Part shown: positions 1 through 64,000 of the stretch, in pieces
Numbering within the stretch: position 1 is the first letter of the stretch
Layout: every line of letters begins with the position of its first letter
Assembly: GCF_021917145.1 (NCBI RefSeq)
Contig: NC_061078.1
Location: 9,189,604 to 9,253,603 of the forward strand
DNA length: 64,000 nt
Direction: 5' to 3'
Source of the DNA: Hypomesus transpacificus
Lineage: Eukaryota > Chordata > Actinopteri > Osmeriformes > Osmeridae
Translations under genes and position numbers: made by a program
Notes under the pieces: model-generated
The model's database searches: none
Seen by the model: the letters and a program-made list of their open reading frames with translations, nothing else
What the model was told of the DNA's origin: nothing

Positions 1-2201
1 GGCAAAACAGCTCACTGAGCACCTCTCCTCAAATCAGCTCTATGAACCTCTCCAGTCTGGATTTCGTCTTCACCACAGCACTGAAACTGCATTAGCCAAG
101 GTAGTCAATGATCTATTATTAGCCTCTGACGCGGGCTTTAGCTCTGTCCTTGTTCTTCTAGACCTAAGTGCAGCTTTTGACACTGTAGATCATGAGATTC
201 TCCTGGAACGTATGGAGAACTATGTTGGGATTTCTGGTACTTCACTTCAGTGGTTCAGATCGTATCTATCTGATAGATCACAATATGTCCACTATGATGG
301 TTGCTCATCCAGGAGCTCCATTGTAAAATACGGAGTACCACAGGGTTCAGTTTTAGGCCCTCTGTTATTTGCACTCTATATGTTGCCTTTAGGAAACATA
401 ATTAGAAGTTTTGGGGTAGATTTTCACTGCTATGCAGATGATACTCAGCTATACATGTCTATAAAGCCGGGAGAATTTCCACATGCTATGGAAACCTGTG
501 TTTCCGGGTTGAAAACTTGGATGACTGCAAATTTCCTTCTTCTTAATTCGGATAAAACCGAGGTTCAAATTTTTGGTCCGAAAAAACACCGAAATAATTT
601 ATCCCATCTAACCTTAGACTTAGACGGCGTCAAAGTATCTCAAAGCCAGCTGGTAAAACATCTGGGAGTCACAATGGACCCAGACCTTTCATTTGAGTAC
701 CATATTAAGCAAATCACCAGAACAGCATTTTTCCATCTACGTAATATTGCCAAAATACGAAAATTCCTCTCAAAGGATGATGCTGAAAAACTAATACATG
801 CTTTTGTTACGTCCCGATTGGACTACTGCAATGTGTTGTTCTCTGGCCTCCCAATTACCTACCTAAAAAACTTACAGCGGGTGCAAAATGCTGCTGCTAG
901 ACTATTGACTAAAACTAGAAAGTTTGATCATATAACATCGACTCTTATCTCTTTACACTGGCTCCCTATCCAAGCCAGAGCTGATTTCAAAGTTCTACTA
1001 CTAACTTACAAATCTCTGCATGGATTGGCACCACTGTACCTCTCCGGTCTCCTTGCACCCTATTGCCCCGCAAGGTCTCTAAGATCTCAAAATGCCGGCT
1101 ATCTGGTAATACCCAAAGTTAAGAAAAAAACTGCTGGAGGTAGGGCGTTCTCATATAGAGCACCTCTTCTTTGGAACAAATTACCCATCTCAATTAAGGA
1201 AGCTGATACTGTCTCGACATTTAAAACTAGATTAAAAACGTTCTTGTTTAGTCAATTCTATGATTGTTAAAGGGAAGTATGTGTGTACTTTCTATGTAAA
1301 CCTGGGATGTGTGCTTGCCTATGTGTGTATCACATGTAACTTTTAAATTTTAATTATAGCTTATGTTCACATTGCCCAGCTAGATGTTACAAATAAAGTA
1401 AACCTGTTACTGTATATTGTTAGTATTATTATTATTATAGTTCCGTTGCTGTATATTGTTACTGTTATAGTTTTTATTACTAGTTGGAGACAACGGGGGA
1501 CTGGCTGTTTTCATCCTTATTCGTATAAGTATAACCTACTTTAGAGTTCTTTCCCCTGGAACAGATTTCATGTTCCAACTGAGGGGGGCTGTCGTTGTTT
1601 TGGTGTGTGGGGCTGCATCAAATACCCTTTTTGCTCTGTTAAATTGCTGCACTAGTCCACACTTGACCGGTGGGGATCTCATTCTATTTTGACTGTAACT
1701 GTTAGCTGCTCCTGGCATTCTCTAATCCCTGCTCTCCTCTCTGTCCCCCCCCCACACATTCCCTGTGGTGTGGGGGGTTTGAGCTGTCAGGACCTGCTTG
1801 GTCGTCGGTCTGCCAACGCTGAACCAGGTCGTCACCCGGAATCCAGTCTCCATGACGGCCAACAGCGAGTTTCCCGGTCCCATCCAACGTCTATAAAGCC
1901 GAACAATGGATTTTGGTGTTTCAAAACCCATTGACACTGTATGACTATGTTTAGCTTGTGTTCTGCTCCTCTCTCTTACCAACCGTCTCTGGAGGAGGGG
2001 ATCCCTCTCTGAATTGCTCCTCCCAAGGTTTCTTCCATTTTTTCTCCCGGTGGGAGTTTTTCTGGGAGTTTTTCCTTGTCTTCCTTGAGGGTTTAGGTTG
2101 GTTGAGGGGCAGTTCTATGGGCGCATGTGAAGCCCTCTGTGACATGCTTGCGTGTAAAAAGGGCTATACAAATAAATTTGATTTGATTTGATTTGATTTG
2201 A
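1..2201 (+). mobile_element. L2-type LINE, 5'-truncated by the window edge
   Basis: Non-LTR retrotransposon in sense orientation. A reverse-transcriptase frame is open from base 2 to 1270 and is followed by about 930 bp of 3' untranslated sequence. The 3' end shows the usual fish L2 signature: a gaagccctctgtgacat-like segment, then ggctatacaaataaa, then a short tandem (atttg) tail at about 2172-2201. The left end lies outside the window, so its true length is unknown. The frame has no stop or frameshift, which suggests a fairly young copy. No target-site duplication can be scored without the left end. Confidence 0.9.
2..1270 (+). CDS. L2 LINE ORF2 C-terminal half: reverse transcriptase
   Basis: A 422-residue open frame, partial at its 5' end because it enters from the window edge. 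It carries the thumb-side motifs of a non-LTR reverse transcriptase in order: [12 protein letters not shown] (catalytic motif A, about 150-190), [13 protein letters not shown] (motif B, about 335-372) and CYADDTQLY (motif C with the catalytic Asp pair, about 428-455). The C-terminal L2 signature regions follow ([46 protein letters not shown]). In a full element the upstream half would encode the endonuclease. This is element-borne and is not a host gene. The first ATG inside the window (212) is internal to the domain and should not be taken as the start. Confidence 0.9.
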
Positions 2202-4158
2202 GTTTGAGAGTTCCACTAAATCATGGTAGACACATGCTCTTGACTGGTTTCCTCCATTCCAATGAAACATTTCTCTCCAGTTTTTTCCAGTAAGGGTGTA
2301 GACAACAATGGAGATATTGTAGATCCATTGAATTATGTAAATTAATGGTTTCCTACAATGTGTATGTGTGTGTGTGGCAGTGCAGGCTCTGCCTATATGT
2401 CAAGCATTGCTCCTGGGACCCTATAATGGGTCCTAGGCCATTGCACTACTAATTTAATGTTGCCCACTCAATTGATGATGTCAGTGTCATCTGAAATTGT
2501 AAATTTGCCTCAAAAAAGAATTAGGTTTTTTCTCAGGACAGCCCTTATTCACAGGACATTCCCCCAGAGCCCCTCCCAAATCTAGCCAACGGCCCCTTGT
2601 AGCCTACATCCAACCAGATATGTATGTGTTAGTGTGCAGACAGGTGTGTGTTGTGTGTGTGTGTTGAGGTTGGATAAGGTGGAGCAGATATACTGTAGAT
2701 GAGAAGCCTCTATACGAGGGTTAAAGGTTTGAATTGTTTGGAATTGAAGCTAAAATAGCTGGCTACGCAGAACTTGCCTACACAACCTTTAATTACCAGG
2801 CTGGGAATATACAGGTAACAAAGGGTAATGACGTGTGACATGAGCTACCGGGAGCTAATTGGGGATATGATTAGACAAAGCACCTTGAATCAATGTGAAA
2901 ATAAGATATTTATTAAATGAGAACTTGTCATATTAGCAGCAATGTGATTCTGCAACTTTAAGACGGTGAGGATTAACCAGCACAAAAGTGATAATGTAGT
3001 TTGAGACCGATTTCCATGGAATAACAGTTTCTATATTCATGGGCCTCATTAACACCGTCCTTTAGTAATAGCAGTATTGGGTCAAGTTGATAAAGTTCTT
3101 ACGCTGTTGAATCATGCAAAGATCTCGGACAAGCCATTTGTGCATTTAAAGCAGCTCTGTTGACAGCAGCAGAACAGAAACAATCATTTCTATTTTAAAG
3201 CAGCTTCTGGGACCACACGCCCATTTCTGTGCAAACCAAATTTCGACAAACCTCTATTTACAGTAGTAAGGACACGCAGTAAGTACATTATCTTAGCTTG
3301 TATTATGAGTTTTATTGTACAAAGAAAACCTGTCAGGAATACAGACTCAAAGCCTGTATAGAACCTCCATGTTTTAAATCCCCCAATTTGACAGATCAAA
3401 TGTGACATCAAGACAACATTCCATTGAGTGCTGTTACGTGGCTGCATGCAGTAAAAGGTATGCACTTTTTTCTTACACATTACACTTAATACAGAATAAT
3501 ATTGACAAAGATTGTTGTTGTTGTAGAAAAACAGGGTATGATGGTGTGACTAAAAGGAAGAAAAGTGTGGTTCAGGCTTGTGGTATTATTCACTCCACAA
3601 TGTCAGTACTCAGGGAATGAAAGCAAGCATCAGAAAGTAACACTAATGTGGCCTTACATACAACTTGACTCCAAGCAGACAGGGACACACAATAGCAAAG
3701 ACACTTTAAAGGCCTCCACATTACAGTTAAGTTCAACCTTGTGGTGTAGTGTGAACACCCACTCTCTTTTGATATCAGAATTTTTATTGGATTTTTCTTT
3801 CATAATGCAGCACTTTCAGCAAAATGTTCTCAAAGAAGCTTAACTGTAATTTGTACCTCAATGTGTTCTCATTACCCATGTCTCCCTCTTATGCACACAC
3901 ATTGATAACATTTTTCCCTCACTCCCTCACTTTTACTCAAACCCACCCAGCCACACGCACACACACTGCTGCACTACAACAGTGTTGTGCTTTATCACTC
4001 TCTGTGGAGCCAGTGTTTAGGATAATTATCCAGAGGGTTGCCACACCTAGAGGGAGCCTCAAGTTGGCCACAAAATTCACAGAAAAACACAGCTGCCAGA
4101 GTAAAAAAAACAGTAACTCCCCTTTCTCACTCTTCCTTCTTCCTTCTTCCCTGTTCCA

Positions 4159-4206
<48 letters not shown>

Positions 4207-6114
4207 GTGTATAGTCAACTTTCGCCTGCCTTGTGAAAGCATATTCCACATCTTAATCAAAATATTAAAGCCCAAACATGGAAGCAAAACCCACTACTTT
4301 GCTCTCAACTTGTGTAACTGTAAACATCGGCCAGCTGCCGTTATGGGTTCATCAGTTCATCCACGTTTGGATTTGGAAGCGTAGGAGCACATTTGGAGGA
4401 GGTTGTCTCTTTCTTATGTGTTAAACTGTGTACCATGGAGATACACAGCTTTACAAAATAGATGGGGTTGATTTTTTTTCTACATGTAGCAGACATAGCA
4501 CAAAGGTTAGCAAAAACACGTTTGACAGCGTTCCAATTGAGAAACGTTCTGCCTTGTGTAATCTCTTGAATCAATACTAAATTAACTGAATCACACATTA
4601 ACAGTTAACTAACCATGTTCTGGTTATTGGTCAAATACAGGACTGTCCAACTTTTAAGTTGGGTTTCTCTAACTTTAATCTGTCCTGCTTCTAATAATTG
4701 TCCGTTTGACAACCCAACTGACAAGAACTGTTGAACAGACCTACTGCATTAAGGCAGTACACATTACAAAGTTTACATTTTACCTTTGAAATGCAGGCAC
4801 TTTGGTTTGGGCAGGCATTTGCCTTTCTAACCTCTCCACACAAAAAAAAGAAAACCAAGGGAGGGATCAGTTCCTGGAATGCTTGAAATTCCGAAATGTT
4901 ATTCTCTTCCTGAAGTTTATTTTTGTCTTTCATCGAGAACCAGAGGGGAACGCTCTCTTGCTCTTTCCCTCTCTCTATGGACCAATCAGAGCTTATGCAT
5001 TTAATTTTATCCCCCCTCCTCTCCCATCAATATGATAACATGGAGATTACTTTCTCAGTTACAACATGGTTGCTTTACCATGTACAGTTTGGTTGCCATG
5101 GAAAGAGCATAAATATTGACCGTAGTACAAATGCTGAGTGAATGTGTGACAATTATAAAGTCCCCCCTCATGATAAAGGGAGTGGTATAAAAAACCTAGA
5201 CACTGTGGTCTGTATGTTGTCATTTCAGAAATAGAATACACTGATCACTGCAACCAACCATCTATATTATTTGTAAATTAAACAAGGACGGAGAAAAGTG
5301 ATGTACTTGACTGTAAAACAAACTGAATGTGTTTGTCTGTGTCTGCCTGTACTCTGCAGGAGAATCCGTCATATCAAAGAGTCAACAGAATATTCATGAA
5401 TGACGAATACAAAAGTATTTTCATGTTGCTCACCTCTGTAGTTCTCAGTTTACTTCAACAGTATTCTTGTCCGTTGTGTTAGAGTAACTTTTAAATGCCT
5501 CAGCTGTTTGAACCACTCTCTCTCTTTCTCTCCACTCTCTCTCTCTCTCGTAACATATTGAAACTGTGATTTTCCCAAAACAGTCATTCAAATGGAGATG
5601 GAACACGTGTGAATTCCAGTCGAATGTAGCAACAGGGACATCTAGTGGAGACAAGATCAATCCACCCTTTGTACCAGCCTGCAAAAATCTCACAATGTAT
5701 CTTGTGCTACTGTAGTGAGCGCTCTGATTTATAAATTAAGTTAACTCCACTGGAGGTAAAAACCACACACATCTGAAATCTAAGACCGTCATGTTTTGGA
5801 ATTGTGGATGAACAGTCTCTATGAGATTGCTGTGCCGTTGGGGAGAAGGGAAGTTTAGTCACACATTTGAGATAGAATTGTGGCTGGGTTGGGCGGTGGG
5901 TAGATAAAATGTTTACTCTAGGGTCGTAGATTAAGCTGTCATGTATGTAGGCGTAACTGGCTACACGCTCCTGCACAGTAGGTGGCGGTGTAAGCGTAGC
6001 CTACTACTTGGATGCGATCCACCAATAATTGTCGAGAGAACACTGTACCAGACTGTACCCAGTTAGCTTGCAGCATAAGCTGTATTTATTCAGCGTTTAG
6101 CAATTTCCCTGAAA
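2202..6114. other. Gene-free stretch upstream of the zinc-finger gene
   Basis: About 3.9 kb in which I see no exon with a recognisable product. It holds short CA/GT-rich patches (about 2360-2385 and 2640-2665), a TC microsatellite at 4159-4206 with a second TC patch near 5515-5550, and AT-rich unique-looking sequence. Several frames of 60-190 codons occur, but they have no recognisable domains or flanking splice logic, and one runs through the TC repeat. The last 150 bp before 6115 presumably hold the zinc-finger promoter and 5' UTR, but I see no clear TATA box. Confidence 0.6.
4159..4206. repeat. (TC)n microsatellite
   Basis: A nearly pure TC dinucleotide run of about 48 bp, broken once by a T insertion near 4179-4181. 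On the opposite strand it reads as an (ER)n peptide and on this strand as poly-(SL), which explains the spurious reading frames across it. Confidence 0.95.
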
Positions 6115-7597
6115 ATGGCCACATTACAACGGTTGAATGGATTTCTCACCGACCGACTAGCCGCGGCTGCTATAGAGATATTTGGGGCAGTTGAGAAGAC
6201 GATGGTTGAGTATCAGGAACAAATTTCAGATTCTAAACAGGAGATAAGGCATCTACGAAAACTACTTGTGGATTTGGGTTACAAGTCAGACGGTAAGTGT
6301 GCTACAGTACAGTGGTTGCATTTTTTGCTTTTAAAGGATGGGAACTAAACGGTCCGCTTTTATCGCTGCCATGTGGCCGAATGAGACGAAACGAGAGGCA
6401 CGTGTTTGCATAATGTGTGAAATGCAACAGCAAACAGTATGCATATTCAGGAAAATGTTTAATGCTCTTCACTGTTATAGAACTGTCCATTTATTTCAAC
6501 CAGGCGTGCTTTCCATTGCCCCTGCCAGTGAAGACGTGTTTGTTTCTGAGCTAGAGGATGAGCAGGAGAGGGATGCCATTCCAATAGAGAAAGAAAGTGA
6601 TGAAGACTCCCCAATAGAACCAGACGCCACTCAACATGAAGAGAGCAAAGGTTTTTGTGGGGTCGACGGAGAAATGACATTGTTCAGCACAAAAAGAACC
6701 AGGGTCACAAGAAAACGTAAAGAGAAAACAGCTAGTTACCACACCGCTGCTGCCCAAGTTGAAACCAGTGAACTGACAATGAGGGAAAACCCAGGGGAGA
6801 AACGCCACAGCTGTAATGTGTGCATGAAATGCTTTAGCAGGCCGAGCCATTTGAAAGTCCATCAGAGAACACACACTGGTGAAAAACCGTATCAGTGTAA
6901 AGACTGTGGGAAGAGATTCAATCGCAAGTATTGCTTAGAGGTGCACATTCAGACTCACACATCTGATAAGCCGTTTTGCTGCCATGAATGTGGCAAATGC
7001 TTTCGTCGAAATGCAGATTTAATTCTGCACATGAGAGTGCACACTGGAGAGAAACCCTTTAAGTGCCCTTTTTGCGACTCATGCTTTAAGTCGGGAGGTC
7101 ACTTAGTTCGGCACCAGCTGAGCCATACAGGTGAAAAACCATATCAGTGCAATGACTGTGGCAAATGCTACAAGCGGAAAGAACACTTGACTGAGCATAT
7201 GAGGGTTCATACAGGGGAAAGACCTTACTGCTGCACAAAATGTGGAAAGTGTTACAGTCTGCGGGGAAACCTGAGAGTCCACATGAGGACCCATGTGGGG
7301 GAGAAACCATTCAAGTGTAGTTTGTGTGGCATTTGCACTGTATCAGCAAACCACCTCAAACGTCACATGCAGATTCACACAGGAGAGAAGCCTCACGTGT
7401 GCCCAGATTGTGGAAAGTCCTTCAATCGGAAAGAAAAAATGACAGAGCACATGAGAACTCACACTGGGGAAAAACCATATTGCTGTCAAGCTTGTGGCAA
7501 ATGCTTTAGGCTAAGGGCAACGATGAACATACACATGAGGACACACACATCCTCAGAAGATACTTTTCACTTTGAGGTGACTGAAGATGATGACTAA
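6115..7597 (+). CDS. C2H2 zinc-finger protein, nine fingers
   Basis: Two coding exons, 6115-6292 and 6504-7597 (phase 1 junction, GT at 6293, AG at 6502-6503), give 423 aa. Exon 1 encodes an alpha-helical leader beginning MATLQRLNGFLTDRLAAAAI, with heptad-like spacing up to RHLRKLL. From memory, comparable leaders precede many teleost zinc-finger arrays and are not KRAB domains. Exon 2 starts with an acidic Glu/Asp-rich linker and a basic KRTRVTRKRKEK patch that could be a nuclear signal. Nine tandem C2H2 fingers follow (about residues 160-412), mostly joined by TGEKP-type linkers, then a short acidic tail. It is expected to be a nuclear DNA-binding regulator with unknown target. Seven of the nine fingers have an extra Cys just before the conserved aromatic position, and finger 7 has Thr in place of that aromatic. 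I cannot assign an orthologue. Confidence 0.88.
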
Positions 7598-7939
7598 TGC
7601 TCATAACCTAACAGACACCTTACACTGACAAGAAGGGTTAGTTTTGTGTATAAATCCAATAAGAATAATTGAAAAACTGTATTTATCCTAGCTAATGAAG
7701 CAAACTGATGTTGTGATGAAACATTTTCAAGGATGAAACCAGTTTTTATCCCATTTATTTTGCGTAAGTATGTATGATGGTGTCGGAGAAATGTAGAATG
7801 TAAGGTTATATTCTGAAAATACTGGCATTCCTTTGTCAGTAGAGAGCCCTCTCCCCACATGACCTATATGTATCGCTTTCATCACTGCCACATTCTTAAG
7901 AAATTTAATTTGTAACGTTTTGAAAGCTTCAGCGATTTA
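7598..7939 (+). other. Presumed 3' UTR of the zinc-finger gene
   Basis: AT-rich sequence directly after the stop codon with no further coding signal. I infer that it holds the end of the transcript. No single polyadenylation signal stands out before the LINE remnant begins. Confidence 0.4.
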
Positions 7940-8510
7940 TGTTTTCTCAAATTGTTATTTAAGTGTTCCAAAAAGTTGGCTCCTGAACCCCTGAGTACAT
8001 TTATTCAGAGACTAAATAGCGGTAGTGACAAGGGGCTTTACCAAAATTGTAAAATCCCACAGCGCAGAACATCTTTTGGTACATCAGCCTTTTCTTACAG
8101 GGCTTGTAAACTGTGGAACTCACTGCCCACAGAGATTAAGATCATTTCTGAGTTTAAAATGTTCACCTTTAGACTTAAGGCATGGCTGAAAGCAAACCAA
8201 AACTGTACCCATGTAAATGTCTGAGCGTGAATGAGTTTTCGATTAGTACAATTGCATTGTGTACCCTTCAAATTAGTTCTTAGAATGCGTGTGTTCTGAA
8301 TGTGTATTTTTCTATTCTGTATTTTTTTTAATGTATATTGTTTTTATTATGTGCTATTGTAGAAAGGCCCATCCAGGGACGGGAGTTGAAAATTAGCTCT
8401 TGCTATAAACTCCATGTGCATCACGTCAGCTGCTAACTTTGCTCTGTAGCTATGTTTAACTCCATTGTCCCTGTCAAATAAACAAATAAATACATAAATA
8501 AATTGATGAC
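7940..8510 (+). mobile_element. CR1/Rex-like LINE 3' remnant
   Basis: The frame at 7952-8224 encodes the last ~90 residues of a non-LTR reverse transcriptase ORF (TSFGTSAFSYRACKLWNSLP, then FTFRLKAWLK). This resembles the C-terminal end seen in the LINE at the window start but is a different family. The 3' UTR ends in a fish LINE-type tail with cccatccagggacgggagtt and a terminal run of AAATAAATA units (about 8478-8505). The rest of the element is absent. The exact family (Rex1/Babar or another CR1/L2 branch) is a guess from memory. Confidence 0.7.
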
Positions 8511-9601
8511 ACTAGTCTTACGTAAACAAACTGACCTAGGTTGACCATTATCATACTAGAGGTGCAATAAACCTTATCTGTGTTGACTGAATCATATGGT
8601 CAAGCCTAGGGTCAGAAGTTTCCACGTGCATGCGCACTCTGTCTCTGGGATCGATCATATTAACAGCTGGTATGCCGGGGAGGAGACTTCTTACCAATAA
8701 ATGGTCTTACCTGAAGACTTGTGAACTAAACAAACTTTGTAGCACAATAGCGTGATGTTTTGTCTCTGCGGCCGCAAGCAATAAAGCTTTCTAAACTTGT
8801 TCACTGACTGACTGTGCTATGCTTGATAGATTAATATTTCTGACAGATGGGTCTCCAGAACCAATTGTTCAAGCTGAGTCAGCACATGTAGGCCACTATG
8901 CTAGTTAACCCAATGGTTGGTGACCAACATTAACTAGTAAGATTTGTTTGCAAATTCCTGGTTTCCTTTACATTTCAGTGAAATTCCCATTGGAATTTAC
9001 AATCACAAAATATTGTTTGTTATTGTTTTTGACATATATAATGTAGCTCATACAGGTGTACTAACATATATCTATTATACCATTATGGACTTAAATTTGG
9101 TTGTAAAAAATACTTTTAGTATTTTAGAACTTGTGACACGTTCGATTTAGCGATTCAGTAGAATTGCAATTCACTCATTGCAATGTGTGGAAAAAGCTTA
9201 CATGATATGCACAGACACTGAACTAATAAAAAATCACACAACTGTAAGACACTCTACTGCATTTAGCCCTATAAGCATGCATTACTGTATGCTTGGACGC
9301 CAAATAAACATGCTAAATGTATGTGTAATCAAACGGTTATTGTTTATGTCTGATATGTAATACTTTCAAACTTAAATGACATATTTCCTTGTCGTATAAG
9401 ACGCCTATTTTGAGCACTAAAGTGTCTTGCAGTGGGAGGTGTGTAAGCAAGTATTGCTCTCCATTGGTCGAGAGATCAGCTGGTGTCTCCCCATCTTGCA
9501 TCTCCTCCGAGCGCTATCGTTAAGCAACCTCAACGCGTTCTCGTCTAAAATTCTTGTCTCACGTGCTTTCTGTGTATAAAAGCTCTCCGTTTCCCCTCAA
9601 C
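8511..9601. other. Intergenic region and taldo1 upstream sequence
   Basis: No coding exon recognised. The first ~900 bp are AT-rich. The last 200 bp (about 9420-9601) become more GC-balanced and hold an inverted CCAAT motif (ATTGG at 9463-9467), as expected for a housekeeping promoter. A TATAAAA string at 9576-9582 lies only 20 bp before the taldo1 ATG and is too close to be a conventional TATA box for that start codon. Confidence 0.5.
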
Positions 9602-12600
9602 ATGTCCAGTGTGTCACCAGACAAACGGCGAAAGATGGAGTCAGCGCTGGACCAACTGAAGAAATACACCGTGGTTGTGGCAGACACAGGAGATTTCAAT
9701 GGTAACAGCTCGATAGTTCGAATGGCCGCGCATTATACATAGGCTAGCTAATAACATTAGCTATATGGGGACGGATATGACTGTACGTGTAATGCTAATA
9801 TATGGCATATTCGGCAGTTAAATGACTGTTTGCTGCTAGCTACTGTAGTTAGTTTGTGTCGTGTTTGTAACTAGCCAGAAGTGAATCATTTTAGTGAAAG
9901 TAGCCTGTGCAAATTTAGCTAGCTAGCAAGCTAATGAGCTCGGCCTAAACTTTGGCATTCGGATGAATCAGATAATCCGATTGATGCTACTACTGTAGAC
10001 TAGCTGTCCCGCGCCACGGTAGCCTAGCATGCTAGTGACTTCGGTACGAGCTGGTTTGGTTATTCAAGTTGGTTACAAACAAGACAAACCACGGATCTGT
10101 ATTGTGCACAACTTGACTACAGTTGCTAACTATCTATAAACACTTATTTTTTGCTGTGTGATGACTTGTAACTACCTAGTTATGGCTACCTAGCTAATGA
10201 TCAACAAACTAATTTTGCTAGCACGAAGTTTCTTTGACTGCGTAATCGGCTACAAAAAACTATTGATACTGGCAACGATGGTTGACTGAGCTAGCTAAAA
10301 CTACTTATTTTGCTTATTACCTGTTATTTGTATATGTACAGTTACCTTGTGTTATCAGAAATTGACACGTGGGCTAGTAGTTTTTTTTCGTACCTGATGT
10401 GCACATTTTGTTGTTGATGGTCACGCCCATGGCCATGTTTTCCTAACCAGCAAACTTCCTGTTTTAATGTATGGATTTACAAGAAGTCTTAACTAACCCA
10501 ATATATATTTTCAATCAAAATGGCTAATCATAATCAGTTGTGCCTTTTTTATCAATACTTTGTCGTCTCATGCCTTGTTGGTACAAGGAAGAGGAAGTAA
10601 AAGTGAAGTAATCAGTTGCTCTTTCAATTGTGATGCAAAACAAACATTTCGCCATGCTTGCTTTGCGAGTCAGGATGACAAGACAGAAATGGTGTCTATG
10701 TAATGTAGGCTAGCTGTAATACAAACCGCAGTGACATGCTTTGTGACTTGCACAGTGTCAAGTCCTAAGTGTTTGATCTTAATGCAGGACTGGCCTTCAC
10801 TTCACTCATGATCATAAAAGGGTACTTGATGCTGAATCACTTGTAAAAGGCTTTGACCATATTGTGAAAGTAACTTTAAAGCAGAGGTTTGGTTGTTTTC
10901 TTAAATGAAATGATTACAAACTCGAGTCTTAAATTTGCTAGCTTACATCCGTTGCTGTGCTCTGCCCTCCTTAGCTATCAATTTTATAGTTGGTGTAATT
11001 ATCTGCTCATGACATGATGATGCTGGACCTGATGGCCTGATGTAAGCCCAAATAAATGGCACTGAATCCTCATGTAATAGCACCTTTAGGCCTCAGTGAA
11101 GGGAATAGTTAGATGAATATCTAAATTAAAGTGCAGGTTTACTTGCAGATGGATCTGCACTTCAGTTGGTCCATTTTTCTAAGAGGACTGACACCAAATC
11201 AGTTAAGGGTTTGAATGCCCATTTCTTTCATGTAGCCTACCATGTAGGCCTAATGGGAATTCTGTTTTCACACACACAGAAGGCCTTTGTTCTCATTGTA
11301 GTGTTCAGGCCAGTCCAGAGGCATTTGAAGCTGGTCCAAATTTGTCATAAAAACTGTGCCTTATCTTGATCTTGAGAAGGAGATGCTATGAGAACATCTC
11401 TACTTGAACCTTGTCAGACTGACAGCAGTGTTTACACATATATATTTTACAGGAACAAAACATAGAGAACTAACTTCGAGCATATGCTCTCTATGTATAT
11501 CAGTACTGCACTACCGATGTCATTCTTATACTGTTTCTTAATTTGACAGAACGCCTCTCTTCAAATAAAAAAAATCTAGTAATTCAGTAGCTTATCATAA
11601 TTGCTGCGTCTGGGTCAGAACCCACATGCGAGTTTGGTTTAATAGGCTGGGCATAATATTTGTCAGTGTCTTTTAATTTATTTTGAGGAATTCAGATGTG
11701 AAACTGTGACTACATACATTTGGCTAGGTTCTTGTGAGGGCAGGAATTGAGGAAATGCAGTCTTTTGTAACAAACAATAAAAAGGAATTCAAAAGAAGTT
11801 GTCCCACTAACCTTTGTGTGCTAATATCTGCTTGTGTCATATTTTTCAATTGGTCAACTTCCACTTTGTTTTGTTTTTCCAATTTCCCCTATTAGCTATT
11901 GAGGAGTACAAGCCCCAAGATGCCACCACCAACCCATCTCTTATTTTGGCTGCTGCCAAGATGCCTGCCTACCAACATTTACTTGACCAGGCCATCAAAT
12001 ATGGCATTGCCAAGGGCGGGTAGGATTGGTATTCATCTCACCACCTGGGGGGGGGTGTCTACAGGGCAAGAACATTTCTAATGCTACGTTTCTGTCCAGC
12101 AGATCTGAAGAGGTCCAGGTGACCAACACCATGGACAAGTTGTTTGTGAGCTTTGGCTTGGAGATTCTAAAGAAGATCCCAGGAAGGGTCTCCACGGAGG
12201 TGGATGCCAGGTACTAGAAACCCTCTGGTCTCTGAGCTAGCAACTGCAGTCTGTACTGTTGGTTTTACTTCCTTCATGTTTACAGCATAAGAGAAAAAGA
12301 ATCCTAGACAGCTAATCCAGTCCCACAGGGTAGCAATTAATCATGCCAATAGCAATCATGTATTGTAATGTTGCACATTCAAAAGGTAGCCAAAGGTAAA
12401 GTTATTACATTTAAGAACATTAGTCTCAAATTACCCATTCCCAACTTTCAAGCAAAGTTTGTTTTCAAATACACGTTACATGACATGCTAACCTACCTAC
12501 ACTTAGAAGCATGATTTGCCGGAAATGGCAGAAGGGTAGATGCCTTTCTTTATACACTGTAATGCTCTTACAGACGTATTTGTTTAAACGTACAATTTGA

Positions 12601-15600
12601 GACTGCATGATCACTAATACATCCTCCGACTTCAGGCTCTCCTATGATAAAGACGAGATGGTGGCAAGGGCCCTGAGGCTCATTGCTTTGTATGAAGAGG
12701 CTGGAATTAGCAAGGAACGCATTCTCATTAAACTGTCCTCAACATGGGAAGGCATCCAGGCTGGCAGGTGTGTCCCTAATATTTTCATTAATCATGAACT
12801 TTTGTCTTAAGTTTTTACACTTAAAATGTGTTTGAGATCCAACACTCATTCATTTAGATGTACAGTGCCCTCCAAAAGTATTGGAACAGTGAGGCCAATT
12901 CCTTTATTTTTGCTGTAGACTGAAAACATTTGGGCTTGACATCAAACGATGAATGTGAAACCAGAGATCAACGTTTCAGCTTTTATTTCCAGGTATTTAC
13001 ATCAGGATCTGATGCACAAATTAGAAAATATCACCTTTTTGTTCGAACCCACCCATTTGTCACGTGAGCAAAAGTATTGGAACATATGACTGACAGGTGT
13101 GTTTTGTTGCCCAGGTGTGTCCTATTACATACATTATTCAATCAATAAATACCACTGAATGTCTACACTCAGGTTCAGATTGGGTAAGATAGGTTTTGTC
13201 TATGCAGACTGTATTCAGAGGTGAAAACAACATGAAAACCGGAGCGCTGTCTTTGGGTGAAAAACAAGCAATTGTGAGTCTTAGAGAAGATGGAAAATCA
13301 ATCAGAGCCATTGCAGAAACATTGGCCATAGCCAGTACAACCATTTGGAATGTCCTGAAGAAGAAGAAAACTACTGGTGTACTAAGTAACAGACGTCGAA
13401 CAGGTAGACCAAGGAAAACATCAGCAGTTGATGACAGAAACATTGTGAGAGCTGTAAAGAAAGACCCTAAAACAACTGTTAGTGAGATCAGCAACAACCT
13501 CCAGATGGCAGGAGTGAAGGTATCACTATCTACTGTTCGCAGAAGACTTCATGAACAAAAGTACAAGGGCTACACCAGAAGATGCAAACCACTCATTAGC
13601 AAGAAGAATAGGAAGGCCAGGCTGGAATTTGCCAAAAAGTACAGAGATGAACCTCAAAAATTCTGGGACAAAGTTTTATGGACTGATGAGACAAAGATTA
13701 ACTTTTACCAAAGTGATGGAAAGGCTAAAGTTTGGAGAAAGAAAGGAACTGCTCATGATCCCAAACACACAAGCTCATCTGTGAAACACGGTGGAGGTAA
13801 TGTCATGGCTTGGGCTTGCATGGCTTCTTCTAGGACGGGCTCATTAATCTTCATTGAGGATGTAACACATGATGGCAGCAGCAAAATGAACTCGGAAGTC
13901 TACAGAAACATTTTGTCTGCCAATTTAAGGAAAGATGCAACCAAACTGATTGGCAGAGCCTTCATCATGCAGCAAGATAACGACCCAAAACACACTGCCA
14001 AAACAACAAAGGAGTTCATCAGGGGCAAGAAATGGAAGGTATTAGACTGGCCAAGTCAATCTCCAGACTTAAACCCTATAGAGCATGCATTTTACCTGCT
14101 TAAGAGGAGACTGAAGGGAGGAACCCCACAAAACAAACAACAACTGAAAGAGGCTGCAGTGAAAGCCTGGGAAAGCATCAAAAAGGAAGAATGCAAAAGT
14201 TTGGTGACGTCAATGGGTCACAGACTTGCTGCAGTTATTGAAAGCAAAGGATTTGCAACTAAATATTAAGTCTTATTCACTTAAATATGTTTTAAGTATA
14301 TCTGTTCCAATACTTTTGCTCACATGACAAATGGGTGGATTCAAACAAAATGTGATATTTTCTTAGTTGTGCATCAGATCCTGATGTAAATACCTGGAAA
14401 TAAAAGCTGAAACGTTGATCTCTGGTCTCACGTTCATTATTTGATGTCAAGCCCAAATGTTTTCAGTCTACAGCAAAAATAAAGGAATTCGCCTCACTGT
14501 TCCAATACTTTTGGAGGGCACTGTATTTTAAACTGGTTTATAATCCATAATATGCAATTGTTGTTATATGTATCATATCAAGTACGGTCTTCCTTTTTTT
14601 TCAAATTTTACTGACATTTTGCCTAAAGCAACAATATGAGTGAACATTAACCTTGTCAGTGTCCTTCAACTGCCCACCTGCATGTCTTTGCAGAGAGCTG
14701 GAGGAGAAGCATGGGGTCCACTGCAACATGACACTGCTGTTCTCCTTCGCCCAGGCGGTGGCCTGCGCCGAGGCTAAAGTCACACTGATCTCACCCTTCG
14801 TGGGCCGTATTCTGGACTGGCATAAAGAGAACTCAGATCGTAAGAGCTACGAGCCCCATGAGGACCCAGGTATAGGACTTCTATCTTGGTATAAATGGAT
14901 GTATTGTGAGTCAAATTCTTTGTCCATAGGCTCACTTTAACCATCAAAGTACAATCCTTTTTTTCTTTTTCTTACCTTTTCTACCTGTCTAGGAGTGGTC
15001 AGCGTGACCAAGATCTACAACTACTATAAAAAGTATGGTTACAGCACAGTAGTTATGGGTGCCTCCTTCAGGAACGTTGGTGAAGTGAAGGCCCTTGCTG
15101 GCTGTGACCTGCTGACCATCTCACCTAGCCTGCTGGGAGAACTGACCCAGGACCATGCTGTAGTAAAGCCAGCACTCACGCTGCAGAATGGTATGAAATC
15201 TATTCTTTTAAGGATGTGGAGGAGGCAGCATAAACATGCCCCACATGGTGCCCTGTATTATTAATTTCATACTTGTATTGAGTTGTATGTAGTGATACAG
15301 GGGTAAAGTTAGCATTGTACTTGTAGAAATGGAATGAGAAAAATTAGACCTACTCCAAACAAGACATTTGGTGTTCTTATTTGCTCTCCGAATGCAAAAG
15401 CTTTTAAAGGACAGGCTACAAGTCAAATTATGTTGATGAAAGTCCTGGTAACATTGTTTTGATGAAGTCCTGGTATTAATGTAGCTTTGTTATATGATAG
15501 TTGCAGTATTCAAAGCCAATTAAGGACATTGTTAGACAGGCCCCCTCAGACTTTCTGATGACAATCCTAAATTTGACTGTGCTGTAATCATTCAATTCAA

Positions 15601-15940
15601 AAAATTTTTTTAAACTCTTCCCAGCCAAGGCCTGTGATGTAGAGAAGGTGCACCTGGATGAGAAAGACTTCCGTTGGCAGCACAACGAAGATCGCATGGC
15701 CGTGGAAAAGCTCTCAGATGGCATTCGCAAATTTGCTGCTGATGCCATCAAGCTGGAAACCATGATTAAGGTAAAATGGAACTGGATTTTTCTATTTCTC
15801 TTACCATTTGTCAACCACTCAGTGGATCTGCTTTTTTTAGTCAGTTGACATTCTTTGCTTCTGCTATTCTGAAGTCTTTCTGATGGTATGTCTTCTCTTC
15901 TCCACAGGAGAAAATGCTGAATGTGAAAAACGGCCAGTAG
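9602..15940 (+). CDS. taldo1: Transaldolase (pentose phosphate pathway)
   Basis: Eight exons: 9602-9701, 11896-12019, 12103-12210, 12636-12767, 14694-14869, 14993-15190, 15625-15770 and 15908-15940. They total 1017 nt (338 aa; the human enzyme is 337) and all phases close. The protein is a cytosolic TIM-barrel enzyme that moves dihydroxyacetone from sedoheptulose-7-phosphate to glyceraldehyde-3-phosphate, giving erythrose-4-phosphate and fructose-6-phosphate. Visible hallmarks are [10 protein letters not shown] near the N-terminus, the Schiff-base lysine in [11 protein letters not shown] (about Lys143), [20 protein letters not shown] and [11 protein letters not shown]. The start fits the vertebrate MSS...[13 protein letters not shown] pattern. 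Intron 4 is inflated by a Tc1-like transposon on the same strand. The last exon encodes only ten residues. Intron 1 is 2.2 kb and rich in TAGC motifs. Confidence 0.97.
9702..11895 (+). other. taldo1 intron 1
   Basis: About 2.2 kb with no recognisable exon. The first 600 bp are notable for repeated GCTAGC/TAGCTA words (for example near 9740, 9835, 9920, 10190 and 10290). The remainder is AT-rich and looks unique. Confidence 0.6.
12863..14523 (+). mobile_element. Tc1-like DNA transposon, apparently complete
   Basis: A 1661-bp element in taldo1 intron 4, flanked by the TA dinucleotides expected of Tc1/mariner insertion (12861-12862 and 14524-14525). Inverted repeats of about 220 bp (12863-13084 and 14303-14523) match at roughly 94% by eye. 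Each arm carries two copies of a CAAAAGTATTGGAACA core, one at the outer end and one at the inner end (13068-13084; 14303-14319 reversed). This IR/DR layout is known from Sleeping Beauty-class elements. The transposase frame between the arms is unbroken. Confidence 0.96.
13202..14269 (+). CDS. Tc1-like transposase, DD34E
   Basis: An uninterrupted frame of 355 aa from the ATG at 13202. A second in-frame ATG at 13232 gives 345 aa and better matches the usual Tc1 N-terminus, so the true start is uncertain. The N-terminal half carries two helix-turn-helix (paired-like) DNA-binding parts, from [20 protein letters not shown] to [13 protein letters not shown], joined by a GRPRKT AT-hook-like linker. 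The catalytic domain shows WTDETK (first Asp), the [10 protein letters not shown] box (second Asp) and [11 protein letters not shown] (Glu), with exactly 34 residues between the second Asp and the Glu. A Gly-rich box ([10 protein letters not shown]) is present. It would cut and paste the surrounding element at TA sites. Whether the protein is active cannot be told from sequence alone. Confidence 0.95.
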   Translation: MQTVFRGENNMKTGALSLGEKQAIVSLREDGKSIRAIAETLAIASTTIWNVLKKKKTTGVLSNRRRTGRPRKTSAVDDRNIVRAVKKDPKTTVSEISNNLQMAGVKVSLSTVRRRLHEQKYKGYTRRCKPLISKKNRKARLEFAKKYRDEPQKFWDKVLWTDETKINFYQSDGKAKVWRKKGTAHDPKHTSSSVKHGGGNVMAWACMASSRTGSLIFIEDVTHDGSSKMNSEVYRNILSANLRKDATKLIGRAFIMQQDNDPKHTAKTTKEFIRGKKWKVLDWPSQSPDLNPIEHAFYLLKRRLKGGTPQNKQQLKEAAVKAWESIKKEECKSLVTSMGHRLAAVIESKGFATKY

Positions 15941-16360
15941 AGAACTGTCAGTAGCCTTGGGATGGACTTCTACCACTTTGTGGGAATCTAAGGGACCAAA
16001 CTCCTATCCTCCCCTTAAGCCCTTTTGATGGGCCCCACTGAACAGATGCCTCATGCCCCTTTTAAGTAATGCTGAGTTCGTAAAGTTAGGACAGCACTGA
16101 TTTAAATGATCTGGAAGTAAGAAAATAAATGGTAGTTGCCCCTGGAAATTTGATCTGAAGGAAATAACACTGTAGTCATACTTGGCCCAGGCTTAGAGGT
16201 GACCTGTGTCAGGTCATTTGCACACAATGTTTGTTTTGCTTCTCAGGCCCGGAGGTTGATCTAATAACCCACACTGTAACAATTATGACATTCCTTAATA
16301 TAATCAGAATTAAATATTTTTTTCTGAATCAATTAAACTGACTCCTTGTTGAGAAGTCTT
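15941..16360 (+). other. taldo1 3' UTR
   Basis: Sequence after the stop codon with no coding signal. It holds an AATAAA at 16124-16129 and ATTAAA-like words near 16309 and 16332, giving at least two possible transcript ends. Confidence 0.55.
16124..16129 (+). terminator. Polyadenylation signal candidate for taldo1
   Basis: AATAAA about 185 bp past the stop codon. Cleavage would follow some 15-30 bp downstream. Later ATTAAA-type words could serve a longer 3' UTR. Confidence 0.5.
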
Positions 16361-16676
16361 GTCTTATGTCTTTCATAATCTTTTTGCCTCCAAAACAGGT
16401 GTAAGGCTTGGCACTGTAGTAAACCAGCCTGGTGGACTGTTTTTCTGGCAAATGAATGTGGCCAGGCTATCCATAAGTTAGTTACTTAGGGACACAATTA
16501 TTTCTGTAGATCCAAGAAATTCTGTAAAAGATTTAAGCCGTTAATCTATGGAGAACACATTGGTGATACAATAGAAAGCTTCCTCATCCATGTAGTGTCA
16601 CTTCACCTATCCAAACTGCAGGCATTGGTTAAGACTGCATCCTGAACTGCATATTTGTACTTATTTGTAATAAATG

Positions 16677-16718
<42 letters not shown>

Positions 16719-18169
16719 CAATACTGTAGGATGCTGTATACATATACAGTTGCAATGCCGTTTAAGCTACCAACCAAAAATTGTGGTTTCAGAATAGTAA
16801 ACCATCATGGCTTGCATACTGCAAAATGTGACCGGATGCAGTAGGGCATCTTGGTATTTTTGGCGTAGTGCATTTGACATACTATGTACTAGGATGTTCT
16901 ATTTAGTATACCTGAACTATTTGGTAAGGTCGGATGGGTATTGGGAAGCACCAGCAGATAATTGTCTCTCCAGACTGCAACATGAAATCCACAAGGTGGC
17001 TCCAAACCATGCATTGGGAATGGGCCCAACCTACCACACTTTGTCCCAGAAATTCCTGATAATTGATGCAAAAGGGTACAGATGAATACGACGTGCTGAG
17101 GTATTATTAATGTCCACTAATATTTATCTTATGTCTGTCAGGTGGACTTCAAAGATGTTGATGACCATTTCTGTCAGGTCAGATTGATGGTTACAATACA
17201 TTTTGTGTGGTTTCATTCAAAAAACTAATGTATCTTTTTCGTTATACAGCATATGGGAAATGGTGGTCTGTGCTGATTTGTCATCCCAGCCTTAAGTGAG
17301 CTTTGGTCAGCAAGGGTTCCTGGAGTTGTGAAAACCACATATTAGACAATAAATTGTGGCTAAATCCAGACATTTTAGTAGGTACTACCGCAGAACATGC
17401 TGTTGCAACCAATAAATATGTGCAACCATTTTGGGACACACTGTCATGGCATATACACCCCCTTCCTGTCCCCCCTCTATGTTTATGTCCAGACAGCATT
17501 TAACATGTTCCATCAAAGCTGGGACCATATCTTCCCCTCCTTTCTGATGCCTAAACCCGAAGGCCCCTGTACATCCTCACCATGCAGACAAAAGAGGTAT
17601 TTGGCATTGTCTCTCTGGCCTTGAGTTTCACATCAGTAAAACTGCACCTGTTGAACTGAAAAGTCACTGAACGATGTGTATAAATGATCATGTTGTTGCA
17701 GAAAGGTAACAAACAGACTGCAGCCACAATTGGAGTTTTATAATTGTAATGCTTACAAGATGCTTGTAAGACAACCCACATGAATCTACTTTTGATAAAT
17801 ATAAAATTGTAACATGTGCCTGCCTTACATGACCCATCGACATTTACACATAAAGCTGTTGGATAAAATGCGTGATTGACTGAGATGGCAATCTCTAGTC
17901 ACAAAAAAAGGCACAGCCAGCTCGGCAATACGAAGTGTTCAATAGAACGGCAAGTGTACAAATTGTCACACATCTAATCCACACATTCACGTATACATGC
18001 AACATCCATGCTGGCAAATACAGGAAGGATTCTCTGTCTCTACTGTCTCTGGGTAAGCAGCCCACTGTACACGACTGACCAATTGTAGTTTAGAATAGGA
18101 GGAGACTAACCCGCCTTCTTTGGAACCACGCCTCTGACTGTTCAAGGAACGTAGCCAGTGCTTCAGATT
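16361..18169. other. Intergenic region between taldo1 and sin3a
   Basis: No exon recognised. It contains a TA microsatellite (16680-16717) and AT-rich unique-looking sequence. The last ~120 bp before 18170 contain a CCAAT motif (18079-18083) and become more GC-rich, consistent with the sin3a promoter. Confidence 0.5.
16680..16717. repeat. (TA)n microsatellite
   Basis: A pure alternating TA run of about 38 bp. Confidence 0.97.
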
Positions 18170-18345
18170 GTTGTTAGCGGTTTTGCTATCACGAGCCGTT
18201 CTTTTTCCAGACATTTCAATTGAAGATTGTACCATCAACTTTGAACAGCTTTGAAACTAAGTCTTCGTGCAAGTTTTTGTGAAGTCAACTAACTGTATCC
18301 GACTACATTTGTGCGACGAGTTGGTGTTGGCGGTGGTCTTGCGAG
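18060..18345 (+). promoter_or_regulatory. sin3a promoter and non-coding first exon
   Basis: A CCAAT box at 18079-18083 lies in a locally GC-richer stretch. A consensus splice donor (gcgag followed by gtaagt) at 18345/18346 fits the end of a 5' UTR exon. Its partner acceptor is at 20258-20259, just before the sin3a start codon. The transcription start, probably between about 18120 and 18250, cannot be fixed by eye. Confidence 0.55.
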
Positions 18346-20259
18346 GTAAGTTTTAGCCCTCTCTCGAAGGCTTGTTCGCTAGCTACCTGCTAGCAAGCAA
18401 ACACCATAGCTAGCTTAGTTTATTTGGATCTCGCTTACGTTAAGTGACGGAGCGAGCTCTGCTAGCTACATAACCTTGTCAACGTGACCAAATATCTTAT
18501 TGACATTTCATAGCGTTTTAGACATTTGCTAATCGATTCCCTTAACGAATTTATGTTGCCGTCCACAAAATGTAGCTGGTTAGCTAGCTATCGACTTAAG
18601 CTATGCTACTTTCGACAATTTTACTGACTAGCTAGCAAAGTAGCTTTTTTTGCCGTCGTGTGTACCGTGGTGGCTATCATTAGCAACCTACAACAGCTTG
18701 AGTTGGCCAGTCTTCTTTCTAACCCTGGACAGATGATCTTGAACAGCGTATGGGTTTGTTGTGCAGTACAAGCTAATTATGTGTTACCAGATTCACGGTA
18801 GGAAATTGCAATGATCTGCTGCAACCAGTTGGCCAGCTTGGCCGAGCTAGTAGTAGGGTAGTTGCTAACGGAGAATGTGGCTAGGCTAGCCAGTCAGACT
18901 GTTGATTTGTTATTGTTACACCTTGAAAAATGGCACAATTGATCGTTTGAAGACACATCCAGTTTGTTTAATATTTCAGTTAAAATGTTGAATCTATGTA
19001 AACCAGCTGGTGGGGCAACAGTTGCAAAAACACTTTTGACCTGACATCGCTAGCTAGCCACAAGTTCGGGCGCGCTCGAGAGTAGCTAGCAAACATAGCG
19101 CAGCTAGTTGTGCAGAACCAGCAGTCCGATGATGGCGTCAAGTACTGGAAGGAGGGGGATGGGCAGGTCTAACGTCAGCGATAGTGTGGCGGCGCTGTTT
19201 GTGTGGCTAGCTAGCTTTGGGAAGCGTTGGATTTCCACTCTTAATGTAATGTTAACCAGCACTGGCTCAGTAGTAAAGTGTTTTGTTCCGTTTCTTAAAG
19301 GCTCAAGTTCGACTTTTCTTGCTCTTGTTGTCGATGTGGCCCGCCTTTATGTTTTCTACCTTGTATACGATCAATGTTGTAACACCCCTACTACCAGACT
19401 AGCAATGCACGTAGTAACACATCTCTATCAACGTTGGCTGGCTTGACGCCATACAAGTAACATTTTGTGTCTGCTAAATGAATACATTTTAATGTCACCA
19501 TGCCATGTACCTAGCTGCTTACCACCGCTCCGTATCACTAACTAGCATTGTTCCACAACTACGTTCTGCAAACCATTAGCTTTCTTCTTATTTATCCACT
19601 AGTAATTTACCTATTTAGGTTACCTTTTGAGTCGCTGTAAAATTGTAATTTAATACCCCAAGTAGCTAAGTATTGCCAGGTGTTGTACGGATTTTGACAG
19701 GGGTTAGCGTTGTTGCTAAAAGTTAGCTCTACGCTCCGTTAGCTATGTTGTAGTATACATTTTAAATGGAGTGACGTGGACTAGCCTATATCATGGTCCC
19801 TGTTTCAAGATAGTTAGATTACTTCATATTGTAACTGAGAGAACTGCTCAGAACAAAATTATAGGACATGCAAAAAATCTCTGATAATGCAGTGTGATAT
19901 TTCTGTTTTCTTCTAAAGGCAAAGTCTCATACCCAGGACTAGCTGATCCGTAGAGTCAGTTGTTTGTTACATGTAACTTACTCAAAAGTTGCATTTATAT
20001 ATAGATAAACCATTGTCCAAATATTGTTTGACTATATTCAGGCTTTGAACAAATTGTGGAATCCACCCTGTGAACAGCACGTGTATATATGGTATTGATT
20101 TTGGTGTAAATGTTGTGGTGAGGAACTTTTGGCAGAATGTTTTTAGCTGTGCTTTGAACCTATGATGCTTTATAAACACCATCTCCTCCTTTTACATTCA
20201 CATTTTAGTTTATAACTGGACTATGCTAACTATTTCATGTATATGTTTATGATTTCCAG
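18346..20259 (+). other. sin3a 5' UTR intron
   Basis: A 1.9 kb first intron with no recognisable exon. It is dense in TAGCTAGC-type words between 18370 and 19230. One frame (19108-19446) begins in this region but has no recognisable domain and no splice logic. Confidence 0.6.
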
Positions 20260-20281
20260 CCCCTTTGAGTATGAGTATACA

Positions 20282-31889
<11,608 letters not shown>

Positions 31890-34120
31890 CCACCCATTCA
31901 TCCTTGTATAGTATCACTTATCATTGTCAGAAAACATCCATGTGTCAGCAAGTATTTGATGCTGCCGACTGGGAAAAGTAATATAGTTGATGATTTTATT
32001 TGGACTGGTCTACTTCTGCTTGACTAAACGCCAAATTTTGGGGGCTGCCACTTTTCCATTAATTCTTAATCCCCCCATCTCCGCACCCGCTTTTAATTGT
32101 GCACTTCTGAAAATAGCTGCATTGTTGGGACTATGAACCGTAAAAGGACACGAGTAATAGAAATATGTTGAGTTTGGATTTGATCTTCCATTGTTAGCAG
32201 ATGTAGATTATGATTGTAAGAACTTGAGCATATAGCATGCCATAGAGGTTTGTTGTCAAATTTCATCATACAAATTGAACTGCTCACAAGAAGTATTTTT
32301 TTTTTTCTAAGTAATTGGACATTCTGTAGCAATATTTGTGGTTTTTATAATGACCACTCATCCCAACAAATAATTGAGGAAAAAAACAAACAAAGCAAGT
32401 GTCACCATTTGCGTGATAGGAAGAACATGAATACGAGGAAGGTTTTGATCTCAAACTGTAAAGTTGTACAGGCTGTGAATGTTCTTTCCCTGTGGTGCAG
32501 GCCTGTGTGGACTATATATTGGCAGACATCTCTGGCATCATTGTTATGGAAATAGTGCACACACACACAAAAAAAACTTTGGTAGTACACCAGCTAGTCC
32601 AGCTCAGTAACATCCAGCTGCATACACACTGTCCACAACCTTCTGTAAATAGCTTGTTTATAGTTGTCTTTTTTATTACATTGATGTGTAGCGTACTCTA
32701 ACAAACTTAGTATAAACCTTAGGTAGAAGTTGCAGAAAAGAAGTATATTGAAATTGCAAACATTTTAATGATGGTTTTTACCAAAGGATGTTTATTAGGC
32801 GTTTCCTTTGTGTTCTGTTATCGTGTTTTGTAGTACAAGCCTTCCTAAGCATAGCTAAGTCTTTTCATCTTGAAATCAGCAATTGGATCAGTTTCAAGAC
32901 TGTTGTGTTACTGAAACATTGGCTTAAAATCTCACTCAGACTTTCTGAACAATGAATGTAGCCATCAAACAATTCATGCTTTTCAGTGTAGATGTTAGTT
33001 CTGAAAATCTGGTAAATAGGTCTTTACCGGCATAACAATGCTCTTTTCAGTCTCTGATTTGAAATGGATATTCCTTCAAAGTTGCAGTTGGTTATGGCCC
33101 CTGTTCCTTTAAACATTGTGATTGAGAAACTGGTGGGTTTTCAGCATGTAAAAGAACCTTCACTATAATGGGCTACAACATGGAACATTTGTCTTCTTAC
33201 TCCTTCGACAGAGTGTGTTGACAATAAATTATGTTCCAATCTCAAAGTGGTTGCAGTATCAACAGAATTATTTGACATTATAGTTTCCTAAAGTCTAGCC
33301 AAGAGTATAAATTGTTTAAAAATCCACATAATTATTATGTGATTGTTAACCATGTAACCTCTACAAAGTCCTAAAACAACAACCAAGCAATAAATGCAAA
33401 ATGCTTTATGGCAAGCTTTTGTTTTGTATAATACAAAAATGAATGTTTTCTCATGTGTTTCTAGTGACAAGGATTTATTTTATTTTCTTTTATTTTTAAA
33501 GTTTGATACAAACATCAACCAACACAAGGTTGCCCCTCAATGGATTTCTTGCTAACATATTGCACATCTTATGTCCCATGTGAACCAACCAATGAATCTA
33601 GTTCTATTGTCTGGTACCAGCTGTCAATTTGGACCTCAATTCACATTACAAATTAGGCACTAGGCCTATATGAGAAAGGAACAATGGACTAGACCACTCA
33701 ACTATCATCTGACCAACCAAGTGAACTCTCAAAAGTAGACTGTACTTTTAAATCTCCAATTCAACTACCAGGAGAGCAGAGAAATAAGACCCCCACCTTC
33801 CACTCTAAATGAAATGTTTTTCAACAGTTTCAAGAAATCCTTGTGTATAAATCAGCTCTGTCAGCACTGTAACCAGCTACAGACAATCTTGGAACCGTTT
33901 ATATCTTAGGACTGGTTTTTATTTTTATATATTTACTGTGTCGATACATTGAAATACAGGATAACTACCGGGCAGCTGGATTGTACATAAACACAAAGAC
34001 TGCATTTGTAACCCATTTACTGTGTCTCTTTACCACCTCTTTTCTTGACTTCTATGATGTTGTATACTTTAGTGTAGTATGGTGTTTGGCATTAAACTAT
34101 CCTTTGAATAGATACACTTT
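31890..34120 (+). other. sin3a 3' UTR and downstream sequence
   Basis: About 2.2 kb after the stop codon without coding signal, AT-rich. AATAAA words at 33223-33228 and near 33386, and ATTAAA near 34091, are candidate transcript ends. A long 3' UTR is usual for this gene, but the end point cannot be fixed by eye. The crabp1 transcript comes from the other strand and ends near 34270, so the two genes are tail to tail. Confidence 0.5.
33223..33228 (+). terminator. Polyadenylation signal candidate for sin3a
   Basis: AATAAA followed by a T/G-rich stretch. This is one of several candidates in the long 3' region. Confidence 0.35.
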
Positions 34121-34270
34121 GGTGTCTTTGGTTTATTTTTGTTTTCTTCCTGTCCAAGAGAAGCATTTTTATACATTTGACATTCCTAAAGAGCCTTGAA
34201 TAATGCTATGCTCCAAACAGTTTTTAATGAAAATGAGCTAGAAGAGAATGAACAACGCACACAGTTATTT

Positions 34271-34276
34271 TTTATT
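34271..34276 (-). terminator. Polyadenylation signal candidate for crabp1
   Basis: TTTATT on the plus strand reads AATAAA in the crabp1 sense, about 185 bp past the crabp1 stop codon. Confidence 0.5.
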
Positions 34277-34459
34277 TCCATCACTGAAAGCACGTTAAAT
34301 ACATAACAGAATACATGTTACGGTCAGTCGCAAATGATTATTTTGCATAAACATCTATAGGTTGTTAACTATTTTGAGAGAAATGTTGTTGGATTAGATG
34401 ATTCTGTTTTGCAAGCTTTGTTATTGTGGTGATCTGTGCAGGTAGCTCTTTCTGATCTG

Positions 34460-37400
34460 CTACTCTCGTAAGTAAATTCGTGTGCACACAATGTCATCTG
34501 CTCCAAAAGTCTGAAAAGAGGTGAGGGAAAGAACATGGTCAGTATATGATATATAATTTCATATTCCATTTAAGAACATTGTTTAAGCTTCAGACTGTGC
34601 AGCCTTAAGATGCTACATGGAGATTGTACACCTAGTATTTACACATTCACATTTGTTCCCATTGGACACCACGCAGTTAGTCACATGGCAGTTGGTAAAG
34701 AACAGTGCAGTCGCTGTGAATGAATGAACGCACGAGGAAGAGCGGGGGGGGGAAGCGTTGGAGAGGTGTGTTGCAAGGGGTTGGTAGTCAACCCTGCAAG
34801 ATGCATGGGTGTTTCAGAATACTGACAAAACTGCATCTGAACTTCTACCAGCTCCAGAAATATTATCCCAGAACATGGGTTAGAAGCAGGGGCGGTTCTA
34901 CACGAGGGCCTACAGGGGCCAGTGCCCCTGTAAAAATATCCCTGGCCCCCCCTGAGCTGACAATTTTTTTTACACTTTTCTTTTAGTAGTCATCATGAAC
35001 TGAGAAAGGGACATTGCAGTCTTTTTTGCTCAGTAAATAAAAAAAGTTAGAGAAACATAAGGTATTGAGCCAGAGGCGTTTGCATGATTTCAATGTAAAG
35101 CAAAATTAAAGTATTTAATGTTTAAATATAATTTGTTCCCGTTTTTTATTGTGCCCCTCTGATTAAACACTGGCCCCCCCCAGTAAAATGTGTCTAGAAC
35201 TGCCACTGGATAGAATAGAGGGAGGACAAAAAGATCGCTCGCCTCTGAAGAATGGTGGCAAGAAGAGTCCATCTGCCGTCGGTTGGGGCGTCCAGGGAGA
35301 CATTAAGGCGCGGTGCGTCAGAGACCATCGGCATTTCCCCAACAGAACATGATCAATGAGGCCCATTACTGCAAGGAGACTTGGGCGACAGCCAGAAACC
35401 CCCGCCCCCTTTGCACTGTTGTTGGTATGGTCCTGCATCAGTCATTTATGACTTCCATTTTTCGGAAACGTTGGACATTTTCTTAGTTTCAAATCTAAAG
35501 CATAAAAGTTCTATAAAAATATATTTGTTATTCTGTTATTGTAGAAGACCAAGTTCAAATGTAGCCTATCTTCCAACTTATTTTCACATTGCTTCTAGAT
35601 CCCAGTGTTTTTTGTATGGGAATCACTCATACATAGAATAACTCATAAATGGTTGATCTAGGAATCAAGCCCATAAGTTCAAAGTTTAACTGTGCCATGT
35701 CTATTGAAGAGTGAAGACAGCTACAACAGGACACGAGGATCTGAATTATTTCACTCATGTAAGGGTCGTGTATTTATTTTTTACCAATGATAATTTGTTA
35801 TGGTTTACAAATGTTAATTATAACTCAATTATCTAAAATGATTCACAAGGGCTCCAAAAAAATACAGTGGTTGCAATTCCTTTAAAAAAAGACAACAAAT
35901 GAATTAGGGTTGCCTTGATTTCTAATGATAAATGGATGACGACTTGATATTATGTGAAACAAGAAGAACATTTTGAAAAGTTTGGCTTCACAAAGCAACA
36001 GGCATTTGATCTGCTCTCTCCCTTTTTACCAGACTTCCATCCAACATGACCTCAAGGCCATATCATATTACTTATCAATCCAATATGGACTAAAGTACAC
36101 ACCCTTATGTTGGGTGGGAAAATGCTGTATTTTCTTGTTGTTCAAAGCCCATTTTTTGTTGTGAAGCCCCTGCATTTTTTTAAGCATTACTTGCAGAGGT
36201 TTTCCCCTCAATTTTACACTATTAGTTGGAGTCAATAAAGAGACTGTCCTCATCACATAAAAATGGAAGGATGCAGTTATTGGCCTCAGTCATTCTGTTC
36301 CCTTTGGTCTGTGAAACAAAACAGGCCAGATGTTTACAAAAAGCACATGGCTCTTGGTAATATCACAGCCGGTGCTGGCAAACGTGAGGTGTTTTTGATG
36401 GAATCAAGAACATCCAACTCTTTGTTAGAGGATAGTTAAACAACAAACGTATGGTTGTGTAATATCAGCCTGGGTGTGTACACCTCAAAGTATTCATTGA
36501 AAGTCCCACTGGAGTTTTTACAGAGGTGTTGTAGAAACTCTGTCCAGTCTGGACTATGAAACTTTCTACAACATTCCTTAAAAGGTTTTGTTCAATTTAG
36601 GCAACCTACACAAGTGTTTCTCATTTGGGTGCAGTAGAGGTGCAATTATCAATTGTTTATACAGTATTCTGTAGACCGGTGTATATGGTTTGTTAAAGAG
36701 AACTATGAAAACCAAGACGTTTCTTACCAGTATGAGTTCGTCTCCTTTCAGTTCCCGGGTCCAGTATGTCTTGGGGCCATTTCCATCCAGAAGGGTTTGC
36801 CTGCAGTGCATTTTGCTCTCGGTCTCCCATGTGGCAAGGCTCTGGGCAGAAGTGCAAAGCATGAGTATGACCCAATATAGAAAATGTGGTCTGTGTATAT
36901 CGATATGATTGATTGGTAATAGCTGTGTAAAGGGGCACAGTTTCAGTAATTCAGTCATGTTGCATCAGACATAAAAATATAGTGTCTAGATTGGTATAAT
37001 TGCAAACCGTCTTCTCTAGCCCAGTGGGTACCTTGCACTTCCTGCCATCAACAGTTTCCTCATTAAATTCCTGGCCAATGACAAATGTAATCTCTGTGGT
37101 GCGCACAGTGGTGGAGGTCTTGATGTAGAACTGCTCGCCAGTCTGCCTGATCTCAACGTGGGGTTTGGAGGCCGCTGCCACAGCCACCTTTCTCAGCATA
37201 GCATTCACCCCTGTGAAGTACAGACAACATTTTTATATTTAACTAATTTAGCTGATGATGTTTTACTAATGCAACAAATAAATCATGCATACAGCAAGCA
37301 CAGCAGATAATCAAGGATCAGAAGTGGACAGTGATTTCAGTGTTTAATGCCATGGAACAATCGGTGCACACAAATGCAATATCTGTTAACCTGAAGTGAG

Positions 37401-39037
37401 CAGGGCGCTCTGGTGTCTCACTGGGTAGAGAGTCTCCTACATGGGCTAAATCCTTACCGCAGTGGCCCGGGTTTGATTCAAGCCCGGGTCGTTTGCTGCA
37501 TGTCTTCCCCTACCCTCCCCTGCCTTTTCTGTCTGTCTTAAACTGTCTCTATCCAATAAAGCTGCCAAGCATAAAAATTGCCAACATCAAAAGGGTAATT
37601 CAAACCCTACAAAGCAGACCTATATTGCAGCATTTGGAAATACTAGGTGTGCATGTTATGTATCTTACCCAAAGCAAAGAAACAAATGCATCGGTCCATA
37701 AAGTGGCAACTGTGAAGTAGCCTCACAAAAAAAACTTTTCAAAAGTAATTAGTCAATGCATTCTACCTAGGTTTGCAAACATTTAGATGACTACAAAATA
37801 AGCCATAAAAGATATTAAAACACTACTGTCAGTTCGATTTTGGTATTTCATACCAGATTTTATAAGCCTCTATTTCTTCTCATTTCATCATGCAGAGATG
37901 AATACAGTTACCACATTTTTGTCTGCTTCTGGCGCCATGGAGTGGAACAAAAGAGATTTAAATTCCCCTTCTAAACATGAAATGTATCCTCACAAGAAGA
38001 ATGGAATGCTTAAATAAAAGTAACTTCTTCATAACGTTGTAGAACATGATGGATATTCCTCCTGAGAAATGATTGCAGCAATACAGTGTTTACCTCCTCT
38101 GTCATAGTCACTGTACAAACAACTGGATGAGAAAATGTCGGTCTGTGCCCCATTTATTTCCCAAATTCTGCTTGTTTCCTATTCCTCAAGTACTGCTGGG
38201 CCAATACTAAAGCCTTATTGTTTCCACTGCAATTAAAACTGGTGTACAGTACTTGAGTTTCCCAAGGAGGGGATTTCAATCTTTCCGTTATTTTATTTTC
38301 TTTCCCTCACATCTTTGTTTGACGATGAAAAAAACAAATGATGATGCCGGGGAGTTTTGTCTGAGCCAATAAGTAGGCTAGACCTTGGGCTCAGGGAGAG
38401 AGATCTAATTTTGAGTCACAAGAGACAAATTGGAGAAAACAAACACAGTGAATTGTCTCACCCATTCAGCATCCATTTCAACTGAAATGGTGCTGGAATT
38501 ATTTGAAGGCAGTAAAGGAGAAAATTGATAATTCCAAATGATTTGCATCACCAGCAAAAAACCCATGTAGGATATTTTATGCCCATATTGTACACAGGGC
38601 ATACTTTTGAGTTTGTCCCTGCATGGAATCAAGCCCATAGGAATGCTATGCATCTGCCATTTGAAATAGTGATTATAATAAGGGAACTTAAGTTACTCTT
38701 AGTTCTGACCATTGAGCGACAGAAACAGAGAACGACTGAGAACCAGAGACAGAAATAGGAGTTAAAAAAGAGAAAGGGAAAACAGTTTAAATATACTCAA
38801 ATCAAATTGACAAAACATAGCGTATTGAAAACATCTATAACTACTGTGTTGAGCAGACACATTAAGGTATCAAAAACACAGTCAACCAATGAGCCCTAGA
38901 CATTGTGGTAAAGATTTAATTTGATCTCACCTTAAAATGCACAGTAATTGAAAGTATTTAGGCTTACCAAGGGCTTTCAGCAGATCATCAAAATGTTCAC
39001 TGCTCTTCATTTTCCAAGTGCCGGCGAAATTGGGCAT
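34460..39037 (-). CDS. crabp1: Cellular retinoic acid-binding protein 1
   Basis: Four exons on the minus strand: 38968-39037, 37032-37210, 36728-36841 and 34460-34510. They total 414 nt (137 aa, the normal length) with closing phases. The last exon encodes only 16 residues and was found by looking for the family C-terminus behind a splice acceptor. The protein is a 10-strand beta-barrel of the intracellular lipid-binding family that holds all-trans retinoic acid in the cytosol and steers it to catabolism. Visible hallmarks are [50 protein letters not shown] and the closing TRIYLRE. The carboxylate-binding residues of the family, Arg112, Arg132 and Tyr134 counting Met, are all present. Introns 1 and 3 contain a SINE and a hAT-like MITE. 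I cannot tell crabp1a from crabp1b. Confidence 0.97.
34887..35208. mobile_element. Short hAT-like non-autonomous element (MITE)
   Basis: A ~322-bp segment in crabp1 intron 3. Its ends are imperfect inverted repeats: left CAGGGGCGGTTCTACAC, and right, read on the other strand, CAGTGGCAGTTCTAGAC. The flanking octamers gttagaag (34879-34886) and gatagaat (35209-35216) match at 6 of 8 positions, as expected for an old 8-bp hAT target duplication. The interior is AT-rich and non-coding, with inner GGCCAGTG/CACTGGCC pairs close to each end. Confidence 0.6.
37400..37580 (+). mobile_element. tRNA-derived SINE
   Basis: The head resembles a tRNA gene, with an A-box-like TGGTGTCTCACTGGGTAGAG (37411-37430) and a B-box-like GGTTTGATTC (about 37470-37479) about 40 bp apart, as in RNA polymerase III promoters. 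A C/T-rich body and a tail with an AATAAAG word near 37555 follow. It sits in crabp1 intron 1 on the strand opposite to the gene. The head does not fold into a clean cloverleaf by eye, so it is a SINE and not a tRNA gene. Confidence 0.65.
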
Positions 39038-39200
39038 TTTCTTGGGGTGGCTGAAGATGTACCTGCCTGTGTCTCTTCTCCTCTTGATGTAGTCTGAATG
39101 CTCTCTTTCTGCCTCCTCGCAGTCTCTTCCTCTCTCTCTCCTTGTGTAATGATCCTTCACAGTGTGCCTCTCCCTCGCTTTATCACCCCCCCCCCCACTC
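39038..39200 (-). promoter_or_regulatory. Presumed crabp1 promoter and 5' UTR
   Basis: Immediately upstream of the crabp1 start on the minus strand. A GATAAAG word around 39177-39183, read on the minus strand, could act as a weak TATA element, and a C/G homopolymer (39187-39196) lies just above it. The transcription start is not determined. Confidence 0.3.
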
Positions 39201-39770
39201 TTCTCACACACACACACATTTTCTCTGTCTCCGACTCCCTCTCTTTCCCTCTTCCTCTCTTTATGGCTCTCTATTTCTCCCTCCTTTTTTCCTTCATTCA
39301 GTCCCTGGTTTTCTTCATTTTTCCCTGTTCATTTATATCTCTCAATGGTCAGAACTGAGTGAGTTAAATACCCTTGTTCTAATGACTATTTCAAATGACA
39401 TGCAAAGAGGTTTAGATGGGCTAATTTTCAGGCTGTAATATAAATGGAGCCATAGCATATTCAAGTGGACCGAGTAAAGCCGAATGATGAGGCCATGATC
39501 ATTGATGTATGATGTCACCACATCAATAATGCCACATTGCATACAATATGGCATTATTGCTGTAGAATGTTAATGGGAAAATTATATTTCATGAAACATA
39601 TTTGAATGAGCCATTGTGGCAGTGAATTCCCCTTTATTCCCCCCTAATGATGGAATGTAAAGTAAACATTTCCCCTTTCTTGCAGATTTTTCTGCTTTGT
39701 TCAGATAAGGCAGGGCTGAAAACCAAGCTTACCAGGCTTTTTATGAATTTCCCATAAAGGTAAAGTCATT

Positions 39771-39903
39771 GGCCGGGTTTCCCAGATTCGTTAAAAAGCT
39801 CTTAACGCTAAGAGCTTCTTAAGAGCGTTCTATAGCGCTCTTCGAACGTTCTTAAGAAGTTATTGGCGTTAAGCGCTTCTTAACGAATCTGGGAAACCTG
39901 GCC
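39771..39903. mobile_element. Palindromic MITE, complete copy
   Basis: A 133-bp near-perfect inverted repeat. The left arm begins GGCCGGGTTTCCCAGATTCG and the right arm ends in its reverse complement (CGAATCTGGGAAACCTGGCC). Inner segments pair through AAGCTCTTAACGCTAAGAGC-type repeats, so the whole unit can fold into one long hairpin around about 39835. It is flanked by ATT on both sides (39768-39770 and 39904-39906), a possible 3-bp target duplication. No coding capacity. Confidence 0.85.
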
Positions 39904-40693
39904 ATTGTCGGTTCAGCTGTGTACTCCCCAAAACCTATGAAGCACTGCAGCTCTTGAGAATAAGTGGCCCACCCAAGCACCCACACATTTCCCCCACCAC
40001 CACTACCCAAAGTCTGACTTGTTCTCTGTCTCCATGCCTCTTCATCAGTCACTTTGACCGAGTGCCTTTCAGACAGTGGTTGATGAGACTCAGGAAGTCT
40101 CTTTTTTTTTAAGGGCTCCATCTAGTTCCCAATGTTTGCCTCAATTTGTCTCATTAAACATCTAATTGTTTTCAGCCTGGCTTGCTAATTTGCATTCTCT
40201 TTTTTTTTTTAAGCCCCCCAAAAATAAGAAAAACTGCACGAGGCAGAGTGAAAAACATCATCTGACCCACCGTGCTAATAAACAATGTTTGACATGTCTC
40301 GGATGAACTGTCCCAGGTGCATATTTTTTTCAAAACACTTTTTTATATTGCTTGTGAAAGACAACTCATGGATTACTGTAAATGCCACAGTAGCACATTT
40401 AAAGGACATCTTTGGAGCATGCCAACTCAAACAGTGCATGTGGGTTTCATTGGGCAATTGATTCTGTGTAGAGTCTGGGGTGTTTTTCTTCCTAAAATAA
40501 GTATGCCTTTGTCATTTCATTTTCAGAAATAGTTGAAAGTGGAGTGATATTGGAGGAAACCATTTAGATTGGATTATAACTAAGTTGACTAAGTTCTAAA
40601 GTAGACAATCTTTCTTACCTATTGACTAGCTAATTGAGACATTTAGTTATACATGTATGACCTCTATTTATCATAACATCAACCATTGATATT

Positions 40694-40779
40694 GACCGGG
40701 TTTCCCAGATTCGTTAAGAAGCTCTTAACGCTAAGAGCGTCTTAAGAACGTTCTAAGGGCGCTCTCGAACGTCTTTTAG
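40694..40779. mobile_element. Second copy of the palindromic MITE, truncated
   Basis: Starts with the same arm (CCGGGTTTCCCAGATTCGTT at 40697), continues through the AAGAGCGTCTTAAGAACG region and ends near 40779 before the second arm is complete. It is also preceded by ATT. The presence of two copies within 1 kb shows a dispersed family and not a one-off hairpin. Confidence 0.8.
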
Positions 40780-42303
40780 TTGGATAAAAAAACACATTCC
40801 AAGAAGTAGTCCTCATTCAAGTCAAATTACTCCCTTGCTCTCTTGGTTAAGTATTTCACAGAGCAAGTTTTCAGAGGAGAAAATGATCCATTACGAGTGA
40901 AAATGACCCAGGGTCATTTTTTCCCACTGAAAATGGTGTGAGAAAAAGAGAAACGTGTTGGAAATATATATTTGAGGATTGGTCATGATATTAACTTACC
41001 ACAGTATCCACAATATCTACTACAGCATCAGCTTTGCTAATGCCCAGAGAAAAGCAAACGGATCAGTTCCATGTGGTTGTGTAGATCCAACCATAAGCTT
41101 AAACTATGAATGCATGGAAAGTGTGTTTGTGGAAAAGCATTAGAGATGAACACTGGCGTGATAGAGATATCCAATGGGTGCTCTGTCCCTTTTAAATGGT
41201 CACTCAAATTCAATTTATTTACAAAGTCTGTCTAAAAATCATCACAAAATATTATTATGGCCTCAATTGTCATTTGATCTATATCAATATTACAGAAACT
41301 ACTTGAAAGGGATTTATGTAAAATACTATATTTTTGTGGTTGCTAAAAAAACTACAACTGCATTTGAAGCCCAAATAATCAGACTTAATTCACACTGATT
41401 GCACTCCAGTGATTTACTGGTACAATACACAAAATCACAACTTGTAATTTCTTACACCTAACACTCCATTTGACATGGTTTCCTTTACAGAGTAGTTTGC
41501 TGGTGATCCATAACATTTTTACTTTACCAATGTTTTTGTTATCAATGCAGCAATGGTAAGTATTAAGTTACGTATAGAATTTGAGTTTCGAAGTGGAAAC
41601 CTATTAATTTCCCTGCTTCCTTAAGTGTGTATTCATTCTTAATTCTAAAATACTGCAATTATTCAGGCAGGCATGATACTATACCACCATTTTTTGCATG
41701 TGTCTCATCCCTGGTAAACAAATAACCAAATTGTAAAAACGAATTTTTCAAGACTGGTGACTTCTCTTCCACAGTAAAAAGGTTTGGTGCAAAGTGAACT
41801 ATATTGATCTGGTATCTTTGAGACTCCTCAGGCACAACACTTCACTAATTCTACCACCAGGGATGTGTCGGGAGATAAATGGTTACATTGGGCAGCTACA
41901 AGTTTACGTAGATACCCTATAGTTGCATACAAATGTTAAATGTACGAGATTCTGTTTCACATTTGGGGTATCCTTAAAGTAGATGAGCCACTATGGAGTC
42001 ACATACAGATTATAATCCAAAATGGCAGAGTTATTACCCCACAGTAATACAACTCTCCACAATTTACTAAAAAGGCAACCATTCAAAAAAGGCAAAAATT
42101 AATTTACTTAATTAAAAGACAAGGAAGCCATAATGAAGGAACAGAGCAGGGAGATTCTGGCTCATTTCCATTTTGGCCCCTAAACCTTCAATCTGCAGCT
42201 ATTTTAGTTTCTCCCGTCCAATCCTTTTATGTATGTGAGACCACCTCTGGATGCAAACCCCTGGGGCCAAAATGGAACTGTGCTGACATCAACAAAGTGC
42301 CTT

Positions 42304-43743
42304 CTACCAGTGTCTAGAGTCCACCAGTTCTGGTCGCAAACTCAGTTTCTTTAGGGTCTCATATCCGACCACCATGACGATTGCTGTGGGAGTGGAGGAT
42401 ATGATGCGAGCCGACAGGCCTTTGGTCATCCCCCAGAATCCCTCCTCAACTATCAGCTGCTTCAGCGTCTCAATGACGGAGGTCCTGCCTTCAACCTGTC
42501 AAACACACAAAGACTGTAGTCACAAAATTACCAGCCAATTAAGCAACATTTGTTTAAGATATTTGTGTTCAATGTCTGTTAAAGGCTTTAAATGCAAGTA
42601 GTTTTACAGAAAGAAAACTTTGAAATATATGGAAATTGTTCAATAGTTTTTTCCAATATGCCAGTGTGATGGCAATTGGATAAATGAATCACGCCTGAAT
42701 TAAGGCTGTTATCCATCTTGCTACAGGACGTGGAGCAAACACTGAGACAGACTAGAAGTTGACAACCAACATTTGCTCTTTTGGTGAAAGTGTCAGGTGA
42801 CAGTGACACCCCCTGGACTTGACCAATCTGCCTTTTCTTAAAATACTTAATTCTACCTGTACTCTAGCTCTAACCACATCCATAGGGTTGGTGACAGTTG
42901 ATGCAGTTGCAGCAGCAAGTGGTCCAGCCATGGCTTGCAGAATCAGATGAGGGCAGTCACTGGGTGCCATTTTGGAAAGCTGTTCTGAAAGTCATTGAAA
43001 AACTCAGTATGATGAATTTGGGGTAAAATGCTTTAAAAATAATGTTCATAAATATATGTATCTAGAAATGGATTATACTGCAACAATAAAAAGACAGTAC
43101 ACCAGCTCGTTTTACCTGCATACAAGTGATAAAAAGGCCACCAGACGGCACTATTAGGGATGTAAGTCAGCAGAGAGGCCACATATCCCCTGTAAAAACC
43201 GCGAAAGCCATCGGCAGCAAAAATCTGCGCAATTATGTCCCTGGTTTGGCCAAACGTAATTTTGGCCTTTCCACCTTCCACTCTGGGCTTGATCCGGAAG
43301 CGAGTCAGGTGCTCACCTTGTCCCTGCATCATAAGCTGCTGAGAAACCACATCAATTGGGACAGTGATGCTCTGGGCGACCAGGGAAGCTGAGCCGCCAG
43401 CCACCAGTGACTTTATGGTATTGTCATTAGAATAGTTGGAAACATACTTCCTGACCAACTCATAGGTTGTGATGTATGCCTGGCCTGATATTAGCGTGAA
43501 GGTATTGACCATGAATCCTCGGTAGAGGCCCCGCACTCCCTCCGAGCGCAAGATCTTAAAAAAGGCATCAAAGGTCCCATTGTAAAGTGACTTGCCCTTT
43601 TGCACTTGTAGCCGGGTGCGTATTAGGGTGGCGGGGTATACCGTGGCCCTTATGGACATGGTCATGAACACCCCAAAAGAGTAGAACTTCCTCTTGTCAA
43701 GGTCCTCCCATTCGATGATCTGTATGTTCCTCTTCTGTTGCAT
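42304..43743 (-). CDS. slc25a44: Mitochondrial solute carrier SLC25A44 (branched-chain amino acids)
   Basis: Three coding exons on the minus strand: 43116-43743, 42857-42984 and 42304-42495. They total 948 nt (315 aa; human 314) with closing phases. The protein belongs to the SLC25 carrier family of the inner mitochondrial membrane: three tandem ~100-residue repeats, each with two transmembrane helices and a signature after the odd helix. Here these read YPATLIRTRLQ, VPIDVVSQQLM and NPMDVVRARVQ. In the mammalian orthologue the family role is import of branched-chain amino acids for catabolism. The C-terminus LRPELVDSRHW matches the vertebrate pattern. A 5' UTR exon lies upstream (donor at 44374/44375, acceptor before 43784). 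The gene diverges from psma4. Confidence 0.97.
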
Positions 43744-44374
43744 CCTGCCTCCCAGAGATGCCCCTTCATCAGACTAGCAGCACTCTGATGAGAATAAGAA
43801 AAATGGTCAGCAGCCATTTACTATGCAAGCTTCTGCAGTGACTACAGACAGACCTGTGACCATTGGTTTGTTGTTATGCTGGACAGCTGTTGAATCAAAG
43901 AGAATTGTCATGAACTGCTGAACGAGAACTATTAATATGACCACAGTTGGCCCGCTATTACGTTACACTGTACCTAGGCCAGTTTATGGTTTTGAGACAC
44001 TATTCACAACGTAAGTCTGTCAGTGATCAGTGACTGTTATGTAACGCTTCCAGCAACCTGGTTTACGTGATACTTTCATTCGCTAACTAGCTAACCTAGC
44101 TAGCCCAGGTCACACAGGACAAAATGTTCTGAAAGCTGACACACAGTACCAATCATATAAGGAACAATGCATATTGGAAGTTACTTTTTGACCTAAAAAA
44201 ACCGACAAGCAGAATGTAATCGGGTGTTCGATGCTGTGTAGCTGGCAAGCTATTTATTTTGATATTAAAGCTAAACATTAGCTTTGCAGATGTAATGGCC
44301 TAGCACGGGCTTGTTCGCCGAGCTAGCTAGCTAAATGGCTAATGTTAGCCAATGGTCACCCAAGCAAAACTTAC

Positions 44375-44640
44375 CTTGTTGGACAGGTGTTTACAAAAAT
44401 GGTAAGGTCATCATCAAGATTAATATGTCATAGCTATTACCGCGTGATAAAACAACAACTAATTTGAAGAGATTCCCCACAGATGTAGCTAAATGTTATG
44501 ACCGTAAGACGTCTAGTTAGCCTAGCTTGTTTGATTGCTGCTAGCTAGTAGTGTTCCTGTTCTCCCATCAAATGTCATGCTGCTGATCAACCAATTGCCA
44601 ACAGTAATACCGACATAACTGCGGGTGGAAGGTTATCATA
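44375..44640 (-). promoter_or_regulatory. slc25a44 5' UTR exon and promoter region
   Basis: On the minus strand, ACAAG followed by a GTAAG donor (exon edge at 44375) pairs with the acceptor just above 43784, giving a non-coding first exon. Its upper limit is unknown. The flanking sequence (44070-44540) is rich in TAGC words, like the 5' parts of the other genes here. Confidence 0.5.
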
Positions 44641-45130
44641 AGGTACGTGTCCGGATCATAGACTGTATGGTCCGGATGTCAATGTATTCTGACTAATGTA
44701 ACTATTAGCGATTTATAATATATGTCGTTTCTTATATTAGTAAGATCTTATTTTGGAACAGACAAGCTACATGCTGCAAAGACTAGTAGTTAGACAATGC
44801 AACTTCAAAAAGAAAGAACAAAAGGATAAGACAGGTCAGTGCCTAATTAAATGAGAAGGGACATACATTAGCCTACAGAAGAGTCCATTAAGATGTTGAG
44901 GCATTTAAATATTTAAAAAAGAAGGGAATAACCATATTGTGGAAGGGAAAAGGGTGAATTCCCACAGGAAGACATCAACATTTTTTAATTTCAAAAAATG
45001 TCTTGGCCAAGACACTCGGATTTAAAATCTCAGAGAGGACTTTCTGGTTGAATAAAGGTTATAATAATTGTATTCTTATTCTTGAAAGCATTGAACATTA
45101 CGTATCCACAAATTCTTCCCTTCAATTCAG
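44641..45130. other. Intergenic region between divergent slc25a44 and psma4
   Basis: About 500 bp, AT-rich, with no coding signal. Regulatory sequence for both genes is expected here, but I see no unambiguous element. Confidence 0.45.
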
Positions 45131-45274
45131 ACTCAGAGGCAGAGCCGACGACAGATGGCGGTACTGAGAAATTCGACAAACAAATCTGCTTCTTTTCTAT
45201 CTTGCTTTCTCTACGCCCACAGTGTGTCAGCAACAAACCGCTAGCAAAGCAGACATCAGTATAAGGAAATCGTT
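45131..45274 (+). promoter_or_regulatory. psma4 promoter and non-coding first exon
   Basis: AGATGGCGG at about 45154-45162 matches the YY1-type AAGATGGCGGC element common at housekeeping transcription starts. The donor GTAAGT at 45275 ends a 5' UTR exon, and its partner acceptor is at 45909-45910. Confidence 0.5.
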
Positions 45275-45936
45275 GTAAGTTTTTGTTATTTTATTGATAA
45301 CTTTTATTGAAATGCCTTGTGCAGTTTGATTGTAGCAAGAATTAGTTATCCAACCAATAAGTTGTAGTATGTGAAATGTTAGGTTTGTTACCGGTAGCTA
45401 TATAGCTAGCTAGTAGCATTGTTACAGTAAGCATGCTACTAGTAGCTGCTAGCTGAATTTACTTTCTGTTTCCTTACCTTATGCGAACGACGTTATCGTC
45501 CATGATGATTTTGTTATCATGCTAGCTAATAGAGCTATGCTAGCTAACAGAACTATAAAGCTAGATATTAGATTGCAATCTTCAGTCAATCCATTTTTTT
45601 ATATATTTTTTTGCAGACTTCGTACATATATGTACACCTTACAAGTTTGCTGGTAACATTTTAGTTTTTGCTCTCGGTTGCTAGAGATTTGAAAGCTAAG
45701 GCTAAAATTGCTAACCTAGTCACAGCCAGTCAGCTAGACTGACTAGCTTAGTTTTAGCTTCAAAAAGTTGCCAAGTGTAAAGTGTATTAGCGTTAGTTCA
45801 GTGCTTCATGTAGCGTTTAAGTAGCACAACATTTGATGATTGACTCCAAGTTGTTGTATGTGCTCAGTACCGTGATACACTTGGTGGTTAAATTATATAT
45901 TTTTTTACAGGTGTAATTTGCCTTAAAGCTTGCAGA

Positions 45937-48804
<2,868 letters not shown>

Positions 48805-48886
48805 GCACTCGTCAATTGCACAAGTGATAGTAAATTGAAAAATAGATTCATCCACCTCTAACATGTTTAACGTTTGTCTTTTCTTT

Positions 48887-48892
48887 AATAAA
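48887..48892 (+). terminator. psma4 polyadenylation signal
   Basis: AATAAA about 83 bp past the stop codon, followed by a T/G-rich stretch near 48900-48940. This would give a short 3' UTR, as usual for proteasome subunits. Confidence 0.7.
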
Positions 48893-49340
48893 ATATGTAA
48901 AACACTCTGTTTCATTCCGGGAGGGCGTCTTATGTTTGTCACCATTGACTACCCAACATTATTTCTATTTATGTTTGGAGCTATTGTTCTCTTAAGGATG
49001 GTGGTTTTTCTCTTTTTTTTTCTCTTCTATAATTTGCCATTCAAGCCCTTGATGTAACCGACCCGAGGTAGCTTATTTGCAAGTCAATTGTCAAAGTGTG
49101 GTGGGTGAGTTGGGGAATCCTGTTAGTGAAATCTGTTCTGGGAATATTTTACTAATTTAGTAAAATATTAAGAATTGTGGTTGTCAAAGAGAATTTTCTT
49201 GGTAAATGGTATCCCTGCCTTACATGATTATCTCTAAGCTACTTTTGCCACCAACCAACACCTAATGTTCAAATGTATTAACAATGCAACAGCTTACTCG
49301 TAAAAAGAACAAAGACTAGAGTCAGAGACAAAATAAAATG
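48893..49340. other. Sequence between the psma4 and antizyme transcript ends
   Basis: About 450 bp of AT-rich sequence between two convergent genes. I see nothing else in it. Confidence 0.5.
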
Positions 49341-49346
49341 TTTATT
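49341..49346 (-). terminator. Polyadenylation signal candidate for the antizyme gene
   Basis: TTTATT on the plus strand reads AATAAA in the antizyme sense. It would give a 3' UTR of about 1.0 kb (49330-50376), which shows no coding signal. Confidence 0.45.
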
Positions 49347-50376
49347 TGACAATTTACACTACCCTGTGATTACCATTGCATGGGTATGGAATGTTACATT
49401 TTGGATATCTAGCTAAATAATGTGCACTTGGTTAAGTATAAATATGTGCAACTACAAATTTGCAGGAGGTGGCTAATACATTCTCACGCAAATACCAAAT
49501 AGTTCTCTCAATTCAATGCACAACCATGGAAAAATGCTTTGCAAGCATTAACTTGACTTTCCTACCCTACTGCAGGTCCTGCTGAGCAATGGGATTGCTT
49601 TCTAAAACACAAACTGCACAAGCCAATCTTTGCATTTGTGTCTTGAAAAGCTATCAAATCATTCACTCACTACAGGAATATAGATTCAGGTAATGGCAGC
49701 ACAGTAATATAACTAAGTGAACTGGTTTAAATTATTGAATACATCTGAGCAAACATAAGGATTAGAATTTGACATTTTGGATATCAAAAATCCAACAACT
49801 TGCTAGCTTGTGCTATACTTTCCTTTATAAACTGTCAAATTATTTGACTGTCTACTCTTTTAGACTTGTATTGCAACTACATAAGGTCGAAGGAAAAAGT
49901 AGTATTTTTAGCACCAAGTGACCCACTTACAGTTGAAACTGTGACACAAGCAACATAGTCGAAAAAATACAAACAACCAAATGGATAATCTTCAGTTTTT
50001 CTATTATTTACATTTAGTCATATTATTGAAGACTGACTAACCAAAAACATCCACCAGTCTGCATTTGAGCTACAGCATTTAGGGCTTTCTTCCAGTTGAA
50101 GTGACATGTAGGCTACTATGAAACAAGACAACAGACAAAAAGGTGATACAGCCAGTCCCAGTAGGCTTAACTAGCTTCCATCACTTCCATCCTTTCTATC
50201 CCAGTTACAGATCAGACCTAAGGTAATGAAAGAAGCTATGTAAGACTGTAGGGACAAGGCACTAAATAATTCTGAATAGAGTTAACCTGGAATCAAATAT
50301 TGCTCCAGTTTGAGTCATTGTCATATCTGTCAACAATAAATAATAACAATCCACTGTATCCATCCATGTGTTCAGT

Positions 50377-53360
50377 TCAGTCTTCATCAGAGCAAGCCGG
50401 TGCGATGGAATAGACTAGGAACAGAAGGTCTGCCCTTACGGGCAACAGAGGGTGGCCTGGCTTCACAACTTCAAAGCCCATGTAGTGGAAAGTTCTGGTA
50501 AGAACGGCTGGAACGCAGACAAAATGGAGTGTCACTGCAGTTTCCACTACATTTGATTATGTATGTCATTATTTTGTAGCATGGGTAAAAGTGTTCAGTA
50601 AACCATTATTACTAGAGCCTGTTTACTGCACTAAATGTTGATAAAAATGCACTCACATCGATCCTCCCTGCTTTTGGAGAACCAAAGAAACACGTGGCTG
50701 ACACCCAACTCCTCCTCTGCAAACTCGAGAAGACTGGTTAGACTGAATAGAGAGAATAGGAAGGGATGAGTGAATCTTAGACTAATCTTCATTTTCATTC
50801 CAATCTACTTATAATGCTGTATTTCCTTCTTCAACAGAACTGATACCTAAATCATTATACAGTTTAAAGTTATTTAAATTGAGAGATGCCCTTTTACACT
50901 AAGTCTTAAAGAGGATCATAATTACATTCTGACTATAAAAATCATTTGCATGTCAAGTCCTTACCCTTCTTTACTACCCTCTGGGAGAGTGCCCTCTGGG
51001 ATTTCCAGGAAGAGGTTATCTGCAGTCACCACCGTCTTCCAGCATGCACTATGGCGCTCGCTCAGCCAGTAGTTAAAGTATAGGATGGGAAAGACTCCAT
51101 GCACAGAAGTCACCTGAGTCACCGTCAACCTACCATCCTGAAGAAAGTCACAATTTATTACCCACAAATATTATTCATTATTGGTAACATCCTTTTTATT
51201 ATGTTTTGTATTCTTTGTATTCAACTAGGCACGTGATTGGGATTGCCAATATGCTTAATCTTTTCAAAACAATGATGATTGATGATGATCATTTGATCAA
51301 TGTTCCACTTCAGAGACAAATCACATGAATCAATTATTCTGAACCAATTATCCTACTTGAGGTCTCTTATTTAGTTACTCTTCTCTTACGCAGTCACCCA
51401 TGTTTTACATTACAATTCCCGTGCTTCAAAGCTGTCTGAGGGTGCCAATCAAGTAATGGAATGCTAAACCTTGGATTTATATAATGTGGTTTAGTTTCTT
51501 TCTAGGCCAGATTATCTTGAATGCCAGATATAGTGACCCATATTCCCCAATACACATGCAAAACACTATTTGACTCAATTTTCATTGATGGACACAAGGA
51601 CTTCCAATTCTTATAAGCATTCATTTGTAATGGAATTGTATTTTAAGTTTTTAACATTTACCCAACCTATGGGTTTGCTTGACTACATTTTTTTATAAAA
51701 TGTTACACCAAGCTATAAAAAAGACACATGTAAAGAAATGTACATTGTGGAGGAGCTTTTGGAGAGGGGGATCCCTTCCAGTCCCTCGCCCACCCGGGAT
51801 CTTCAGCTGTGGGTGAGGGACATCAGGAGCACCACAGAGGCCCCGGGGCCTCTTCTTTGGGGAAGCAAATGTTGGCCTTAAGCAACAACGCCACAGGGCT
51901 GGAATGACAATAAAGAGTAGACATCAGGCCTAGAATAGATTTGGTCTCTGATCATAGATTGTAAATGGCAACAATAAGTGTTCCCTGCTTTTCATCTGTT
52001 AACATTTTACTGGTAAGAGGTCCAGTCATTGTTTGATTTATCCTTTTAACTGATTTTGACTTAGGACGATTTGTTTATGAAATATGTAAATATAAAAAAA
52101 AGCTTGATGTTTCTTTTCATGGTCTAAATTCTCTTCAATCAGAAACATCTTGGTCATTTTAAAGCTTTAACAGACAAGTGGATTTGAGTCAGGAATTAGG
52201 ACTTTCATGTATTCATTTAGACTTACCATAGGCTAAAAATGCATTATACCAACACCCAATGCAACAACATAGGTATAGTTGGTAATTATGCATTCAGGAG
52301 TAGATTCATTATTAGGAATGTCTGTGCAGCAGAATGTCAGCAACTTTCACCCACACACTGTAGCAATGGTTGGGAAACATGCATCCTAAGATTATACAAA
52401 ACTTCCAAGGAACGGAGTAGACCCAAATACTTTAATTAGTTCTAAAAAAAATTCATAATTTACATCGTGCAGAGTGAGTAGGGGATTTTTCCACTGTTGA
52501 ACAAGAGCGGTTTTGAAGTGTCTTATATAACGTCCTCTTGGGAGCATTCGCATAGAGCAGCGGTTGTGTAACAGAGCGAGATCGGGTGGCAGAGATTGTG
52601 CTGAGACATTAGTTCTCCTATGACCTTTCTCTGCGCAAGACTATAGTCTTATAATTATGTAGGGTAGATTTTCTTGAGAAACGTCATATTTTGGACAGAG
52701 TGAGTTTGAATGAATAAAGTGGTTGGTTTTTCTTAAAAATCGCATACATATGTCTTTATTGACATTGAGTCTGAGAGGTGTGTTTATGTTCTTTTATTAT
52801 TGTATAACTTCCTTCCGCCCTATCTCTTCTAGGCCTACTATGTTTGCAAATGTGAAGCCATTCAAATGCAAGAAATTGATTAGCTAAGTTCAAGTTCAAT
52901 GCATTCGACAAGGCTTTTAAAATAAGACCAATTTGTTTTTCATATTCCATTTTATATTCAATTTCTATGTGTCTTACAACATAATGTAGCCTATAATAAA
53001 CAACATAACATCAACCATGTGTTGAACATATGTAACAAATAGGCTATCCTTGTCTGGCACTTTTTGGAGCCTTATTGGAGCTATTATAGATAATATAGCC
53101 TATGCTAGCTGTAATAGCTAGCTATAATATATCATATAAGCTAGGCCGATATTACATTAGCATACCTCAACGTCCATTAGGCCAACCAATTAATCGTTTT
53201 AAAATGGTGTTGACAATATGAACTTTTGCAAATCAAACAGTTCTGGTGGCATTAATGGTGAATTCTACTATCAATAGGAAGTTTTGGTGATACCTGTTCA
53301 ACACGTCTAAGACATCCATTTGTGGTATGCAAAGTCTTACCTTTCCTCAGTAGCCAGCAT
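50377..53360 (-). CDS. oaz2: Ornithine decarboxylase antizyme, OAZ2 type, read through a +1 frameshift
   Basis: Five exons on the minus strand: 53341-53360, 51744-51898, 50965-51137, 50657-50742 and 50377-50507. ORF1 (31 codons) starts MLATEES, ends APGPLWCS and stops at TGA 51823-51825. Skipping one base continues in the +1 frame from Asp codon 51824-51822, giving about 187 aa (human OAZ2 is 189). The body shows LTVTQ, LFLEIPEGTLPEGSKEG, LLEFAEEELGVSHVFLWFSK, GFEVVKPGHPLLP and a C-terminal SDED. The SDED end and LTVTQ favour OAZ2 over OAZ1. Antizyme binds ornithine decarboxylase monomers, sends them to the 26S proteasome without ubiquitin and blocks polyamine uptake. Polyamines raise the frameshift, closing a feedback loop. 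All phases close only if the frameshift is applied. Exon 1 holds 20 coding bases and was placed by phase and donor; it is the least certain exon. Confidence 0.93.
51770..51821 (-). promoter_or_regulatory. Frameshift-stimulating RNA pseudoknot
   Basis: It starts right after TGA on the minus strand. Stem 1: GTCCCTC (51821-51815) pairs exactly with GAGGGAC (51787-51781), extended inward by ACCCAC against GTGGG-type bases (51814-51809 with about 51794-51789). The loop contains GATCCC (51801-51796), which can pair with GGGATC just downstream (51775-51770) as stem 2. This layout is the known vertebrate antizyme pseudoknot. Pairing was derived by eye, not by folding software. Confidence 0.85.
51821..51835 (-). 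promoter_or_regulatory. Programmed +1 ribosomal frameshift site
   Basis: On the minus strand the codons run CTG TGG TGC TCC TGA T. TCC-TGA-T is the conserved antizyme shift site, where the ribosome pauses at UGA with UCC in the P site and slips forward one base to read GAU. The upstream LWCS codons match the 5' stimulator of vertebrate antizymes. Confidence 0.95.
51899..53340 (-). other. oaz2 intron 1
   Basis: A 1.4 kb intron separating the 20-base first coding stretch from the frameshift exon. AT-rich, with TAGC words at 53100-53150 near its 5' end. No other feature recognised. Confidence 0.55.
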
Positions 53361-53780
53361 TATTTTCAAAAAATGAACAGCAATGTCCCTACAACCGAAA
53401 CAATAGCCTAACTAATAGCAAAAGTTCGACAGACAAATTCACCATCCGTGAGGTGCACACGATGTGCACACAATGACTTATCTTTCAGACAAGTGGAGGA
53501 GAGGAGAAAGGCTATGAAGAGAGGATAGACAGCGTTAAATCCAGAACATAACCTACAGCCACAACAGAGTATGTGCCTGGTCTATTTAAATCGTTCATGC
53601 TTACTTTCAGGCGCATGCGCTAACACGTCATTATCGCTGGACGTTGTTTTTCCGATCACCAAATTATACAGTAGCCTAACAAATGTCCCCTAAAATCTAT
53701 AATTAGCATTACAGCATTTTTACCACTTTACCTACTGTGTGTAGCACAGATTTTAACTGCGGAGACCTCACCGGTGTGGA
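53361..53780 (-). promoter_or_regulatory. oaz2 5' UTR and promoter with an NRF1-type site
   Basis: Upstream of the antizyme start on the minus strand. The palindrome GCGCATGCGC at 53611-53620 is a perfect core for nuclear respiratory factor 1, and a CRE-like half site TGACGT (minus strand, 53624-53629) lies next to it. A TATTTAAA word sits at about 53583-53590. The transcription start is probably between the NRF1 site and the start codon. Confidence 0.55.
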
Positions 53781-53909
53781 ACGGAGGGGAAATCAGTTTC
53801 ATATTCGAGGTTCAACAGACATTCATATTCGTATCTCCGTTCAGGTTCCGCGTCTTATTTAGGGACCGGGGGAAAATAATAGAACAGTGTTGACAGTCCG
53901 AATGTTTGT

Positions 53910-54672
53910 TCAATATCTTTGTCAAAATCGACCATACAAACTTCAAACTTCTTGCAAATTCTTCTACTACTGACTGACCAATTTGTCCGACCTTTGGTTT
54001 TGCGATAATGTTGAATATTGATTAACCCATAGCCAATACATCAATAAAAACATACATTTTCCGGTATTTAATCTGTATCATTGTCAAAAATGACCACAGA
54101 AACCACAAACTTGTTTCACATTCTTCTATTACTATCTGACCAAGTTGTCCAAACTTTGGTTTGGTGATAAAGTTGATCATTGATTAATCCATAGCCAACA
54201 AGTCAATAAAAACACCAATATTTCAGTATTTCGTCAATATCTATGTCAAAAATGAACATATAACCTTCAGACCTGTTTCCCATTCGTCTACTACCAGCTG
54301 ACCAATTTGTCCGGGCTTTGGTTTGTGATTAAGATGATTATTGATTAACCCATAGCCAATAAATCAATAAAAAGACACATTTTCCAGTATTTCATCAATA
54401 TCTTTGTCAAACATGAACATAAGAACTTCAGACTTGTTTCACATTCTTCTACTCCTAGTTGACCAAGTTGTCCAACCATTTGTTTGTTGAAGAAGTTGAT
54501 TATTGATTAACCCATAGCCTATAAGTCAATAAAAACCCCAATATTTCAGTGTTTCATCAATATCTTTGTCAAAAATGATCATTGAACCTTCAGACCTGTT
54601 TCATATTATTCTACTACTAGCTGACCAGGTTGTCCAAGCTTTGGTTTGGTGATAAAGACGATTATTGATTAA
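53910..54672. repeat. Tandem satellite, ~162-bp unit, about 4.7 copies
   Basis: Units begin at about 53910, 54072, 54234, 54395 and 54557 with a (T)CAATATCTTTGTCAAAAATGA-like word. Each continues through CATTCTTCTACTACTAGCTG, TTTGGTTTGGTGATAA and TTGATTAACCCATAGCC. Spacing is 161-162 bp. The last unit breaks off after GATTATTGATTAACC and runs straight into the minisatellite. Copies are visibly diverged (my estimate is 80-90% identity), so it is not recent. No coding frame. Confidence 0.9.
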
Positions 54673-56171
54673 CCTGGGAAGCACCTAGGCTGTTAAGCAC
54701 CTGGGAAGCACCTAGGAAGCACCTGGGAAGCACCTGGGAAGCACCTGGGAAGCAGCCTGGAAGCATCTAGGCTGTTAAGCACCTAAGAAGCACCTGGGAA
54801 GCACCTGGGAAGCACCTAGGCTGTTAAGTACCTTGGAAGCACCTTTGAAGCACCTAGGCTGTTAAGCCCCTGGGAAGCACCTGGGATCACCTAGGCTGTT
54901 AAGCCCCTGTTAAGCTCCTGGGAAGCATCTGAGAAACACATGGGAAGCACCTGGGAAGCACCTGGGAAGCATATGGGCAGCACCTTGGCTGTTAAGCTCC
55001 TGGGAAGCACCTGGGAAGCACCTTAGCTGTTAAGGGCCTGGGAAGCACCTGGGAAGCAGCTGGGAAGCAGCTGGGAAGCAGCTTGGAAGTACCTAGGCTC
55101 TTAAACACCTGGGAAGCACCTGGGAAGCACCTAGGCTCGGAAGCACGTGGGAAGCACATAGGCTTTTAAGCACCTGGGAAGCACCTGGGAAGCACCTAGG
55201 CTGTTAAGCACCTAGGAAGCACCTGGGAGGCACCTAGGCTGTTAAGCACCTGGGAAGCACCTAGGCTGTTAAGCACCTGGGAAGCACCTAGGCTGTTAAG
55301 CACCTAGGAAGCACCTGGGAGGCACCTAGGCTGTTAAGCACCTGGGAAGCACCTGGGAGGCACCTAGGCTGTTAAGCACCTGGGAAGCACCTGGGAGGCA
55401 CCTAGGCTGTTAAGCACCTGGGAAGCACCTGGGAAGCTCATGGGAAGCACCTGGGATCACCTAGGCTGTTAAGCCCCTGGGAAGCACCTGGGAAGCACTT
55501 AGGCTGGGAAGCAGCTGGGAAGCACCTGGGAAGCACCTAGGCTGTTAAGCACCTGGGAAGCACCCGTGAAGCACCTGGGAAGCACCTGGGAAGCACATGG
55601 TAAGCACCTAGATTGTTAAGCTCCTTTGAAGCACCTGGGAAACACCTGGGAAGCATCTAGGCTGTTAAGCACCTGGGAAGCACATGGGAAGCACATGGGA
55701 AGCACCTAAGCTGTTAAGCACCTGGGAAGCACCTGGGAAGCACCTGGGAAGCCCCTGGGAAGCCCCTGGGAAGCACATGGTAAGCACCTAGATTGTTAAG
55801 CTCCTTTGAAGCACCTGGGAAACACCTGGGAAGCACCTAGGCTGTTAAGCACCTGGGAAGCACATGGGAAGCACATGGGAAGCACATGGGAAGCACCTAA
55901 GCTGTTAAGCACCTGGGAAGCACCTGGGAAGCCCCTGGGAAGCCCCTGGGAAGCCCCTGGGAAGCCCCTGCGAAGCACCTGGGAAGCACCTGGGAAGCAC
56001 CTGGGAAGCACATAAGCTGTTAGCCACCTGGGAAGCACCTGGGAAGCACCTGGGAAGCACCTGGGAAGCACCTGGGAAGCACCTGGGAAGCACATGGGCT
56101 ATTAAGCCCCCGGGAAGCACCTAGGCTGGGAAGCACCTGGGAAGCACCTGGGAAGCACTTGGGAAGCACTT
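54673..56171. repeat. Minisatellite, 11-bp GGGAAGCACCT unit with 16-bp spacer variants
   Basis: About 1.5 kb built from the 11-mer GGGAAGCACCT interspersed with a 16-bp variant, AGGCTGTTAAGCACCT. A larger duplication is visible: the block from about 55591 repeats at an offset of exactly 180 bp (55771), including the rare word GGTAAGCACCTAGATTG. Another short higher-order unit with GGGAGGCACCTAGGC repeats between 55205 and 55430. Because 11 is not a multiple of 3, tight runs stay open in several frames and give artificial repeat peptides. Confidence 0.95.
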
Positions 56172-56250
56172 GAACCCTATTAGGTTTGAAAAACCATCAG
56201 TAAAAAAGTAATTTAATTTATTGATACAAAGATATTTTGGCAATGTAGAT

Positions 56251-57502
56251 ATTTACATTGCCACTGCTACGCTGACGACACGCAGCTGTACCTGTCATTC
56301 CCTCCGACCGATCCGGGGATCTCAGCTAGGATTGAGGCCTGCCTCGCAGACATCTCCGCCTGGATGACTGAGCACCACCTCCAGCTGAACCTTGCCAAAA
56401 CGGAACTTCTCATCATCCCGGCCAAACCCTCCATCTCCCATGACTTCTCAATCACCCTGGGATCTGCGACGGTGACCCCCTCATCCTCTGCCAGGAACCT
56501 TGGGGTTACCATGGATGACGAGCTCTCCCTCACGGCCCACATTGCTGCGGTCTCCCGGTCGTGTAGATTCACCCTCTACAACATCCGGAAGATCAGGAGA
56601 TACCTGTCTGAGCACTCCACCCAGCTGCTTGTCCAAGCACTTGTCCTCTCCAAGTTGGACTACTGCAACTCGCTGCTCGCCGGTCTCCCATCATGCGCAA
56701 CCCGCCCTCTTCAGAGGATTCAGAACGCAGCGGCCCGTCTGGTCTACAATCTACCCAGACGCTCCCACGTTACCCCGCTCCTCATCTCCCTCCACTGGCT
56801 ACCCATAACGGCCCGCATCAGATTCAAGACCCTGGTTCTGACCTTCCGAGCAGTGAACGGGACTGCGCCCGACTACATCAAGTCTCTCCTGCAGCCTTAC
56901 ACCCCCACCCGCCACCTACGGTCTTCTTCAGACAACCGCCTGGTGGTCCCACCTCTCAAGACCGCCCGGTCCCAGCACAAGCTCTTCTCCTGCCTGGCAC
57001 CCCAGTGGTGGAATCAACTCCCCACCTCCATCAGAGACACGGACTGTCTCTCCACCTTCAAGAGAAGGCTCAAGACACACTTGTTCCGGGAGTACAATGG
57101 TACTTAGGAATGGTTTGCTGAACCCAACGCTAGTTTCCTCAAGGTTCACAATGACTCTTGCTTAGACTGTTGCTCTTGTTGGTTAGTGGTAGCTGATTTA
57201 AACTGTTGTATTCTTTTTTAGTTAATCCTATTTTTATTGCTTTCCTACAGGTACACCTGCACTTAGAGATTAATGTTGTGTAATTTTTAACTTGTTTAAC
57301 TACATGCTCTTATGGTTTCTTCCCTTTAGCACTATTTTTTGGTTGTTCACAATATGTACTTCTTGTTTTTCACTACCCGCAATGCTGTGGGGCTATCTTG
57401 TTGTTATTATCAGTGACCTATGCAGTTTGTGAAGCTCTCTCTTGGAAGTCGCTTTGGATAAAAGCGTCTGCTAAATGAATACATGTAAATGTAAATTTAC
57501 AT
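56251..57502 (+). mobile_element. L2 LINE, 5'-truncated, with possible target duplication
   Basis: A sense-strand L2 insertion starting inside reverse transcriptase motif C and running to a 3' tail with GGATAAAAGCGTCTGCTAAA and an ATGTAAAT repeat. The octamer ATTTACAT occurs at both borders (56251-56258 and 57495-57502). It may be the target duplication, although the tail repeat has similar sequence. It lies 80 bp downstream of the minisatellite. Confidence 0.85.
56261..57107 (+). pseudogene. L2 ORF2 C-terminal fragment
   Basis: The frame is open from [10 protein letters not shown] at the left border (56264 onward) to the stop at 57107 with no interruption. It contains the same ordered C-terminal blocks as the LINE at the window start (LSKLDYCNSLLAGLP, LHWLPITAR, FSCLAPQWWNQLP, FKRRLKTHLF), but the DNA is much more GC-rich and clearly from a different L2 subfamily. 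It lacks the endonuclease and most of the polymerase, so it cannot act alone. Confidence 0.88.
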
Positions 57503-57639
57503 AAATACACCCTTTTCAGCCATTTTGAATTGCATTTATTATTCCATGTCACCCTATATAAAGACATCAATTATATACATGTGTACGTTTCTAATCATTT
57601 GGATCTTTGGTTTAATAGTCAAGGCATTTTAAAGATTTC

Positions 57640-58000
57640 CCCAAGTTTTCACTGTATAGGAAAATACATCATGGCAGACCTTATGGGTCCTCAGACTTTT
57701 TCGTTCCCCATGAGAAATCAGGCGTGTACACCAAGTTTCAGAAAAATTGGAGCAATGGGGTGGAAATGCTATCACTTTGAACATCGGACTTTAGGGCGTG
57801 GCCTGTGGCGCCCCTACAGTCAAAGTTGTCCCATATTTGGTGTGGGGGTACCCACTTGGATGTAGTATCAATGTGCCAAATTAGAAAATGTGTTACCAAT
57901 AATATGTTGAGTTATTGTGGCGCAAGTAGAAGAAGATCAATAATAATAATAATAATAAAACTAACAAATACAAATGGTTCCCTCCCACCGGAGGAACCCT
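57640..58000. repeat. Probable dispersed repeat ending in a hairpin
   Basis: A segment whose style (CCAAGTTTCAGAAAAATTGG, GGGCGTGGCCTGTGGCGCCC, then an (AAT)n run at 57939-57957 and a terminal GGTTCCCTCCcaccGGAGGAACC-type hairpin near 57974-57996) resembles dispersed non-coding repeats I recall from fish genomes. No coding frame. Classification is uncertain. Confidence 0.45.
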
Positions 58001-58519
58001 AATGAAAGAATGATATTTCACCTGGCTAGAACTACTTTACACTTTCCCCTGTGCTGATTGATATGACTGACTGAAATTATGTTAGCAGTCATTTTATGCC
58101 AAGGCCCAGCAAGCTTTGCAAACACAAAATGTATGTCGCTCCCAATATTGTTGGCCAAGTTTAATCTATACATCAGTTTTTTACTCTGAGAACACAGGGG
58201 GAACATTTCCCTGGAGGCCTGAGGAAAGGGGTCCCCCCCTGTATATTACAGCCTGATGATTTTGTACGCAAAACAGTGATGCTGGTGGTACACACTACAT
58301 TACTAGTGTGTGTCTAGGGTCACTAGATGGATTAGCACTAGCTGTTACAGACCCTGAAAACAGGGACTGACGAACGATTGATTGCAATACAACTTACTAC
58401 TACTGTATTTGTGTGCAAATTAACTAACCAACATCAATAAATGTACCTAAAGCTCAAGGAAAGTAGGTAGATTATATAAATCACATTAAAACTTAACCAA
58501 GCAGCAAGAGAAAACGTCA
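58001..58519. other. Intergenic sequence
   Basis: About 500 bp. I see no gene or repeat apart from a short perfect hairpin at 58291-58312 (ACACACTA, then TAGTGTGT). Confidence 0.5.
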
Positions 58520-58820
58520 TGATTTCCCGCATGCGCAAGAAAGGGAGAAGAGGGGAACTGAATTGTCCAGAACACCGGCAAGAAAGGGTTAATCTTTATG
58601 GAGGGATGTTGAGTGGACAGTCAGAATTTAAATAATGACTTACTAAGTGATCTGACAGCCCACCTTTACATCTTATCACCTCAAGTGGAATGTCTGAGCA
58701 TTGGTGGGAGCTTCAGATGGTGCATATAAGACGGAAATGGCGAGGGAGGGGAGAAGTTACCACATTAATGTGTCATAGAAAAGGAGTCAAGAAAAGAATA
58801 CAACAGAATACAACAGATAG
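58520..58820 (+). promoter_or_regulatory. Candidate promoter and first exon of an unrecognised transcript
   Basis: Within 300 bp there is an NRF1-like CGCATGCGCA (58529-58538), an inverted CCAAT (ATTGG near 58700-58704), a TATAAG word (58725-58730), a purine-rich stretch that could be a 5' leader, and a consensus-like donor (GATAG followed by GTAACT) at 58820/58821. No coding exon follows that I can recognise, so this may start a non-coding RNA or a gene outside the window, or it may be chance. Confidence 0.3.
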
Positions 58821-61800
58821 GTAACTATTGCCAGTCAGATGGTGAACATGGACTAAAGTTTGTCAATCATAAAGCGTTCTACTAATTATTCACTACTTTA
58901 TGGAATTGTTTTGGTGGTGATTTTTAAACGTTTTTCAGCAAAACAATCAACAAACATTATGGTTTTAGAGTTTTGTATGTTTTGCCACTTGATGGTGCTG
59001 TGCAGCAACTCTGATCACTTAAAGGACTGTGGACTTTTGTGTCCATCCTATGGTATTGTGGTATTGTATCTGCTTTTTAACAAATGCTTGATGTAATTCT
59101 TTAAATTCTTTAAATTTTTGCTCTTTATACATTATATTATCCTATCCGTCAGTGGTTTGTTGTACCACCATGTTGTCTATCTATAATGATTCATTTTTTT
59201 AATTGTTTTTCTCTTAGTGAAAGATTAAAGAGTTTTACCCCGTGTATCCCTAATTCATCAAGAATGTTTAGAAGTTATTTCTTTGACATTCGGTATGATT
59301 TTTTGTCTGACCAAGTTAAATTGATAGAATATTGAAACAAGTGGTGCCTTTTAGATAGTAAGCAACATGAGTTTTAGCAGTGTGTGGTCAGTATTAATGA
59401 CTCAATTACAGTCCATCGGTTAAGCCTGTTGTCTCCATTGATACCAGCTGTTGCCATACCAGAAATGAAGAGACACATGTTTTAGTTCGAACAGATGCAA
59501 ATTTTAAATTGCAAATGGAGGTTCTTCAACAATCCTAGAATAACATCAATGATATAATAATGTTATGAGATGTTAAAGATATATTGAAACTTTTATTTTA
59601 TTCTTGATATAATTAATAAGTATTGAGATTGTTCCAATCTTTTAGGTTTTTCTGTAATCCTTTTACCACATTTGGTGAAAACTGTGGTTGAGTGTAATGG
59701 GGCAATTACATAATTTACACATAATTCATATCTTTAGCACACATAGCTTATGTTATAGGGTTTGAACAGTCTGTTGGAGTATCTGAACTAAAATGCCAGA
59801 ACTAAACATTATAATTATGGAGATAAAACTCAGTAAAGGTAACATTGATCAGTTCTTGTTTTGGTGAAGGACCACCATATTCAATTCCCACTAGCACCAT
59901 GATAAAGTGTTTAAACTATCGGTTGTCTATTGCTTTAAAATTCAATGGACACAATGTGTAAATCAACATTTATTATCTTTCAGATGGGGCAAAAGCGATG
60001 AGGTCATGTGCAAGCTTTCATTGTGTTGACCTATGGTCCAAGCCCGATTATTATAGAGAGGATCTTGGCAGCTGATGCTGTGGAGTAACCCCCTTGGCCC
60101 CCAGTCCTGAACCAAGAGAGAAAAGGAGGCCATTTTGCTGTTCACTGTGATGAAGCAAAGAGAGCAAGAGGTATATATATATATATATATAGAGAGAGGA
60201 GAGACAGAGGGAGGTGGGAGGCAGAGAGAGAGGCCCAATGCTGTCCATTGCATAGAGGGCAAGACAGAGGGAGAGAGTGAGAGGAGAGCTGGGTAATCTG
60301 TTGCAGTGTAAACACTGGCCGAGAAAGGCCCTGGAATGTCTCTGCAGTGGGAGTTAGAGGACGAGGTCAGACGGAGGCTAAGGCAGGTGGTATACATCAG
60401 CCCAAGAGTTGACGTCTCAGCACTAACTTATCCAAACAAGAGACAGGCGGTACACCAGGCCGCTCGTAGAGTAGGAGGAGGAAGATAAGGAGGAGTAGGA
60501 AGAGGAGGAGAAAAAGGAGGAGTGTAGAGATGGAAAGACAAGGACGGTGGTACAGAGCAGTCTGTTTTCATCCGGGCTTCCCCGTGTTTCCCTCCTCTAT
60601 CCCAGATTTACAAAACAGACGTTAGCATATGAGGCTAAACATGAAAGGGGACTATTGCCTTACCAAAGCCCATGAGCTTGAAATCCGCACTGATCTTGTG
60701 AACTCCAGCCACAAATCATTCCCAGCAGGTTTAGAGATGGTTTATATTGCGCGACAGCACAAGAGATACAGCGTCCTGGGCAGGCTGGAGGAATGTGGCA
60801 TACAAGATGATCTGTTTCTCCACTTCCTTCTGGAGTGCTAACACTGGCCCATACACTGTCTCTTGAAGAAACAAACTTGCTCTTCGAACAGCTTGCAGTC
60901 TCTGTCAGAGCAGTTGATGACATATGCACTAATATGGACTAGCATGCACTAGCATAATAAGAGTCTGGTAAAGTCAAATAAAGACTAGTTAGGATAATCT
61001 GGATTTTAGTATGTTAAAAAAGGAGCCATTTTTTTGCCAAATCTCATAGAATTTGTAGTACTTTCATAAATAGATTTTTTATGTGTTGGCTGACAAGGTT
61101 GGTGGCCAACATACCAGATGAAAAAAATCTATGATGTGTCCAGTTTATAGGAACAGAAGCAGCAGATAACAGAAACATGAAATTAGCTAACACTTTCTGT
61201 TCCTAATCCCAAATTCTTGTTTTCACATCATTTTGAAATGCACATAAAATTACGTTTTCCTTGTATATAACTTTGAAAGAATTACAGCTTATGTAACTCT
61301 CTTATAATATTTCTCAAATCAAGACTGTCTTTTGGTTCATATTGATTCTAATTTACCTTAAATGGGAACATTATTTCCATGGAAGTCATCAGTAATTACG
61401 AGCCTCTGGACTTGACCTAGTATGGAGTTGTATTAAGGGACTGTTTATACTGGCACATAATAACAGGTTGCATTGTGGGGAATCCTTTCAGAGCTTGGTG
61501 GAGAAAGAGGTGCTCTGTTCTTGTCTTGTTATGGCCAGGCAGAAACTTTAACTGAACCTTCATTGTATTCATTGTATCTGTGATTTTAGTTGAAAGGATA
61601 GGCTGAGCATTTTACATCATGCACTAATTGGTATTTTAGCTAGGATTGGTAAATATTAACTATTAAATAAAATTAGATACAATATCCAGACTGACTCTCC
61701 ATCGCTCAGTTTATTTCTTACTTAGAACATACAGTTCTTCCTGCGATGCTAGTCTGTTTCTGCTCTCTGCTCCCACAGCTTGTCACCCAACACCAAATAA

Positions 61801-64000
61801 GGCAATGATGTAGCTTCATGAGTTTCATGTGAAATTAGTCAGGTATTGTCGTGAGGCTGGAAATGTTAGAGAGACATTGTGAGTTTTTTCATTTGCCAAA
61901 ATAATAATACTGATATGCCTTGTGAAGCGGATTGTCTGAAATGATCTGAGTGCTTTAAACTACCTACATGTTAATAAGTAACAGCACATATCGTTCTCAA
62001 CATCAGAATTGTGTGTGCTGTCACTACAATTTAAAAGATAAACACATAACACTAAACACCATTGAATCAGTTTCATAATTTTAGATTTAGGTACACCATG
62101 ACAGATAAAGGACAAGTAAGTTGAGTATCCAGACTTTCATTAAGATGGTAGAGAGATCGTATACAGTGAAAGTGCATGCCTCCCTGTTTATGCTAAAACT
62201 AGCTTGTTTCCCAAATAATTACAGTCCCACTTAACCTTCCTGCATGCGTACATCTTTTTATGTGATCCCTTGACCTTTTACAGTACAGAATCACAAGGGT
62301 TGTTAGACTCCTCCTTGTCAACCTAAAATCCTTATTCTTACTGGTTGGTAGCTCTAATGGCTTTAGAGAGAGACCACTCACATGATACAGTACTTGTGCA
62401 GAACACAAGTCATCCAGTTTAAATGTTTTCTGATGTGAGACTTGATGCAATATCTATTGCATGTTGGACTTAAGAAGAGTAGGGTAGACCCTTGAATAAC
62501 TTTCTCACAGAGCTTGCAGCATCAAAAACAGCTAATTGTTTATTTTCTTTGACTGACTGTTGAGACTGTAATAAATGAGGTTTTGTTTCTCAAAAGGATA
62601 TGTTGCATCCTAAGACCTAGAACTATAGACAGACAAGTTGTCTACACCTTCTAGATAGACAGTTTAGAATGTTTAAAAGTAGAACCTCAAGAGAAAGACT
62701 AGATACTTTTTTCCCAAGAACTTTACTGCAGGTGTTTCTCACCTTTATGATTGTTTTGCTCTTCTACTGTACAGTAACAGATTCCTTCACCTTGAATCGT
62801 TCATCTGCAGCTGTACTCTCTGGCTCTCAGCCCTTTGCTGTAAGAGATTCTGTTCCTGGTTTATCACAGTTTAGAAACACTCACATATTTAAGGAATCCT
62901 GGATATGTACACTATATGTATAGTGTTTCTCTGAGGTAATCACTACGTCTGGTACAAAGCTCATACTGTATTTCCTTCATAATCTCCTCACAGATATTCA
63001 CAGATATTTTCTGCAAAAATGTCCATTACAGTAGATAAACTATGGTTGACTATGATGCTGCGGGGACAATGACGTTTTTGAACAAGTACAGTGAGACAAA
63101 GCTCGTCAAAATGGTATCTGGTAGTTTTGGATAATCCAAATTTGTCTCTGTCTCTGATGCTTTTATATGGTGACTTTATCAAACTTTGACAACTCCTTGA
63201 GGGACATGTAGCATTCAAACAATTTTCTATGGCTACAAATGTAAATATATCCACGACTCGAATTTTAGACTGAACTAGAAAACTGTGTTGACAAAAGCAA
63301 ACATTTCAAGATCCAAGCCTGTCAAGACTAGGAAGCTGCAGATGCATTAATACTGTAGATAGTCACAAATGGGTTTATTTAACTCACTCCAGTAAACCAA
63401 AGTAAAAAGTAAACTTGCAGATGCTTCCAAACAGGGGTTGAGATTTTTCTTTAGGCTCTGTATCAGTGTGCACACACATGCATGTTATAATGCCTCGTAC
63501 ATGTTACCATCCCAGTTAAGGGGCAAGTTTGAGAAAAAGTAGCAATTACACCCCCCCACATCCATTGTCTCAACAAGCTCATCTTCCATTCGGCCCTGAA
63601 AAGTACTCCCAGTACCTCAGTCTGTTACATTTTTGATTAGCAATGGGCACCACACACACCGGGTGGCATCTAAATTATGCAATGTCAGCATCCTCTTATG
63701 GGCAAAAGTAGAGTTTGGTCGAGTTGTTAGAGAAAACAAGTCATGACAGGCCCATGCAAAGGGGGAAGGTGGGCATGAAATATTGATGGTGCTAAGTAAG
63801 CCTCAGCTGCAGGAGCTGAGTGGAGGTGATGGGGGACGATGTAATGGTGCCAGCCCATAGGCCGCCCACGGGTAATGCACTTCAATACGCCTGAGGAATG
63901 CTCCCTCCCCTCTTGGCCCACTCCACATCACTGCTTGTTAGTTGCAAGAACACCAGCCTCAACACTCATCACCCCCTTAAATCGCTATAAAAATCTACTT
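58821..64000. other. Gene-poor 3' part of the window
   Basis: About 5.2 kb, mostly AT-rich and unique-looking. It contains a TA/GA microsatellite (60172-60200), a GA-rich tract (60470-60530), and scattered frames of 60-140 codons without recognisable domains or matching splice sites. I see no RNA gene, LINE tail or transposon end here. Confidence 0.5.
60172..60200. repeat. (TA)n(GA)n microsatellite
   Basis: About 20 bp of alternating TA followed by GA units, within a wider purine-rich region. Confidence 0.85.

Follow-up and report, generated by a model that had tools for sequence, protein, structure and literature searches.

Judged from its sequence, a gene on the minus strand of the window (the whole 64,000-nucleotide stretch analysed here, C19:9189604-9253603) is almost certainly an OAZ2-type ODC antizyme gene of a vertebrate, probably a bony fish, that would be read by programmed +1 frameshifting. 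By analogy with known antizymes, ribosomes of this animal would translate the 31-codon ORF1 first and, when UCC occupies the P site and UGA the A site, some of them would skip one base and continue in the +1 frame, a step that conserved sequence upstream of the site and a pseudoknot downstream of it would promote. The resulting 187-residue product would be expected to bind and inhibit ODC, and polyamines, again as in known antizymes, would raise the shifted share and close a negative feedback loop. Antizyme frameshifting is a textbook case of the ribosome acting as a metabolite sensor. The mechanism is already known, and the only unusual feature of the gene is an 18-nt palindrome. Standard pipelines miss the shift, and antizyme genes are described as needing expert annotation (PMC2375905); the window gene is a clean example for annotation by hand.

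Gene model and frameshift cassette

Joining exons by splice sites and reading frame gave a five-exon gene on the minus strand, with GT-AG borders at 4/4 introns (Table 1). The coding part of exon 1 ends in phase 2, followed by the donor gtaaga after 53341, and exon 2 is bordered by an acceptor (...cattccag) and a donor (AAT/gtacat) that appears weak by eye. ORF1, which runs from exon 1 into exon 2, ends in L-W-C-S-TGA (TGA at 51825-51823). When T51825 is skipped, the 565-nt coding sequence is read as a 187-residue antizyme, MLATEESPVALLLKANICFPKEEAPGPLWCS joined to DVPHPQLKIPGGRG...SDED, with no stop in 187 codons over the five exons; the ORF2 frame is open across the whole of exon 2. The initial annotation had placed the entire +1 recoding apparatus within this 155-bp exon, and the shift site, the 5' stimulator, and the pseudoknot were all located there, with ORF1 ending in LWCS-stop at TCC TGA T, as it had proposed (51828-51822 in the spliced model).

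Table 1 Features of the antizyme gene and its recoding cassette (positions in the window)
Feature	Positions	Strand	Description
Exon 1, coding part	53341..53360	-	ATG CTG GCT ACT GAG GAA AG, ATG at 53360
Exon 2	51744..51898	-	155 bp: end of ORF1, shift site, stimulators
Exon 3	50965..51137	-	173 bp, antizyme frame; equal length in C22 paralog
Exon 4	50657..50742	-	86 bp; equal length in C22 paralog
Exon 5, coding part and stop	50377..50507	-	ends ..SDED*
Palindrome AGAGGCCCCGGGGCCTCT	51836..51853	-	18 nt, perfect; possible 7-bp 5' hairpin
5' stimulator region	51829..51848	-	20 nt preceding the shift codon
+1 shift site	51822..51828	-	TCC TGA T; skipped base T51825
Antizyme frameshift stimulation element RF00381	51770..51825	-	Rfam model 1-59 of 59
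Stem 1, 5' arm	51809..51821	-	7 + 5 nt, A51814 unpaired
Stem 1, 3' arm	51781..51793	-	5 + 7 nt, C51788 unpaired
Stem 2, 5' arm	51796..51801	-	GATCCC, in the stem 1 loop; word also in C22 paralog and RF00381 consensus
Stem 2, 3' arm	51770..51775	-	GGGATC, identical in 3/3 alignment rows

The shift site is of the usual antizyme kind, UCC_UGA (PMC5009743). From the TGA onward, the exon matches the antizyme frameshift stimulation element at 70.0 bits (gathering cut-off 40; E 5.6e-14, with 4227 families searched over 64 kb), with both stems present. It is the sole Rfam match above its family cut-off in the window; a weak match to SNORD87 (21.9 bits vs a cut-off of 50) was dropped. Stem 1 pairs 51821-51815 with 51787-51781 (7 bp, perfect) and, beyond an A51814.C51788 mismatch, 51813-51809 with 51793-51789 (5 bp). 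A perfect 7-bp stem starting directly after the stop had been described earlier; the perfect 7-bp part is there, but it starts one base after the TGA, and the full stem 1 is 7+5 bp around the mismatch. The proposal that the loop word GATCCC finds an exact partner in GGGATC was borne out, the two forming the 6-bp stem 2 (51801-51796 with 51775-51770) and, with stem 1, an H-type pseudoknot. Stem 1 alone (51821-51781) folds at -23.2 kcal/mol (z -3.14, 0/200 shuffles as good), whereas a 66-nt stretch (z -1.71, 18/200 as good) and the whole of exon 2 (z -1.14, 24/200 as good) fold only mildly better than their shuffles. In folds without a pseudoknot option, part of AGGGATCCCCCT self-pairs and competes with stem 2.

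Compared to the RF00381 consensus, the window gene shares the full length of the model, the shift context, a stem 1 with an internal mismatch, and stem 2, and differs in having 3 bases fewer in the stretch that leads from stem 1 to the partner of stem 2. The outermost stem 1 pair is C-G in the consensus and U-A in the window gene, a paired change, whereas an antizyme paralog elsewhere in the genome (the C22 gene) has A and A in these columns, which breaks the pair. The shift site, the stem 1 core, and stem 2 are identical between the two genes, and the 5' stimulator regions have GCCTCTGT.GTGCTCC in common; for OAZ1, the promoting signals are reported to lie within 20 nt before the shift site (PMC7297798).

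A 30-nt core pattern of the cassette, searched for across the 437-Mb genome with ≤3 mismatches allowed, matched at 2 places, each within an antizyme gene, and the same pattern read backwards as a control gave 0 matches in that genome at the same tolerance. Together with the RF00381 score and E-value, this places the cassette beyond chance. A looser pattern (≤2 mismatches) gave 243 + 247 matches in the genome vs 112 + 126 for its reversed counterpart. A tandem array on C195 accounts for some of this surplus, and follow-up covered the matches in the window and C22 genes. In viral contigs, 10 stretches matched the pattern TGATGNCCCTCACCCAC, none of them with an RF00381 match (0/10), and were attributed to chance, and 0/8 candidates from a protein query of these contigs were confirmed. 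A literature text search for the cassette letters returned a single, unrelated paper on a plant.

Antizyme genes of the genome and the OAZ2 assignment

Genome searches show at least two antizyme genes, the window gene and the OAZ1-type C22 gene; the count is a lower bound in that the best candidates alone were scored. RF00381 gave 2 matches (67 of 81,781 candidates scored), and PF02100 gave 4 matches, spread over 2 genes, with 2 exceeding the cut-off. The window protein had 7 matches (4 in the window gene, 2 in C22, 1 in C13), the C22 protein had 5 (4 in C22, 1 in the window gene), and an approximate human OAZ2 sequence had 7 (4 in the window gene, 3 in C22). The C13 match (E 0.889) was rejected as chance by eye, over bases 1-2000 of 3147. 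The C22 gene is OAZ1-like, with 60.9% identity to human OAZ1 and the ORF1 tail LSLHCSSTLGPVPLSCS, and its exons 3 and 4 (173 and 86 nt) equal those of the window gene in length. Zebrafish is reported to have more antizymes (PMC5009743), and a genome with the one OAZ1 and one diverged OAZ2 found here would be a simpler setting.

In pairwise comparisons, the window protein shares 51.9% identity (81/156) with the approximate human OAZ2 sequence, 48.1% (74/154) with human OAZ1, and 46.8% with the C22 protein. The genomic neighbourhood was also compared to that expected of OAZ2. Exons resembling rbpms2 (L048) lie about 22 kb 5' of the antizyme ATG, with RBPMS2 as the best PDB match (2m9k, 46.9 bits, vs 44.6 for RBPMS, a gap of 2.3 bits), and CLN6 (by Pfam) lies farther out beyond them; names of the other neighbours were read by eye from open reading frames. 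In cattle, a single 177-kb region is listed as containing PLEKHO2, PIF1, RBPMS2, OAZ2, ZNF609, and TRIP4 (PMC7901938). Because rbpms2 neighbours the window gene and RBPMS2 and OAZ2 stand together in cattle, we take the gene to be OAZ2 by position, with a much diverged sequence. The oaz2-type label given to it initially is accordingly upheld by this neighbour and by the slightly better match to OAZ2 than to OAZ1.

Besides rbpms2, the window gene shares with vertebrate OAZ2 the motifs GRDP and LTVTQ and the SDED end of ORF2 (by the approximate human OAZ2 sequence), and presumably also a short ORF1 ending in PGPLWCS. With vertebrate OAZ1 (human 5bwa and 4zgy; C22) it has in common the domain and the kind of pseudoknot, and differs in the identities given above and in residues tied to ODC degradation. 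Counting against the main reading, 51.9% identity to the approximate human OAZ2 sequence is at odds with the description of OAZ2 as the more conserved antizyme (PMC5009743).

The four residues at -8 to -5 ahead of the shift are A-P-G-P in the window gene, as in the brain-and-retina antizyme (AZR) of zebrafish, whereas mammalian AZ2 has V-P-G-P, and G-P-G-P stands in the zebrafish short form as well as in mammalian AZ1 (PMC5009743 Table 2). It is possible on this ground, and from the strong divergence of the protein, that the gene is an orthologue of AZR and not OAZ2 proper, but we consider this rather unlikely: the comparison was made by the four residues of that table, and the likeness comes down to one residue, which is little evidence. 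AZR is described in zebrafish and other minnows, as absent from many other fish, and as having weaker-looking signals (PMC5009743), whereas the window cassette reaches 70 bits. AZR and OAZ2 may also be sister copies themselves.

Predicted protein product and possible shift-free routes to it

The 187-residue product carries the Pfam domain ODC_AZ (PF02100; E 4.9e-21, 75.2 bits vs a cut-off of 24.2), and it matches human OAZ1 of the solved ODC complexes (5bwa_B, E 8.5e-42), with antizymes making up 4/4 of the PDB sequences listed. Among residues of AZ1 tied to ODC inhibition (8) and ODC degradation (4) in the list of PMC6995573, 7/8 of the inhibition residues are identical in the product, the exception being D154, replaced by E as in AZ2 and AZ3 (PMC6995573). 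All four degradation residues differ from human AZ1 (S120Y, N129C, G137D, G145E). AZ2 is reported to inhibit ODC without promoting its degradation (PMC6995573), and the changed residues are compatible with a predicted AZ2-like inhibition without degradation. The OAZ1-type C22 protein also differs at 3/4 of these residues and few further interface residues are kept in the product, which cautions against too firm an AZ2-like reading. For the ODC-interface set of PMC4595762, 3/10 further residues are identical (R188, H202, Y216), and E219, whose change to Ala weakened AZ1 binding in that study, is Ala here. These differences suggest that ODC binding of the product may be weaker.

The same divergence could be read as that of a pseudogene or decaying duplicate, with a relict cassette and a protein that has lost its function: identity is 48.1% to human OAZ1 and 51.9% to the approximate human OAZ2 sequence, 7/10 of the further interface residues are changed, and the exon 2 donor is weak. 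Such decay is nevertheless very improbable, given that no stop interrupts the 187 codons over five exons, that 4/4 introns keep GT-AG borders, that 7/8 inhibition residues are identical, that the pseudoknot scores well over its cut-off, and that no better OAZ2 copy turned up when the genome was queried with the approximate human OAZ2 sequence.

For a gene read by frameshifting, the layout with the modelled splice sites is that of an antizyme: ORF1 stops at the shift site, and ORF2 follows in the +1 frame without an upstream ATG of its own. A TAA overlapping the ORF1 ATG closes the ORF2 frame upstream, the first ATG in this frame falls in exon 5 (position 460, counted from zero, of the 565-nt coding sequence), and no ATG-led route enters the antizyme frame without a shift through these sites. 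Retention of intron 1 supplies no ATG in the ORF2 frame, and skipping of exon 2 yields no antizyme product. Alternative splice sites were substituted singly. None of the alternative exon-1 donors (0/66) or exon-3 acceptors (0/42) gave a shift-free antizyme frame. As acceptors of intron 1, 3/80 AGs opened an ATG-led antizyme frame without a shift (77/80 gave none), namely the cryptic sites within exon 2 at 51876, 51849, and 51774, with products of 180, 171, and 146 residues that end in SDED. One of the 7 exon 2 GTs tried as donors (51894) gave a shift-free product of 137 residues, leaving a 4-nt exon 2, and the other six gave none. Exons 3-5 do join in phase with one base skipped, as first annotated, but the stronger statement that they join only then fails at these three acceptors and one donor.

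Alternative splicing at an acceptor inside exon 2, or with a 4-nt exon 2, could therefore open the antizyme frame in place of frameshifting, all the more as the ORF2 frame stays open through exon 2. That antizyme is made in this way is highly implausible: the share of pyrimidines leading up to the AG is higher at the regular acceptor (0.76) than at the three cryptic acceptors (0.65, 0.59, and 0.24), a 4-nt exon is improbable in itself, exon 2 of the C22 gene has an identical ORF1-TGA-pseudoknot layout, and splicing leaves a complete conserved recoding cassette without explanation.

The palindrome 5' of the shift site

The 18-nt palindrome ends 7 nt before the TCC codon and overlies the 5' stimulator. 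Apart from TA runs, the window has no other palindrome of ≥18 nt, and 0.3 were expected (mean of 20 simulated sequences). Most of its 3' half falls inside the stimulator region, so that what is special is the 5' half, for which a chance match at this spot has a probability of ~6e-6 (from the base composition in the 5' part of exon 2; computed post hoc). The palindrome folds into a 7-bp hairpin of -11.5 kcal/mol (z -1.91, 11/200 shuffles as good) that persists in the exon 2 fold, and it is absent from the C22 paralog.

We regard it as doubtful, and decidedly less likely than not to hold, that the palindrome is a fourth part of the cassette, a 7-bp hairpin over the 5' stimulator that modulates the +1 shift. 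While UCC sits in the P site, the foot of the hairpin would lie inside the ribosome. Were the hairpin to re-form behind a ribosome at the stop, it could draw the mRNA back in the 5' direction and promote +1 slippage; alternatively, it could hide the 5' stimulator and so tune it down. In PMC5009743 the established 5' element is considered to work without any pairing inside the mRNA, and no comparable 5' structural element for vertebrate antizymes was found in the sections of that review consulted or among the 10 listed of 66 papers matched in a literature search. If active, the hairpin would give the 5' stimulator a structural component that can be tested. In synthetic tests with a coronavirus sequence, a 5' hairpin lowers -1 shifting and can raise +1 shifting (PMC5009743).

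Antizyme genes in the genome

Whole-genome searches of the 437-Mb assembly with RF00381 (the Rfam antizyme frameshift stimulation element), PF02100, the core pattern and three antizyme proteins identified at least two antizyme genes. The number reported for zebrafish is higher than these two, which represent a lower bound. ORF1 of the second gene, on sequence C22, ends in PLSCS, and its second codon ahead of the shift codon is TCG, whereas UGG has been described as strongly conserved at this place.

Palindrome and splice sites in antizyme exon 2

The palindrome beside the shift site of the window gene could form a predicted 7-bp hairpin covering the known 5' stimulator, and in a comparison of the two genes it was absent from the C22 paralog. 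Two cryptic acceptors and a cryptic donor were found in the same exon (see table); if used, these sites would bypass the frameshift.

Repeats and mobile elements

Two tandem arrays lie upstream of the antizyme gene, and the window also contains a Tc1-like transposase frame, two reverse transcriptase fragments and a C2H2 zinc-finger array. The close resemblance of this transposase frame to a second one at L051, a locus outside the window, is based on a by-eye comparison covering 160 residues.

Features in the window and at two other loci
Feature	Location	Strand	Remarks
Tandem repeat	window 53910-54674		162-bp unit, 4.7 copies; upstream of antizyme exon 1
Minisatellite	window 54672-56169		11-bp period, ~123 copies; upstream of antizyme exon 1
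Perfect palindrome	window 51836-51853	-	18 nt; immediately 5' of antizyme shift site
Cryptic acceptors	window 51876, 51849	-	inside antizyme exon 2
Cryptic donor	window 51894	-	inside antizyme exon 2
Second antizyme gene	L037 (G000:C22:1764730-1762683)	-	OAZ1 type; RF00381 match, 79.3 bits
Tc1-like transposase frame	window 13193-14266	+	open, 358 residues
Similar transposase frame	L051 6373-7446	-	358 residues; outside window
Reverse transcriptase fragment	window 2-1267	+	RVT_1
Reverse transcriptase fragment	window 56217-57104	+	RVT_1, score under curated cut-off
C2H2 zinc-finger array	window 6335-7594	+
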